The notes under the pieces: model-generated
Seen by the model: the letters and a program-made list of their open reading frames with translations, nothing else
Told to the model about the DNA's origin: nothing
Databases searched by the model: none
Shown here: positions 1 to 58,053 of the stretch, in pieces
Layout: each line of letters starts with the position of its first letter
Position numbering within the stretch: position 1 is the first letter of the stretch
Translations under genes and position numbers: made by a program
Origin: Armatimonadota bacterium
GTDB lineage: Bacteria > Armatimonadota > Fimbriimonadia > Fimbriimonadales > Fimbriimonadaceae
Assembly: GCA_029781035.1 (NCBI GenBank)
Contig: JAKOXK010000073.1
Coordinates: forward strand, 1 to 58,053
Length of the DNA stretch: 58,053 nucleotides
Direction: 5' to 3'

Positions 1-3
1 GGC

Positions 4-1560
4 TCAGCCGGTGACCTTGAGGTTGATGAACTCGAAGCTCACGCAAGGGGCGGTCACGGTGGACGGCCCGGTCTGCTGGACCTCGACCTTGGTCTGCATC
101 GCTCCGCCGCTGACGTAGTTCGTCAGGGTGCCGGAGGCGGTGCCGGTGTAGGTCGCGTAGCTCAGCGTCAGCGTCGTGTCGGCGATCACCTGGTCGTCGC
201 TGCTGGTGGAGTAGTTGTGCTGGAAGCCCCGGATCTTGAAGGCGCCCGCGTTGACGAGCTTGGCCTTGACGTCCAGCTCGACGGCGGTCGGGCTCGGCTT
301 CGTGGTCGTGTAGGTCTGGGTCATCCGGACGATCGGCGACGTCTGGCTCGGGACGATGAACTTGCACACCGTCAGGGCGTTGCCGTCGTCGGCAGCCAGG
401 CTCGACAGGTCGCCGCTGGAGACCTTGCCCAGGTTGATCGTGTTGCCGGTCGGGGCCAAGGTCTCGGTCGTCGCGCTGGCTTCGGGCGTGAAGCACAGGC
501 TGCGGAACCGGGTGTTGGTCGCGGCCGTGGCGATGACGGAGAAGCTCGAACCAGCGCCCGTGTCGACGAGCTTCAGGAGTGCGTTGGCGTTTGACTCGCC
601 GCTCGTTGCGTAGATGATGTTGCCAAAGGCATCGGGGACAACCAAGACGCCTCGGATGCCTGCGGTGCCGGTGATTCCGGCAGTGATGGTGTAAGTCAGG
701 ATCCACTGTCCGGAACCAGCGTCGAAGTCCCAGCGCTGCAGCCCGCCGCCGCTGGTCAGTGCCCGGTCGTCCGCGACGTAGAGCGTGGTCGATCCCGCGA
801 AGTCAAAGGCATAGGGGCTGGCGGTACTGGTCGTGTTCGGGTCGAACCCCGGGAGGAGAGAGATCGTCTGGCCACTGGTGGTCGGAAGACCCGTCCCCAC
901 TGTGTTGACGCCCTTGTAGGTTCCGCTGCCGGTCGACAGATACAGCTGGCCATTGATGATCTCGGCACACCGCGTGTTGGTCACGTCTGCCGAGAGTTGG
1001 AGCGATGTTTGACCGATACCGTACGGCACGTAGCGGACCCCAGCCGTCGCCTGCTTTCCGCTGCCGCCCTGACCCGCAGGCCAGAATGCGGTGCCGTCGA
1101 CTGTGGCGACTGACCGAATGTTGCTGCCGTCAAACGCGTCGCTCAGGGCTGTCTTGGTGTCGACAGTGCCATCGGCTTTCACAAGACCGATGACGCGGTT
1201 GACCGTGGCCGACGCTGTGGCCGCGACGCCAGCCGTACCGACGACGGCATCATAGCCACCCAGACAGACCGACGCCTTGTCGCTCGACCTCACGATGTAG
1301 CCCTCAGAAGTCGCCGATCCGCTGCTCGTGAAGACACGATTGTCTCCTGACAGGGCCGTAGGCATGGCGACCGTTTGGACGAAGACGCCACTCGTGGTGT
1401 ACTCATCCAGGAAGACGGCAGTCGCGTTACTGTTCAAAGCGGCGGATCCGTCGCCGACGCGGCTAATGACGATGTTTCCAGGCGTAAAGGGTCCGGCAAG
1501 TGCCGACGCGCCCATGCTGGAGATTAGTGCGAGTGTGATCGTTCGAATGGTGTTGCGCAA
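4..1560 (-). CDS. Secreted hypothetical protein
   Basis: A 518-residue secreted protein of unknown function. I start it at the TTG at 1560 because a GGAGGA Shine-Dalgarno (complement of 1567-1572) lies six bases upstream; the frame stays open further upstream but has no such signal. The N-terminus (LRNTIRTITLALISSMGASA) is a typical signal peptide with cleavage near ALAG. The rest is rich in Gly, Ser, Thr and Ala with beta-strand character, and the middle (positions about 700-1000 of the window) looks propeller-like. No catalytic motif is visible. It could be a surface or extracellular structural protein. The next gene is divergent across a 372-base gap. Confidence 0.75.
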   Translation of the reverse strand: MRNTIRTITLALISSMGASALAGPFTPGNIVISRVGDGSAALNSNATAVFLDEYTTSGVFVQTVAMPTALSGDNRVFTSSGSATSEGYIVRSSDKASVCLGGYDAVVGTAGVAATASATVNRVIGLVKADGTVDTKTALSDAFDGSNIRSVATVDGTAFWPAGQGGSGKQATAGVRYVPYGIGQTSLQLSADVTNTRCAEIINGQLYLSTGSGTYKGVNTVGTGLPTTSGQTISLLPGFDPNTTSTASPYAFDFAGSTTLYVADDRALTSGGGLQRWDFDAGSGQWILTYTITAGITGTAGIRGVLVVPDAFGNIIYATSGESNANALLKLVDTGAGSSFSVIATAATNTRFRSLCFTPEASATTETLAPTGNTINLGKVSSGDLSSLAADDGNALTVCKFIVPSQTSPIVRMTQTYTTTKPSPTAVELDVKAKLVNAGAFKIRGFQHNYSTSSDDQVIADTTLTLSYATYTGTASGTLTNYVSGGAMQTKVEVQQTGPSTVTAPCVSFEFINLKVTG

Positions 1561-1932
1561 GGGATGTCCTCCGGTTCCGGTCTCGAAGAACCAGCGGCAA
1601 GTCCCCTTTCCCACCCCGTTTTCCTCATCACCGGACACATCGAATTTCGGCGGTGGCGATTGGCCGACGGCCGAAGGATTATTGTACTTTTAACATCGTA
1701 CAAATCCCGGTATGGACAAACAACTCAAGATCGGCTCACTCTAAGGCAGCTCTCAACCAGGGAATTTTGCGTGGGCCAGATTCCGCACAGGACAGTAGAG
1801 CCGATCCATCCCCGCTGGAGTGCGTCACGCCATTCTGCCCGTCAAATTACCGGTTCTGCGTGGCGCTCACGATGCAAGCGAACCTAGGGGCCCGCCAATA
1901 TCCCACGTGTCGTCACTTTGGCTGACAACTTC
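1561..1932. other. Intergenic region with a perfect inverted repeat
   Basis: This 372-base gap separates two divergent secreted-protein genes. It holds the Shine-Dalgarno of the leftward gene and an AT-rich island around 1675-1710. I see no convincing coding sequence in it; short open frames on both strands lack start signals. Confidence 0.6.
1682..1703. promoter_or_regulatory. Inverted repeat TTGTAC-N10-GTACAA
   Basis: Two perfect 6-base arms with a 10-base AT-rich centre inside GC-rich DNA, about 120 bases upstream of the leftward gene and 230 bases upstream of the rightward one. The form is that of a dimeric repressor site; no regulator can be assigned. Confidence 0.35.
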
Positions 1933-3327
1933 ATGGTCAATAATCTCTCCGTGCTTTCTTTGAGATGCTTGTCCCATTGCTTGGTGACGATCGGGGTCGT
2001 TTTCGGATCCATTCAAGTTTCGACCGGACAACTTAGAATAATGGATCACAACGTGACGAACTACTCTGGCGGACGCGTCAGTGACTTCCAGACGGCTTAT
2101 TTCGCGGACTTTCAAGGCCGCCATGCGCGGCCAGACGTGTTTGTCGCCGAGGAGATCGTGAACGGGTCGGCCCTCAGTACGCTCCTGGGTGCGATGAACT
2201 CGGCGTCAGGGAGCTCGGGAGACTACGTAGCTGCCCCGTTCGTGGCGGGACCGGACACGAACAGCGTAATGATCTATCGGTCGAGCCGAGTGGTCTTGGA
2301 CAGTTATAAGATCGTCTCCTACGGCGGGGCTTCGCCGGAGCCTCCCAGGAACACGATGCGTTACGACGTCCACTTGTCGGGTTACTCGGGCTTGAAAGCC
2401 CAACTTTCCATCTACGTGGTCCATCTCAAGGCGGGAACGACCCAGACCGACATGGACCGACGCCTGTTGGAGTGTCAGCGGATCCGAGCGGACGCTGAGT
2501 CCTTGGGGGGCCGGCCGTTCCTGATCGCGGGGGACTTCAACATTCACAACTCGAGTGAGACAAGTTATGTGGAGCTTGTGGGTTCACAGTCGAACAATGC
2601 GGGCCGCTTCTTCGACCCTATCGACACGCCTGGAAATTGGTATTCGAACTCTTCGATGAAGTTCGTCCACACTCAAGACCCGACTCCGGGTCAAGCTGGA
2701 ATGGACGACCGGTACGACTTCATCTTGTTGAACAGCGATCTCATTGACAAAGACGGCTTTGACTACTTGGGCGACGCGACGAAACCTTACAGCACGACGA
2801 CTTGGAACGACCCCAACCACTCATACCGGGCTTGGGGTAACGACGGTACGTGCTACAACACCTCCTTGACCGTGACGAACAATCAGATGGTGGGATCGAC
2901 GATTGCCCAGGCGATCATCAACACCACCGCCAATCAAAGTGGGCATATACCGGTGCTGCTTGATCTCCTGGTGCCGCCGAAAGCATCGCATTCTGGACCG
3001 ATCGACTTCGGAGTGCTCCGCGTCGGGCAGTCTGCTCAGCGCACTCTTACTGTCACCAACAGCGCCGACGTGGCCAAATGGGGCGCGAGTGGGATCGCCG
3101 ACCTGAGGTTTACGCTGACGGCTTCTCCGGGTTTCACGGTGCCTGTCAATCCGTTCGATGTGTTGGCCGCCAACTCGGTCAACTGTCTGGTCTCAGTCGA
3201 CACGTCGTCGCCAGGGCTGAAGACGGGGACGGTGACGATCACGTCGAACGATCCGGATCTACCGGTGCAGACCGTTCCCGCCAGGGCCATGGTCGTGAAC
3301 TTGTCTCAGATCAGGCCGCACGGCTAA
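1933..3327 (+). CDS. Secreted endonuclease/exonuclease/phosphatase-family protein with C-terminal Ig-like domain
   Basis: A 464-residue secreted protein. After a hydrophobic N-terminus (to about residue 35) comes an EEP fold: RIMDHNVTNY, VFVAEEI (metal-binding Glu), YVVHLKAG, LIAGDFNIH (the DxN motif) and a C-terminal GHIPVLLDL in the place of the catalytic SDHxP; here SGHIP replaces SDH, so the usual Asp is missing. The last 110 residues (IDFGVLRVGQSAQRTLTVTN...) are an ASPM/SPD-2/Hydin-type Ig-like domain, often used as a spacer or anchor. Phosphodiesterase or nuclease activity is likely from the family, but the altered His motif makes it uncertain. Start ATG 1933 chosen over TTG 1918. Its stop codon overlaps that of the convergent Crp gene. 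Confidence 0.8.
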   Translation: MVNNLSVLSLRCLSHCLVTIGVVFGSIQVSTGQLRIMDHNVTNYSGGRVSDFQTAYFADFQGRHARPDVFVAEEIVNGSALSTLLGAMNSASGSSGDYVAAPFVAGPDTNSVMIYRSSRVVLDSYKIVSYGGASPEPPRNTMRYDVHLSGYSGLKAQLSIYVVHLKAGTTQTDMDRRLLECQRIRADAESLGGRPFLIAGDFNIHNSSETSYVELVGSQSNNAGRFFDPIDTPGNWYSNSSMKFVHTQDPTPGQAGMDDRYDFILLNSDLIDKDGFDYLGDATKPYSTTTWNDPNHSYRAWGNDGTCYNTSLTVTNNQMVGSTIAQAIINTTANQSGHIPVLLDLLVPPKASHSGPIDFGVLRVGQSAQRTLTVTNSADVAKWGASGIADLRFTLTASPGFTVPVNPFDVLAANSVNCLVSVDTSSPGLKTGTVTITSNDPDLPVQTVPARAMVVNLSQIRPHG

Positions 3328-4013
3328 TCGATCATCTGTTCGAGCTTCATCACATCGCGCACGACGATGTGATGATGCTCGGTCACGACCAGCCCTTCTT
3401 TCTGCCACTTGCTGATCGTGCGGATCGCTGACTCAGTCGTCGTTCCGGCGAGTTCGGCGATCTCCGATCGTGTCAAAGGGACTCGGATCGCGATACCTTC
3501 GGGCAACTCGATCCCGTAGGAGTCGAGCAACATCAGAAGCACCGCAGCGATCCGGGATTGGACCCGCCCGCTCGCCATACAAGCGAGAAGATTGAGCTTG
3601 TCGTGGAACCTTCGGATCAGACGCCGGTAGAGGAAGTCGCGAAAGTGGATGTTCGAATCGAACACCGGCATGAAATCGCGCGAGAAGATCCTGAGGTAGC
3701 GGACCTTCGTGACCGCCGTGGCAGTCAAGGGACAGCCTTCACCGTCGAGGACACCGTTCAAGCCGAAGCACTGGCCAGGTCCCATGAGTTCGAGAGCGAC
3801 CTCAGATCCTTGGGCGTTGGTCCGGATCATCTTGACGAATCCACGGTCAATGAGTGCGAAAGACGACCGGTTCTCTCCGCCGAACCAGATCACCTCACCC
3901 TTCTGAGCGACGTGGACTTGTGCCTTCGCGGCCAGTTCTTGACGCTCCGACTCAGTCAGCGCCCCAAGCAGGGTGCTCGACTCAATAACGCTCCTAACGT
4001 CTATGGCAGCCAT
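3324..4013 (-). CDS. Crp/Fnr-family transcriptional regulator
   Basis: A 229-residue regulator. Residues about 15-125 form a cyclic-nucleotide-binding-type beta-barrel (KGEVIWFGGENRSSFALIDRG), followed by the dimer helix and a C-terminal winged HTH (LTRSEIAELAGTTTESAIRT; recognition helix residues about 185-205). The N-terminus lacks the four-cysteine pattern of oxygen-sensing Fnr, so it is closer to the Crp side; the ligand cannot be told. Start ATG 4013 is chosen because a TATACT -10 element lies 13 bases upstream. It is divergent from the sugar-binding lipoprotein gene, which it may control. Its last codons overlap the convergent gene by four bases. Confidence 0.88.
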   Translation of the reverse strand: MAAIDVRSVIESSTLLGALTESERQELAAKAQVHVAQKGEVIWFGGENRSSFALIDRGFVKMIRTNAQGSEVALELMGPGQCFGLNGVLDGEGCPLTATAVTKVRYLRIFSRDFMPVFDSNIHFRDFLYRRLIRRFHDKLNLLACMASGRVQSRIAAVLLMLLDSYGIELPEGIAIRVPLTRSEIAELAGTTTESAIRTISKWQKEGLVVTEHHHIVVRDVMKLEQMID

Positions 4014-4026
4014 GACGGGCACTCGC

Positions 4027-4032
4027 AGTATA
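4027..4032 (-). promoter_or_regulatory. -10 element (TATACT) of the Crp/Fnr gene
   Basis: TATACT on the minus strand, 13 bases before the ATG at 4013, predicting a leader of only about six bases. No good -35 is visible. Confidence 0.45.
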
Positions 4033-4069
4033 CGTTGTGACTCGGAGTTCGCTTGGCCCTTGAGACTTA

Positions 4070-4085
4070 TTGACCTGTGAATCAA
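4070..4085. promoter_or_regulatory. Possible Crp/Fnr-type operator TTGA-N8-TCAA
   Basis: Symmetric half sites in the divergent promoter region between the Crp/Fnr gene and the sugar-binding protein gene. The spacing (N8) differs from the classical Fnr N6, so this is tentative; it could be an autoregulatory site. Confidence 0.25.
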
Positions 4086-4202
4086 GTAACTTTGAGTCCA
4101 GATTGTCTGGTGAGCTCTGGACACAGGGGAATCGACGGTCCCAAGCGGCTCATCTTTTGCCGCAAGCGTTCGTGACAATGGCGCTGAACGGCACTGGGGG
4201 CT

Positions 4203-4208
4203 ATACTG
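4203..4208 (+). promoter_or_regulatory. -10 element (TATACT), leaderless-type
   Basis: TATACT eight bases before the GTG at 4217; transcription would begin at or near the start codon. No Shine-Dalgarno fits this start. Confidence 0.45.
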
Positions 4209-4216
4209 GCTCCGAG

Positions 4217-5248
4217 GTGTCCAGGGTGCGGAGTTCTCATCGATTCATTCCCTTCGTCATGGCCTCTTTGGCCGCGTGTTTCCTGCTCGTAGGCTGCGGT
4301 TCAGGCGGAGACACCGCCAAGGATAGCGGCGGGACGAAGCCAGGAGACAGCACGACACAACCCGACGCGAACAAGAAGAAGATCGTCGTCGGATTCTCCC
4401 AAATAGGCGCTGAAAGTGCCTGGCGCACGGCCAACACGCAGTCGATCAAAGACGAGGCCGTGAAGCGGGGGATCGATCTCAAGTTTCTGGACGCCCAGCA
4501 GAAGCAGGAAAACCAGATCAAAGCGATCCGGAGCTTCATCGCCCAGAAAGTGGATGTGATCGCCTTCTCGCCCGTCGTTGAAACGGGTTGGGAGCCGGTG
4601 CTGCAAGAGGTCAAGAAGGCTGGTATTCCCGTGATCGTTTCGGACCGGCGACCGGACGTTCCGGACGACCTGTACGTGACGTTCATCGGTTCGGACTTTG
4701 TCCAGGAAGGGCAACGTGCCGCGGACTGGCTTGTGAAGAAGACTGGCGGAAAGGCTGTCATCGCCGAACTGGAGGGCACTGTGGGCAGTGCTCCGGCCAA
4801 CGATCGCAAGAAGGGCTTTGACGAGGTGATCGCGAAGAACCCGGGCATGAAGATCGTGTTTTCCCAAACCGGTGAGTTCACCCGAGCTAAGGGCAAGGAG
4901 GTCATGGAAGCGCTCCTCAAGAGCCCCACGGGTTCGCAGATCACGGCGCTGTTCGCCCACAACGACGACATGGCCATCGGAGCGATTCAGGCCATTGAGG
5001 AAGCAGGAAAAGTTCCCGGCAAGGACATCACCGTCGTTTCCATCGACGGCATCCATGACGCCTTGCAGGCCATCATCGATGGCAAGCTCGGATGCTCGGT
5101 GGAATGCAACCCGCTGCTCGGCCCACCCCTGTTCGATGCGATCGAGGCTGTCCTGGCCCACAAGGATTTACCGAAGCGGACCGTGATGAAGGACGATCAG
5201 TTCGACATCTCCAATGCGGCCCAGGTCCTGCCGGACCGGAAGTACTGA
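4217..5248 (+). CDS. Sugar ABC transporter substrate-binding lipoprotein (YtfQ-like)
   Basis: A 343-residue periplasmic binding protein of the ribose/galactofuranose type. The N-terminus VSRVRSSHRF... leads to a lipobox LLVGC with the lipidated Cys at about residue 27. The mature part matches the YtfQ/RbsB fold: KIVVGFSQIGAESAWR, AIRSFIAQKVDVIAFSPVVE, GIPVIVSDRRPD, ALFAHNDDMAIGAIQAIEEAG. YtfQ of E. coli binds galactofuranose and arabinofuranose. The matching ATPase and permeases lie at 32-35.6 kb, not beside it. GTG 4217 is preferred for the n-region arginines and the upstream -10; ATG 4178 is an alternative. A strong hairpin follows the stop. Confidence 0.88.
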   Translation: MSRVRSSHRFIPFVMASLAACFLLVGCGSGGDTAKDSGGTKPGDSTTQPDANKKKIVVGFSQIGAESAWRTANTQSIKDEAVKRGIDLKFLDAQQKQENQIKAIRSFIAQKVDVIAFSPVVETGWEPVLQEVKKAGIPVIVSDRRPDVPDDLYVTFIGSDFVQEGQRAADWLVKKTGGKAVIAELEGTVGSAPANDRKKGFDEVIAKNPGMKIVFSQTGEFTRAKGKEVMEALLKSPTGSQITALFAHNDDMAIGAIQAIEEAGKVPGKDITVVSIDGIHDALQAIIDGKLGCSVECNPLLGPPLFDAIEAVLAHKDLPKRTVMKDDQFDISNAAQVLPDRKY

Positions 5249-5271
5249 CGGGAACCGGTTTGTTGTCCCCA

Positions 5272-5300
5272 GGGGCGGTGCCTCGACAAGGCACCGTCCT
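5272..5300 (+). terminator. Rho-independent-like terminator
   Basis: An 11-bp stem (allowing G-U pairs; core CGGTGCC/GGCACCG) with a 7-base loop, followed by a short pyrimidine-rich run, 24 bases after the sugar-binding protein stop. Confidence 0.6.
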
Positions 5301-5473
5301 TCGTTGTCACCTGTGGGACCTAGACCACCCATGTGACTCGGTCCATCGCCAAGCGCGGAGCAGCAGCCAGAACCAAGCTGCGTGAGACGACCGCCCGGTT
5401 AGAATCTCCTAGCGTTTGCCGTCAGGACCGGAGCTCAAGGTCGGTCATCGGTCGGGACAGCCCGCGTCGGACG

Positions 5474-5479
5474 CATAAT
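5474..5479 (+). promoter_or_regulatory. -10 element (CATAAT), leaderless-type
   Basis: CATAAT six bases before the ATG at 5486; no Shine-Dalgarno is present between them. Confidence 0.4.
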
Positions 5480-5485
5480 CGCTCC

Positions 5486-6373
5486 ATGCAACGTCGCCAA
5501 ATCGGTTCGCTTTCCGTCTCTGTCGTTGGAATCGGCTGCAACAACTTCGGGGGACGGATCGACGAAGAAGCAACTCGTCTTGTCGTCGACGCGGCCTTGG
5601 ACGAAGGCATCAACTTCTTTGACACGGCAGACATGTACAGTGCCGGCCGGAGCGAAGAGTTCCTTGGCAGGGCCCTGGGCTCGCGCCGCAAAGACGTGGT
5701 CATCGCGACCAAGTTCGGGCACCTGTTCGACGGAAAGCCGACAGGTGCGAGCCCCGAGCACATCAAGAAGGCCTGCGAGGACAGCCTGCGTCGCTTGGGA
5801 ACCGATACGATCGACCTCTACCAGCTCCACATCCCGGACAAGGACACGCCGATCGCGGACACGTTGGGTGCGCTAGAAGACCTGGTGCGAGCGGGGAAAG
5901 TCCGCGAGATCGGTTGCAGCAATTTCAGTGCTGACCAGTTGCAGGAAGCTGCAGCTGCAGTACGGCCCGGCGCCGCACGCTTCGTCAGCGTCCAAAACGA
6001 GCTGAGCCTGCTCAAGCGCGAGCCTGAAGCGGAGGTGCTTCCCGAATGCAAGCGAAAGGGTTTGGCTTTCCTTCCGTATTTCCCACTTGCGAGCGGAATG
6101 CTGACCGGCAAGTACCGCCGAGGTGCGCCCCACCCCGAAGGGACCCGCATCAAAGAGGACAGCCGATGGATGGAAGACATTGATGAAGTTGACCGTCTCA
6201 TGGCTTTTGCAGAATCGAAGGGACACACGCTACTGGAGTTAGCGTTTGGATGGCTGCTGGCGCACGAGCCTGTGGCTTCGGTAATTGCCGGCGCGACCAA
6301 GCCAGACCAAGTGAGAGCCAACGTTCGCGCAGCGGGATGGATTCCATCCATCGGAGAACTCACGGGTGTCTAG
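5486..6373 (+). CDS. Aldo/keto reductase
   Basis: A 295-residue NADPH-dependent oxidoreductase of the AKR superfamily (TIM barrel, cytoplasmic, no signal peptide). The catalytic tetrad is complete: Asp46 and Tyr51 in FFDTADMYSAG, Lys76 in VVIATKFG and His115 in LYQLHIPD. The nucleotide-binding end (VASVIAGATKPDQVRANVRA) is also intact. Members reduce sugar aldehydes, ketones or flavonoids; the substrate cannot be set from sequence. ATG 5486 starts the family-typical MQRRQIGSLSVSVVGIG. It appears monocistronic; the next gene is convergent three bases after the stop. Confidence 0.92.
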   Translation: MQRRQIGSLSVSVVGIGCNNFGGRIDEEATRLVVDAALDEGINFFDTADMYSAGRSEEFLGRALGSRRKDVVIATKFGHLFDGKPTGASPEHIKKACEDSLRRLGTDTIDLYQLHIPDKDTPIADTLGALEDLVRAGKVREIGCSNFSADQLQEAAAAVRPGAARFVSVQNELSLLKREPEAEVLPECKRKGLAFLPYFPLASGMLTGKYRRGAPHPEGTRIKEDSRWMEDIDEVDRLMAFAESKGHTLLELAFGWLLAHEPVASVIAGATKPDQVRANVRAAGWIPSIGELTGV

Positions 6374-6375
6374 GC

Positions 6376-8277
6376 TCATTCACCCGGTACGGCGAACCTT
6401 GGCCCAAACTTCAGTGATGCCATATCCCGGCAACCTGGCACGCCCTCGACGAGTTTCAGAGCCGCGTTTGACAGTTTGAAGCCGCGACCCAGGCGTGCGA
6501 ACCCGGGGTCCACGTCGCTCTCCAGGTTGCCCTTCAGGGTGCTGCCGTCGGCAAACGGTTTTTCAAGGCGGTCGCTCATGTGGCCACTCCTCATCAAGAC
6601 GTTGTCCGAAACATCGTTCCGAAGGGGGGCCATAGGCTTGTCCTCAAGGATCCCGGCCAACTGTGGATAGCGGGCCTTCCACGCGCTGCTCTGGTAGGGC
6701 ACTGCCTCCAGGTTCTTCTTCATGGTGTCGAACGACGAGGCCGCCCAACCCAACCCGCGGGCATCGAGCGAGAAACCGAGCTTACAATCCAGGATCAAGT
6801 TGTTCCGCACGACATTGTCCTGCCCGCCGCCCACAAGCATGCCCCAGTGACAACCGGCGAACACGTTGCGTTCGACGCGTTCGCCTGAGAGTTGGTCGTC
6901 GAGGTACACGCAGTTCTCCCATTGGTGCAAGCCGACATCGTTGACGAAGAGGTTTTCCCGTATGACTGTGCCCCTGGCGCTCCAGTCTCGGCCAGCGTAT
7001 ACAACACCACCGTCTCCCGTGTCCGAGAGGAGGTCGTGGAAGTCGTTGTGCTCGATAACGTGATCGTTGCCGCCAAAGATGATCGCCGAGTGCGGCGCGT
7101 CGCTAAAGTCGCAGTAACGCACTGTCACACCGATCCCGTGGATCAGCACAGCCGGTCGGTATGTTCGCGCACGCCGCATGAAGCGCGTGAAGACGCAGTT
7201 CTCGATGATGTCGTGACACGGGGTGAGCGTCAAACGATCGCCAGCGTCGACCCGGAATCCGCCCTCGCCCGTGTCCTCGACGCGACAAGCGTGGAAGGTG
7301 GTGTCCGATCCGCCTTGAACTTTGGCTGCCTCGAGTCCGGTGTTCCGGAAGACGCACCTATTGATCGAGCATCCCTTCGAGTCTTCAATACTCAATGCTC
7401 GGCCTCGCGCGTTTTCAAATCGAAGGCCCGAAACGGAGACGTTCTTCGCCTTCCGAATGGTCAGAAGTGGCTCCATCGTGACGCTCAGTTCGATAGGCCC
7501 GTCCGAGCTTGGCCACAAGATGGCCCGTCCTGGCTCAACTGCGTACTCGCCCGGCTGGTCGATCTCCTCGACCACGTTCTCAAACCTGAACTTGGCTCCT
7601 TTGACGAAACCGTACACGTGGCTGCTAGCGAGGCTGACCGTCCCGTCTTTGATGCTCTCTACCGGCATCGCTTCGTCTGCCCAGTCCCACCTCCAGTAGC
7701 CATATGCCCAAACAAGCGGCGACTTCCAGTGGCTCGGGCGATCGGAGTCGAACTTGAAAACACCTGGCTTGCCGGTGTCCGGTGCACCCTGGAGCACGTC
7801 CCCAGTCTTGAGAAAACCCTCGTTCGGCCATTGCGCCAAGTGCTGTGGTTTGCCTCCGACGAACAACTCGCACGGACCCGTATCGGTGCTCTTCGCAAAG
7901 CCACGCGGCATCAAGAACTGCTCCGCACCGTTGGGATCGAGCTTGATCTCCCGAACGTGTGACCGGGCCACTTCGGGCAGTCGCGAAAGGACGTCAGGTT
8001 CGACGTCAGTGCCAGGGACGATGACGCTGCCAGTGAGCACAGCGCCAGGATCTGCCTCGATACGGACATTGTCCGACTTCAGGACAAGGCCGCCAAGGGC
8101 GAAGTACCGTCCCTTGTGGATCCTGATGACACAATCCCCCTCCCTCGAAGCGTCGACCGCTTTGCCGATCGTCGCAAAAGGATGGGCAGCGGAACCATCG
8201 TTGAAATCGCTGCCACGAGTGTCGACGACGAACGCCTTGGGCGCGATGGCGGCAAGAAGGGCGAGGACCGGGCCCAT
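6376..8277 (-). CDS. Secreted right-handed parallel beta-helix protein (GH141-like)
   Basis: A 633-residue secreted protein with a signal peptide (MGPVLALLAAIA, cleavage after PKA). It starts with VVDTRGSDFNDGSAAHPFATIGKAVDAS, the usual entry to a Pectate-lyase-3/beta-helix domain, and then shows many short coils such as NVSVSGLRFEN, CSINRCVFRNTG and NVVRNNLILD. The layout (N-terminal helix, inserted beta domain around residues 120-260, long C-terminal helix) resembles GH141-type proteins, so hydrolysis of a plant or microbial polysaccharide is plausible, but no catalytic pair can be named. ATG 8277 is preferred to ATG 8286 because a TATCAT -10 sits seven bases before it. Divergent from the VIT gene. 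Confidence 0.8.
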   Translation of the reverse strand: MGPVLALLAAIAPKAFVVDTRGSDFNDGSAAHPFATIGKAVDASREGDCVIRIHKGRYFALGGLVLKSDNVRIEADPGAVLTGSVIVPGTDVEPDVLSRLPEVARSHVREIKLDPNGAEQFLMPRGFAKSTDTGPCELFVGGKPQHLAQWPNEGFLKTGDVLQGAPDTGKPGVFKFDSDRPSHWKSPLVWAYGYWRWDWADEAMPVESIKDGTVSLASSHVYGFVKGAKFRFENVVEEIDQPGEYAVEPGRAILWPSSDGPIELSVTMEPLLTIRKAKNVSVSGLRFENARGRALSIEDSKGCSINRCVFRNTGLEAAKVQGGSDTTFHACRVEDTGEGGFRVDAGDRLTLTPCHDIIENCVFTRFMRRARTYRPAVLIHGIGVTVRYCDFSDAPHSAIIFGGNDHVIEHNDFHDLLSDTGDGGVVYAGRDWSARGTVIRENLFVNDVGLHQWENCVYLDDQLSGERVERNVFAGCHWGMLVGGGQDNVVRNNLILDCKLGFSLDARGLGWAASSFDTMKKNLEAVPYQSSAWKARYPQLAGILEDKPMAPLRNDVSDNVLMRSGHMSDRLEKPFADGSTLKGNLESDVDPGFARLGRGFKLSNAALKLVEGVPGCRDMASLKFGPRFAVPGE

Positions 8278-8284
8278 GGGCTGC

Positions 8285-8290
8285 ATGATA
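8285..8290 (-). promoter_or_regulatory. -10 element (TATCAT), leaderless-type
   Basis: TATCAT on the minus strand seven bases before ATG 8277; it overlaps the alternative ATG at 8286. Confidence 0.35.
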
Positions 8291-8336
8291 CGGCAATGCA
8301 GCGATCTGACCGTCGTGCGGGGCGTCAGAATGAAGT

Positions 8337-11300
8337 ATGAAGTTCTGGGGATGGCTGCTACTGGTCGCCATGTCGACCGGCGCCAGGGGCCAAGCGTTGC
8401 TGAAGATCCAAGGGAGTTCGTTCGCCCCGATCCAGCAGAAGACGCTCGACGCGCACGTGACGATTGACGGTCCAGTGGCGACCACTGAACTCAAGATGAG
8501 CTTCTTCAACCCCGCCCACGCGCAGGTCGAAGCGGACTTCCTGTACACGTTGCCTGAGGGTGCGGTGGTGACCAAGTTCGCGTATTGGTACAAGCACGAA
8601 CGAGTGGTGGGGCGGATCGTCGAGAAGGAGCGTGCGGCCCAGATCTACCAAGCGGTGAAGAACTATCGGCGCGACCCCGCTCTCGTGGAGCTGATCGGCA
8701 AACGCACGTTCCGAGCGCGCATCTTTCCGGTCGAACAACGCTCGGCCCTCAGGGTTGAAATGACGATCGTCTCGGCGGCGAAAGACGGGGCGTTCACCGT
8801 GCCTCTGAAAGTCGACAAAGGCGAGCCGATGGATCAAGGGCGTGTGGAGGTCGCCGGCCGCCCAGGCCCGAACGTCACCCAGGTCTTCAACAACTACGGC
8901 GTGGCGAGCACGTTCGATGACGGCAGGTACCACCTGGTCGTCGAGGGCAAGAAGTGGAGGCCGGACAAGGACCTCCGTATTGGCTACAAAGTTCCTGGTC
9001 CCGGACTGCACGTTCAGTCTTACGGGGCGCGGTCGAGCGAACTGACGGGCTACTTCACTCTGCTGCTTTCGTGCGACAAGGCACTGAGCCATCCACGCGT
9101 GAGCGTCTCCGGCCTACAAGCGTCGAACGTCCACGCAGAACGGCCCAAGTCACTCGCCCCCGGCCAGACGATCCTCGTGACCGGCCAATACCGAGGCCGT
9201 GGAAAGCTGCACGTTGGCCTGAACAGCGAGAGAGCCGAGGCGTACCTGACTGACCAAGCTGCCAAGGACAATCCCGCCACCAAACTTTGGGCGAGCGACG
9301 AGATCGACACGCTCGGCAAAGCGCCGCGCAACGAGAAGCGCGTCACGAGCCTCAGTTTCACCTACATGCTGCCGAGCCCCTACACGAGCTGGCTCGCCAT
9401 GCCCGACGCCGAGCGCAAGCGCTTCGCCTTCGAGATCAAGGCGGCCAACGCAGTTGTCTACGCCACCAAAGTCGCCAAGGGCCTGGAAAGAGGCGAGAGC
9501 TACAGTCGACTCAAAAGGCAGATCGACGACCATCTGAGAGGCGAGGACAAGGAGGTCGTCCAGCGCGCCGAAAGCGTCCTCGCAGGCGAGGCCTACCGCA
9601 TACTGCAAAGCAAGTCAGAAGCTATCGCCAATGTCTGGGCTGGCCGTCTGAAGCAGGGCGCCTATCCTGGACCGACAGAGAGTCGGGAAAAGGCCAAGGT
9701 CGACGCTCTCGCCAAGAGCTACGAGTACAACGGCGGTTATGACTTCAGACCCGTCAACGGTGCTGTCAACGATGGAATTGGCGCCTTGCGCGACTCGATG
9801 CACAAGGGCACTGCTGTCGAAGCCGAAGTCCGAAAAGAGTCAAGACGCCTGCACCAATGGTGGTCCCTCGTCGAAGTCAGCACCTACTGGACCGGCGTTG
9901 TCCAGCAAGCGTTCCGCGACGACCTGAACGACTTGGAGCAAAGCGTGCTCGCCAACACACAGGTCACGGCAAGTGACAAAGCGAAACAGAAATTCCTCTT
10001 GACCGCATGTGCGTGGATGGATTCCGATCCCGGCTGGGTCACGGGCGGCTGGCCGTACAATGCTGAGCGCGTCGCACGAGACTACGCCAACCTCGCCCTC
10101 GACGGTCAGGAAGCCTCGGCAGACGCCCAGCACAAGAAGGCCCAACTCGAGAATTTCGAGCACTTCTTCCCTGCTTACAAGGCCGAGGAGGAAATCCACC
10201 GGGCAACGGCTTACGTTGCCAACTTCCGGAGCGCGCAACACCTGCGCGAACTCGGCAACGCTGTCCGGCTTCACGGTGGAGACAGTCCGGAAGCCAAGCC
10301 GCTCCTCGAAGAGGCGGAGCGTTACAACGAGATCGCTGAAAAGAAGCAGCCAATCGGCGAGCAAGAGTGGACCGCGTGGTACTACCCGGCCGGCGACCTG
10401 GTCTCCGAGGCGCGCCAGAAGCTCCTCGGCGGGGCCAGCGTAGACGACGTGCGCCGTGACATCGAGGCTCAAACGGAGCGCGTGAAACAAGCGGACTTCA
10501 CCGTTCTCCTCAAGTACGTCGACCAAACCCTGAAGAACCAGATCAGCGGCGAAACATACGGTATCGCCGGCGAAGAGTGGCGGCCCAACCCCGACGAGGC
10601 GGCCATGGCCACCCACGAGCGGGCACTGCGCCTCTTTGGAGAGCTTCTGCACGTCGACGTCGAGGCGATGATCAAGCAAGCCCACGCCCACGATCCGAAC
10701 GACAGCCGCATGCAGTTCATCGACGCCCTCCACGAAAGCCCGCCCGACGCGGCCAAGGTCTCCGAGTGGCGCGAGAAGTTCCGCGACGACAACCCCGAGT
10801 GGCGCGGCGACGAGTGGATCAACTGGCGCATCGAGCGCATCGAGACCGACGTCATGCTCGACAAGCTCGAAAAGGAGCAGCGCACACCCGAGCTCGAAAG
10901 ACAGATCGCCAACCTGCAAGCCAAGTACAACGAGCTACGGGCACGGATGGGCGACCCGAAAGTGCAGGTGCGCTTGCTGCAAGGCACGGTCAAGGCCTCG
11001 GCGCGCTTCCCGTGGGGCGCGGCGATCTCCTTGACACTCAACAGAGCGAACGGCCTCTGGGAGGCTCGGTTCGACGTGCCGCTTTCCGCTCGAGAAGGGA
11101 CGCAGGACGTGCAGATCGTGGCGGTGGACGCCGCTGGCAAGGCGACCTCCTCGACTTGGCAGTTCGTCGTCGACCTCACCGCGCCCACTCTCCGCGCTGT
11201 GTGTTCCTGGCGGCCAGGCACGATGCACATTGCGGCCACGACCAGCCCGGACACGGCCCGTGTCAAAGTCGTGCCACCTTGGGGCGGGCCGGTCGAACTT

Positions 11301-11438
11301 CAGCCTACGGGAGAGGGCCAGTTCGCCATCGACCTGCCGGTCCCTGAGGGCTGGAACGGCGGCGACTTCAGCCTTGTCGGTTATGACAAGGCCCACAACC
11401 GGGCCAGCATCGTCCTGCATGTTTTTCCTCGCAGCTAG
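8337..11438 (+). CDS. Secreted VIT-domain protein
   Basis: A 1033-residue secreted protein (signal peptide MKFWGWLLLVAMSTGARGQA). Residues about 20-150 are a vault/inter-alpha-trypsin (VIT) domain: VTIDGPVATTELKMSFFNP, FLYTLPEGAVVTKFAYW, ERAAQIYQAVKN and FRARIFPVEQRSALRVEM. VIT proteins usually continue into a VWA domain with a DxSxS metal site; I see none. Instead there is a long charged helical region (about 370-870) and a C-terminal Ig-like pair (VQIVAVDAAGKATSSTWQFVVDLTAPT). An extracellular binding or scaffold role is likely. It overlaps the start of the propeller gene by 20 bases, so the two are probably translated together. Confidence 0.82.
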   Translation: MKFWGWLLLVAMSTGARGQALLKIQGSSFAPIQQKTLDAHVTIDGPVATTELKMSFFNPAHAQVEADFLYTLPEGAVVTKFAYWYKHERVVGRIVEKERAAQIYQAVKNYRRDPALVELIGKRTFRARIFPVEQRSALRVEMTIVSAAKDGAFTVPLKVDKGEPMDQGRVEVAGRPGPNVTQVFNNYGVASTFDDGRYHLVVEGKKWRPDKDLRIGYKVPGPGLHVQSYGARSSELTGYFTLLLSCDKALSHPRVSVSGLQASNVHAERPKSLAPGQTILVTGQYRGRGKLHVGLNSERAEAYLTDQAAKDNPATKLWASDEIDTLGKAPRNEKRVTSLSFTYMLPSPYTSWLAMPDAERKRFAFEIKAANAVVYATKVAKGLERGESYSRLKRQIDDHLRGEDKEVVQRAESVLAGEAYRILQSKSEAIANVWAGRLKQGAYPGPTESREKAKVDALAKSYEYNGGYDFRPVNGAVNDGIGALRDSMHKGTAVEAEVRKESRRLHQWWSLVEVSTYWTGVVQQAFRDDLNDLEQSVLANTQVTASDKAKQKFLLTACAWMDSDPGWVTGGWPYNAERVARDYANLALDGQEASADAQHKKAQLENFEHFFPAYKAEEEIHRATAYVANFRSAQHLRELGNAVRLHGGDSPEAKPLLEEAERYNEIAEKKQPIGEQEWTAWYYPAGDLVSEARQKLLGGASVDDVRRDIEAQTERVKQADFTVLLKYVDQTLKNQISGETYGIAGEEWRPNPDEAAMATHERALRLFGELLHVDVEAMIKQAHAHDPNDSRMQFIDALHESPPDAAKVSEWREKFRDDNPEWRGDEWINWRIERIETDVMLDKLEKEQRTPELERQIANLQAKYNELRARMGDPKVQVRLLQGTVKASARFPWGAAISLTLNRANGLWEARFDVPLSAREGTQDVQIVAVDAAGKATSSTWQFVVDLTAPTLRAVCSWRPGTMHIAATTSPDTARVKVVPPWGGPVELQPTGEGQFAIDLPVPEGWNGGDFSLVGYDKAHNRASIVLHVFPRS

Positions 11439-12696
11439 CCTCGCGGTGGTGGCGCACGTCCAGTGCTTCACCTCGTCGCGGTCCGTGACCGGGCTCGTCT
11501 CGACCGGTCCCGGCACCTTTGCCGCCGCCACTTCGGGCGGTCTGCTCTTGCGGGCCGCAGATGGCAAGTGGACCAAGGAGACGGTCGCCGACGGTTTGCC
11601 CTCCAACGAGTTGGAGTCAGCGGCGTCCTCGGGCGGCGCCTTGGCGGTGGAAGTCGGGGACCAGTGGTGGTCACAGGCTGGTGCGAAATGGACGAAAGCC
11701 AGCGACGCGCCGACAGTCCCTGTGGCGAGGGCCCACACCGTTTGGGGCGCGGGCCTCTTCGTCGGCGACAAGCCCTTCTCCCCCCAACTCCCTGACGCCG
11801 CCAAAACCGCGACCTGTTGCGCGACCGACGGCACCCACTGGGTCGTCGGCACCTCGGACAACGGACTTTGGGAGTTGCACGGCGACGCCTGGGCCCCCGT
11901 CGACCTCAACGAGCCGTCCGGCAACTCGATCCAAGCCGTCACCCTGTTTGGCGGTGCAGTCTACGTCTCGACGTTGCAGAGCGGACTGGACGTCTACCGC
12001 AGCGGCCGGTGGTCGCGGGTCCAGGGGCTGTCTTCAGGCTCGCCGCGCGAGATGGTGGTGTTCCAGGGCGCCCTCTGGGTGCGCAACGCCGAGGGCACTG
12101 TCGACCGTCTCCAAGACGGCAAATGGTCCGCAGACTGCCTCAAAGGGATCCTGCCTCGGAAGGAGGCGCGGTACCTCGCCACCGACGGGGAGAGGCTCTA
12201 CGTCGCCGAGTGGGCGGGGTGGAGTGTCTTCGACGGCAAGACCTGGACGCACGACCTTCAGCGCCCCGAGTTCGCCGGCGTCGCCACAACGTGCTTGCTG
12301 CCCGATGGCGGCACGCTCTGGGTCGGCACTCAGGGCAAGAGCCTCGCCCACGTCCAAGGCGGCAAGGTCACCTGGGTCGATGAGCGTGCGGGGCTGAACG
12401 ACGACTGGGTCACGTGTCTGGCCAAAGACGGGGAGGGCGTGCTCGTCGGCACCTTTGTCGGCGGTCTCTACCGGGTGACGGGCGACAAGGCGGTGTTCGT
12501 CGAGGGATCCGACGCACAGGACGTCACCTGCCTCGCGCCGGGGTTGGTGGGCACACGGCAGTGGGTCAAGGTACTGGACGGGCCCGGTCTCCACTCCTTC
12601 GACCCTCAGCTGTCCGAGGTCCAAGCCCTCGCTCGGGATGGCAACGACGTTTGGGTCGGAACCCGTACTGGGCTGTTCCGCCTGACGATCAGTTGA
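11419..12696 (+). CDS. Secreted beta-propeller protein
   Basis: A 425-residue protein with a short signal peptide (MFFLAASLAVVAHVQC). It is built from repeats of about 40-45 residues with the pattern 'LWVGT..GLY' and 'W(T)..LP(S)..', for example GTHWVVGTSDNGLWELHGD, LWVGTQGKSLAHVQGG and VWVGTRTGLFRLTIS, the signature of two-component-regulator-type (ligand-binding) propeller blades. No kinase, HTH or membrane segment follows, so it is a free or lipid-anchored periplasmic/extracellular propeller. ATG 11419 lies inside the end of the VIT gene. A joint surface complex with the VIT protein is an inference from the overlap. Confidence 0.78.
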   Translation: MFFLAASLAVVAHVQCFTSSRSVTGLVSTGPGTFAAATSGGLLLRAADGKWTKETVADGLPSNELESAASSGGALAVEVGDQWWSQAGAKWTKASDAPTVPVARAHTVWGAGLFVGDKPFSPQLPDAAKTATCCATDGTHWVVGTSDNGLWELHGDAWAPVDLNEPSGNSIQAVTLFGGAVYVSTLQSGLDVYRSGRWSRVQGLSSGSPREMVVFQGALWVRNAEGTVDRLQDGKWSADCLKGILPRKEARYLATDGERLYVAEWAGWSVFDGKTWTHDLQRPEFAGVATTCLLPDGGTLWVGTQGKSLAHVQGGKVTWVDERAGLNDDWVTCLAKDGEGVLVGTFVGGLYRVTGDKAVFVEGSDAQDVTCLAPGLVGTRQWVKVLDGPGLHSFDPQLSEVQALARDGNDVWVGTRTGLFRLTIS

Positions 12697-12792
12697 CGCG
12701 CCGGACGCTAGTCCATGCGCCCTAGGCGTGTGCCGCCGAGGCCCGACCCGGGCACCAGCTTTGATAAGGTGCACTATGAGGTGCATTTTGCT

Positions 12793-13662
12793 ATGAGCCA
12801 GACGACCACTCAGCCCGCCCGCATTGAAGAGTTCAAGAGGGCTGTTGAAGAGGACTGGGCGAGCCAAGCGACTGCCAGCGCTTGGCAGAAATACAAAAGG
12901 CAGATGCACTTCCAGACCGCGGCCGTCACCGCGGTGATGGCAGATGCCGCTCAGCCCAAGCCAGGGATGCGCATCCTTGACCTCGCCTCGGGCACCGGCC
13001 ACCCCGCCCTCGACTTCGCCCACATGGTGGAGCCGTCCGGGAGCGTGGTCGCCACCGACCTGAACCGCCACATGCTCACCTTCCTCAGCTCGAACGCCGC
13101 CCGGGGCGGGCTCCGCAACGTCGAGACCCGTCCCTGTGAACCCGAGGAGCTTCCGTTCGAGAGCGACACCTTCGATCGGGCGACCTCGCGCTTCGGCGTC
13201 ATGTTCTTCGCCGACGTGCCGCGCGCCCTCGCCGAGGTCCACCGGGTGCTCAAGCCTGGCGGCAAGGCGGTATTTGTCGCGTGGGGCCCTCCGGTTCCCG
13301 GAAGCTACTTCGCCACGACGGGCCTACCCTTCCTGAAGCGCGCGCCCGAGCCGCTCGATCCCGACGGCCCGCAGCCCATGAGGTTCGCCGAGCGGGGCAA
13401 GCTCGCCAGCCTGTTCGAGTCGGCAGAGTTCCAGGGCGTGGAGGAGTCCCGGCCGATCGTGCCCTTCCCCTTCAAGGGTACGCCGCGGCAGTTGCTCGAG
13501 CACATCCAGGAGATCGCCAAGCCGTTCCGCAAGCTGGTGAACGAGGTTCCCGACAGCGCCGGCGCCGAGAAGGAGTCGATCACCCAATTGGAGCGGCTCT
13601 CCCAGGACGGTATCCTGCACCTGACCGCGCCGCTCGTCGTGGTTTCAGGTTCGAAGGGATGA
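12793..13662 (+). CDS. Class I SAM-dependent methyltransferase
   Basis: A 289-residue cytoplasmic methyltransferase of the UbiE/Methyltransf_11 type. Motif I is ILDLASGTGH (residues 61-70), the acidic loop is VVATDLNRHML, motif II is SDTFDRATSRFGVMFFADVP and the post-II strand is LKPGGKAVFVAWG. The substrate is unknown; ubiquinone-type, lipid or small-molecule methylation are all possible. ATG 12793 has GAGGTG nine bases upstream. The gene is followed by the 21-bp repeat array and has no clear operon partner. Confidence 0.88.
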   Translation: MSQTTTQPARIEEFKRAVEEDWASQATASAWQKYKRQMHFQTAAVTAVMADAAQPKPGMRILDLASGTGHPALDFAHMVEPSGSVVATDLNRHMLTFLSSNAARGGLRNVETRPCEPEELPFESDTFDRATSRFGVMFFADVPRALAEVHRVLKPGGKAVFVAWGPPVPGSYFATTGLPFLKRAPEPLDPDGPQPMRFAERGKLASLFESAEFQGVEESRPIVPFPFKGTPRQLLEHIQEIAKPFRKLVNEVPDSAGAEKESITQLERLSQDGILHLTAPLVVVSGSKG

Positions 13663-13678
13663 GCGCCGGCTCGGGACT

Positions 13679-13993
13679 AGCTTCCATCTTGGTGACAAGA
13701 TGCTCTGTCTTGGTGTCACGATGATCTGTCGTGACACCACAATGCTCCGTCGTGACACCACGATGCTCTGTCGGGACACCACGATGCTCTGTCGTGACAC
13801 CACAATGCTCCGTCGTGACACCACGATGCTCCGTCGCGACACCACAATGCTCTGTCGTGACACCACAATGCTCCGTCGTGACACAACGATGCTTTGTCGT
13901 GACACCACGATGCTCCATCGTGACACCACTATGCTCCGTCGTGACACCACTATGCTCCGTCGTGACACCACTATGCTCTCTGGTGACACCACG
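13679..13993. repeat. 21-bp tandem repeat array (15 units)
   Basis: Fourteen clear units of exactly 21 bases from 13700 to 13993 plus one degenerate unit at 13679-13699. The consensus reads ATGCTCCGTCGTGACACCAC plus G, A or T. Each unit has CACGA-N7-TCGTG symmetry across the unit border. No spacer is present, so it is not a CRISPR. The period of 21 keeps several frames open. Confidence 0.93.
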
Positions 13994-14069
13994 AAGCCTC
14001 ATCTTCTCAGCTCTCGGAGCCACTGTGGCCTGGCCCGGTGTTCTTCGAACCGGGGTGAAAGCGGCGTCC
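13973..14069 (+). repeat. Direct repeat, copy A
   Basis: The last array unit and the following roughly 75 bases (CATCTTCTCAG, GAGCCACTGTGG, GTGTTCTT, GAACCGG) recur with about 85% identity at 14638-14732. The two copies bracket the small gene at 14225-14629. Confidence 0.8.
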
Positions 14070-14224
14070 CGAGCGGGGCCGAGGGATCACCCGCCTTCAT
14101 CCCGGCCACGCGCCTGGGGCCAAGTGGCAGGTCAGGCACTGGCGAAGCGAGGATCAGAGGCGGACATGTGTGGAATCAGCCAACACTGATCCCTTAGGTC
14201 GTATACTGCTTCAAGTGGCGGCAA

Positions 14225-14629
14225 GTGGAACGGCTCGTGGGCAAGTGGTCAGGCACAAACACCCTTTCGGAAAGCATCGAGACACGCCACGTCTACGAAT
14301 TTGGGGCAGACGGTTCATACAAGGTCTTCACTGAAGTCTTCCGGAAGAATCGACGGCGCCTGGTCGCCCACGATAGGGGAACATACCGCTTAGAGGGTGA
14401 ACGGCTGTCGATCACACTCAAGGAAGTGAAGTGGAGCGCGCCAGATGCCCAGCTCTTTCATCGACTCAGCGTCTTTCTGAGATTTCGATTGCGCAGGGCG
14501 CAGATACTGCGCAACACCAACTCGGTTGGATCCGCAATCCTACACTGGATCAACGATGACACTGTCGAGGCTGTTCACGGCGATAAGGGATATATCTTGA
14601 GGAGACAGCATGACGATCCATCATCCTGA
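14225..14629 (+). CDS. Small hypothetical protein, possibly lipocalin-like
   Basis: A 134-residue soluble protein that I do not recognise with certainty. Its opening (RLVGKWSGTNTLSES...YEFGADGSYKVFTE) and the later GTYRLEGERLSITLKEV resemble lipocalin-like or 'WxG...F..DG.y' beta-barrel proteins. It lacks a signal peptide. The GTG at 14225 is the first in-frame start; GTG 14237 is possible. A TATACT lies 17 bases upstream. It sits between two direct repeats, so it may be a recombination cassette. Confidence 0.55.
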   Translation: MERLVGKWSGTNTLSESIETRHVYEFGADGSYKVFTEVFRKNRRRLVAHDRGTYRLEGERLSITLKEVKWSAPDAQLFHRLSVFLRFRLRRAQILRNTNSVGSAILHWINDDTVEAVHGDKGYILRRQHDDPSS

Positions 14630-14637
14630 TCGTCAAG

Positions 14638-14732
14638 ATGCTCCGTCGTGACACCACGATGCCCCATCTTCTCAGTTCTCAGAGCCACTGTGGCAGAGCC
14701 CGCAGTGTTCTTAGAACCGGCGTGAAGCAGCG
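14638..14732 (+). repeat. Direct repeat, copy B (one 21-bp unit plus flank)
   Basis: A single perfect consensus 21-bp unit (14638-14658) followed by the same flank as copy A. It begins nine bases after the stop of the intervening gene. Confidence 0.8.
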
Positions 14733-14773
14733 CGAACTACCGCTCTCACCACAGGTCTCCCACCTTGCCCGGT

Positions 14774-15235
14774 TCAGCGCCCTGTGGCTGCCCTGAGGCA
14801 GATGTATCCCCAAACAACAGCTGGCAAACCGAGCACGAGAACGGTCACAACCATTCCAGTCTTGAAGATCCTACGACGGCTGACTAGACCGGTGAAGGCT
14901 GGAATCTTGGAGCACAGGGCGTCTGCACCAAACCCAAACGTGAAGAGTAGGTTTGCGGCAGCCAGCCCGACGATGCCGAGGCAAGGGCTAGCGACGAGGG
15001 CGCCAAGCAGGCCAAACGGGCCATCGTCGGAAGAGCCCGCCGCACCCGTCCTTTCAGCCGCGCCGTAGAGGACGATGTACAGCAGGAACCCTACGGTCCC
15101 GGTTACGATCACAAATAGGTTATAAGCAAGCCGGCGCTTTTCCCACCAACGCCAGGCGTCGCCTTCATTGTCGTCTGTGCCGTCCAACTCTACGGGCCAT
15201 AGTTGCCCCGCAAGAGTTCGCAGCCGTCCGGGCAT
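14774..15235 (-). CDS. Small multi-pass membrane protein, hypothetical
   Basis: A 153-residue inner-membrane protein with three hydrophobic segments: about residues 39-58 (AYNLFVIVTGTVGFLLYIVL), 77-102 (LLGALVASPCLGIVGLAAAN...) and 126-147 (TGMVVTVLVLGLPAVVWGY). The WRWWEKRRLAYN stretch before the first segment recurs in small uncharacterised membrane proteins, but I cannot name a family. ATG 15235 has a TAGGGT 11 bases upstream. Function unknown. Confidence 0.6.
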   Translation of the reverse strand: MPGRLRTLAGQLWPVELDGTDDNEGDAWRWWEKRRLAYNLFVIVTGTVGFLLYIVLYGAAERTGAAGSSDDGPFGLLGALVASPCLGIVGLAAANLLFTFGFGADALCSKIPAFTGLVSRRRIFKTGMVVTVLVLGLPAVVWGYICLRAATGR

Positions 15236-15368
15236 TGGCGAGGTTTACCCTACAGTCCTGGCCCGGCTTGGCAGCACCACAGTCCGACCTGACCGAACAT
15301 TTCGCCGCTCGCGTGGACGCTCGCCCCCCGTCCGCGTATTGACTGGGGCCGTCAGGCCGGCCAATCCA

Positions 15369-15416
15369 TAGCATTGTCAAGCCAATGCACTCCATAGCAA
15401 CGTCAAGCCGTTGCAC
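15369..15416. repeat. Two tandem 26-bp hairpin units with compensatory changes
   Basis: Two 26-base direct repeats. Unit 1 contains the stem GCATTG/CAATGC (15371-15376 with 15383-15388); unit 2 contains GCAACG/CGTTGC (15397-15402 with 15409-15414). Both share the loop TCAAGC. Two base pairs of the stem differ and both remain paired. They lie just after the stop of the minus-strand PNGase F-like gene. Confidence 0.75.
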
Positions 15417-15420
15417 TCCG

Positions 15421-17040
15421 CTACGGCTTCCGCGAATAGAACACCAGGTACGCCTCTGTCACGTGCGTCGGTGCCCAGGTCTTGCCTCGGCCCTCGTTCA
15501 CGTACTTGTCCAACTGGTACTCGACGTGCAGCGACGGCGACCCCTTCACCGGCACGTCGACCTCCCACGGCCGCACAATGTCGCCCGGGCCCCAGCCCGC
15601 ACGGTCGTACTTCCAGGTGCCGCCCTGGGGACGGTCCGGGTTGAGGTAGTTGTCCGTCTTCCAGAGCACGTTCCGGAACTTGTGCCCGTTCACCACCAAC
15701 GTCCGGCCGAGGGGCATGAACTCGCCCGCGTTGTTTGTGTTCGGCTCCATGCCGTGGCCGGTGACCACCGTCCGCACCGCCGCGAAGTCGTCGCCCTTCT
15801 CCACCGGCACGTCGCGCGGGACGTAGAACTTCTCCACCGGCTTGTCGGGGTTGCCGATCTCAGGCGCGCCGGACCACAGCCGCACCAGGCGCCGGGCGTA
15901 GCGGTCGGCGGGGCCAGGGTAGAAGTCGAACGTGACCGTCACCACCCAGCCCTCGCCCTGGGTGCCGCACGACTGCACCACTTTCTTAGTGCCGGTGAGC
16001 AGGGGGCGGAAGTCGGAGACGTCCATCTGCCACGCGTAGCCCCGGCCATAGGGGGTGATGTAGCGCACGACCTCCCACGACTGGCCCTTGTCGTCCACCA
16101 CCGAGACGTTGGCGATGCGGTCCCAGGGGTCGAAGCGGGTGGCGGGCTTGTCCAGCCGAACCGTGCAGACGATGCGGCCGAAGGCGCTGGTGTCGTCGGG
16201 GAACGCGACCGTCGCCGCGTTCGTGCCGTGGGCGGCGTCGTTGAGGACGTGGTCGATGGCGACGACCGTCTTCGGCGGCGCGGGCTTGGCGATGGGGTCG
16301 GCGGTGGCAATGTGGAGGTCGCTGATGAAGACGTCGCCGGCGGTGTCGCCGTTGCGCGCGCCGAAGGCGGGGCGACCGACGAAGGCGGTCATCGAGGGGA
16401 TGAAATAGCTGGCGAAGACGGTCTCTTTGTCCAGCTTCAGCGTGACCTCCGCGCCGCCGGTCACGAAGTCGACGTGAAGATTGACCTGGTGGTCTTTCTC
16501 GTCGCGGAACTCGGTCTGCGTGAGCTTCTTGACGATCTCGACGTTGTCCCAGTGGAGCGAGACCTCGTGCTCCGGCCGGTTCATGATGTTGCCGGAGCCG
16601 CGGAAGGGGTCGCGGTTCGGCGGGTCGCTGGCGTCGAAGCCGACCCCGAGGGCGCGCTCGACGCTCGGCTCGTCCCAGGCCTTGACGTCGGGGACGTCGT
16701 TGCCGGTGCCGTACTTCTCGGTGTCCAGCCAGACCAGCCCCGCGCCCTCGGTGCCGGTGTTCATCATGAGCGTGAAGTCGATGTCGAGGGCCTTCTGGTA
16801 CTTATCGGTCGGGGGCTTGGCGGCGACGGCGCCAGTGGAATTCTCCCAGGACTCGAGCAGGTAGAGCCTCTTGTTCTCGATCTTGGGCTTGGGCATGCGC
16901 TTGGCGGCGTCGCCGGTCGCGGTCGCGGCCCAGCCGTCGAGGTCCTTCTTGTCGTTGAAGGGCCAGGTCTGCTTGGTCTGGGCGCTGAGGAGAGCTGGGG
17001 CGAGGAAGAGGAAGGCGAAGGCGGCGCGCATCGTGTTCAT
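15421..17040 (-). CDS. Secreted PNGase F-like peptide-N-glycosidase
   Basis: A 539-residue secreted protein (signal peptide to LLSAQ). Residues about 25-235 form a concanavalin-like sandwich (TKQTWPFNDKKDLDGW...). The C-terminal half matches the two jelly-roll domains of peptide-N4-(N-acetyl-beta-glucosaminyl)asparagine amidase F: FGRIVCTVRLDKPATRFDPWD, RYITPYGRGYAWQMDVSDF, VTGHGMEPNTNNAGEFMPL, and GGTWKYDRAGWGPGD near the end. PNGase F removes N-linked glycans from glycoproteins. The family's GWCPG is GWGPG here, so one conserved Cys is lost. The extra N-terminal domain makes it longer than the roughly 350-residue PNGase F. Activity is inferred, not certain. Confidence 0.75.
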   Translation of the reverse strand: MNTMRAAFAFLFLAPALLSAQTKQTWPFNDKKDLDGWAATATGDAAKRMPKPKIENKRLYLLESWENSTGAVAAKPPTDKYQKALDIDFTLMMNTGTEGAGLVWLDTEKYGTGNDVPDVKAWDEPSVERALGVGFDASDPPNRDPFRGSGNIMNRPEHEVSLHWDNVEIVKKLTQTEFRDEKDHQVNLHVDFVTGGAEVTLKLDKETVFASYFIPSMTAFVGRPAFGARNGDTAGDVFISDLHIATADPIAKPAPPKTVVAIDHVLNDAAHGTNAATVAFPDDTSAFGRIVCTVRLDKPATRFDPWDRIANVSVVDDKGQSWEVVRYITPYGRGYAWQMDVSDFRPLLTGTKKVVQSCGTQGEGWVVTVTFDFYPGPADRYARRLVRLWSGAPEIGNPDKPVEKFYVPRDVPVEKGDDFAAVRTVVTGHGMEPNTNNAGEFMPLGRTLVVNGHKFRNVLWKTDNYLNPDRPQGGTWKYDRAGWGPGDIVRPWEVDVPVKGSPSLHVEYQLDKYVNEGRGKTWAPTHVTEAYLVFYSRKP

Positions 17041-17121
17041 GGTACCGGAGGGGGCGTGATCGCGCTGGTGATGTGGTGATGAGATGATGAGGTGATGGAC
17101 ACTGGGCCCTCGGCTCGGCGG

Positions 17122-17127
17122 TAGGAT
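17122..17127 (+). promoter_or_regulatory. -10 element (TAGGAT), leaderless-type
   Basis: TAGGAT nine bases before the ATG at 17137, with no Shine-Dalgarno. Confidence 0.35.
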
Positions 17128-17136
17128 TCATGTTGG

Positions 17137-18111
17137 ATGTCCAGCTTCCTGAAGGATCGAAGACGGGTGTTGCTACTCGGAGCTGGTTTTTCGGCTACCT
17201 GGTCGGGGCTACTGTCCAAGGACGTTGGAGCAATGATGGCGTCGCGGCTCTTCCAACCAAGATTCGAGCACCTTAGGAGGATGCTTCTAGAAGCGAGTAA
17301 CTACGAGGAAGCCTGGGGCGATGCAACGAAGGAGTCTTCGGAATCCGAACGCGACCTTCGGGATGCCCTTGTCGCCACGCTCGAGCTCCAAGAGACGCTT
17401 CTGAGCGCGCACGGCCACTCGGACGGGCTCAACGCCCCAGACGCGATTGATTTCATACGTAACTGCGTTACATTCGGCCACCCGGAGTCCGGCTTCATTG
17501 CAACCACGAACTACGACTGTCATCTTGAGCGGCTCGAATCACAACTGATCCAGAGAATCAGGATTCGGCACTTAGGCGGCCCGGGCGGACGAATCAATGT
17601 TGAGGGTGACAACTGGAGAGCTTCGTACACCAGCGACGCCAGTACCACTGGTCCGACGACTCTCCCACGCCCGCAGACAAATGAGATTGGTTATCTGAAG
17701 CTCCACGGGAGTCTGAATTGGGATCACCATGGCGAGCGCGTGTTGGTCTCCGGAACACGAAAGGACGGACAGATAGCTAGGTTTCCGGTGTTGAAAGCAA
17801 TCAACGATGCCCTGGACTCAGAGGTCTCAAAAGGGAATGTCGACGTAGTTTCGATCGGCTTTTCGTTTACAGACTCCCACCTGTTAGACCGTCTTGAGAA
17901 AGTCTGTGACGACGCCTGGCGGATCTTCGTCATCAATCCCGAACACCCCTCAGGACTCGTGTCGCGACTGTCCGCCACCCACCCCAAGCTAGGCAGAGCA
18001 GTTCGTTACTACCTACCCGTCACCTTGCCTCAGCTCTTCCCGGCTCGAGGCGGCCAGGCGCAAACACTTCGTCGGAAAGAATTCGAGCGCGTCCTGTTCA
18101 ACCAGTGGTAG
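17137..18111 (+). CDS. SIR2-like NAD-binding protein, defence candidate
   Basis: A 324-residue soluble protein with the landmarks of a SIR2 fold: GAGFS (residues 15-19) for the Rossmann loop, TTNYD (123-127) in place of the sirtuin TQNID, LHGS with His190 in the catalytic position, and GFSFTD (241-246) in the later NAD loop. There is no zinc module of deacetylase sirtuins, which favours NAD hydrolysis as in SIR2-type anti-phage effectors. No sensor or partner gene is adjacent, so it would act alone or has lost a partner. The function in defence is inferred from the family only. Confidence 0.8.
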   Translation: MSSFLKDRRRVLLLGAGFSATWSGLLSKDVGAMMASRLFQPRFEHLRRMLLEASNYEEAWGDATKESSESERDLRDALVATLELQETLLSAHGHSDGLNAPDAIDFIRNCVTFGHPESGFIATTNYDCHLERLESQLIQRIRIRHLGGPGGRINVEGDNWRASYTSDASTTGPTTLPRPQTNEIGYLKLHGSLNWDHHGERVLVSGTRKDGQIARFPVLKAINDALDSEVSKGNVDVVSIGFSFTDSHLLDRLEKVCDDAWRIFVINPEHPSGLVSRLSATHPKLGRAVRYYLPVTLPQLFPARGGQAQTLRRKEFERVLFNQW

Positions 18112-18546
18112 GCGGCGCCGTGGTCTCGGCTGGAAGTGCGGCTAGGCCGAGTTATGAGATAGGGCCCTTCGCCGCAGACTAAGAAAGGGCGTGGGCTCCC
18201 AAACTCGCAACATGACCCTTGCCAAGAGGCTGGCGACAGAGAGATAGGCACGCCAGCCCATGGGATCAGCAGGCCAGACAGAGAGAACGGCCCCTGGGAT
18301 GGGCGCATGAACCCTTGGGCCCGATGAAGAAACCCTTGGGACGGAGAGAAAAGCAAGAGGGGAATTTGTTCCGTCTGGCGGGGTATATCCTCTGTCAGGC
18401 CAGGAATAGAAAGAGCAGGCCAGCCCGACAAAGAATCACCGGTGCCGGAGAAAAAAACAGGCCAGGAATCTACTCCGTCGGGCGCCGCAGGTTCAAACCG
18501 TCCGACTGGCGGGCGCAACGGTGCGCGAACGTCCCTGTTCGCCGAG
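18112..18546. other. Intergenic region with degenerate repeats
   Basis: A 435-base gap with no convincing gene. It contains a degenerate 21-bp array (18249-18353) and two copies of CAGGCCAGGAAT at 18396 and 18458. Open frames here are low-complexity and lack start signals. Confidence 0.6.
18249..18353. repeat. Degenerate 21-bp tandem repeats (about five units)
   Basis: Three recognisable units begin at 18291, 18312 and 18333 with CCCCTGGGA, CCCTTGGGC and CCCTTGGGA; two weaker units precede them. The unit length equals that of the array at 13.7 kb but the sequence is unrelated. Confidence 0.5.
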
Positions 18547-19056
18547 TCAAGGATTGGGTTTCACGACCGCTTTGGACACTTTTCTCAACTCGTACACGAA
18601 GAGCGGCGCAGGGGAGACGAGCAAGGAGACACTCACACAGAGGTTGTAGTCCCAATTGAAGGTCGGGCCCAAGAGGAGGGGCACCACGAAGACGACCGCT
18701 TCGAGGGCCAGAGCCGCGATCCAGATGACGAGCACTTTGGGATGGGTCACGCTGGCTTCACCGAGAAAGATGGGTGTGTTGAGCGATCCGAAGGCGAACG
18801 CGAGCGCGAAAGCGACGGGCAAGGCTAAGGGCAACCGGGAAGCCGCGATCACCTCTTTGTCGGGGAGTTTGCCCCCTTGGACCAAAGCCCACCAGACCGC
18901 AGCGATCACTAGCAACAGGACAGAGAGCATGGCCCAGCGGCGAGGTAACGAGAGCGCCCGGGCACCTTCCACAAAGAGATTGTACGACAAAAACTTGCCT
19001 TTGCCTAGAGGCCCGCACACTGGCGGTTTCAGAGGCAACTCCGAAACAGGGCGCAT
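18547..19056 (-). CDS. Hypothetical membrane protein
   Basis: A 169-residue protein with four predicted membrane segments: MLSVLLLVIAAVWWALV, LPLALPVAFALAFAFGSL, VLVIWIAALALEAVVFVVPL and YNLCVSVSLLVSPAPLFVY. No known motif. ATG 19056 (MRPVSELP) is chosen; the frame is open further upstream but that part overlaps the preceding membrane gene in another frame. It overlaps the upstream gene by 28 bases, so the two are probably co-translated. Confidence 0.55.
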   Translation of the reverse strand: MRPVSELPLKPPVCGPLGKGKFLSYNLFVEGARALSLPRRWAMLSVLLLVIAAVWWALVQGGKLPDKEVIAASRLPLALPVAFALAFAFGSLNTPIFLGEASVTHPKVLVIWIAALALEAVVFVVPLLLGPTFNWDYNLCVSVSLLVSPAPLFVYELRKVSKAVVKPNP

Positions 19057-19313
19057 GAAAAGCCGAAGCCAAGGCACAGTGCGCACGGTAAGGCGAATGC
19101 TCCCCAGACGATGAAGGCAAGAAGCATCCACGTCAGCCTGTTGTCTCTCGGCAAGAGCGGCACGAGCATGGCAAATCCCCCAAGCAGGGCAAGCACCCCA
19201 AGCACCAAAGCCAAGACACCGGCATCGTGCAGAGGGCGGTCCGAAAGTGAGGCCAACCAAGCCGCCAACGGGATCGATGCCAGGGCAGCCAGGATGCGAA
19301 GGAAGACGACCAT
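19029..19313 (-). CDS. Small hypothetical membrane protein
   Basis: A 94-residue protein made almost entirely of three membrane helices (FLRILAALASIPLAAWLA, VLALVLGVLALLGGFAMLVP and LTWMLLAFIVWGAFALP). ATG 19313 has AGGA nine bases upstream. It overlaps the downstream membrane gene. Function unknown. Confidence 0.55.
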   Translation of the reverse strand: MVVFLRILAALASIPLAAWLASLSDRPLHDAGVLALVLGVLALLGGFAMLVPLLPRDNRLTWMLLAFIVWGAFALPCALCLGFGFSCALFRSCL

Positions 19314-19376
19314 TGCCAACCGTCCTGGGTTTTCCTACGGTCTAGGGGGCCATGGGGTGGCATCCGGCTCGTGGGC

Positions 19377-19949
19377 TCAAGCACTTGTTAGTCGGATCAT
19401 CCCAGGATAGTCCTCGTTTGGCCACACGCGCGGCCTGATCTTCGCGACTTTCTTGATCGATGCAAAGTCCGGCAGGTTCTGCGCATCAATGCGGTCTATG
19501 CCGAGGCGAATGACGAGCGCGGCAAGGCGGACTGACTTCATCCCTTCGCAAAAGCTCAGCCGATAGCAGTCATCGAATTCCTTATCGATCTCAACTCCGT
19601 AGTTCCCGTCCATGTAAACAGCTCTTCCCTCGTCCGCATAGCGGTGCCCCAAGCAAACGATTGCCTCTGGCCCCGCCGAGCAGACGAGAACATTACCAGG
19701 CTCCACCAGCTTCTCTGAGTCAATTTGAATAGCCTTGTCTGTGCTTCCTGGTGTAGCAAGGAGGCAATCGAACGCATCGAACGTAACGCTCCTTGTACGA
19801 TTGTCCGCGCGACGAACGACCTGCAAGGTCAGGAGCATTCCCTCGGTAGGCACTCTCACCACCGCCGTGCCGACAATGCTGTGACCGCGATACGCGATCA
19901 CCTGCTCACCGTGTTCGTAGTTCGCCCAGAAGGTGCCGTCTCTTTTCAT
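19377..19949 (-). CDS. Hypothetical protein
   Basis: A 190-residue soluble protein that I do not recognise. It has mixed alpha/beta character, no signal peptide or membrane segment and five scattered cysteines. ATG 19949 has neither a Shine-Dalgarno nor a clear -10 close by. Same strand as the flanking small genes but separated from them by about 60 and 110 bases. Confidence 0.5.
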   Translation of the reverse strand: MKRDGTFWANYEHGEQVIAYRGHSIVGTAVVRVPTEGMLLTLQVVRRADNRTRSVTFDAFDCLLATPGSTDKAIQIDSEKLVEPGNVLVCSAGPEAIVCLGHRYADEGRAVYMDGNYGVEIDKEFDDCYRLSFCEGMKSVRLAALVIRLGIDRIDAQNLPDFASIKKVAKIRPRVWPNEDYPGMIRLTSA

Positions 19950-20060
19950 TTGCCAGCGGGTGGGAGGTGATTTGTCGGCTTCTCCGTGTTGCCGTTACCC
20001 ATCATCTAGGTGGCGAACCTCCTCGCCCTCGCCAAAGGCCGAACCAAGACGAGAGTGGCC

Positions 20061-20537
20061 CTACTTCTTCCAATGGTTCAGAAAGTCGGTGACCGACTTC
20101 GGGTCCATCGTGCGCATGGCCTCAAACTCGCCCTTCTTCTGGCTGTAGAGGACCTTGCCGTCCGAGTCGAGCACCGCGAGCGCGGGGACACCTTTCCCTA
20201 GCGGCACGCCATAGGCCTTGGCGATGTCCTTGTTCTTGTCGAACTGGCCGATGTTCACGTCCACGAGGATGAAGTTGTCCTTGAGAAGGGTCGCGTTCGG
20301 CTCTTGATGGAAGTACTTGTCGAGCGCGAGGCAGTCGCCGCACCAGTTGCCGCCGAAGTCCAGGATGATCCGTTTGTGCTGGCTCTTGGCTTTGGCGAGC
20401 GCGTCCTTGATCTGACCCCTGGCCGCCTCTGGCGCGGGATAGACGTCCTTCTTCGCCTGCTCTTGAGGCCGGGCCACCGCCATCGGCAGGAGCAGGGCGG
20501 CGGCAGCACCGGCGGTCAAGAAGTTACGGCTCTTCAT
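20061..20537 (-). CDS. Periplasmic thioredoxin-family protein
   Basis: A 158-residue exported thiol-disulfide protein. The N-terminus MKSRNFLTAGAAAALLLPMA is a signal peptide. The thioredoxin fold is clear: KRIILDFGGNWCGDCLALDK with the active-site Cys66 and Cys69 (WCGDC), NFILVDVNIGQFDKNKDIAKAYGV, and VPALAVLDSDGKVLY with the cis-proline. This WCxDC subgroup acts as a reductase or chaperone-like oxidoreductase in the periplasm. A TAGGAT -10 sits six bases before the ATG. The gene lies downstream of araD behind a large inverted repeat, so it probably has its own promoter. Confidence 0.9.
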   Translation of the reverse strand: MKSRNFLTAGAAAALLLPMAVARPQEQAKKDVYPAPEAARGQIKDALAKAKSQHKRIILDFGGNWCGDCLALDKYFHQEPNATLLKDNFILVDVNIGQFDKNKDIAKAYGVPLGKGVPALAVLDSDGKVLYSQKKGEFEAMRTMDPKSVTDFLNHWKK

Positions 20538-20543
20538 GGCGGC

Positions 20544-20549
20544 ATCCTA
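20544..20549 (-). promoter_or_regulatory. -10 element (TAGGAT), leaderless-type
   Basis: TAGGAT on the minus strand, six bases before the thioredoxin ATG at 20537; no Shine-Dalgarno. Confidence 0.45.
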
Positions 20550-20580
20550 CCCTGGGGATGAACGTGGAGGCGCCTGGAGC

Positions 20581-20690
20581 GGTAAGGGTGGTAAGCGTTG
20601 TCAGGGTGGTAAGGGTTGCAAGTGTTGCCTAGCGTTCCATCCTTTCCATCCTGACCACCCTGACGACCCTTACAACCCTTACCATCTTCA
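20581..20690. repeat. Inverted array of 9-bp units (long imperfect palindrome)
   Basis: Five 9-base units of the GGTAAGGGT type read rightward from 20581, then the complementary units (GACCACCCT, GACGACCCT, TACAACCCT, TACCATCTT) run to 20688. The two arms are about 50 bases each and could fold into one long hairpin. The right arm ends on the araD stop codon (20688-20690), so on the minus strand the hairpin would lie just after araD, where it may act in termination. Confidence 0.8.
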
Positions 20691-21512
20691 CCCCTGCCCA
20701 TACCGGTTCCGGTACCGGTCACTCCACTTGGCGACTTCCTCGGGCGCGAGGGAGACGGGCTCGCCAAGGCGCTCGGCGAGGGCCACGGTGCGGGCGACGT
20801 CCTCGACCATGACCGCCGCCTTAAGTGCCTCCTTCACCGACGGGCCCCAGGCGAAGACGCCGTGGTTGCCGAGGAGGATGGCGGGGGCTTGGGTCTTGTG
20901 CGCCAGGATCGCCTCGCCGATGTGGTCGCCCTCGTTGTCGACGTACGGCGCGCAGGGGACCTCGCCACCGAACTCGTCCGCGATGGCGGTGAGCACGCAG
21001 GGGATCGGGCGGTGGCAGGCGGCGAAGGCCGTGGCGAAATTGCTGTGGGTGTGGACCACTGCGCCGACCTCGGGCATGTGGCGGTAGATGAAGAGGTGGT
21101 GGGGCAAGTCGACACTGGGCTTGAGGCGGGTGTCGAGGACTTCGCCGTCGCTGAGCCGGACCGGCACCATGTCCATCGGGGTCATGGCGTCGTAGTCGTA
21201 TCCGCTGGGTTTTATGGTGAGGATGCCGGTGTCTCGGTCGAGGCCGCTAACGTTGCCGGAATGCATCACGACGAGGCCGCATTTGGGCAGAAGCTGGTTG
21301 GCATCGCAGACGGCGTTGCGCAGGGCTGGGTTGTCGTTGTCGATGAGCTTTCTTCGCGATTGGCGATCAGGAGTTGCTCCCAGTGCTTCTTCGGCTCGGT
21401 CAATACAATCGGTGCACACCGCGCCGTGGCTTCCCACCACGAGCATGGCGACATCATCCTTCAGCCTTCCGCAGAGGACGCAACGGTCACGGCGCTGGTC
21501 AGGCTTGGACAT
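20688..21512 (-). CDS. araD: L-ribulose-5-phosphate 4-epimerase with N-terminal ClpX-type zinc finger
   Basis: A 274-residue class II aldolase/AraD enzyme, last gene of the ara operon; it converts L-ribulose 5-phosphate to D-xylulose 5-phosphate. From about residue 54 it follows the family: HSGNVSGLDRDTGILTIKPSG, zinc ligands His154 and His156 (HTHS) and His217 (NHGVFAWG), Asp135 in KPSVDLPHH, and the C-terminal YGQG. Residues 9-46 are extra: CVLC (Cys11, Cys14), a LVVGSHGAVCTDC segment (Cys33, Cys36) and IDRAEEALG, which match the four-cysteine zinc domain of ClpX. The start is fixed by context: ATG 21512 comes two bases after the araB stop, with GAGG in the end of araB. The role of the finger is unknown. 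Confidence 0.88.
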   Translation of the reverse strand: MSKPDQRRDRCVLCGRLKDDVAMLVVGSHGAVCTDCIDRAEEALGATPDRQSRRKLIDNDNPALRNAVCDANQLLPKCGLVVMHSGNVSGLDRDTGILTIKPSGYDYDAMTPMDMVPVRLSDGEVLDTRLKPSVDLPHHLFIYRHMPEVGAVVHTHSNFATAFAACHRPIPCVLTAIADEFGGEVPCAPYVDNEGDHIGEAILAHKTQAPAILLGNHGVFAWGPSVKEALKAAVMVEDVARTVALAERLGEPVSLAPEEVAKWSDRYRNRYGQG

Positions 21513-21514
21513 CC

Positions 21515-23158
21515 CTATTGCCTCGCCTCGTCGCGGATCTTGATCAACTCCTTCATGATGCCTCCCATTGGCCGCTGACTCACGTTGCCGAACGCGTCGT
21601 GCAGGTCCAAGTAGAGGGCGTAGAGGCGGTCATAGGTGCCTACGGCGTCGGGATCGGGGCGGTAAACGGTGTCCTTCACTCCCGTCATCGCGGCGATGGC
21701 GGTCAGGAAGTCAGGGTGGGCGCCACCGGCGACGGAGCCGGCGATAGCGGCGCCGAGAGCGCAGGTCTGGGCCGAGCGACTGGTCTTGATCGGTCGGTTA
21801 AGGATGTCGGCGTAGACCTGCATGGTGAGCGGGCTCTTCTCGGCGATCCCTCCGCAGACGACGACCTCCTCGACCTTGACCCCGTGCTCTTCGATGCGCT
21901 CGATGATTTTGCGCGAACCAAAGGCGGTCGCTTCGATGAGCGCTCGGTAGATCTCAGTTTGGCTCGTCTGGAGCGTCTGGCCGACGATCAGGCCGGTCAG
22001 GAGTGGGTCGACGAGGACGGTGCGGTTGCCGTTGTTCCAGTCTAGGGCGAGAAGACCGCTTTGACCAGGGCGATGCTTGCTGGCTTCACGTCCGAGCTCG
22101 TCATGACTGGTGTGACCGAGTTTGCCAACGCACCAGTTGAAGAGGTCGCCGACCGCGGACTGGCCCGCCTCGATCCCCATCATGCCGGGGATGACCGAGC
22201 CAGGCACGATGCCGCAGACGCCGGGGATGTCGGGCGTACCCGGCCCGCCGACCATGATGTCGCACGTGCTGGTGCCCATGATCTTGACCAGCGTGCCGGG
22301 CTTGACGCCGCTGCCGACAGCCCCAAGATGAGCGTCCATCGCGCCGACACTGATCGGAGTGCCGGCCTTGAGGCGGGCCTTGGCTGCGATCTCAGCGTCG
22401 AGACCGCCGATGCTCTGGCCGGCTTCGCCGGTCTTGGTGTAGAGGTGTCCGCGGAGCGCACCCAGGCGAGGGTCGAGTCCCTTTAGGAACGACGCGCTCG
22501 GCAGCCCGCCCCAGGACTCGTGGAACATGGCTTTGTGGCCGGCGGCGCAGATGCCGCGCGGGATGCTGGCGGCGTTGGGAAGGCCCGCGAGCCAGGCGGG
22601 AATACAGTCCTGGCACTCGACCCAACTGTGGGCAGCGTCAAAGACCTCCGGCGCGACGCGCGCGCAGTGGAGGATCTTCGACCAGAACCACTCGCTGCTG
22701 TAGGTGCCGCCGCACTTGGCGAGGTAGGGCTCGCCACGTTGTCTTGCGAGCTCAGTGATCTCTCCGGCTTCGGAATACGCGGTGTGGTCTTTCCAAAGCC
22801 AGGTCAGGGCGTGGGGGTTTTCTTGGAAGCGCTCTTGAAAGCCGAGAGGCACTCCGCGCTCGTCCACTGGCATCGGGCTGGAACCGGTAGTGTCGACTCC
22901 GATGCCGACAATGTCGCTTGGATCGATCGTTGCCTCTGCGAGGGCTCCTTCGACACACTCGAAGAAGCCACTGACATGGTCGCGTGGGTGCTGGCGGGCG
23001 AGATTGGGGTCTTTGGCGTCAAGGATGACGCCGTGATCGCCGCTCTTGAATTCCGAGACGGACGTGCCGAGCTCTTCGCCCGTCGCGCAGTCCACGACCA
23101 AGGCCCGGACGCTGTTGGTGCCGTAGTCGATGCCCAGGGCGAGTTTGCGGTCAGACAT
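21515..23158 (-). CDS. araB: Ribulokinase
   Basis: A 547-residue FGGY-family sugar kinase phosphorylating L-ribulose with ATP. The N-terminal ATP-phosphate motif is GIDYGTNSVRALVVD (residues 9-23); TWLWKDHTA, GAMDAHLGAVGSG and IMGTSTCDIMVGG are ribulokinase signatures, and the C-terminal ATPase loop VVVCGGIAEKSPLTMQVYADI is intact. Length agrees with E. coli AraB (566). Its ATG overlaps the araA stop by eight bases and its stop is two bases before araD, so the three are translationally coupled. Confidence 0.95.
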   Translation of the reverse strand: MSDRKLALGIDYGTNSVRALVVDCATGEELGTSVSEFKSGDHGVILDAKDPNLARQHPRDHVSGFFECVEGALAEATIDPSDIVGIGVDTTGSSPMPVDERGVPLGFQERFQENPHALTWLWKDHTAYSEAGEITELARQRGEPYLAKCGGTYSSEWFWSKILHCARVAPEVFDAAHSWVECQDCIPAWLAGLPNAASIPRGICAAGHKAMFHESWGGLPSASFLKGLDPRLGALRGHLYTKTGEAGQSIGGLDAEIAAKARLKAGTPISVGAMDAHLGAVGSGVKPGTLVKIMGTSTCDIMVGGPGTPDIPGVCGIVPGSVIPGMMGIEAGQSAVGDLFNWCVGKLGHTSHDELGREASKHRPGQSGLLALDWNNGNRTVLVDPLLTGLIVGQTLQTSQTEIYRALIEATAFGSRKIIERIEEHGVKVEEVVVCGGIAEKSPLTMQVYADILNRPIKTSRSAQTCALGAAIAGSVAGGAHPDFLTAIAAMTGVKDTVYRPDPDAVGTYDRLYALYLDLHDAFGNVSQRPMGGIMKELIKIRDEARQ

Positions 23159-24560
23159 GGCGGTAGACGCTCCAGCCCAGGTACTTCTCCATCGCTTCGT
23201 AGACCGCGTCGGCAGTCTGGCTCAAGTTGAAAGCGACGTGGTGTTCGAAGCCGTTCTCGCACACGAAGTGTAGCAAGTCTTGCAGTCGTGGCACCTTCAC
23301 AACGCCAAAGCCGCCGAAGGTGTTCAGCACGTCGTTGGTCACCTCGCCCTCGCCGACATAGGCCATCACACAGCCATTCAGGTCATCGGTGCTGACGCGG
23401 CAAAACGTAAAGGCTCCGGACTTCATCCTGCCCACAATCGTGCCATAGGTGTTCTCCTTGCCGACCGTGCCAGCGATGATCTCTTGGTAGTCCATCTTTT
23501 GCTCAGCAAAGACCGACTTGGGGAGGTTCGAGCAGTGAAATACTACGGCTTTGTCTGGGTCTGTGCCGAAATTATTGTTCCAATCGAGCAGCGCGCTGGG
23601 CTGGCCGCTGGCGCACTGGAGAGCGTACATGCCGACCGTGCCCGCTACGTCGGTCTCGCAGGCGCTCGCCATCAGCGAGTTGGACATCATCGACATCAAC
23701 GTGCAGGGCACGACGCCATAGAACTCTTCCAGGCTTGTCCAGCACTGCACGGCGGTGGCGTCAAGCTCGCGATCTTTTGCCCAACGGTCGATAGCGACGC
23801 CGAGTCGGGCCATCTTGTCTAGGCTCTCGTCGGGCACGCCCTTGGTGTCAGTGTAGGCCTTGATGCGCTCTGTCTTGGACTTCACTTCCTTGTCGCTGGC
23901 CGACATATTGTTCGCCCAGCCGAGGACTTCAGAAAGGTCGAGGGTTTCGACGGTGATGCCGGACTGCTCAAGGAGCTTCTCGCTGTAGCGGACGGTGTTG
24001 AAGGCGCCGGGTCGGGCACCGATCGCGCCGATCCTCGCCTTGCGCAGACCTTTGACGACTTGGCAGATAGAGCGGAAGCGGCGCAAGTCTGCCTTGAACG
24101 CATCGCTTGTTGGGTCGACTGTGTGCAGGTCTGTCAAAGAAAACTTGATCCCATACTGTCGCAGGTTGTTGCACGCGGACATCTTGCCGCAGAAGCTATC
24201 GCGGCGGTCAGCGATCGTCATGCGCTTGGCGTCATCGTTGAAAGCGTGCACCAACACCGGCACATCCAACCCAGAGAAGCGGATGGAGTTGGCGATGGCG
24301 CGCTCGTCGCCGAAGTTCGGCAGGGTGACGAGGATTCCGTCGATCTTGTCGCGGTGCTTGTTGAACAGGTCACCGCACATGCGGGCTTCGGCCAGCGACT
24401 CGACCGAGCCAGCCGGGCTCGCCTTTTCGTCCAGCACCACGACATCGAAGCCTTCATCGGCCAGCACCTGTAAGACTGTCTTGCGCCCAGCCTCACAAAG
24501 GTGCGTCGGGAAGAAGCCTCGGTTGCCGATGATCACGCCCAAAGTTGTCTTCTGTGACAT
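23151..24560 (-). CDS. araA: L-arabinose isomerase, L-fucose isomerase-like type
   Basis: A 469-residue isomerase of the L-fucose/L-arabinose isomerase superfamily, first gene of the ara operon; placement before a ribulokinase and AraD makes L-arabinose to L-ribulose the likely reaction. Visible landmarks: ILVTLPNFGDERAIAN, VLVHAFNDD, GAIGARPGAFNTVRYSE, TAVQCWTSLEEFYGVVPC, ETDVAGTVGMYAL and LLDWNNNFG. It looks closer to the FucI-like branch than to classical AraA, so another ketose substrate remains possible. ATG 24560 has GGAGGCGGA directly upstream; the frame is open for a further 43 codons without support. Confidence 0.85.
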   Translation of the reverse strand: MSQKTTLGVIIGNRGFFPTHLCEAGRKTVLQVLADEGFDVVVLDEKASPAGSVESLAEARMCGDLFNKHRDKIDGILVTLPNFGDERAIANSIRFSGLDVPVLVHAFNDDAKRMTIADRRDSFCGKMSACNNLRQYGIKFSLTDLHTVDPTSDAFKADLRRFRSICQVVKGLRKARIGAIGARPGAFNTVRYSEKLLEQSGITVETLDLSEVLGWANNMSASDKEVKSKTERIKAYTDTKGVPDESLDKMARLGVAIDRWAKDRELDATAVQCWTSLEEFYGVVPCTLMSMMSNSLMASACETDVAGTVGMYALQCASGQPSALLDWNNNFGTDPDKAVVFHCSNLPKSVFAEQKMDYQEIIAGTVGKENTYGTIVGRMKSGAFTFCRVSTDDLNGCVMAYVGEGEVTNDVLNTFGGFGVVKVPRLQDLLHFVCENGFEHHVAFNLSQTADAVYEAMEKYLGWSVYRHV

Positions 24561-24611
24561 TCCGCCTCCATGGTCTCGGGAGCGCCCCCCACTTAGCTCC
24601 CTCATCGTCAG

Positions 24612-24618
24612 TATCATA
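24612..24618. promoter_or_regulatory. Overlapping divergent -10 elements of the ara operon and GH51 gene
   Basis: The heptamer TATCATA reads TATCAT on the plus strand and TATGAT on the minus strand. It is the only good -10 in the 79-base gap. It predicts starts near 24624 (plus, 16-base leader with GGAGGT) and 24606 (minus, about 46-base leader). Confidence 0.5.
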
Positions 24619-24639
24619 GCCGTAACCGGAGGTTCTTCA

Positions 24640-26955
24640 GTGTTCCTGTCCCTTGCCCTCGCCACCGCGTCCCTCGGGGTCGCCGCCAAGCTGACGATCC
24701 ACTACGACCAACCAACCGTCACGGTCAGCCCGACTCTGTACGGGGTTTTCTTTGAAGAGATCAACTACGCGGGAGATGGAGGTCTCTATGCGGAACTGGT
24801 TCGGAACGGAAGGTTCGAGGATTCGGACAAGCCGGACCACTGGAGCCCCGTCGGTGGTGCGGAGTTGACGTTGGAGACCACGAAAGGTCCCAACGCGGGC
24901 CATAGGCTCCGCATCACGGGGCGCCCTGGCGCGGGAGCTTTCAACGACGGCTTCTTCGGCATGGCTGTGCGACAAGGGGAGAGCTATCGGCTGGTGCTGA
25001 CGCCTGCGGGCAAAGTCGGCACCACCTATGAAGCATTCCTCGAATCGCACGATGGGCAGAGGATCAGTAACATAGCGTCTGGACCTGCCGACTCCCAGCC
25101 CGAGGAGTCAGTCTTGAAAGCATCGGTCACCGACAACCATGCACGTCTGGTTATCCGCCAAAGCGACAGCGGTTCACTCGATGTCTCCAGCGTCTCGCTC
25201 ATGCCGACTAAAACATGGAAGGGTCGCCCAAACGGCATGCGCCCGGACCTTGCCGAAATGCTCGATGGTCTCCACCCTGCCTTTATGCGCTTCCCTGGCG
25301 GTTGCTGGGTCGAAGGCGACGTGTGTGCGACGGCATACCGTTGGAAGAACACAATCGGGCCGGTCGACCAGAGGGCGACGGTCGTAAATCTCTGGGGCTA
25401 CAAATCGGGCAACGGCCTGGGCTTCCACGAGTACCTGCAGATCTGTGAAGACCTCGGCGCACAGCCGCTTTTCGTCATCAACTGCGGTATGTCGCACCAC
25501 GAAACCGTGCCAATGGGCAAGATGGACGAGTACGTCCAGGACGCGCTCGACGCGATCGAGTATGCGAACGGCGACGTCTCGACGAAGTGGGGAGCGATCC
25601 GGGCCAAGAACGGTCATCCGAAGCCGTTTGGCCTTAAGTACATGGAGATCGGCAACGAGAACGGAGGCCCCGCTTATGCCGAGCGCTATCCGCTCTTCGT
25701 GAAGGCGATCAGGGCCAAGTATCCGGAGATGCATCTGATCGCCGACGTTTGGGGTGGCATCCCGAGCACGGCGCCGGTCGAGATCGTGGACGAGCACTAC
25801 TACAGTTCGCCTGAGTTCTTCATGCAGAACGCTGACCGTTATGACAGCTACGACCGCAAGGGGCCGAAAGTGTACGTGGGGGAATACGCCGTCACCCAGG
25901 GTTGCGGCAACGGCAACCTGGCGGGCGCGCTCGGCGAGGCGGCGTTCATGACGGGCATGGAGCGCAACAGCGACGTGGTGGTCATGGCTTCGTACGCTCC
26001 TTTGTATGCGAACGTCAACGGCAAGGGCTGGAACCCGGACCTCATCTACTTTGATTCGAGCCGTGTTTGCGGAACGCCGAGCTACTACGTGCAGCAGATG
26101 TTCAGCCGCAATCGCGCTGATGAAGTGGTCAAGTCCGAAATGACCGGTTTGAACGCGAGACACGGAAGCTTCCCGGGCGGGGGCGTTGGAGTCGGCACCT
26201 GGCGCACGCAGGCCGACTTCAAGGACATCCAACTCACAGAGGGGAACGAGGTGGTCTTTCAGAGCAAGGACGGCCAGGGCCTGACCAGCGAAAGCGGCGA
26301 GTGGAAGTCGGTTGACGGAGCATACCGGCAAAGCAGCAACGTTGAGGGCGCAAGGGCATGGTTCGGAAGCGGAAACCTTTCCAACTATACGCTTCGTCTC
26401 AAAGCGCGCAAAGTTTCCGGTGATGAAGGGTTCTTGATCACGGTGGGTCGGCGTGATTCGAAGAACTATTTGTGGTGGAACATCGGCGGTTGGGGCAACA
26501 CGCTGGGCGCAATTGAGAACGCGGTTGACGGGGCTAAGTCGTTGATCGGCAAGCAGGTCGCTTCGCAGGTGGAGACCGGGCGTTGGTACGACGTCATGGT
26601 GCAGTATCAAGCCGATCACATCACGTGCACACTGGACGGCAAGGTGGTGTACAGCGAAGACTTCCCTACGCAAAAACCGCTCTACTGGGTGGCGGGGCGG
26701 TCTTCCGATGGAAGCGGGATCGTGAAAGTGGTCAATGTCAGCGACCAAGACATGGCCGTGGACGTTTCTTGTGAGAGCGCGTCGTTCAAACATGTCTCAA
26801 TTGAGACGCTGACTTCAGCGAACCTGACGGACGAGAACACATTGGAGGATCCGCTGAAAGTGGCGCCGCGCGCTTCTCAGGAGCACGTGACGAACGGAAC
26901 TCTAAGTCACGTGTTCCCCGCACACTCCGTGACAGTCCTGCGGCTGACTCGCTAG
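24640..26955 (+). CDS. Secreted alpha-L-arabinofuranosidase, GH51
   Basis: A 771-residue secreted enzyme releasing L-arabinofuranose from arabinoxylan or arabinan. Signal peptide VFLSLALATASLGVAAK. The GH51 landmarks are TLYGVFFEEINYAGDGGLYAE, FMRFPGGCWVEG, the acid/base Glu340 in MEIGNENGG, the nucleophile Glu415 in VYVGEYAVT, and the C-terminal beta-domain ending SVTVLRLTR. Between them, at residues about 100-185, lies a carbohydrate-binding-like domain, and about 530-670 is a concanavalin-type (LamG/DUF1080-like) insertion (VVFQSKDGQGLTSESGEWK...). The GTG at 24640 has GGAGGT six bases upstream. Divergent from araA, which will use its product. Confidence 0.93.
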   Translation: MFLSLALATASLGVAAKLTIHYDQPTVTVSPTLYGVFFEEINYAGDGGLYAELVRNGRFEDSDKPDHWSPVGGAELTLETTKGPNAGHRLRITGRPGAGAFNDGFFGMAVRQGESYRLVLTPAGKVGTTYEAFLESHDGQRISNIASGPADSQPEESVLKASVTDNHARLVIRQSDSGSLDVSSVSLMPTKTWKGRPNGMRPDLAEMLDGLHPAFMRFPGGCWVEGDVCATAYRWKNTIGPVDQRATVVNLWGYKSGNGLGFHEYLQICEDLGAQPLFVINCGMSHHETVPMGKMDEYVQDALDAIEYANGDVSTKWGAIRAKNGHPKPFGLKYMEIGNENGGPAYAERYPLFVKAIRAKYPEMHLIADVWGGIPSTAPVEIVDEHYYSSPEFFMQNADRYDSYDRKGPKVYVGEYAVTQGCGNGNLAGALGEAAFMTGMERNSDVVVMASYAPLYANVNGKGWNPDLIYFDSSRVCGTPSYYVQQMFSRNRADEVVKSEMTGLNARHGSFPGGGVGVGTWRTQADFKDIQLTEGNEVVFQSKDGQGLTSESGEWKSVDGAYRQSSNVEGARAWFGSGNLSNYTLRLKARKVSGDEGFLITVGRRDSKNYLWWNIGGWGNTLGAIENAVDGAKSLIGKQVASQVETGRWYDVMVQYQADHITCTLDGKVVYSEDFPTQKPLYWVAGRSSDGSGIVKVVNVSDQDMAVDVSCESASFKHVSIETLTSANLTDENTLEDPLKVAPRASQEHVTNGTLSHVFPAHSVTVLRLTR

Positions 26956-27219
26956 AGCGCGACTTCGAACCCGTCGCAGGAGAAGGGGGATTGTCATCGT
27001 CCTTTGTCCGCACGTTCTGGCCGGGTTTGGTGGCACGTCTCATCAATCTCTGTTAAAAACACTCCGTCGTAAAGTGAGACTGTTCTCTCCGATGCGGGTG
27101 CCTTTGCATTCGTCATACGCTCAAGGCATCGGCGAACGATTCGTTCGCAGTCTTTGTTGCGGCAGGGCTGCTCGCTGTGCCGAACTCCTCGTTTGGAATC
27201 TTTTGTCACTATTGCGGGG
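26956..27219. other. Intergenic region upstream of the chemoreceptor pseudogene
   Basis: A 264-base gap without a credible gene. It contains the palindrome at 27132-27148. No terminator is evident for the GH51 gene. Confidence 0.5.
27132..27148. promoter_or_regulatory. Palindrome GCGAACGA-T-TCGTTCGC
   Basis: Two perfect 8-base arms around a single T, 71 bases upstream of the chemoreceptor start. The form suits a dimeric regulator; it is not followed by a T run and so is unlikely to be a terminator. Confidence 0.4.
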
Positions 27220-29122
27220 ATGAGACGGACCGATGATTCACTGCGGACACGGCACGACCAATCCGTCGTGTCTCAGAACAGCCGGAAGATGAGATTGGCA
27301 TTGAGCCAGAAGGACTCCGTGCGACTTATAGTCCCTTTCGTGTCGTTGTCAGGGCTTCTTGCCCCAACATGGGCGACTTCGCCCTCGTCACCGGGCGATC
27401 GAGGTGCTCAGTCTCTTCAAGGGCGGGTCATCGCACTGGCCGGTATCGCTCTCTGTGCGGTCTATGTGGCGCAGATGAAAGGAGGCGCGGCTGGGGAAAG
27501 CCATCGTGATCTGGCATCCTGTCTCGATGAACTGCAACGCTCTTGCCTCACCGAGCTTCACGCCTCCACGAGGGCACTTTCCGAAGGTCGGCTCACCACA
27601 AAGGTGACGAAGAGCGGACGGAGTCGTTGGGTAACGATGCCGCGGCAGGAAAAACACAACGCAGTTCTAGCCGAAGTTCACGGGATCGTCGACACGTTTG
27701 GCGAGACGCAAAGGGAATTCAGGCATCTCGTCGAGCAGGTGGCTTATCAGGCTCAAAACACCTTCACTGCGAGTACGGCCCTTGCATCCTCGGGTACGGG
27801 GTGTCGAGCAGGCCGCGACCCGGATTCCTGAATTCGTCGATCAGCTTTCGACCGCTTCGAAAGAAACTGCGGACAAGGTCGGACAATTGGCAGTTGGCAG
27901 CGAGCAGCTTGCTGTCTGAGCGACCGAAGCAGCCGAAACGGTTGAGGCCCCTATGGCCCAAATCGACCTTGTCCCGTCGGCAAGCCAGCGATTGGGTGCT
28001 TCATCCCAGCAATCGCTAGAAGTTTCGGAAGAAGTGACCCAGTCGGTCCGCCGAGCGATCGCGAGCATGGCCTCAATTCTCGAGATGCTCCAGGTGACCG
28101 CCCATCACGTCTCGCAGTTCGAGGAAGAGCAACCTCAGATTGGCGCGATCGTGCAAACGATCAATGAAACCGCCGAACAGACCAACCTCTTGGCCCTCAA
28201 TACCGCGATCGAAGCAGCCCGTGCAGGCGATCAAGGAAGAGGGTTCGCTGTCGTCGCAGACGAGGTGCGAAAGCTGGCAGAACATTCCAGCGAAGCGACG
28301 ACTCACATCGCCGACCTCATTGAAGATGTGCGTGCGTATATGGCTCATTCGACTGCGTCGATGGCGGAAACGACCCACGAGTTGGCGGAAGGGTTCCGGC
28401 ACACAGACTCGGCGAAAGCCAGCTTTAAGGCGATCCTGGAAGAGTCACGCCAATCAAGGGAGGTTGTGAACGAGACTGAGACTGCAGTCAAAGCGATGCA
28501 CGCTAACGCTTCCAAAGTATCCGACATGGTGAGTCACGTCGCCGCCATGAGCAAACAGTCAGTCGCAGCCGCCGAAGAACTGAGCGCGACAAGCGAGCAG
28601 ACCGCCACGGCAACCACGGAAGTCACGGTAACCGTCGAAGGCCAGGTAACAGACATCCACATCGTAACCGTGACCGCCACCTCTCTTGAGAACCTGGCTC
28701 AGGACTTGTGGAAGCTGGTGAACAGTTTCGACTACGAGTCGATCGATGACCTACCTGAGAAGGTCGAGGTCTTCATAGGTGCCCACCGAAAGTGGGTGGA
28801 ACGTGTCGAGGCCATGGTTGGTGGCGAACCGCTGATTCCTCTGAACGAACTGGTGTCACACAAAGACTGTAAGTTGGGTCAATGGTACAAAGAAGGCGGC
28901 CGCAAACTCGCTGGCAGCTGGCCCGAGTTCCCAGCGATCGATCCGCCTCACGCCCGTCTCCACGCGATCGCTCGTAAGGCGGTCGAGGCCATGCGCTCGG
29001 GTAATCAAGTTGCAGCTCAAGACTCACTGCGCCGAATGCGACAAGCGAGCGAGGAAGTGATCGGCGCCCTTGAGGCCTTGAGGTCAGGGGCCGTGTCACC
29101 CCAAGTGAGAGCCGCCGCTTAA
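27220..29122 (+). pseudogene. Methyl-accepting chemotaxis protein with CZB domain, disrupted
   Basis: A membrane chemoreceptor broken by two lesions. The N-terminal part has two hydrophobic segments (RLIVPFVSLSGLLAP and VIALAGIALCAVYVA). At GGGG 27798-27801 one extra G shifts the frame; without it the protein reads on as GVEQAATRIPEFVD. In that second frame a TGA at 27917-27919 interrupts [15 protein letters not shown]. The rest is intact: the signalling tip [20 protein letters not shown] and [10 protein letters not shown], and a C-terminal zinc-binding CZB domain ([14 protein letters not shown] ... PHARLHAIA). Two lesions argue against programmed frameshifting; sequencing error could explain one. 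A fragment from ATG 27953 could still be made. Confidence 0.8.
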
Positions 29123-29130
29123 CGGGTCGA

Positions 29131-29691
29131 CTATCGAGCGTGTATCGAAGTCGCCACGCTCGTGGCGACGGGCACGGGATCAACGCCGTAACCAATCACC
29201 CTGACATCAACCCACTGTTTTCCGGACTGGAGCATAACGTAGTCGGTACGGGCCGGTTTCCCAAGGAAGGTGCCGTCGCCCCGTATCTCGAAGGCTGGAC
29301 CGAGAGGCGTCTTCAACTCCACGGGCGTCGCCGGAGTCGTGAGGTGGCCGTCCTTCTTAGCCGCCGTCAGCGTGTTCGTCGCGTGTGTCTTGAGGTCTTC
29401 AAGGATCGGCTTGTCCATGAGCATGACGTGAACCATGAGCGTCGGGGGATTGCCTCGGGTCGCAGTCAACCAGTGGTTGAATTGGGTCTTGTACCCCTTG
29501 GCCTTGACACCTTCATTGACCTTCTCGGTCACGTCTCGAACGGTCATGTCGCTCGGAACAGCGAAGACGATAGGAAGCTCGGAGCGATCGACCATGACCC
29601 AACCCGCTGGCACCCCCACCGCTGGCGCATGGGGCGGACGACAGCCGACGGTCAGCAGAGCCAGGAGCGTCCCGGTTGAGAGTCGAGTCAT
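29131..29691 (-). CDS. Hypothetical lipoprotein
   Basis: A 186-residue exported protein. ATG 29691 begins MTRLSTGTLLALLTVGC, a lipoprotein signal with the lipidated Cys at residue 17. The mature domain (VPAGWVMVDRSELPIVFAVP... DYVMLQSGKQWVDVRVIGYG) has mixed alpha/beta character and matches no family I can name; it resembles proteins that follow a 'hydrophobic-core, PsbP-like' layout, but that is weak. A TATAGT -10 lies seven bases before the ATG; the longer open frame upstream is not supported. Convergent with the chemoreceptor pseudogene. Confidence 0.65.
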   Translation of the reverse strand: MTRLSTGTLLALLTVGCRPPHAPAVGVPAGWVMVDRSELPIVFAVPSDMTVRDVTEKVNEGVKAKGYKTQFNHWLTATRGNPPTLMVHVMLMDKPILEDLKTHATNTLTAAKKDGHLTTPATPVELKTPLGPAFEIRGDGTFLGKPARTDYVMLQSGKQWVDVRVIGYGVDPVPVATSVATSIHAR

Positions 29692-29698
29692 TCCGGAG

Positions 29699-29704
29699 AC
29701 TATA
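29699..29704 (-). promoter_or_regulatory. -10 element (TATAGT), leaderless-type
   Basis: TATAGT on the minus strand seven bases before ATG 29691. Confidence 0.5.
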
Positions 29705-29833
29705 TCCCAGGAAAACATACGATATGTCTCCTTCGATCGGGTCGCTGAATCAACCTCGATCATGACAAGCGAGCCGGGGCCAACGGAATCGGCAGAATTG
29801 ATGTCCGACATACGGTGGGTTCAAATGCCATGG

Positions 29834-29839
29834 TAAATT
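29834..29839 (+). promoter_or_regulatory. Extended -10 element (TGG-TAAATT), leaderless-type
   Basis: TAAATT preceded by TGG, seven bases before the GTG at 29847; no Shine-Dalgarno. Confidence 0.45.
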
Positions 29840-29846
29840 CCAGTCG

Positions 29847-32072
29847 GTGGTTCCCTTTCTCCTAACTTGCCTCATGACCTATCCGACGATGGCTCAAGAC
29901 GTACCGCGCCCCGAGCATCCGCGCCCCGATATGCTGCGAACCGAGTGGATCAGTCTGAACGGCCCATGGCAGTTTGCGGAGTCGGACGATGACACGGCGC
30001 ATCCGACTGATTTCCCGGAGACGATCAACGTACCGTTCTGCCGTGAGAGCCTCTTGAGTGGGCTCCAACACAAGGGGTTCGTCAAGAACGTATGGTACAA
30101 ACGCACGTTCACGAAGCCAGTGTCCTGGAAGTCACCTCGCATGATCTTGCACATCGGGGCCAGTGACTGGCGGACGACCGTGTGGGTCAACGGTCAAGAG
30201 GTTGGGAACCACACGGGGGGCCAAGCGCCTCTAGACTGTGACATCCAAGAGGCCGTCCATCAGGGGGAGAATACGATCGTCGTGCACGCCTTTGACGACA
30301 CTCGTAGCGGCCTCCAAGCACTGGGCAAGCAGTGTCCTCAGCTGGACAGCTACGGCTGCCTTTACACCCGCACGACCGGGATCTGGCAGAGTGTTTGGCT
30401 TGAGGGCGTGGGTGAGCAGTGGATCCGATCGATCCACGCGGTCGCTGACAGTTCCGGCCACCTTTCACTTGCAGCCCAACTCGCGATCGGGTCGGAACCG
30501 CTGGCTCTGCGCGCCGAACTTTGGTGGGGAAAGAAGAAGGTCGGAGCGAAGGAGGTTGAGGTCCGTTCCTGGCAGCCGAGTCTCGACATGCACGTGCCTC
30601 ACCCCAAGCTGTGGGGTCCGGGTGAGCCCAACTTGTACGACCTCAAACTGAGCCTGATCAAGGGCGGCAAGGTCGTGGACAGCGTGAAGTCCTATGTTGG
30701 TTTCCGGACGATCAAGATTGAAGGGCCAGCGGTTTTGATCAATGGGAAGCGAGTTTTCCAGCGCCTCGTCCTCGACCAGGGTTTCTATCCGGATGGCGTC
30801 TGGACGGCACCGTCAGACGCTGCCCTGAAGCACGACATTCAGATGTCGCTCGCGGCTGGGTTTAACGGTGCCCGGCTCCATCAAAAGGTCTTCGAACCTC
30901 GGTTCCTCTATTGGGCCGATCACCTCGGCTATATGGTCTGGGGCGAGTTCCCGAACTGGGGTCTCAACTACAACGACAAACGGATTCAAAAGCCGATGAT
31001 GGACGAATGGCAAGAAGTCGTCGAAAGGGACCGCAACCATCCGAGTATCGTCGGCTGGTGCCCGTTCAATGAAACCCCCGGCGAGGCTGTGTGGCTGCAA
31101 AACCCCACGGTGGCGTTGACGCACAAGCTCGACTCCACTCGACCCGTCATCGACAGCAGTGGCTATGCCCATGGACTGCCGACGCCCCAAGTGCTCGATG
31201 CGCACGACTATGACCAAAACCCCACGACCTTTAAGCAGCGCTGGGACGCGGCCATCGGCACTGGTAACGATCTCCCTGCCCGGTATAGCGGCGGTGGCGT
31301 CAAGAAGGGAATCCCCTTTATGGTCAGCGAATACGGTGGGATCGGATGGGAGACAACAGGGGGTTGGGGCTATGGAGACTCGCCGAAGACACTGGAGCAG
31401 TACTACGCCCGGTTCAAAGGCCTGAGTGACGCGTTGCTTGACAATCCGAACATGTTCGGCTTCTGTTTCACCCAACTCACTGACGTCGAGCAGGAGCACA
31501 ATGGAATCTACAAGTACGACCGGACTCCCAAGTTCGACGTCGCCCGGCTGCACAAGATCCTTTCTCGGCCAGCGGCGATCGAGATCCGAGGGCCGACGGT
31601 AAGGGCCTCGACCGTGGCTTGGGACGTGCTCGTGGGTTCGGCCCGGGACAAGGACGCCAACGCCTGGCATTCGACGACGAACAACCCCGGCAAAGGTTGG
31701 AACGAGCCCGCCTTTGCCGATGCTTCCTGGTACGTCTCACCTGGTGGGTTCGGGCAGAAAGAGGGTTGGGAGGAATCGAGCAAGACGCCTTGGACCGAAA
31801 AGGACATCTGGCTCCGCCAAGAATTCGACGCGACAAGTACTTCGGTCAAGCACGGGCTGCTCGTGATCCACTATGACAACGCTGCCGAGGTCTATCTGAA
31901 CGGACAAGTCTTGTGGCACTCGGCACAGGGCGCTTGGAACGACGACTACCAAGGAATGGACGTCACGCAGACGCTCCGCTCGGCGCTCAAGAAAGGCAAG
32001 AACGTGATCGCCGTGCACTGTCACCAGGACACCGGGGGCCAGTTCATCGACCTTGCGCTCTTGCGGCGCTGA
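29847..32072 (+). CDS. Secreted glycoside hydrolase family 2 protein
   Basis: A 741-residue exported GH2 enzyme (short signal peptide VVPFLLTCLMTYPTMAQ). Sugar-binding domain: SLNGPWQFAESDD ... NVWYKRTFTKP ... VWVNGQEVGNHTGG; immunoglobulin-like domain about 190-285; TIM barrel with acid/base Glu409 (CPFNETPGE) and nucleophile Glu495 (MVSEYGGIGW). The last 150 residues (WNEPAFADASWYVSPGGFG ... VYLNGQVLWHSAQGAWNDDY) form an additional galactose-binding-like domain. The specificity could be beta-galactosidase, beta-glucuronidase or alpha-L-arabinopyranosidase. It leads the sugar ABC transporter operon, nine bases before the ATPase gene. Confidence 0.9.
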   Translation: MVPFLLTCLMTYPTMAQDVPRPEHPRPDMLRTEWISLNGPWQFAESDDDTAHPTDFPETINVPFCRESLLSGLQHKGFVKNVWYKRTFTKPVSWKSPRMILHIGASDWRTTVWVNGQEVGNHTGGQAPLDCDIQEAVHQGENTIVVHAFDDTRSGLQALGKQCPQLDSYGCLYTRTTGIWQSVWLEGVGEQWIRSIHAVADSSGHLSLAAQLAIGSEPLALRAELWWGKKKVGAKEVEVRSWQPSLDMHVPHPKLWGPGEPNLYDLKLSLIKGGKVVDSVKSYVGFRTIKIEGPAVLINGKRVFQRLVLDQGFYPDGVWTAPSDAALKHDIQMSLAAGFNGARLHQKVFEPRFLYWADHLGYMVWGEFPNWGLNYNDKRIQKPMMDEWQEVVERDRNHPSIVGWCPFNETPGEAVWLQNPTVALTHKLDSTRPVIDSSGYAHGLPTPQVLDAHDYDQNPTTFKQRWDAAIGTGNDLPARYSGGGVKKGIPFMVSEYGGIGWETTGGWGYGDSPKTLEQYYARFKGLSDALLDNPNMFGFCFTQLTDVEQEHNGIYKYDRTPKFDVARLHKILSRPAAIEIRGPTVRASTVAWDVLVGSARDKDANAWHSTTNNPGKGWNEPAFADASWYVSPGGFGQKEGWEESSKTPWTEKDIWLRQEFDATSTSVKHGLLVIHYDNAAEVYLNGQVLWHSAQGAWNDDYQGMDVTQTLRSALKKGKNVIAVHCHQDTGGQFIDLALLRR

Positions 32073-32081
32073 TCGTTCACT

Positions 32082-33581
32082 ATGTCTTGGCTGCTTGAGC
32101 TTCGGGGCATCACCAAGTCGTTCCCCGGCGTCCGGGCCCTCGACAACGTCGACTTTCAGCTCCGGCCGGGAGAAGTCCACGCGCTTATGGGAGAGAACGG
32201 AGCCGGAAAGAGCACGCTGATCAAAGTGATGACGGGACTCTTCGCCCTGGATTCCGGATCGATGACCCTGGGCGGTTCCCCGTTCCAGCCAAAGTCTCCC
32301 CACCACGCCGCGGAGCTGGGGATCAGCACTGTCTATCAAGAAGTCAACCTGGTTCCGAACCTCTCGGTCGCCGAGAACGTGTGCCTCGGCCGCGAATCTC
32401 GGAGTTGGTATGGAATCCGGTGGCGGGACATGCAGGCGCGGTGCCGCAGCGCTCTAGCCAGATTGGGCTTGGACATTGACCCTCGGATGCCCCTTGGGAG
32501 TTTCTCCATCGCAGTCCAACAGATGGTCGCTATCGCCAGAGCGGTGGACGTCTCAGCGAAAGTCTTGGTGCTCGATGAACCCACTTCGAGCTTGGACCGC
32601 AAAGAGACCATGCACCTCTTCGAAACGGTGAGAAAGCTCCGCGACGATGGGATCGGCATCGTCTTTGTGACCCACTTCCTCGACCAGGTGTTCGAGGTGG
32701 CCGACAGGACGACTGTCTTGCGGAACGGGCGCCTTGTTGGAACCTTTCAGACGCAAGGCCTCACGAAGTTGGAGCTTGTGAGCCACATGATCGGTCGATC
32801 GGCAGAGGGCCTTGTTGGCGATTCATCGCGCGAACGGGCGTTGTCGACCGGCTCACCCGTCTTGGAGGCGCACGGCCTTGGACGCAAGGGGTCTGTCCAA
32901 GACATCAGTATCGACGTGCGCCCTGGCGAGACGCTAGGATTGGCTGGCCTCTTGGGGTCGGGTCGGACCGAGACGCTCCGGCTGCTTTTTGGCGCCGACA
33001 AGCGCACGCAGGGCCGGTTAACCACCGGCGGCAAGGAAGCACGTGCCTGGAGCCCGCGCAAGGCGATGGCCGCTCGGCTGGCGTTTTGCCCCGAAGACAG
33101 AAAGGCCGAAGGAGTGTTCCCTGGCCTTTCCGTCGAAGAGAACCTGACACTGGTCGTGCAGGCCAAGCGTGGACTTTGGAGGAAACTGGGCAAGCGTGCG
33201 CGGCAAGAGATTGTCGACCACTTTGTCGAGGCGCTACAGATAAAGGTGCCCGATATCGGCCGACCAGTCCAGACCCTCAGTGGAGGAAACCAGCAGAAGG
33301 TCATCTTGGCCCGGTGGCTGGCGACCGAACCGCAAGTTCTGCTGCTGGACGAGCCGACAAGGGGAATCGACGTTGGCGCGAAGTTTGAAGTCGCCAACAT
33401 CATCGACCAGATGTCGAGTCAAGGGGTCGCGGTCGTCTTTGTGTCGTCTGAGCTCGACGAGACCGTACGGTCTTGTGCCCGGGTCTACGTGCTCCGAGAT
33501 CAGAGACTGGTGGGCGAACTTCTTGCAGAGGACGTCAATGAGCAGAAGATCATGGCCATGATCGCGGGTGGATCCTCGTGA
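32082..33581 (+). CDS. Sugar ABC transporter ATP-binding protein (YtfR-like)
   Basis: A 499-residue cytoplasmic ATPase with two fused ABC domains, as in RbsA/AraG/YtfR. Domain 1 has Walker A GENGAGKST (residues 37-45) and Walker B VLVLDEPTSSLD, with the weak signature FSIAVQQ typical of this family. Domain 2 has the usual degenerate Walker A (GLLGSGRTETLR), the signature LSGGNQQK and VLLLDEPTRGIDVGAK. The segment GISTVYQEVNLVPNLSVAENV is strongly YtfR-like. It powers import through the two downstream permeases and ends in a GTGA overlap with the first. Confidence 0.93.
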   Translation: MSWLLELRGITKSFPGVRALDNVDFQLRPGEVHALMGENGAGKSTLIKVMTGLFALDSGSMTLGGSPFQPKSPHHAAELGISTVYQEVNLVPNLSVAENVCLGRESRSWYGIRWRDMQARCRSALARLGLDIDPRMPLGSFSIAVQQMVAIARAVDVSAKVLVLDEPTSSLDRKETMHLFETVRKLRDDGIGIVFVTHFLDQVFEVADRTTVLRNGRLVGTFQTQGLTKLELVSHMIGRSAEGLVGDSSRERALSTGSPVLEAHGLGRKGSVQDISIDVRPGETLGLAGLLGSGRTETLRLLFGADKRTQGRLTTGGKEARAWSPRKAMAARLAFCPEDRKAEGVFPGLSVEENLTLVVQAKRGLWRKLGKRARQEIVDHFVEALQIKVPDIGRPVQTLSGGNQQKVILARWLATEPQVLLLDEPTRGIDVGAKFEVANIIDQMSSQGVAVVFVSSELDETVRSCARVYVLRDQRLVGELLAEDVNEQKIMAMIAGGSS

Positions 33582-34594
33582 GCCGGTACAAGTCGCCTCT
33601 GCTGTGGCCGGTTCTTGCCCTTTTGGTGCTCCTGGTCTTCAACCTCGTCGCCACTCCCGGCTTCTTTCATCTCGAAATGCGCGACGGTCGCTTGTTCGGC
33701 AGTCTCATCGACATCTTGAACCGAGGCACTCCGGTGCTGCTGCTTTCGCTCGGCATGACGCTCGTGATCGCGACAGGAGGCATCGACCTCTCGGTCGGAG
33801 CTGTCATGGCCATAGTCGGCGCGGTGGCGGCTTGCTTGATCGCCCGCCCGAGTGGCTGTGTTTTGAACGGAATCGATGCGCACGGCGCGGTGGGAACCAT
33901 TGTCGCAATATCCATGATGGCGGCCCTGCTCTGTGGCCTTTTCAACGGCTTTCTCGTGAGTGTTGTCGGGCTTCAGCCGTTTGTCGCGACGCTGTTGTTG
34001 ATGGTGGCTGGTCGGGGGCTCGCTCAACTGCTGACCGACGGACAGATCGTGATCTTCAACCATGCCGGCTTTCAGTCCTTGAGCACGGGGGCTACGGCGG
34101 GCCTCGTCAATCCCGTCTGGATCGCCGTCGTCGCCTGCGTCGTTTCCTCTATGGCGACGCACGGCACGTCGCTGGGGCAGTTTATCCGGGCAGTAGGCGC
34201 CAATCCCAAGGCCGCCTTCTTGAGCGGCATCAACGTCCAGGCGGTCAAGGCTGCTGCGTATGTCGCATGTGCATTGTGCGCGGGCGTCGCGGGCCTGATC
34301 GTGACTGCAGACATCAAGGGAGCCGACGCGAACAACGCGGGCCTTTACCTCGAACTCGACGCCATCTTGGCTGTCTGCATTGGCGGAACCAGTCTGGCCG
34401 GAGGCAAGTTCTCGTTCGCAGGATCGGTCATTGGTGCCCTCGTGATGCAAACCCTCACGACGACCATCCTTACCCGAGGCGTTCCTGCAGAGGCTACGCT
34501 GGTTCTCAAAGCCGTCATTGTCGTGGCGGTGTGCCTTCTCCAAGCCCGCCAATCCCAAGCCAAGGTCGTTGTCGTCAAGGAGGCGACGACTTGA
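33578..34594 (+). CDS. Sugar ABC transporter permease (YtfT-like)
   Basis: A 338-residue inner-membrane permease of the RbsC family with about eight to ten helices. Family landmarks are LLLSLGMTLVIATGGIDLSVGAVMA, FNGFLVSVVGLQPFVATL and LDAILAVCIGGTSLAGGKFS. GTG 33578 overlaps the ATPase stop by four bases. It should pair with the second permease as a heterodimer, as YtfT does with YjfF. Confidence 0.93.
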   Translation: MSRYKSPLLWPVLALLVLLVFNLVATPGFFHLEMRDGRLFGSLIDILNRGTPVLLLSLGMTLVIATGGIDLSVGAVMAIVGAVAACLIARPSGCVLNGIDAHGAVGTIVAISMMAALLCGLFNGFLVSVVGLQPFVATLLLMVAGRGLAQLLTDGQIVIFNHAGFQSLSTGATAGLVNPVWIAVVACVVSSMATHGTSLGQFIRAVGANPKAAFLSGINVQAVKAAAYVACALCAGVAGLIVTADIKGADANNAGLYLELDAILAVCIGGTSLAGGKFSFAGSVIGALVMQTLTTTILTRGVPAEATLVLKAVIVVAVCLLQARQSQAKVVVVKEATT

Positions 34595-35568
34595 GGAGGG
34601 TCTTCACGCGAGAGCGTTTGCCGATCATAGCGACAGCGACGGTCTTGGTCCTGCTTTACCTAGCGTCTGGACTCTTGTTTAAGGGCTTCTTCGGGCCACA
34701 GGTGTTCCTCAACTTGTTTTCCGACAATGCGTTCTTGGGAATCGTCGCCGTCGGAATGACGTTCGTGATCCTCTCAGGCGGCATCGATTTGTCGGTCGGA
34801 TCCATGGTCGGGTGCTCGAGCATCATGCTCGCGACGCTTGTGGAGAAGGGACACTGGTCACCGTTGGCCGGTATCGCCGCGGTGCTCGCGTTCGGCATAG
34901 TCGTCGGGCTGACTCAAGGATGGTTGATCCAAAAGTTTGGGCTGCCTCCGTTCCTGGTCACGCTCGCCGGTCTCTTCTTCTGCCGAGGGTTTGGCCTGTC
35001 TATCAGTCGCGAATCAATTCAGATCAAGGCACCCCTGTTGACTTCCTGGTCCAACTGGTCGGCCACCCTGCCGGGGGGCTCCACAGTTCCTCTGGCCTCC
35101 TTCATCTTTGTCGGCTTCATCCTGATTGCGGCGTTCCTTGCTAAGCAGACTCGGTTCGGCCGCACTGTCTATGCCATTGGAGGAAGCGAGCCGTCGACCG
35201 TGCTCATGGGCCTCGAGGTCGCTCGCACGAAGACACTGGTCTATACGTTCTCTGGGTTCGCGTCAGCTTTGGGTGGTCTGGTGTTCGCTCTGTACACCTC
35301 CAGCGGGAACGCGGTCTCGGGAACTGGGCTTGAGTTGGATGCGATCGCCTCGGTCGTGATCGGTGGGACGCTGTTGACGGGGGGATATGGAAGCGTTTTT
35401 GGGAGCCTGCTGGGCGTCCTGACTCTTGGCGTCATTCAGACAGCGATCATGTTCCAAGGTACTTTGAGTTCGTGGTGGACAAAGATTGCCATCGGTGGAT
35501 TGCTTCTTGTCTTTGTGCTGCTACAGCGGGCCTTGTCCGTCCTTTCGCCGTCAGCCAAGAACGCATAA
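34591..35568 (+). CDS. Sugar ABC transporter permease (YjfF-like)
   Basis: A 325-residue second permease, RbsC family: NAFLGIVAVGMTFVILSGGIDLSVGS, TQGWLIQKFGLPPFLVTLAG, and LDAIASVVIGGTLLTGGYGS. The start is the TTG at 34591, overlapping the previous stop (TTGA), with AGGAGG seven bases upstream; the frame is open far upstream but that part overlaps the first permease. A terminator hairpin follows. With the ATPase, the first permease and a YtfQ-like binding protein it would form a furanose importer. Confidence 0.92.
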   Translation: MRRVFTRERLPIIATATVLVLLYLASGLLFKGFFGPQVFLNLFSDNAFLGIVAVGMTFVILSGGIDLSVGSMVGCSSIMLATLVEKGHWSPLAGIAAVLAFGIVVGLTQGWLIQKFGLPPFLVTLAGLFFCRGFGLSISRESIQIKAPLLTSWSNWSATLPGGSTVPLASFIFVGFILIAAFLAKQTRFGRTVYAIGGSEPSTVLMGLEVARTKTLVYTFSGFASALGGLVFALYTSSGNAVSGTGLELDAIASVVIGGTLLTGGYGSVFGSLLGVLTLGVIQTAIMFQGTLSSWWTKIAIGGLLLVFVLLQRALSVLSPSAKNA

Positions 35569-35574
35569 AGAAGA

Positions 35575-35605
35575 CGAGCCTCAAAGCGGTCAGCCTTGAG
35601 GCTCG
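35575..35605. terminator. Bidirectional terminator hairpin between convergent operons
   Basis: A perfect 10-bp stem CGAGCCTCAA/TTGAGGCTCG with an 11-base loop. On the minus strand it is followed by TCTTCTTT, so it serves the secretion operon best; it can also end the transporter operon. Confidence 0.75.
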
Positions 35606-35626
35606 CGTCTGTGTCAGTCTTTGCGA

Positions 35627-36301
35627 CTAGCCACCGTTGTTGTCTTCGTCGAACTTAAACGGAGCCCCGCCCATCGCTTTCAGCTTGGCGGCTTGGTCAG
35701 TCGTCAGAACGCCCTGCAGTTTCTCCTTGAGCAGATCGTTGTTCTTCTGCATGGAGGCCTGGAACTCTTGGCGGTCGATCTCCTGGTTCTGCATCTTTTC
35801 GCGGAGGGCCTGGTTGGCTTCCTGCGACACCTGCATGAGATCCTTCACCTTTGACTTCTGGTCGTCGGTGAATCCCAGTTGCTTTTGCACGTCCTCATTC
35901 GTGATCACCATGGCTCCAGAGCGCTGGATCCACAGTTCTTTGAGGCGCTTCTGCTGGTCGGCGGTCAAGACAGCATTGACCTGCTTCTCCTGCTCGTCGC
36001 GCATCTTCTGAAACTCGGCCATCATCGCCTGACGGTCGCCGCCCTGGCCACCGTTCTGGCGCATCTCTTGGAACTTGTCCCTCATAGCCTGGTTCAAGTC
36101 GTCGAGCTTTTTCTTCTGATCCGCCGATAGCTTGATCTCCTTCTGCACGTCATCGCGCTGGAGAAGCATGGTCGGTGAGCCGGCGCCGCCACCGGGGCCG
36201 CGCATGAACATGCCGCCCCCGCCGCCTCGGCCTTGTGCGAACGTCAGTGCCGCAGCGGCAAGCGCCAAGGCAAGTGTGATGATTCTCAGTGTAGGTTTCA
36301 T
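35627..36301 (-). CDS. Spy/CpxP-like periplasmic protein
   Basis: A 224-residue exported protein with a signal peptide (MKPTLRIITLALALAAAALTFAQ) and a Gly-rich, Met-rich linker. The mature part is charged helix with repeated L(S/T)xxQxxKL units: LSADQKKKLDDL, LTADQQKRLKEL, FTDDQKSKVKDL and LTTDQAAKLKAM, the LTxxQ pattern of Spy-like chaperones. It is the last gene of the type II secretion operon; its ATG follows the secretin TGA with no gap, and GGAGGAGGA lies before it. It might chaperone the secretin or exported proteins in the periplasm. Confidence 0.75.
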   Translation of the reverse strand: MKPTLRIITLALALAAAALTFAQGRGGGGGMFMRGPGGGAGSPTMLLQRDDVQKEIKLSADQKKKLDDLNQAMRDKFQEMRQNGGQGGDRQAMMAEFQKMRDEQEKQVNAVLTADQQKRLKELWIQRSGAMVITNEDVQKQLGFTDDQKSKVKDLMQVSQEANQALREKMQNQEIDRQEFQASMQKNNDLLKEKLQGVLTTDQAAKLKAMGGAPFKFDEDNNGG

Positions 36302-38698
36302 TCAGTGTCCTCCTCCAGTCCCGGAGTTGTCTTTCTTCTCGGAAGTCCCGCCGTTGAACAACTTGTTCAGATCGTCTTGAGTCGGTTTCGAGAGCCTCGC
36401 CTTTTCTTGCTCTCGTAGCTTGGCGGCCTCTTCGGGGTTCCGCACGACGTGCGGCGTGAGGAAGACAAGCAGTTCCGTTTTGCTCTTTGTCTTGTCCGTA
36501 GACCGGAAGATCTGCCCGAGAATCGGTATGTCTCCCAGCAGCGGAATCTTGTTGGTCGTCGATGTCACTTGGCTGCGGATGATGCCGCCCAGGATTATGG
36601 TCTCACCGTCTTTGACCGAGACGTTCGTGTCAGCCTGTCGTTGGTTGACGATGGGAGCATTGAAGCTCGTGAATCCCTGCAAGTCGTTGGCCGTCTGCAA
36701 GACGTCCATTGTGACGTAACCGTTTGAGGTGATGTGTGGCGTGACGTTAAGCACGATTCCGACGTCTTCGAACGAGTAGGTGTAGGTCAGGTTGCCGTTG
36801 ACGTCAGTCCTTTGGCTCGTGACGTAGGGGATGCTCTGACTGATGTTGATCTCCGCGTTCTGGTTGTTGCTCGTGAAGATCCTCGGCGTCGAAAGGACTT
36901 GGAACTTCGTGTCGGTCCTTAGAGCGTTGACGAACGCGTTGAGGTCGCCTCCGGTGAGCGTGTAGCGGAATCCTTGGCCGTTGGCAGCCTGAAGTCCGAA
37001 GTTGCCCTCGACAGTGCCAGACGTGCCAGTGTTCCCGAACGCCTTAGCCTGCGCGAACTTCCATTCGACGCCGAGTTTGTCTTCGGATCCGAGGGTCGCT
37101 TCAACGATGATCGTTTCGATCATGACCTGTTCGGGAGTCCTGTCGAGTTGCTCGATGATCTGCTTGATCAGATCGGCGTTCCCGGGCGTCGTCACGATGA
37201 TCAGGCTGTTCGTGTTCGGATCAGGGATGACCGTGACTTGATTCGTCAGGTCCTGAACTGGGACGACACGCCCGTTCGCGTCACGGGCAACGCCCTGTGT
37301 CTGGTTCTGGGTCGAGGTGCGGTTCTGGTTCTGCCCACCGAACTGACCGCCGAAGAACTGTGCTTGGAGTTCGTCTCCGATGCTGATGTTCGTTCTGAGG
37401 TCGCCGTACTGTGCCGTTGGATCGGCGAGGGCGACCGGTAGGGCCGAGTCCTGGATGTTGCCGCCGAGACCTCCACCCAACGAGTTGCCGTTGTTTCGCG
37501 TGTTGTTGCGGTTGTTCGTCCGGTTCTGCGACGAGTTTTGTGTTGTTCGGGTCTGTGTCGTGGAATTGAATCCGGCGTTCGTGCCGGAACGAGTCCCGAA
37601 CGCTTGCCGCATGATCGTCGCCAAGTCGTTGGCGTTTGTGTTCGAAAGCGGCACGACGAACGTGGTGGAGGAGATTTTGACGTCCGTGTCCAAGTCCTTG
37701 ATGACCTGAGCGATCAATTGGTGGTTCTCGTCGGTCGTCGTGATGATCAATGAGTTGGTTCGGGGCTCCGAGACGACGGAGGAATTGTTCGACGCCGAGT
37801 TTCGGTTTCCGCCAAAAAGCCCGCCAAACCGGAAGCCGCCACCACCCGCGAACCTCTGGTCGATCGTCGTCGTTGCGGACTCGCCCCGGCCCTTCGGCGC
37901 ATTGGCGCTGAGAACTCCGCTGATCACGGGCTGCATTTCGTCCGACGTCGCAAAGTTCAGGTGGTAAACCTTCGGATGTTGCGCCTCCTCGGCCGGCTTG
38001 TCGATCTCAGCGATCAAGTCTTCGACTTGACGCTGGTACTGCGACGGCGCGTTGACAATGACGGTATTGGAGTAGTCGTCGGATGAGGCTCGGATGTTCG
38101 GCTGGTTTGAGCCGAGTGTGAGGCCCGGGAACCGACCATTCCTCATGTTCCGGCCGCCCGGGAAACCACCCATCGTGAATCCGCCAGACGCCGAGGGTGT
38201 GAACACATCGTTTATGACGCGAGCGACTTGGGAGGCGGCAGCGTTGACGATGCGGTACACCTTGAGAACGCCTTGGTCTTGGCGGGAGCCTGAATCACCG
38301 GTGAGCTGCGTCGGATCCATGGACATCCGCCCGGAGTTCCGCTGAGGCTTTTGTTTAATCACCAGCACTTTGCCGTCCTTCTGGATCTGGTAGTTCCTCA
38401 GGCCAAGCGCAGAGTTGAAGATCGAGAAGGCGTCGTCCAAGGACACGGCATCCGCAGTCGTCAGGGAGATCGGATCCTTCAAGCTTGGATCCTTGAGGAT
38501 CGTGATGCCCGAGGTTTTGGAGAACAGCGAAATCACCATATCGATGTTCGCGTTCTTGAAGTCGAGCTTCATCGTCTTCTTAGGCAACTTGAAGCTAGCC
38601 CACGGCTTGGAGTCGCCCGTATCGAACCCCTCGTACTGTGGGAGAGCGATCAATGGCAGGAACGCCAAGATCGCAAAGAGGAACAGCTTAGTTTTCAT
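36302..38698 (-). CDS. gspD: Type II secretion secretin
   Basis: A 798-residue outer-membrane secretin with a signal peptide (MKTKLFLFAILAFLPLIAL). N0 domain at about 50-115 (MKLDFKNANIDMVISLFSKTSGITIL), then N1-N3 repeats with VYRIVNAAASQVARVINDVF, TVIVNAPSQYQRQVEDLIAEID and an Asn/Thr/Gln-rich insertion around 340-450. The C-terminal pore domain has VMIETIIVEATL, LSTPRIFTSNNQNAEINISQSIPYV, VTPHITSNGYVTMDV and GETIILGGIIRSQVTSTTNKIPLLGDIP. The mid-protein Asn/Arg-rich linkers are unusual. It overlaps the upstream gene by 11 bases and comes last among the core genes of the operon. Confidence 0.93.
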   Translation of the reverse strand: MKTKLFLFAILAFLPLIALPQYEGFDTGDSKPWASFKLPKKTMKLDFKNANIDMVISLFSKTSGITILKDPSLKDPISLTTADAVSLDDAFSIFNSALGLRNYQIQKDGKVLVIKQKPQRNSGRMSMDPTQLTGDSGSRQDQGVLKVYRIVNAAASQVARVINDVFTPSASGGFTMGGFPGGRNMRNGRFPGLTLGSNQPNIRASSDDYSNTVIVNAPSQYQRQVEDLIAEIDKPAEEAQHPKVYHLNFATSDEMQPVISGVLSANAPKGRGESATTTIDQRFAGGGGFRFGGLFGGNRNSASNNSSVVSEPRTNSLIITTTDENHQLIAQVIKDLDTDVKISSTTFVVPLSNTNANDLATIMRQAFGTRSGTNAGFNSTTQTRTTQNSSQNRTNNRNNTRNNGNSLGGGLGGNIQDSALPVALADPTAQYGDLRTNISIGDELQAQFFGGQFGGQNQNRTSTQNQTQGVARDANGRVVPVQDLTNQVTVIPDPNTNSLIIVTTPGNADLIKQIIEQLDRTPEQVMIETIIVEATLGSEDKLGVEWKFAQAKAFGNTGTSGTVEGNFGLQAANGQGFRYTLTGGDLNAFVNALRTDTKFQVLSTPRIFTSNNQNAEINISQSIPYVTSQRTDVNGNLTYTYSFEDVGIVLNVTPHITSNGYVTMDVLQTANDLQGFTSFNAPIVNQRQADTNVSVKDGETIILGGIIRSQVTSTTNKIPLLGDIPILGQIFRSTDKTKSKTELLVFLTPHVVRNPEEAAKLREQEKARLSKPTQDDLNKLFNGGTSEKKDNSGTGGGH

Positions 38699-39422
38699 TG
38701 TTGTCGCCTGGGCCCTGAAAGTCCTGTTGCCCTGGTTGGTATCCCTGGTCTGGATAAGCCGTCGCACCGTTCGGATACCCGTTCTGGTTACCGTTCTGGT
38801 ACCCGTATGCCTGACCAATTGGCCCCCTCATGTTACGCGGCACGTTCACCCCCATCGGTGCGTTCGCGTTCGCGGCCGTCCCTGAAGAAGCGACAGTCGA
38901 ACGAGAGGTTGTCGCCGGCTCGTCTTGCGCGATGCCGAGCGTCCGGTCGCCATACGGTCCTTTGAGGACGATGGAGTCGGGCTCGATCTTGACCACATAG
39001 GAGCTCTTCCACCGTTGCCCCCTCTTAAGAAAGACGGCTTCACCACTCGTGCGGTTCTCTATCAAAGCTACTTGAGACCCGTCGGTCTCGGCTGAACCAG
39101 TGTAGACCCAGTTCGGCTCGCCGCTCGTGAGTTCGGTCGGAAGCATGCTGGCCGAAGATCCGGATCCGATCCCGGACTTCGCGACGATCGGCCTGAACGA
39201 GTTCTTGGCGTCTGAAGACACGGGCTTGAACACAGCCGTTTCGTCTTCCTTCGTGTACACGTCCTCCTTGGCGTTGGCGACCGTGCTTTTCCGGGCCTTC
39301 GGTGGGGCAGCCTTGCTCGATTTCGGCGCGTCAGGGGATGTCATCACAAACCCACCCACGCCGAGAGCCACGGTCGCGACCCAAAAGACGGGCCTCTGGA
39401 ACAGTGTCTTACTAGTTGACAT
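38688..39422 (-). CDS. GspC/PilP-like secretion protein
   Basis: A 244-residue protein with one N-terminal membrane anchor (VFWVATVALGVGGFVM) and a periplasmic part. Residues about 105-175 (PNWVYTGSAETDGSQVALIE ... VFLKRGQRWKSSYVVKIEPD) have the beta-rich layout of the GspC HR/PilP domain, which links the inner-membrane platform to the secretin; it sits directly before gspD. The C-terminus is Gln/Gly/Asn/Tyr-rich. Starts at ATG 39422, overlapping the previous stop by 11 bases. The assignment to GspC or PilP is from domain layout and position. Confidence 0.65.
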   Translation of the reverse strand: MSTSKTLFQRPVFWVATVALGVGGFVMTSPDAPKSSKAAPPKARKSTVANAKEDVYTKEDETAVFKPVSSDAKNSFRPIVAKSGIGSGSSASMLPTELTSGEPNWVYTGSAETDGSQVALIENRTSGEAVFLKRGQRWKSSYVVKIEPDSIVLKGPYGDRTLGIAQDEPATTSRSTVASSGTAANANAPMGVNVPRNMRGPIGQAYGYQNGNQNGYPNGATAYPDQGYQPGQQDFQGPGDNNEN

Positions 39423-39978
39423 TCGAATTCTTACCTTTGTCCTCAATAAAAGCCGCGACTCCGATCGTGGCTGTCACATTGTCCGTGGCACCATCTGCCC
39501 CCGAGAGTTGTACGCTCGAGACCGCCAGTTTGGTTCCCTTCTTTTCAACCCGTCGGAGGAAGTCCAACACTCCTGGATAGTTGCCCTCCATGACAACCAG
39601 GTAGCTGAACCGGGTGACACCCGCCACCGACACCGGCTTCTGCGGGCGGATCGCCTGCATCTTGACGAAACTTTCGTGCGAGGCTTTGTCGACGACGGCC
39701 ATCACATTGGCGCCGATCTCGTCTGGACTCGAGCCCCAGACGTCCTCACTGATCGACTTGTGGAGCCTGAGAATCTCGGCCTTGAACCCTTGGATCTCGG
39801 ACTTCATCTTGACCTCCTCGGCCCGGTGCCTCTTTGAGGCCTGCACCATGGTTGGCATCGGAACGAAAAGGTGATAGAGCAAGAGAGCGAACATGATTCC
39901 CATCGGAGTCAGGATCGCGACCTGCCACTTTCTCTCGAGTTTAGGACCGCCGAGCAACGTTGCCTCCCTTTTCCGCAA
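39412..39978 (-). CDS. PilO/GspM-like secretion protein
   Basis: A 188-residue bitopic inner-membrane protein: one helix (ILTPMGIMFALLLYHLFV), a coiled-coil (about 45-80) and a ferredoxin-like domain (FSYLVVMEGNYPGVLDFLRRVEKKGTKLAVSSVQLSG), the PilO/GspM plan. In the secretion platform it pairs with the GspL-like protein encoded just upstream. It overlaps that gene by 38 bases. Confidence 0.8.
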   Translation of the reverse strand: MRKREATLLGGPKLERKWQVAILTPMGIMFALLLYHLFVPMPTMVQASKRHRAEEVKMKSEIQGFKAEILRLHKSISEDVWGSSPDEIGANVMAVVDKASHESFVKMQAIRPQKPVSVAGVTRFSYLVVMEGNYPGVLDFLRRVEKKGTKLAVSSVQLSGADGATDNVTATIGVAAFIEDKGKNSNVN

Positions 39979-41230
39979 GTTTGTCCGTCAACGGGAAATT
40001 ACCCACAATGTGCATCGATATAGAGAAGTTTACGACAGGTGTCTTGTCTATAAGAGTGTTGTTCCGATAGACAAGTTTGACGTCGCGGAGGCGGTTCTGC
40101 TGGCCCAACGAAGCGAGATAGGTCGAAACGGCTTCTCCCGTTTTGGCCGTCCCCCGCAGAGTCGCGCGTTTGCCCCGTTCAATCGAGACGCCGGTCAGCC
40201 AGAGACCCTCCGGAGTGAGGTTCGATAAGACGGTCGTCACGTCTGTCAAAGGCTGTTTCGGGTCGAACGCTGTGCTCAAGACTTGCTGCTCTTGTCTGAG
40301 CTCTTGGGCTTTGGCCTGAGCCAGGCCGTTCTCGGCTTTGACAGCCTTGAGGTGTTTGACCCACTGGGCCTCGTCTTTCTTCAAGTGATCGGCGTTGTCC
40401 AACCTACCGTCGACCACGATGGCCGCCACGCCCAGAGCCGCCACCCACAACAGCAGGGCTAAGTTGCGTTTGCGGTGTTCTTCTTTCGACGCCTTGGCCT
40501 TGCGTGCTTCGGGCAGTTCCAGCGAGGGCCCACTCGCGTCACCAGCGACGATGGCCAGGGGATCTTCGGGCCAGTGTTCGGCACCAGGCAGGCTGGCCCC
40601 GCCGGTACAGACGATCGGACACTGTGGCAAGCCCAGAGCCGCCATGCTCCGGTTGATCTCAGCTTGAAGCGCATCGACCGAATCCGGCTTCGGCACTGAC
40701 CGAGATGAAGCCAGAGCCCCTTCCCAGACCAGGTCGATCGAGACTTCGCCCTTGCCGTTGCCAATGACGGCGCAAGTCGGGTGTCCCAACGCTGCCGCCA
40801 CCTTGACCGAGGCCCACCCAGCAGGCAGGATGGTCACCGGCCTGAGGCCGACAGCGTCAAGCTCCTCGTGCAGGGACCTCAGCTGGTCACTCTTGCACGC
40901 CGCCAGGGTCGCGAGCCTCCCTTCGCCGTTCCTGCTGTCAGCGTAGGCTGCGTCGATCGAGAGCTCCGCAGTGGCGACAGGGAACAACTGCACTGCCTGG
41001 AGGCCGAGGATGGCGTCCAATGCCGACCGGTCCACATCGGGTAAGCGCGTGCTCCTCACGAACGATGAGCGGCGCGACAGGGCGATAACAACCTGGCGCT
41101 TCGACAGATCGTCGCTGGCGTCCGCCAACCGGACAGCATTGAAGCTCTTGGCGGTCGCCGGATCGTAGATTCGGAGACCTTCCTTCGAGTACTCGATGAC
41201 AGGGTAGGAGCCGAGGTCAGGTTTTCTCAC
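39941..41230 (-). CDS. GspL-like protein (PilM-PilN type fusion)
   Basis: A 429-residue protein combining a cytoplasmic actin-like PilM/GspL part (residues 1-250; PVIEYSKEGLRIYDP, VVIALSRRSSFVRSTRLP) with one membrane helix (LALLLWVAALGVAAIVV) and a periplasmic PilN part (coiled-coil and LSNLTPEGLWLTGVSIERGK). This is the GspL architecture, and it would recruit the GspE ATPase. GTG 41230 overlaps the gspK stop by four bases. Confidence 0.82.
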   Translation of the reverse strand: MRKPDLGSYPVIEYSKEGLRIYDPATAKSFNAVRLADASDDLSKRQVVIALSRRSSFVRSTRLPDVDRSALDAILGLQAVQLFPVATAELSIDAAYADSRNGEGRLATLAACKSDQLRSLHEELDAVGLRPVTILPAGWASVKVAAALGHPTCAVIGNGKGEVSIDLVWEGALASSRSVPKPDSVDALQAEINRSMAALGLPQCPIVCTGGASLPGAEHWPEDPLAIVAGDASGPSLELPEARKAKASKEEHRKRNLALLLWVAALGVAAIVVDGRLDNADHLKKDEAQWVKHLKAVKAENGLAQAKAQELRQEQQVLSTAFDPKQPLTDVTTVLSNLTPEGLWLTGVSIERGKRATLRGTAKTGEAVSTYLASLGQQNRLRDVKLVYRNNTLIDKTPVVNFSISMHIVGNFPLTDKLAEKGGNVARRS

Positions 41231-42453
41231 TGAGGTGCCTCCACGAGGACCGTCTCGTTGGTCGTGTCGGGGCTCCAGCCCCAGTGGTCAAGCATATCGG
41301 CAAACGGCGTGTCCCGGATCGATTGCACAATGGCGATCCCGTTTTGAACCTGAACAGTGGCCTCGAGGCATACCGAGATCCCGCCGGCAGTGCCCCTTGA
41401 GCGGACAAGGAAGGTGTCTGAGCCGACGGTCAGATCGTCAGCGATGGGCGCGACAGTCTGCACCGTCATTCCCGGCACCGTGAGCAACTGGCTCAAGTCC
41501 GTTAGCCCCGTGCTTTGCTGGGTGACGATGGACGAGGCGATGTCAGTGGTGATCCCTGGCAGTGTCGCCAAGACCTCCTCTGTCGCCGTGTTCACATTGA
41601 TCTTGCCCTCAAGACGCACGGCCGAACTGGCGCTGAAGCGGTCGAGAAGGACGCCGGCGCTCCGAGAATCGAGTCCTGGCGTGGTCAGTACTTGCCCCAT
41701 GGATGAGAAACTCCCGAGCCCGTTCCTTCGGGCGATGATGGCCGTTGCCGCCTGTTGCGACAAGCCCGCTTGGATCAGTTGTTGTTGTTGAGCGTTGTTG
41801 ATGTTTTGTCGTTGTTGCCCGGTGCTGTCGGTGTTGGGCGAGAACGACTCGACCGTGCAGAGCTGGCTCAAGGCTCTGGGAGTCGTCCCATTTGTCGTCG
41901 AGTCGGGAACTGTGTAGAGCGTCGTCGGCAGCCAATCCTTGATCAAGAGCAGCTCATCGAAGGTGTCCAGCCGGCCTTCCTTCGCATTATACGGTTCAGT
42001 AAGAGCGTTGTAATACTCGTTCTTCGCACCGTCGGCCCGAGGCTGATCGCCAGCCTCACGCCAGTCCAACAGACAGTCGATCTGCTCTTGGGTCAGGTTC
42101 AGGTTCAGGAGTTGCTCCTCTGGTGCCGTGTTGAGGTTGACCAGAGATGAAGCGTCGGCGACCTGGACACGGAAGGACGCGTCACCGACGGTGAAGAGCC
42201 CGTCTCCTTGGTCACCAAAGGAGTACCAGTCGCCCAACGTGTCGACGTCCCCGGTCGAGGACAGGGTCTCGAATGAGGACAATGCGGCTTGAATGCCTGC
42301 CATCGCCATCTGCCGAGCGCGCCTCGCCTCGAGCCTGTTTGCCGAAGCCTTGACATTGACCCGTTCGCGAGACACGGTGAACGCGAGAATGGCAGAGGCT
42401 GCCGTCACGACCACGAGTGCGAAGATGAAGGCGCTGCCCCGCTTCTTACTCAT
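41227..42453 (-). CDS. gspK: Type II secretion minor pseudopilin GspK
   Basis: A 408-residue minor pseudopilin. Its N-terminus MSKKRGSAFIFALVVVTAASAILAF is the GspK-type type IV prepilin-like leader, lacking the usual Glu5 as GspK proteins do. It then has a large alpha-helical domain with helix-hairpin-helix repeats (VNLNTAPEEQLLNL, INVNTATEEVLATLPGI, DLSQLLTVPGM), the family mark. GspK caps the pseudopilus with GspI and GspJ. ATG 42453 overlaps the gspJ stop (ATGA). Confidence 0.9.
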   Translation of the reverse strand: MSKKRGSAFIFALVVVTAASAILAFTVSRERVNVKASANRLEARRARQMAMAGIQAALSSFETLSSTGDVDTLGDWYSFGDQGDGLFTVGDASFRVQVADASSLVNLNTAPEEQLLNLNLTQEQIDCLLDWREAGDQPRADGAKNEYYNALTEPYNAKEGRLDTFDELLLIKDWLPTTLYTVPDSTTNGTTPRALSQLCTVESFSPNTDSTGQQRQNINNAQQQQLIQAGLSQQAATAIIARRNGLGSFSSMGQVLTTPGLDSRSAGVLLDRFSASSAVRLEGKINVNTATEEVLATLPGITTDIASSIVTQQSTGLTDLSQLLTVPGMTVQTVAPIADDLTVGSDTFLVRSRGTAGGISVCLEATVQVQNGIAIVQSIRDTPFADMLDHWGWSPDTTNETVLVEAPQ

Positions 42454-43148
42454 TGCTGGGCTCCCTGCTGCTGGTCGGGGTTGCTGTTGACAAGTCGGAC
42501 GATGAACGACCGCGATGTGCTCGTGTCGCTGGTAAGTGTGTAGGTCACGCGCACAGCCGTCGGTAGTCGTCGGTCCGTGTCGGAGTCCCAAGTTGTGACC
42601 CAATTGCCGCCGTCAAGGAATTCGAACATGATCGATTGAACTTGGTCGGTCAACAGTTGCTCATATCCGCCGTAATCGTGGTCCTCATCGGCCGGAGTCT
42701 GGGTTCGGATGAACAAGCCTTGGAGGTTTCCTGCCCCTGTGCCGATGGGAGTTGTGCTGACACTGACCTCGGTGATCCCGCCGATCGGGCCGACGTCCTT
42801 GTTCCGCTGGTCAAAATCGGTTTCGTCGAGATCAAGGGCGGCCCCGCTTGGTTTCAGACCGATCGCGGTCCAGGTCAGGCGGTCCGCGCTCCCCGCGATC
42901 TGAGAGTCCTGCATCGACTTGAACACGGTCACGAGGTCGTTGACGTTCGAACTGATGTACGCGCGAGACAGGAGGGATCGGAGTTTGGTCTGGAAGTCGG
43001 TCACAGCCTCGTACTGCTGTCTCGGCCGGTCGAAGCCGATCTCGTGGTGCACTGCGACTTGGAACGCCATGGCGAGCCCGGCCACGACCGACACCGCTAA
43101 GATCGCTGCGACTAAGAGCTCGAGCAGAGTCACGCCACGCCGTTTCAT
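42450..43148 (-). CDS. gspJ: Type II secretion minor pseudopilin GspJ
   Basis: A 232-residue prepilin with the processing site MKRRG/VTLLELLVAAILAVSVVAG (Glu5 present), then a beta-rich head. Length and position between gspI and gspK support GspJ. It overlaps both neighbours by four bases. Confidence 0.85.
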   Translation of the reverse strand: MKRRGVTLLELLVAAILAVSVVAGLAMAFQVAVHHEIGFDRPRQQYEAVTDFQTKLRSLLSRAYISSNVNDLVTVFKSMQDSQIAGSADRLTWTAIGLKPSGAALDLDETDFDQRNKDVGPIGGITEVSVSTTPIGTGAGNLQGLFIRTQTPADEDHDYGGYEQLLTDQVQSIMFEFLDGGNWVTTWDSDTDRRLPTAVRVTYTLTSDTSTSRSFIVRLVNSNPDQQQGAQQ

Positions 43149-43525
43149 CCACCCTCCGTCCCTTGGTTGGGAGCTCTATAAACCAGGGTCGTCAGCGTCT
43201 GCGACATGCTGGAATCGTTCGCCTTGGTGACCGTGAGCTGGACTGAGTAGACGTCCGTCAACGATGTCGTGTTGTACGTCATCTCCCAATTGAGACTGGG
43301 TTGCCCTTGGTCACTGAAGTCCCCATTGAAGGTGTCGTACGTGTCCAGGCTGACGATCTCGTCGAGCTTGTCCTGGGCCAGTCGCTGCATGACTTCACGG
43401 TCGAGCGCCTTGGCTTCGGTGTGGTCCATCCTACCGAGGACGTCCACCAGCCCCGCTACGGCGAGCCCCATCAGGACGATCGACACCAACACCTCGACCA
43501 AACCAAATCCACTCTTGCGGCTCAT
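43145..43525 (-). CDS. gspI: Type II secretion minor pseudopilin GspI
   Basis: A 126-residue prepilin with MSRKSG/FGLVEVLVSIVLMGLAVAGL; the Glu5 of the mature protein is present, and the small head domain and the length fit GspI. ATG 43525 overlaps the previous stop by four bases (ATGA). Confidence 0.8.
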   Translation of the reverse strand: MSRKSGFGLVEVLVSIVLMGLAVAGLVDVLGRMDHTEAKALDREVMQRLAQDKLDEIVSLDTYDTFNGDFSDQGQPSLNWEMTYNTTSLTDVYSVQLTVTKANDSSMSQTLTTLVYRAPNQGTEGG

Positions 43526-44031
43526 CCGTTCGTCACGTCCCATCGAGTGTCAGGGTCGTCGGTCGTGTCCAGGGCGCCTTGCGTGATGGACAGGTGGCCG
43601 TCCGACCGGCGGATCCGGTAAGCGGCAGACGCACCGTTGGCGTCCAGTTGGAACGCACCCCCGTCGCACGTCCCGTCCGCATAGAACTTCACCGTCCAGT
43701 CGCCTTCACTCATGGACTGGCCCCCTGACTCAAATGCCGAGGCCGTCACGTCCGCTGAAGTCTGCGTCTGTTTGATCTGCGTAGTCTGTCCGTCCTGATT
43801 GGTCGAAAGCTGGAATGCGCCGTCGTCTGTCCGATTGAGGCTCACTGTCGCCTTACGGAAGACAGCTTCCTCGCGTGCCTGTCGCACGATGTCAGAGACC
43901 GACTGCACGTAGAGGCGCGACCGTCCACCCGTGATCGCCGTGGCTATGTTCGGCACGACGAGCGCAGCCATCATCGCCAGGATGACGATGACGACGCTCA
44001 ATTCGATCAGGGTGAAGCCGCGCTTTCTCAC
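43522..44031 (-). CDS. gspH: Type II secretion minor pseudopilin GspH
   Basis: A 169-residue prepilin with the site MRKRG/FTLIELSVVIVILAMMAALVVP and a GspH/FimT-type beta head (DIVRQAREEAVFRKATVSL). GTG 44031 starts four bases before the gspG stop region. Sits in the canonical G-H-I-J-K order. Confidence 0.85.
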   Translation of the reverse strand: MRKRGFTLIELSVVIVILAMMAALVVPNIATAITGGRSRLYVQSVSDIVRQAREEAVFRKATVSLNRTDDGAFQLSTNQDGQTTQIKQTQTSADVTASAFESGGQSMSEGDWTVKFYADGTCDGGAFQLDANGASAAYRIRRSDGHLSITQGALDTTDDPDTRWDVTNG

Positions 44032-44034
44032 GGG

Positions 44035-44460
44035 TTACTGGCCAGTGTCCTCGCCGTTGCTGATGTCGGCGTCTTCGTCGACGCCACCGGGCGCACCGTC
44101 TCTGCCGTACGACTCGACGAGATACCGGTCGTTCCCCAAGTCCTCGTAGACATACTCATTGCCCCAGGGGTCAGGCGGAAGCGGCTTGTCCAGGTAGGGG
44201 CCGCGCCAGTTGTTGACGCCGCTGGGCTCGACGCGAAGAGCGTCCAGACCCTCTTCCGTCGTCGGGTACCGGTCGCAGTCGAGTCTGAACGACTGAAGCG
44301 CCGTCCCCAGCGCCGCAATGTCCGAGGCGGCTTTGGCCCGCTTGGCGTCGCCTGTCTTGTTCACGACGCGGGGCACGATGAGGGCCGCCAGGATCGCGAG
44401 GATCAGGATGACGACCAAGAGCTCGATGAGGGTAAACGCGTTCCGACGCTTCTTATGCAT
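44035..44460 (-). CDS. gspG: Type II secretion major pseudopilin GspG
   Basis: A 141-residue major pseudopilin. Processing site RRNA/FTLIELLVVILILAILAALIVP, the conserved loop DCDRYPTTEEGLDAL and the calcium-site region YLDKPLPPDPWGNEYVYE are all typical. An acidic C-terminal tail (GGVDEDADISNGEDTGQ) matches the calcium-binding loop. The conserved prepilin peptidase GspO is not in the window. Confidence 0.95.
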   Translation of the reverse strand: MHKKRRNAFTLIELLVVILILAILAALIVPRVVNKTGDAKRAKAASDIAALGTALQSFRLDCDRYPTTEEGLDALRVEPSGVNNWRGPYLDKPLPPDPWGNEYVYEDLGNDRYLVESYGRDGAPGGVDEDADISNGEDTGQ

Positions 44461-44495
44461 AGTGACGTAACCTCGCGCAGTGGTCTTTCTTCATT

Positions 44496-45707
44496 TCATT
44501 TCACCAAGTCTTGTGCCTGGTAGATCGGCAACAGGACAGAGAGCACGACGAACCCGACGAACGTACCCATCGTCAAGACGATGAGGGGCTCGACCAAGGC
44601 GGTCAGCCGCCGCATTCCATTGTCCACTTCGAAATCGAGGCTCCCCGCAACGCGGGAAAGCATTTTGGGCAAGTCGCCGGTTTCCTCGCCGATAGCCACC
44701 ATGTGGACGAGGACGGGCGGGAAAGAGCCTGCGTCCCTCATCGAGTCGGCGATGGAACGTCCCTCCCGGACGTCCTCTGCGACCTTGATACTCGTGTGCT
44801 GAAAGACCTTATTGCCAGCCGACATGCCGGCAATCTCGAGCGCTTCCAAGATCGGGACGCCACCGTAGACCAGCGTGCCGAGCACATGGGCGAAACGGGA
44901 GACGGTGGCCTTAAGCCAGATCTTGCCCAACATGGGCAGACGGAGCAGAAGCCCGTCTCGGGCGAATGCGCCAGCCTCTGTCTTGACCCACGCACGGTAC
45001 ACCAGGACCACGCCGACGATGCACCCGATGATCAGCATCCAGTTCTGGGTCACAAAGTCGGCGACGCCCAGCAGGATCTTCGTGGTCACCGGGAGGTTGC
45101 TGCCCAAGTCGTGGAAGACGCCGGAGAGTCGAGGCACGACGAAGGTGATCAAGAAGACGACGACGAAGATTGCGGTGCAGGACAGGATCAGTGGGTAGAT
45201 CATCGCGGCCGTGATCTGGCTTCGGCGCGTGACCTCCGTTTCCAGGAAGTCGGCGAGCCTCGTGGCGACACTGGGCAGCTGACCGCTGGCTTCGCCAGCC
45301 CTCAGAGTCTCCGTGTAGACCGCGTTGAAAGTCTTCGGATATTTTGCGAGCGCCTGCGACACGCTCGCGCCCGCGCGAACCTCTTGTCGGGCGGCTTCTG
45401 AGATCTCGGACAGGGCACGGCTTTCGGACTGCTCGCCCACGACCTGCAGCACGCGGTCCAAGGGGAGTCCTGCCGCAGACAGGTCGGCCAAACGCCGCGT
45501 GAAGATGGCCACGTCGCTCCGACTGACGCGACCACGGCCGTGGGACACGACACCTGCAGCCTTGGACTGTTCTTCAGGGCGGATGTCGACGACGAACAAC
45601 CCACCTGACAGCAATTGGGAAACTGCCGTCTGCTCGTCCGAAGCCTCTACAACCCCCTTTCGTTGTCGTCCGGAGCCTTCTACAGCCGTATACGCATACG
45701 TGCTCAA
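44496..45707 (-). CDS. gspF: Type II secretion inner-membrane platform protein GspF
   Basis: A 403-residue platform protein with two repeats of the T2SSF domain, each followed by membrane helices (ITAAMIYPLILSCTAIFVVVF; WMLIIGCIVGVVLVY; VLTMGTFVGFVVLSVLLPIY). Motifs FTRRLADLSAAGLPLDR and LGTLVYGGVPILEALEIAG. I choose the TTG at 45707 (LSTYAYTAVEG) since it overlaps the gspE stop (TTGA) like other junctions in the operon, with GAGG upstream; TTG 45725 is less likely. Confidence 0.92.
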   Translation of the reverse strand: MSTYAYTAVEGSGRQRKGVVEASDEQTAVSQLLSGGLFVVDIRPEEQSKAAGVVSHGRGRVSRSDVAIFTRRLADLSAAGLPLDRVLQVVGEQSESRALSEISEAARQEVRAGASVSQALAKYPKTFNAVYTETLRAGEASGQLPSVATRLADFLETEVTRRSQITAAMIYPLILSCTAIFVVVFLITFVVPRLSGVFHDLGSNLPVTTKILLGVADFVTQNWMLIIGCIVGVVLVYRAWVKTEAGAFARDGLLLRLPMLGKIWLKATVSRFAHVLGTLVYGGVPILEALEIAGMSAGNKVFQHTSIKVAEDVREGRSIADSMRDAGSFPPVLVHMVAIGEETGDLPKMLSRVAGSLDFEVDNGMRRLTALVEPLIVLTMGTFVGFVVLSVLLPIYQAQDLVK

Positions 45708-47254
45708 ATCTCGTCCCTCTGGCAAACGCGGAGGACTTCGTCCGGTGTGGTCCTTCCGCTCATGACGGCGACGCGACCGTCGCCCAGCAGTGTTCGCATC
45801 CCCTGTTCTTTCAAGGCGTGGTCACGGATGACGCTCGCCGATGCACGCTCTACGGTCAAATGGCGGATCTGCTCGTCCACGATCAGCAGTTCGTAGACTC
45901 CTTGGCGTCCCTTAAACCCGGTGTTCTGACATTTGTCGCAGCCTTTCCCTTTCAGGAACGTCGCTTGGGTGCCAGCAGGAATCCCAAGAGCCCTGAGCGC
46001 ATCCGGGTCGAACTCTGTCTCGACCGAGCAGAACGGGCAGTTCCGCCGGACCAGCCGTTGGGCGACGACACCCACCACGGAGCTTGCGGCCAAGTACGGT
46101 TCGACGCCCATGTCGAGCAACCGGGTCAGTGCGCCAGGCGCATCGTTGGTGTGGAGCGTCGAGAAGACCAAGTGGCCCGTCAAAGCAGCGTGGATTGCGA
46201 TCTCGGCAGTCTCATGGTCGCGGATCTCACCCACCATGATCACATCCGGGTCCTGACGCAGGAACGACCGTAGGCCTGACGCAAACGTCAGTCCGATGTT
46301 CGGACGGACTTGAACCTGCCCGATCCCCGGCACTTGGTACTCGACCGGGTCTTCGATCGTGAGGATGTTCTTGCTCGGGTCATAGATCTCCTGCAGGCTT
46401 GCGTACAGGGTCGTGGACTTTCCCGAGCCGGTCGGACCGGTCGCCAGCATGATCCCGTAGGGGAACGAGATCAGCTTGCGGAACTTGACGAGGGCGTCCG
46501 GTTGCATGCCCAGCTCTTCCAGGCCCAGCATCGCGGTGCCTTTGTCCAAGATACGCATGACCGCGCGCTCACCGAAGACGGTGGGCACGATCGAGACGCG
46601 GACATCCACCGCCCTGGCCGCGATCGTGAGCTTTATGCGTCCGTCCTGAGGCAGTCGCCGCTCGGCGATGTTCATCTGACCGAGGATCTTCAAGCGCGAC
46701 ACAATCGCTGCGTGCATCCGCTTGGGCGGCCTCAGCATTTCATGGAGCATGCCGTCGATGCGGTAGCGGACCTTGACCTCTTTCTCGTAAGGCTCGATGT
46801 GGATGTCGCTCGCGTTGTCGCGCACGGCTTGAGCGAACATGAGATTGACCATCTGTACGACGGCGGTTTCGCCCGCCATCTTCTGCAGGTCGGCCAAGTC
46901 CGTCGAATCGTCGATCTCCGTGACGGCGCTGTCGTCGCCAGGCAACTGGGACAGGATGCCTTCGAGGAACCGCTCTTCGATTCGGTCTCGAATGAGCTGG
47001 GGAGAGGCCTGTACGGCCCGGACCGGCCGTTCGAGCAGCACGCCCAGGTCGTCAACGGCCTGCAGTTGGGTCAGGCCGCCAATCGCTACGACCAAGACTT
47101 GCCCATCGAATGAAACAGGCAACACTTGGTGCTTGAGCGCGTAGTCTCCCGGTACGAGTTCAATTGCGGCTGGATCAGGCTTCTCTTCGGAGAGGTCGAA
47201 CCACGGAAGGTCGGTTCCCGACCCAGTGACCTGCGACCCAACAATGATTCCCAT
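45704..47254 (-). CDS. gspE: Type II secretion ATPase GspE
   Basis: A 516-residue cytoplasmic ATPase, first gene of the secretion operon. N-terminal domain 1-150, then the core with DIHIEPYEKEVKVRYRIDG, Walker A GPTGSGKSTT, Asp box NILTIEDPVEY, Walker B LRQDPDVIMVGEIRD, and the His box HLVFSTLHTND. A tetracysteine zinc motif (CPFC ... CDKC) precedes the C-terminus, as in GspE/PilB. ATG 47254 (MGIIVGSQ) is preferred over the upstream TTG. Powers pseudopilus assembly through the GspL- and GspF-like proteins. Confidence 0.93.
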   Translation of the reverse strand: MGIIVGSQVTGSGTDLPWFDLSEEKPDPAAIELVPGDYALKHQVLPVSFDGQVLVVAIGGLTQLQAVDDLGVLLERPVRAVQASPQLIRDRIEERFLEGILSQLPGDDSAVTEIDDSTDLADLQKMAGETAVVQMVNLMFAQAVRDNASDIHIEPYEKEVKVRYRIDGMLHEMLRPPKRMHAAIVSRLKILGQMNIAERRLPQDGRIKLTIAARAVDVRVSIVPTVFGERAVMRILDKGTAMLGLEELGMQPDALVKFRKLISFPYGIMLATGPTGSGKSTTLYASLQEIYDPSKNILTIEDPVEYQVPGIGQVQVRPNIGLTFASGLRSFLRQDPDVIMVGEIRDHETAEIAIHAALTGHLVFSTLHTNDAPGALTRLLDMGVEPYLAASSVVGVVAQRLVRRNCPFCSVETEFDPDALRALGIPAGTQATFLKGKGCDKCQNTGFKGRQGVYELLIVDEQIRHLTVERASASVIRDHALKEQGMRTLLGDGRVAVMSGRTTPDEVLRVCQRDEI

Positions 47255-47390
47255 ACAGCTTCTGATCCGTCCGAGTAGAGACGGGCCGCCTATCAGAATG
47301 TTCAATCTTCCGCGGCGAGCGCCTTACCAGTAGGTACGGTGGCCGCAGGCCTAATAGTGCCGTAGGTTCAGAGAGTTTTTGGAAGTCCTC

Positions 47391-47418
47391 AAAAAAGTCC
47401 CGTGAGAGGCGGTCACGG
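47391..47418 (-). terminator. Rho-independent terminator of the PAS/MCP pair
   Basis: Minus-strand stem CCGTGA/TCACGG with a 7-base loop, followed by GAC and six T residues, just after the MCP stop. Confidence 0.75.
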
Positions 47419-47421
47419 TGG

Positions 47422-48165
47422 TCACGCGGCCGCGTCTGTGATGCGGGACCCTGGTTCTGGAACCGGGCTTCCTGGCGGGCGTGAGTTGGCCTGGTCCTGC
47501 ATGATGAGGTGGATGACACGGGAGGACTCTTCGTGGAACTCGCGCGCCTCCTGCCTGACTTTGTCCATGGCTTGGCCGATGTTGTCGGCCATCCGTTTGA
47601 CCTCGTTTGCGACGACGGAAAAGCCCCGTCCTGCGTCTCCGGCCCGGGCCGCCTCGATCAAAGCGTTCAACGAGAGCACTTTGATGCCGTTCATGATCCG
47701 ATCGATCCCTTGGATCATCGACTCCATCCGGCTCGAGTTCTCAGCCATGAGGTTCTCCAGTTCCTGGACGACTTGCGCCCGGAACGAACGCGAATCCTGA
47801 AGCGCTTGGGCCTGCTTTGCCATGACGGCCTTCGACATGTTGATCTGCGAGGCGCCCCTTCGGAACGCGCCTGGCATGCCCTGTTCGATGAAAACACGGT
47901 AGTAGCGCCGTTCGCTCGATGCCTTCAGGGCTGCCAGTGACTCGCGGACGTACGCGTCCACTGAGTCGAGGAGCGAGTTCACGCCGACGGCCAGGTCCTT
48001 GAGCCTGCGGTCGTCAGGGATGTTGCCGATCCGGGGCTCCAAATCGCCCTTGGCTGCAGCCAGACAGACGGCTGCGGCTTCATCGAGGAAGTCGTTCCAT
48101 CGCCCTGCATCCTCGTCGGTGGGCATTGCTTCAAGCGGCTGTTTGAGTGAAGATGAACTCGTCAT
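47422..48165 (-). CDS. Soluble methyl-accepting chemotaxis protein, short signalling domain
   Basis: A 247-residue soluble receptor part without membrane segments. Residues about 35-110 are HAMP-like (AKGDLEPRIGNIPDDRRLKDL ... EQGMPGAFRRGASQINM). The signalling tip is [20 protein letters not shown] followed by RGFSVVANEVKRMADN, close to the MCP consensus with Lys-Val in place of Gln-Thr before the LxLNALIEAARAG. Only about 50 residues follow the tip, so the usual long return helix is truncated. It overlaps the PAS gene by 35 bases, which suggests the two products act together as one receptor. Confidence 0.82.
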   Translation of the reverse strand: MTSSSSLKQPLEAMPTDEDAGRWNDFLDEAAAVCLAAAKGDLEPRIGNIPDDRRLKDLAVGVNSLLDSVDAYVRESLAALKASSERRYYRVFIEQGMPGAFRRGASQINMSKAVMAKQAQALQDSRSFRAQVVQELENLMAENSSRMESMIQGIDRIMNGIKVLSLNALIEAARAGDAGRGFSVVANEVKRMADNIGQAMDKVRQEAREFHEESSRVIHLIMQDQANSRPPGSPVPEPGSRITDAAA

Positions 48166-48700
48166 AGGTCAGGCCCTTTTCATTGAGGATGCTGATGAGC
48201 GCGTCGGTCGCCGATTGAAGGCCGTCTTTGCGGTCGCTTTTGGACTGCTCGATGCGTAGGAGTTCAGCGTACAGGCTGGCGAAAGTGTTCACTGCTTTGC
48301 GGTCTGGAGAGCGCCGGTTCGAGTGATAACCAATGATGTTCCCCGCCTCGTCGAAGGTCGGGGTGACGTGCGCGAACACCCAGTAATAGTCACCGTTGCG
48401 GCACAGGTTCTTCACATAGGCGAAGATCTCGTTCCCTGCCCCGATCGTGTCCCACAAGAGCTTGAAGACGCACCGAGGCATGTCCGGGTGGCGGATGATA
48501 TTGTGCTGGACCCCAATCAGCTCCTCTCGCTTGTACATGGCGATCCGGCAGAAGACCTCGTTGGCATAGGTGATGCGCCCGGCTGTATCGGTCTTGCTGA
48601 CGATGACCTCTTCCAGACCAAAGCGTTGCTCGACTTGGGTCGGGACGATCGCCCGCTGTTCGAGCGTCAGCGCTCGGATGGCTTCTGGCGAGGCTGTCAT
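48131..48700 (-). CDS. PAS domain protein, Aer-like sensor
   Basis: A 189-residue soluble protein with an Aer-type PAS domain: IVSKTDTAGRITYANEVFCR, ELIGVQHNIIRHPDMPRCVFK and YVKNLCRNGDYYWVFAHVTP, the pattern seen in energy-taxis sensors that bind FAD. The C-terminal helix (about 135-185) would connect to the partner. It has no signalling domain of its own; the downstream overlapping gene supplies it, the arrangement of CetB/CetA in Campylobacter. Cofactor and stimulus are inferred. Confidence 0.85.
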   Translation of the reverse strand: MTASPEAIRALTLEQRAIVPTQVEQRFGLEEVIVSKTDTAGRITYANEVFCRIAMYKREELIGVQHNIIRHPDMPRCVFKLLWDTIGAGNEIFAYVKNLCRNGDYYWVFAHVTPTFDEAGNIIGYHSNRRSPDRKAVNTFASLYAELLRIEQSKSDRKDGLQSATDALISILNEKGLTYDEFIFTQTAA

Positions 48701-48928
48701 TTCTATCGGGATGTTCGGTCTAACATCGCGGCTTCTTCACTCAGCCAAGGGCCGTTGCAGTCGCCGAACCGAACAATATTCAACTAATACAAGGAAAACT
48801 ACTACTTATGTACTAGAATCCAGACTTCGTTTTCTAGTTTTCACGGAACGAATGACCGTGACAGGGCTATCACGCCCGACTGGCGATGCCCCGCCCTTCT
48901 TGGCCGAGCCCGATGTTCGTGCCGGGCT

Positions 48929-49597
48929 CTACTTCGACTTTCTCGCGAACTTCATGTAGAGCGTGGTTCCGCCGACGGCAACGGTTCCGTCTGAGCTCAC
49001 CAGGCTGAAGTCCACGGTCGAGTACACACTCTTGAAATGGGTCGTGGCTTCGGGTGCACCTGGGCCCAGCAGTTTGCCGTCCCATTCGACGGTCAGAGTC
49101 TTGGCGTCCTTATCCGATGCAGTCACCTTGCCGGTGAGGTCGGCGATCATGTCCTTGTCCGCGTTCTGCCAATGCACTTTGGGGGAGTCGCCGACTTTGA
49201 CCTTTTCGCCAGTCGTCGCGCTCGCGCAACCCATCAGCATGAAAGGCACGCTCGCATCGTGAGACGTTCCCTGGTCGGGGAAGTTCTGCACGCCGAACTT
49301 GGAGGTCGCGCTCTGATTCGTGGTGTCCGTGGCTTCCTTCATGTTGAGGACAGCGGTCAGATCGAGCACAGCACCGTCGGGGAGGACGGTCTTCACAGCC
49401 TCGGTCAAGAACGTGGTCATCGCTTCGCCGTCGGGTTTGCCGCGCATTTCCAGCGTGTATTGGTAGGAGTCGCCCACTTTGTACGTGCGCTTGAACTCAA
49501 AGGTGTCGTCTTGAAAGCCGAACGCACCCGCGGCCGTCGAAAGGGCGAGGATCGCTGAGGAGAACCTGGATAAGTTCATGAGTGCACTGATTCCCAT
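48929..49597 (-). CDS. Secreted hypothetical protein
   Basis: A 222-residue exported protein with a signal peptide (MNLSRFSSAILALSTAAGAFGFQ). The mature part (FKRTYKVGDSYQYTLEMRGKPDGEAMTTFLTEAVKTVLPDGAVLDL) is a beta-rich fold of the type found in secreted DUF6263-like proteins, with no catalytic motif. The start may be ATG 49597 (as given) or the internal ATG 49579; a TAGACT -10 lies four bases before 49597. Confidence 0.65.
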   Translation of the reverse strand: MGISALMNLSRFSSAILALSTAAGAFGFQDDTFEFKRTYKVGDSYQYTLEMRGKPDGEAMTTFLTEAVKTVLPDGAVLDLTAVLNMKEATDTTNQSATSKFGVQNFPDQGTSHDASVPFMLMGCASATTGEKVKVGDSPKVHWQNADKDMIADLTGKVTASDKDAKTLTVEWDGKLLGPGAPEATTHFKSVYSTVDFSLVSSDGTVAVGGTTLYMKFARKSK

Positions 49598-49689
49598 GGA
49601 GAGTCTACTCCCCGGGCCTGAGAACTTGTTCGTTCATGATCCTTCGTCGGGCTCGGCCCGGCGCGAAGCCCACGGCGCGCGGTCACTGG

Positions 49690-49695
49690 TATTCT
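49690..49695 (+). promoter_or_regulatory. Extended -10 element (TGG-TATTCT), leaderless-type
   Basis: TATTCT preceded by TGG, nine bases before ATG 49705; no Shine-Dalgarno. Confidence 0.45.
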
Positions 49696-49704
49696 GACGG
49701 GCGC

Positions 49705-51609
49705 ATGAGACGGCGGGTCGTGACAGTGGTCGGAGCGCGGCCGCAGTTCGTCAAAGCAGGGGTCGTGTCGCGGATCCTGCGGGACATGGGGGATGCGGCG
49801 CCCTACGAAGAGGTGCTGGTGCATACCGGGCAGCACTACGACGCCCTAATGAGCGACGTCTTCTTCCAGGAGCTTGGCATTCCTGAACCGAAGCACGCAC
49901 TGGGGGTGGGCTCGGGGACGCCCGCGTTCCAGATAGCACGAATGGTCGAGGCACTATGGGACGTGCTGAGGCTCGAGAAGCCAGACGCGGTACTGGCTTA
50001 TGGCGACACGAACAGCACGGTGGCCGCGGCTTTGTGTGCGAGCCACCAAGACACACCATTCGTGCACGTTGAAGCAGGCGAGAGAATCTTCCGCCGGCGC
50101 GAAGTGCCTGAAGAGGTCAACCGCGTCGTGAGCGACAACGCCGCTTCGCTGTGTCTGACGAGCACACGACGTGCCGAGCGCTATCTCCGTCGTGAAGGGT
50201 TCCATCCTGCCCGGGTCCGGTTTGTCGGCGACACCATGTTCGACCTCTTCCTCGAGGGGGAGGCGACCGTCCAGGCGAAGGCGCAGGTCGGGCCAGGCGA
50301 CTGGGGCTTGGCGCCTGGCGAATACCACTTGGCGACCATTCACCGGGCCCAGAACACGACCGGCCCCGAGGCCTTATTGCCGTTGCTCGAAGCCATGGAC
50401 GCGGCTTCGATGCCCGTGTTGTTGCCGATCCACCCAAGGACGAAGAAGCTTGCCGAACAGTGCGGCTGGTCACCGAAGGGCTCGCTCAAGTTCATCGACG
50501 CCCTTGGCTACTACGATTTCCTGGCTATGCTGCTTCAGTGTTGCCGCGTCGTGACCGACTCAGGCGGCGTCACGCGGGAGGCGTTCTTTGCAGGCAAGCC
50601 CTGCATCATCCCGATGGAGAACAGTTGGTGGGTCGAGATCGTCGATGCGGGCTGGGCATTGGAAGTCGGTTCGGACGCCAACGCGTTGCGCGAGGCCCTT
50701 GACGCCTTTGTTCCCAGCAGCCCAGCCCCCGTGGGCCTCTTCGGCAAAGGCGACGCGGGGCGACAGACGATCGAGGCCGTTGGGGACTTCCTCCACGAGG
50801 GCCACAAAGAGGGGCTCTGGCACCGGCACGGCCGGTTGGACGAGTTGCCGCCCCCTCGTGGCACGACCTTTACCCTTGACACCTACCGCGGCACCCTGAA
50901 AGGCCTCCTCTCCAAAGGATACGTATTCCGAACTTTCCCATCCTATCTTTCCGAGCCCAAACCGTTCACGGTCTTGATGCGCCACGACATCGACTTCACC
51001 CTCGAAGCCGCTGTGCGGATGGCGCGAGTGGAAGCGGAGGAAGGGGTGCAAGCGACCTACTTCCTCATGCTGCGCACGGAGCACTACAACGTTTTTTCCC
51101 GCGAGGGGAGCGAGAGGGTGCGCGAGATCCTCGGCCTCGGGCACCACTTGGCACTGCACTTCGACTGTGCTTCCTACCCTGTCACCCTCTCGTCGGCCGA
51201 ACTAGCGAAGGCCTGCAGTCGCGAAGCGGAGATGCTGGAGCAGTGGTTTGGACATGCCGTGGAGGTGGTCAGCTATCACAGGCCCGCACCGAACGTTTTG
51301 ACCGGCGATCCCGCCCTTTCGGCACCGCGGCCGCACACTTACATGAAGGTCTTCACGTCAGGCGGGATCGAGTATTTGTCGGATTCACGCGGCGAGTGGC
51401 GGCAAGGCGGCCCGACTGCCTCTGCCGAGCAGAACCAGGGTGGATCGCTTCACGTGCTCGTACACCCCGTGTGGTGGACCGAAATCGCGACCTCCCCCTA
51501 TGAAGTGCTTCAACAAGTAGAAGACCAAATGGTATGGCAACTTGAACATTCCATGGCAGCGAACTGCACGGTGTACCAGGTTGGCCACCTGAAGGAAGAC
51601 CCTGAATGA
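49705..51609 (+). CDS. UDP-GlcNAc 2-epimerase fused to a NodB-like deacetylase domain
   Basis: A 634-residue cytoplasmic fusion. Residues 1-370 are a WecB-type non-hydrolysing UDP-N-acetylglucosamine 2-epimerase: TVVGARPQFVKAG, VLAYGDTNSTVAAALC, VHVEAGERI, VPEEVNRV, FVGDTMFD, TIHRAQNTT, LPIHPRTKK and VTDSGGVTREAFF. After a short linker, residues about 400-634 form a polysaccharide-deacetylase-like barrel with MRHDIDF (His427, Asp428, Asp430), LALHFD and a later VSYHRPAP. The deacetylase would act on a nucleotide- or carrier-linked acetamido sugar. The last codons overlap the formyltransferase start (ATGA). It appears to be a two-gene operon for a modified amino sugar. Confidence 0.85.
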   Translation: MRRRVVTVVGARPQFVKAGVVSRILRDMGDAAPYEEVLVHTGQHYDALMSDVFFQELGIPEPKHALGVGSGTPAFQIARMVEALWDVLRLEKPDAVLAYGDTNSTVAAALCASHQDTPFVHVEAGERIFRRREVPEEVNRVVSDNAASLCLTSTRRAERYLRREGFHPARVRFVGDTMFDLFLEGEATVQAKAQVGPGDWGLAPGEYHLATIHRAQNTTGPEALLPLLEAMDAASMPVLLPIHPRTKKLAEQCGWSPKGSLKFIDALGYYDFLAMLLQCCRVVTDSGGVTREAFFAGKPCIIPMENSWWVEIVDAGWALEVGSDANALREALDAFVPSSPAPVGLFGKGDAGRQTIEAVGDFLHEGHKEGLWHRHGRLDELPPPRGTTFTLDTYRGTLKGLLSKGYVFRTFPSYLSEPKPFTVLMRHDIDFTLEAAVRMARVEAEEGVQATYFLMLRTEHYNVFSREGSERVREILGLGHHLALHFDCASYPVTLSSAELAKACSREAEMLEQWFGHAVEVVSYHRPAPNVLTGDPALSAPRPHTYMKVFTSGGIEYLSDSRGEWRQGGPTASAEQNQGGSLHVLVHPVWWTEIATSPYEVLQQVEDQMVWQLEHSMAANCTVYQVGHLKEDPE

Positions 51610-52583
51610 GAACAGTCGGTATTGTCGGGTGCAAGCACACGACCCAGGAACTGGCGACCGCCCTGATACGGAACGGGATCAAGATCGACCACTGCCTAAC
51701 CATTTCGCCCGAACTAGGCGCCAAGGAGAAGGTAGCGGGCTACCACGACTTGAGGCCTTTCCTCGAGGCGAAGGAGATCCCTTTCACCCACGCGGTGAAG
51801 TACAGCCTGAAGAGTGACGAAGACGAAGCCAACCTGTTGCCGCTTGGCTTAGACCTCTTGCTCGTCATGGGCTGGCAGCGACTGATTCCCGATTGGTTCC
51901 TGTCGAGGCTCTCCATCGGTGCGTTCGGAATGCACGGCTCCAGCCGTCACCTACCGTACGGTCGAGGCCGGAGTCCGATGAACTGGTCGCTGATCCAGAA
52001 CAAGACGGCTTTCTTCACGCACCTCTTCAAGTACGAACCTGGTGTGGATGATGGCAACGTTGTGGGCTATCGTGCTTTCGATATCACGCCTTTCGACACG
52101 GCGCTGACCCTTCACTATAAGAACACGACGTCAATGATCCAGTTGGTGCTCGAACACCTGCCTTCTCTACTCGACGGCAGTGCCACGTACACCCCCCAGG
52201 ACGAGCAGGGCGCGACTTATTATCCGAAGCGCACGGATGACGACGGACTCATCTTCTGGACCGACGCCACAATGGACGTCTACAACCTCGTGCGGGCTGT
52301 GACCCGGCCGTTCCCAGGCGCATTCACCTATTTGGAAGGTGATACAGGGAAAAAACTGATGATCTGGTCGGCCATACCGTTCGATTCCCAATTGCTTTTT
52401 CCGACCGCAGTGCCAGGCGAGATCGTAGAGGTGTTCAGCGAGGGCCACTTCATCGTGAAGACTGGCACGACTTCGCTGCTCGTGCTCGAGTTCGATGGCG
52501 TGGACATCACGCCTGACCATGTGGGTCGGGTACTGACGCATGGAGCAGTGGAGCGCAAGGTCTATGAGAACATCCCGTTGTAG
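51606..52583 (+). CDS. Formyltransferase, probably sugar N-formyltransferase
   Basis: A 325-residue cytoplasmic enzyme of the methionyl-tRNA formyltransferase superfamily. Landmarks of the 10-formyl-THF domain: LLVMGWQRLIPDWFL, GAFGMHGSSRHLPYGRGRSP followed by MNW, and YEPGVDDGNVVGY (His, Asn and Asp of the active site). A C-terminal Fmt-like beta barrel (MIWSAIPFD ... GHFIVKTGTTSLLVLEFDG) is present. Start-Met tRNA recognition features are not seen, and coupling to an epimerase/deacetylase suggests it formylates an amino sugar for a surface glycan. Confidence 0.82.
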   Translation: MRTVGIVGCKHTTQELATALIRNGIKIDHCLTISPELGAKEKVAGYHDLRPFLEAKEIPFTHAVKYSLKSDEDEANLLPLGLDLLLVMGWQRLIPDWFLSRLSIGAFGMHGSSRHLPYGRGRSPMNWSLIQNKTAFFTHLFKYEPGVDDGNVVGYRAFDITPFDTALTLHYKNTTSMIQLVLEHLPSLLDGSATYTPQDEQGATYYPKRTDDDGLIFWTDATMDVYNLVRAVTRPFPGAFTYLEGDTGKKLMIWSAIPFDSQLLFPTAVPGEIVEVFSEGHFIVKTGTTSLLVLEFDGVDITPDHVGRVLTHGAVERKVYENIPL

Positions 52584-52592
52584 GACTGGTCG

Positions 52593-53579
52593 TCAGACCC
52601 ACTGGCGACGTTTGAACCAGATGTAGGTCGCGATTCCAAACGCGGCCATGAAGAGCATCCACATCCAAAAGCTCGTGGCGAACCACGGCTGGTCTTTGAA
52701 GTTCATTCCGAACACCCCTGTGATGAACGTGATGGGGATGAAGACGGTGGCGACCACTGACAACTTCTGCATCACCCGGTTCATCTCGTTGCTTACCTGC
52801 GACAGGTAGGCGTCGAGCATGGACGACATGATGTCGCGGAGGTTGTCGAGCGACTCGTAGACGCGGAAAAGGTGGTCGGCAACGTCGCGCAGGTAGGGCA
52901 TTGTCTTGCTGCGCACGCCGGGAAAGTCGCGCGATGTGAGTGACTGCATGACTTCGCGCAAGGGACCGACCTTCTTTCGCAAAAAGTTGAGTACCCGCTT
53001 GTAAGTGAAGATGGTCGGCAGGATGTCGCGGCTTGGCCGGGTCAAGATGCGGTCTTCAAGGTCATCGACTTTATCGTCGAGCCGATCGAGCAACGGGAAA
53101 TAGCCGTCGACCATGGCGTCGAGGAGTTGGTACAGGAGGTAGTCGGCGCCGGACTGGAGCGTGCGGTTCTGCTGGTCGCAACGACCTCGCAGCTCACGAA
53201 GGACTTCGACGGGCTTCGTGTGCACGGTGACCAAAAAGTTGGCACCCATGAACACGCTCAGTTGGCGGGCGGTCACGATTTCCTCTGGATCCGTGGCACC
53301 TTGCGACAAGGCTCTCTCGTTCAGGCCGAGCTCGTGGGCAGTGAGGAAGAAAAAGTCGTCAAACTCGTCGATCTTGGCCCGCTGATGAGTGTTGAGAGCG
53401 TCTTCGACCGCGATGGGGTGGAAGTTGAAAACCTCTGAAAGCAGTTTCGATTCTTCCTCAGTCGGCTCCTCCAAGTCGAGCCAAAACAGGATCTTCTTAT
53501 CGGCCACCAACTGGTGGAGCACGGTGGGATCCTCGGTCCGATGGGTGGCGCCGTCGTGGTGGTACGTGATCGTGACCAT
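52593..53579 (-). CDS. corA: Magnesium/cobalt transporter CorA
   Basis: A 328-residue CorA-type channel forming a homopentamer in the inner membrane. It has a large N-terminal cytoplasmic domain (FWLDLEEPTEEESKLLSEVF ... FHPIAVEDALN), a long stalk helix and two C-terminal membrane helices with the selectivity loop GMNF (VFGMNFKDQPW). The C-terminal FKRRQWV is typical of the short basic tail. ATG 53579 follows a TACAAT -10 by 13 bases. Convergent with the formyltransferase, only nine bases apart. Confidence 0.94.
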   Translation of the reverse strand: MVTITYHHDGATHRTEDPTVLHQLVADKKILFWLDLEEPTEEESKLLSEVFNFHPIAVEDALNTHQRAKIDEFDDFFFLTAHELGLNERALSQGATDPEEIVTARQLSVFMGANFLVTVHTKPVEVLRELRGRCDQQNRTLQSGADYLLYQLLDAMVDGYFPLLDRLDDKVDDLEDRILTRPSRDILPTIFTYKRVLNFLRKKVGPLREVMQSLTSRDFPGVRSKTMPYLRDVADHLFRVYESLDNLRDIMSSMLDAYLSQVSNEMNRVMQKLSVVATVFIPITFITGVFGMNFKDQPWFATSFWMWMLFMAAFGIATYIWFKRRQWV

Positions 53580-53592
53580 GTCCGCTCTACGG

Positions 53593-53598
53593 ATTGTA
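53593..53598 (-). promoter_or_regulatory. -10 element (TACAAT) of corA
   Basis: TACAAT on the minus strand, 13 bases before the corA ATG at 53579. Confidence 0.5.
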
Positions 53599-53653
53599 TC
53601 CGCAGGCTGCGGAGCACCATCCACTCGCCCGTAAGCCCACAACATGTGTTTGG

Positions 53654-53659
53654 TACGAT
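53654..53659 (+). promoter_or_regulatory. Extended -10 element (TGG-TACGAT), leaderless-type
   Basis: TACGAT preceded by TGG, six bases before the GTG at 53666; no Shine-Dalgarno. Confidence 0.45.
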
Positions 53660-53665
53660 AGCGTC

Positions 53666-54025
53666 GTGCCTGTCACGCCCGAGTATTGGCAGAAGCTACG
53701 TGAGACCCTGGAGACGGTCCGCCCCGTGACCCACCGAAAGATGTTCGGAGGCATCGGACTTTATCTTGGCGGACCCGTGTTCGGGATCGTCGACAACGAC
53801 CGGCTGTACTTCAAGGTCGACCACGAGTCGGTTACGCCCTACGACGAGGCAGGGGCAGAGCCCTGGATGTACGACCCGGCGGTCGGTCCGGTCGAGAAGT
53901 ACCGTGAGGTACCGGCGCGAGTTGTGTCGAATCCCCCCGACCTAGGCGAGTGGATCGATGTTGCGGCCGCGGCGGCAATCCGGATGAACAGCGGCCAAAG
54001 GAAACGCAGCAAGCGCAGTGTCTAG
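53666..54025 (+). CDS. TfoX N-terminal domain protein
   Basis: A 119-residue cytoplasmic protein consisting of the TfoX N-terminal domain only: VTHRKMFGGIGLYLGGPVFGIVDNDRLYFKVDH, EAGAEPWMY and YREVPARVV. The domain is named for the competence regulator TfoX, but stand-alone forms are widespread and uncharacterised. GTG 53666 is chosen from the -10 position; the upstream open frame overlaps the corA promoter region. The stop overlaps the next convergent gene by four bases. Confidence 0.85.
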   Translation: MPVTPEYWQKLRETLETVRPVTHRKMFGGIGLYLGGPVFGIVDNDRLYFKVDHESVTPYDEAGAEPWMYDPAVGPVEKYREVPARVVSNPPDLGEWIDVAAAAAIRMNSGQRKRSKRSV

Positions 54026-55425
54026 ACCTTGAAGTCGATCGACTTGGTGAGCGTGCCAAAGAGTGGCAGACTGTACGTGACATCAAGGTGATAAGCGCCA
54101 TGTGCCCCTGGCTGCGCCCGCCATTTCGCCGTGTAAGCGTCCTCGAAATATCCCATCTTGCCCTGGCTTAACACGTTGCCGTGACTGTCGCTCAGCCTAT
54201 AGGTGGGAAGGTCAAGCGCCTGGTCATCGGGACCGCGGACGACCTTTACAAAGTTGTGGCCGCCGTCGATGACCCAAGCGCTGAGGGTCAGCCAGCGGTC
54301 ATCGCCAATCCCTCGGAGCACGAGCTGATATGGCGGCCCGTGTCCAAGGCTCTGACTCGTGTCTGTTCCAACAGCGATGGTCGTACCGTCGACGCTCAGG
54401 ATCCAAGGGCGCCCGCGGCTGTCTTTCTCCAATTCCATGGCTCGCTTGATCGTGTACTCGCCGTAGTGGAGGTGCCATGCACCATTGACGATTGGAACCG
54501 TCTCGGTCTCCTCGCCTCGCGCCACTTGACAGAGGCCAAAGTAGGGCGGTCCAACCTGGATCGAGCCGGTCGGACTGGGATCCGGAGTAAGCACCAACTG
54601 CGCGAGGTCGCCGCCCGGAACGTAGTACTTGCCGTCTGGGAGTTGGACACTCGTCTGCAGGGGCTGAGCCTCGTTGGCGTGCTCGATCGTCCCAGAAAAC
54701 ATGTTGCTGCGGAGTCGCCCGTCTCCATCGTAGTCAATGACGATCGTGTCATGGGGGTTGAGGAGCGCCAACGGGTGAGAGGGTAGAAGAGACGAAGTCG
54801 AGAAAGATGCCAGGTCGAGTCTGCCATTCAGATTCGAGTCGATGACCGCTATCGCGACCTTCTTTCCGCCCAGGTTCACCGAACCCAAATACTCTGAATC
54901 CGGTGATCCGCTGACGAGACCATCCCGCACGAACATGACCAGGCCCGAATCCTTGATCTCTTTCGGCAGGCCTACGGGCCGGAAAACCTGTGTGTCGGCA
55001 TGCGAGTCGTTGAGACACATGGCTTCTTCATTGGCGTCCACCATGCCGTCCTTGTTCCAATCGATCCACATTCGGTCGAGAGGGCCGTTGGGTGCGCTTC
55101 GTGCCATCGCGCCTTCGAAACTGTCCGAGTAGCAGCCTCTGGGCGCGTCCTTGGGGTCGACCTTCAGGTTGATCATCAAGTTCACGACGACAGGGTTCAT
55201 CACGCCGTCTGGCAAGACGAGACGGGTCGGTGTGGAACGTGCGACATCGGCTTGTCCCAGAACGTCGCCCAAGACACAGGCGTCCAGGAGGTCCGAGAAC
55301 CGATGGCGGACTAGCGTTACATGGATCGATCCATCGGGCGCCGTGAAGCTTGATCTTCCCGGCGAACATCCGGCAGTGAGCCCGCCAAAGAGGAGAACGG
55401 ACAACAGCAAGGGGTGACGCACCAT
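54022..55425 (-). CDS. Hypothetical lipoprotein with EF-hand-like loops
   Basis: A 467-residue lipoprotein (lipobox LTAGC, lipidated Cys at residue 20). It carries calcium-loop-like segments: DWNKDGMVDANEE near residue 125, DSNLNGRLD and DYDGDGRLRSN further on, as in EF-hand or dockerin loops. The rest is beta-rich with no enzymatic motif. It is a paralog of the adjacent upstream gene, with the three loops at equivalent places. Probably a calcium-stabilised surface protein. Two bases separate it from the upstream stop. Confidence 0.72.
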   Translation of the reverse strand: MVRHPLLLSVLLFGGLTAGCSPGRSSFTAPDGSIHVTLVRHRFSDLLDACVLGDVLGQADVARSTPTRLVLPDGVMNPVVVNLMINLKVDPKDAPRGCYSDSFEGAMARSAPNGPLDRMWIDWNKDGMVDANEEAMCLNDSHADTQVFRPVGLPKEIKDSGLVMFVRDGLVSGSPDSEYLGSVNLGGKKVAIAVIDSNLNGRLDLASFSTSSLLPSHPLALLNPHDTIVIDYDGDGRLRSNMFSGTIEHANEAQPLQTSVQLPDGKYYVPGGDLAQLVLTPDPSPTGSIQVGPPYFGLCQVARGEETETVPIVNGAWHLHYGEYTIKRAMELEKDSRGRPWILSVDGTTIAVGTDTSQSLGHGPPYQLVLRGIGDDRWLTLSAWVIDGGHNFVKVVRGPDDQALDLPTYRLSDSHGNVLSQGKMGYFEDAYTAKWRAQPGAHGAYHLDVTYSLPLFGTLTKSIDFKV

Positions 55426-55426
55426 T

Positions 55427-56812
55427 TCAGGAAACCACCACGTCGCAAGAGCCGTGCAGCGCGCCGAAGAGAGGTAGGTCGTACGTCACGTCGAGCTTGT
55501 ACTTCCCCTTGGGGTGTCCCGCGGGGTTCCAGCCTGCTGCGTAGCAATAGAGCCAGAACTTCATGCGACCTTGGCTCACGACTCTGCCACGGGGGTCGGT
55601 CAAGGTGTACTCGGGGCCATCGGGCATCCGTCCATCTGGCCCGCCGTCGACTGTCACGTAGCTGGATCCCCGATCGACAATCCAGGCTTCGAGTCCACAC
55701 TGACTTCCCTCCATCCTGCTGTTGGCAAGGATTTGGAACGGTGGTCCACTCTTCAACTGAACCTCATTGTCGGGAGAGACGTTGATTGACCTGAGCTGAG
55801 GAAGCGCACGAACGTCCAGCAGCCAGTTCCCTCCATGGCTGTCTGTCCGATAGTAGGGCAGCGACGCGACGTCATAGATCCCTGTGTGCAACCGGAGCAC
55901 GCCTTTGACGACCGGCACTGCAAGGTAGTTATTGCCCTGCCTCAAGTCGCACATGCCATTGAAGTCCGGGGTGAGCTTTACATCGCCCGTGGGAGTTGGG
56001 TCAGGCGTCAGAGTCAGACGGGTCATGTCCGTGGACGGCGAAGGCACGTAGTAACGTCCGTCTGGCATGAGCACTGATGAAACGAGAGACTGATTCTCCA
56101 CACCTGCTTTCGCCATGGGTTTGTCGCCACCAGCTTCGAACGCACCGTCTCGGTTGTAGTCAACAAGCAAGGTGTCGCCACTCCCCAACCAACCAGACGA
56201 TACAGTGATCCGGTTGTCGAGATTGGTGTCAATGACGGCGAGCGAGTACAGCTTGCCGTCGAAGTTCGCCTCGCCCTCGTAGCGGGAATCGGGATAGCCG
56301 CGGACAAACTGACCTTCGATGGCCACCAGCAGGCCGCTCTTGGCAATGGCTTTCGGCAGACCGTTCGCCCGAAAGATCCTGACTTCGGCGTTTCTCGGTG
56401 TCAGCAGGGTCGCCTCTTCGCCGGGAGACAAGTTGCCGTCTTTGTCCCAGTCGATCCAGAGCCGGTCGCTTGAACCCTTTCCATCGGTGCTCGCCATGAC
56501 TCCAAAGTAGCTGCCCTGGTAGGGCAACGGTTCATCGTGTCCGAGTGACGCCGTAAACCCAAGCGTGAGTGAGAAGCCCGTTGTCCTCTTTATGTTCGGT
56601 GGAAGGCGAAGTCCCTCGATTTGGCTCCCGCTCTGTCCTAGGAACCCGGTGTTCTGGTCTGTGTGGAGCACCCCTTGCTGCGGGTCGGTGTACGCCACAC
56701 GCTTCAGCGTGATCTCCAGCTTCCCGCCTGGTCGAGTCATGCTGGTAGGGTCGGGACTGCAGCCCAAGATCAAGGCCGTTGCAGCGAGAGCGAACACGAG
56801 CGATCGAAGCAT
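55427..56812 (-). CDS. Hypothetical lipoprotein with EF-hand-like loops (paralog)
   Basis: A 461-residue lipoprotein (MLRSLVFALAATALILGC, Cys18). It shares its whole layout with the downstream gene: LDRMWIDW / SDRLWIDW, calcium-loop-like DWDKDGNLSPGEE, DTNLDNRITV and DYNRDGAFEAG, RYYVPS, and the ending VTYDLPLFG. Tandem duplication followed by clear divergence. The two are likely one operon. A TAGAGT -10 lies seven bases before the ATG, and GCGGAG could also serve as a weak Shine-Dalgarno. Confidence 0.72.
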   Translation of the reverse strand: MLRSLVFALAATALILGCSPDPTSMTRPGGKLEITLKRVAYTDPQQGVLHTDQNTGFLGQSGSQIEGLRLPPNIKRTTGFSLTLGFTASLGHDEPLPYQGSYFGVMASTDGKGSSDRLWIDWDKDGNLSPGEEATLLTPRNAEVRIFRANGLPKAIAKSGLLVAIEGQFVRGYPDSRYEGEANFDGKLYSLAVIDTNLDNRITVSSGWLGSGDTLLVDYNRDGAFEAGGDKPMAKAGVENQSLVSSVLMPDGRYYVPSPSTDMTRLTLTPDPTPTGDVKLTPDFNGMCDLRQGNNYLAVPVVKGVLRLHTGIYDVASLPYYRTDSHGGNWLLDVRALPQLRSINVSPDNEVQLKSGPPFQILANSRMEGSQCGLEAWIVDRGSSYVTVDGGPDGRMPDGPEYTLTDPRGRVVSQGRMKFWLYCYAAGWNPAGHPKGKYKLDVTYDLPLFGALHGSCDVVVS

Positions 56813-56819
56813 CTCCGCG

Positions 56820-56825
56820 ACTCTA
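56820..56825 (-). promoter_or_regulatory. -10 element (TAGAGT), leaderless-type
   Basis: TAGAGT on the minus strand seven bases before ATG 56812. Confidence 0.3.
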
Positions 56826-56907
56826 TGACGGGCTAGAAAAGCTCAACGTTGCGGGCCATCAGAGGTCTGGAACCGCAAGCAAGTCCAGACAGGTTACCCC
56901 GTCGCAG

Positions 56908-56913
56908 TATGCT
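56908..56913 (+). promoter_or_regulatory. -10 element (TATGCT), leaderless-type
   Basis: TATGCT eight bases before ATG 56922; no Shine-Dalgarno. Confidence 0.4.
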
Positions 56914-56921
56914 ATCACCTA

Positions 56922-58053
56922 ATGCGCTTGCACACTGGCCTGCGATCGACAGTCTTGCTCGGATGCTGCTTAGGATCCAGCCCAACAGGAGCAGCTTTGC
57001 GCCGAAACGTCCTCATCGGTAACTACTTGACGACCTGTCCCGGCGGAATCGCCTTCGTGGTGGACGATAAGGCAGGCTTTGTCGTCGACACCGGCGCACC
57101 TTATGCGGCTTCGGCGGCCGCCCCGGACGGCTCGTACCACACAGTTCCATTTGATCGAGACGGAGCCAAGGTTGTTCTTGATTGGGGCCGGGTCGGAGAC
57201 TGTGTCGTCGCAAGGCTCGCATCGGACAAGCCTGTCAGGATCGTCCTCAAGCTGACTCAATCGTGGCCGGATTTCACAACAACGTATGCGGCAACTCCTG
57301 ATGGTGCCAAGGCAACCAGCGCTGGGGTCGAGTGGTCGCTCTCGACGTCGCCAAGACCGGTCGCCAGCAGCGCGACGGAGGTGACGCTTGACTGCAGCTC
57401 CAGCCACCCGGGTTACTTCGTCGCCGGCATCGGCAAACTACCTTCGTTCGCCGGTATCGATTCCCGTCTCGATGCGGCTGGCACTAAGTACGAAGCCCGC
57501 CGCCCGAAAGCGAGCGGAGACTGGGGAGACTTCCTCGGTGCCATCGCCGACAACCTGAACAACAGCCGCCTCTACAGCAGCGACAACCACCTGGTCGCGC
57601 ACTCCGTCAGCCGAGGCTGGGCGGGTACGCCAAACACCGCGCCCTATTTCTGTTGGGACAGCTTCTTCAACGGCAACCTCGCATGCTTGGACGACCCCAA
57701 GACCGCCCGCGACACCGTGAGGGCGATCCTCTCCTGCCAGACGGCCGAGGGGCTAGTGCCGAACTTTGGTCACTGGAATTTCGACGGCGGGCGCGTTTCC
57801 ACCGATCGTTCTCAGCCACCGGTCGGCACGATGTGCGTGTGGCGGATGCACCAACGCTGGCCCGACGTCGCCTTCCTCAGGGAGGTCTATCCGAAGTTCG
57901 TGACTTGGCACCGGTGGTGGGCCAAAGCCCGCGACGGAAACCATAACGGGCTTCTCGAATGGGGCAGCGCGACGGGCCAACTTCAGGGCGCCAAGTGGGA
58001 GACAGGATGGGACGACACCGTGCACTTTGAAGGCGCGAAAATGGTCGGACCGA
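56922..58053 (+). CDS. GH63-like glycoside hydrolase, 3' end cut by the window
   Basis: The frame is open from ATG 56922 to the window end (377 codons), so the C-terminus is missing. A hydrophobic start (LRSTVLLGCCLGSS) suggests export. After a beta domain comes an (alpha/alpha)6-type catalytic region with the MGH/GH63 marks: APYFCWDSFFNGNLACLDDP, GLVPNFGHWN, PPVGTMCVW, WHRWWAKARDGNHNGLLEWG and WETGWDD. Members hydrolyse alpha-glucosides, mannosylglycerate or related substrates. The exact substrate cannot be set without the rest. Confidence 0.75.
   Translation, partial: MRLHTGLRSTVLLGCCLGSSPTGAALRRNVLIGNYLTTCPGGIAFVVDDKAGFVVDTGAPYAASAAAPDGSYHTVPFDRDGAKVVLDWGRVGDCVVARLASDKPVRIVLKLTQSWPDFTTTYAATPDGAKATSAGVEWSLSTSPRPVASSATEVTLDCSSSHPGYFVAGIGKLPSFAGIDSRLDAAGTKYEARRPKASGDWGDFLGAIADNLNNSRLYSSDNHLVAHSVSRGWAGTPNTAPYFCWDSFFNGNLACLDDPKTARDTVRAILSCQTAEGLVPNFGHWNFDGGRVSTDRSQPPVGTMCVWRMHQRWPDVAFLREVYPKFVTWHRWWAKARDGNHNGLLEWGSATGQLQGAKWETGWDDTVHFEGAKMVGP

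Follow-up and report, generated by a model that had tools for sequence, protein, structure and literature searches.

Why does an enzyme of sugar metabolism begin with a zinc finger of the type that heads ClpX, and what might the finger do there? The question is raised by a gene in a 58,053-nt stretch of contig JAKOXK010000073.1 from a member of the Fimbriimonadaceae (Armatimonadota), hereafter the window, for which a ClpX-type zinc finger fused to L-ribulose-5-phosphate 4-epimerase (AraD) was originally predicted. Judged from the sequences, this architecture is firmly established, with support from a sequence profile, a fold model and the nearest relatives of the protein. As far as a literature search shows, it is a previously undescribed domain fusion, confined to one genus and built from two well-known domains. 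Such a natural transfer of the domain to a metabolic enzyme provides a simple test of its role on its own, be it subunit linking, recruitment of ClpXP partners or nothing at all, and relatives in the same genus that have plain AraD permit a direct comparison.

The arabinose locus and the enzyme domain

The fused gene lies downstream of araB in an operon, with a divergent glycosidase gene nearby (Table 1). Pfam places Aldolase_II at residues 67-242 of the protein, and NCBIfam assigns it to the PRK06557 subfamily of L-ribulose-5-phosphate 4-epimerases (NF005123, 257.4 bits against a cut-off of 251); the fused homologue from a further species of this genus (G003, see below) reaches 233.8 bits, just below that cut-off. 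The nearest solved structure is that of E. coli AraD (1jdi), in alignment to which D135, H154, H156, H217, D179 and Y271 correspond to E. coli D76, H95, H97, H171, D120 and Y229, which we take to be the metal ligands and catalytic residues of that enzyme. By this alignment the AraD domain keeps the metal and catalytic residues of the epimerase and, in its ribulokinase and arabinofuranosidase context, is consistent with epimerase activity. Because araB, an isomerase of the fucose isomerase fold and a divergent arabinofuranosidase are its neighbors, an L-arabinose pathway at this locus is very likely. For the isomerase the only matches are Fucose_iso_C and a sub-threshold hit to sulfoquinovose isomerase, and it is not assigned to a curated L-arabinose isomerase (AraA) family.

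Table 1. Position of the fused gene, its parts and the adjacent genes in the window.
Feature	Position	Strand	Notes
Fused araD (ClpX-type zinc finger and L-ribulose-5-phosphate 4-epimerase)	20688..21512	minus	274 aa, ATG start
zf-C4_ClpX finger, residues 10-44, Cys 11/14/33/36	21381..21485	minus	PF06689; same place in genome scan
Linker, residues 45-63, predicted helix 48-58	21324..21380	minus	no ATG/GTG/TTG codon
Class II aldolase / AraD domain, residues 64-274	20691..21323	minus	Pfam, NCBIfam, residue alignment
araB, ribulokinase, directly upstream in operon	21515..23158	minus	NF003154, 647 bits against cut-off 428
Likely operon isomerase, Fucose_iso_C fold	23151..24560	minus	Pfam, NCBIfam
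Divergent alpha-L-arabinofuranosidase	24580..26955	plus	ASD1_dom and Alpha-L-AF_C; 5' boundary approximate

The protein thus resembles other PRK06557 (NF005123) epimerases in its full domain, its score above cut-off, its metal and catalytic residues and its araB neighbor, but differs from them in about 60 additional N-terminal residues that include the finger. Plain AraD relatives begin at the araB stop, whereas the fused protein begins there with its finger. A second, plain AraD that would make the fusion dispensable was looked for in the genome of the window species and rejected: apart from the fused protein, the only close AraD of this genome, the AraD search hits an aldolase at 28% (E 2e-4) and the finger of ClpX.

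The finger in the predicted product

Two bases, GG, separate the araB stop codon (TAG) from the ATG of araD. In the fused frame, ATG, GTG or TTG codons occur at residues 1, 23, 25, 26 and 32, and then at 82-83. None is present in codons 33-81, a stretch that reaches past the onset of the aldolase domain near residue 64, so plain AraD could not be made by ordinary initiation; starts at residues 23-32 would yield a broken finger. With ordinary initiation, every product extending into the enzyme domain would therefore include at least part of the finger. The proposal that the start is fixed by its place two bases after the araB stop, with the finger in the product, agrees with these codons, and no standard start was found over the stretch beyond residue 40 that could separate the two parts. 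A downstream ATG, GTG or TTG start was rejected on the same count. The extension had been put at about 50 residues; it is real, but its length is nearer 60, with the aldolase domain from about residue 64. We also rejected an artefact of assembly or gene calling, as the frame is uninterrupted by stops and the fusion recurs in G003, there on a contig of 965 kb.

A ClpX-type zinc finger

The four cysteines lie where they were first read, at 11, 14, 33 and 36 (CxxC-x18-CxxC), and match zf-C4_ClpX (PF06689) at residues 10-43 with 32.5 bits in the full protein; the profile search that had been proposed for the N-terminal residues gave 36.6 bits for residues 1-49 alone, the cut-off being 27 in both cases. 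With a profile of Fimbriimonadaceae ClpX fingers, the window finger scores 66 bits and that of G003 AraD 84.8 bits, against a best score of 17.4 bits among 5000 shuffles of the window residues. A chance CxxC pattern is rejected by the scores against the two profiles. Solved ClpX chains from other phyla reach only 14-18.5 bits. Pfam finds no AAA domain in the fused protein, which places it outside ClpX proper (NF003745 / TIGR00382), for which an AAA+ module is required.

The predicted structure, one of the checks suggested at the outset, points the same way. A full-length AlphaFold model of the monomer (mean pLDDT 92.7) comprises the finger, the linker helix and the aldolase domain. The finger fold is predicted at pLDDT of about 90-94. 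For the finger modeled alone, six of the seven best PDB matches in Foldseek are chains of the E. coli ClpX zinc-binding domain (ZBD), with 0.7-0.8 A over 35 residues, probability 1.00 and E-values of 0.02-0.15 against 2DS5, 2DS6, 2DS7 and 2DS8, and the first-ranked fold match is a ClpXP model; since ClpX rows were present in the alignments behind the finger models, this match is not fully independent evidence. The modeled finger is compatible with the treble-clef fold of the ClpX ZBD.

Probable origin from clpX

The finger of the window aligns from Met1 with ClpX of its own genus (MSKPDQRRDRCVLCG against MPKPDERRDRCCLCG), and the Met1-anchored alignment of AraD finger and lineage ClpX gives MSKPDQRRDRCVLCGRLKDDVAMLVVGSHGAVCTDCIDRAEEAL against MPKPDERRDRCCLCGKAKEQVPKLIVGLHGAVCSDCIDLCNDIL. 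The window finger shares 23 of 39 residues with the ClpX of its own species, and that of G003 shares 33 of 39 with lineage ClpX. Because the alignment with the N terminus of lineage ClpX starts at Met1, the simplest reading of the sequences is that the 5' end of clpX, start codon included, was copied and placed in front of araD where araB and araD meet. The true clpX of the window genome is intact, has its own finger and is located on a separate contig (C13). The finger is thus like the ClpX N-terminal domain (PF06689; PDB 2DS5-2DS8, 1OVX) in its CxxC-x18-CxxC spacing, its identical residues, its match from Met1 and its predicted fold, but is attached to an aldolase-fold enzyme rather than to an AAA+ module.

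ClpX-type fingers outside ClpX also occur in other Armatimonadota families (L094-L098), in open frames of about 280-360 aa that encode hydrophobic segments followed by a C-terminal finger. These resemble the fused AraD in using the finger away from ClpX, but there it is C-terminal after membrane-like segments and no aldolase is present. The anti-sigma factor CsfB likewise has a small treble-clef zinc domain that dimerises like the ClpX ZBD, but it stands alone, has about 20% identity to that domain, and its kinship with it is doubted by its authors (PMC5890618).

Distribution, and one capture or two

The genus was sampled by four genomes, those of the window species (G000), G001, G002 and G003. 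In G003 the fusion recurs: its protein is 61% identical overall to that of the window, has the four cysteines and scores 43.4 bits against PF06689; its araD abuts araB, with a GTG or ATG start that overlaps the araB stop. The AraD of G001 is plain and starts at a GTG that likewise overlaps the araB stop, and no AraD was found in G002. Matches to the AraD search at E <= 1e-20 are present in 45 of the 85 genomes of the family, but the finger is aligned only in the two fused proteins, and among the matches listed in a PF06689 scan a second finger within the genus occurs only in the same two genomes. No further fusion was found among 291 genomes of the phylum, covered outside the family mainly by the AraD search. 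The in-line stretches upstream of plain AraD in 22 relatives contain no CxxC-x18-CxxC, by which hidden fingers there are rejected, and the five plasmid matches listed all begin at query residue 46 or later. The count that had been called for is two genomes among the 85 of the family and the 291 of the phylum. The original statement that no AraD with this domain had been described agrees with a full-text literature search for an AraD with a ClpX-type zinc finger, which returned none, and with the phylum genomes, except that G003 supplies a second case. In one family member, the match to plain araD is split between two frames, with a stop in one of its two parts (G014:C8:363823-364548), which is either a frameshifted gene or an assembly error.

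Trees of the parts differ. A single clade of fused proteins is not rejected by the AraD-domain tree (p-AU 0.48) and is disfavored by the finger tree (p-AU 0.015), which has only 39 columns and a long window branch. In the ClpX tree G003 groups with G001 (93/91), not with the window species, and in the araB tree the two fused species are paired weakly (67/63). Possible histories are two captures, transfer between members of the genus, or an early fusion that G001 later lost or had replaced. That ClpX zinc domains were captured twice independently in front of AraD, and this because tethering to ClpXP or its partners is useful, we regard as very unlikely; if true, a metabolic enzyme would carry the docking domain of its own protease.

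Selection on the finger

Between the two AraD fingers pN/pS is 0.45, for each against its own ClpX it is 0.34 and 0.19, and between the two ClpX fingers it is 0.04; none of 2000 codon bootstraps reached 1, with synonymous sites saturated. Both AraD fingers are under purifying selection that is looser than on the finger of ClpX itself: the finger is kept, but less strictly, because its pN/pS is below 1 and above 0.04. The four zinc-ligand cysteines are invariant in both. Of the two non-ligand cysteines of ClpX, 12 and 40, the window species retains neither, and G003 lacks Cys12. In the C-terminal helix of the finger, L39 and I43 of ClpX are replaced by R and A in the window species (L39R, I43A) and are unchanged in G003. 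These replacements and its faster evolution set the window finger apart from the ClpX domain. The C-terminal helices form part of the dimer core of the ClpX ZBD (PMC5890618); L39 and I43 presumably fall within that core, and L39R with I43A may weaken ClpX-like pairing. Third-position GC of finger and enzyme is 0.62 and 0.90 in the window species and 0.84 and 0.74 in G003, a weak comparison at fewer than 50 codons.

These rates bear on whether the finger does anything. It could be a nearly neutral passenger: the 5' end of clpX would have been captured by chance, supplying the start codon that araD now needs, and the finger would only have to fold without disturbing the enzyme. Its restriction to a single genus, where two of the four genomes have it, and its much faster evolution than in ClpX (0.34 against 0.04) are in keeping with this, and the finger could not be shed by simple start migration, because there is no downstream start. 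Retention of the four cysteines and the core in both lineages at saturated synonymous divergence, with pN/pS well below 1, speaks against it, although selection for foldability alone could yield the same pattern. On balance we think a passenger rather unlikely; if it is one, the gene is a clean example of recent domain capture.

Possible roles of the finger

SspB is the classic ligand of the ClpX zinc domain. A homologue was not found in the genomes of 11 relatives, including the whole genus, in searches whose E. coli and Caulobacter controls were positive, and this absence weakens the best-known adaptor version of any role borrowed from ClpX. The ClpX ZBD is an independently folding domain that forms dimers and serves as a docking site for adaptors (PMC9035409; PMC7226468). 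By analogy, interaction or oligomerisation is the most likely function of the AraD finger, and we see about even chances that the captured domain binds zinc and acts as such a module outside catalysis. Because plain AraD is also present in the genus (G001), the finger is unnecessary for the AraD reaction. As in ClpX, it would be a protein-interaction module that takes no part in catalysis, pairing either with partners of the ClpX finger or with itself, in which case it would join AraD subunits or tetramers to one another; its presumed dimer face would have begun to diverge in the window species.

A more specific possibility is that the finger pairs with the ClpX zinc domain or an adaptor and tethers AraD to the protease for removal when arabinose is absent, or that it acts as a decoy for ClpX partners. 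The finger probably derives from lineage ClpX, to which that of G003 remains close, and the ClpX ZBD, when isolated, forms dimers and is able to compete for an adaptor (PMC7226468). However, the apparent lack of SspB and the altered dimer-helix positions of the window species argue against a tether, and we consider it unlikely. If true, it would represent a new coupling of sugar metabolism to proteolysis.

Alternatively, loss of zinc from the finger, through zinc starvation or oxidation, could alter the activity or stability of AraD. In keeping with this, AraD belongs to the metal enzymes, four thiolates are present in the finger, and a methyl-accepting chemotaxis protein that ends in a CZB zinc-binding domain is encoded nearby (27953-29122). 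This neighbor is probably a coincidence, however, and as no conserved regulatory site or zinc-regulated neighbor was identified at the locus, a metal or redox switch seems highly improbable. An interaction or oligomerisation module remains our preferred reading.

Other features of the window

Just after araD, at 20581-20683, the intergenic region contains an inverted repeat with 42-nt arms that are 83% complementary and made up of GGTAAGGGT-like units; the genome contains two other stretches that are partly similar. A tandem array at 13717-13994 comprises 13 copies of a 21-bp unit (88% matches) and is open in several frames. Also encoded are a 539-aa protein, unassigned except where it matches the C-terminal domain of peptide-N-glycosidase F (15421-17040), and a SIR2-like (SIR2_2) protein that is possibly defense-related (17137-18111).
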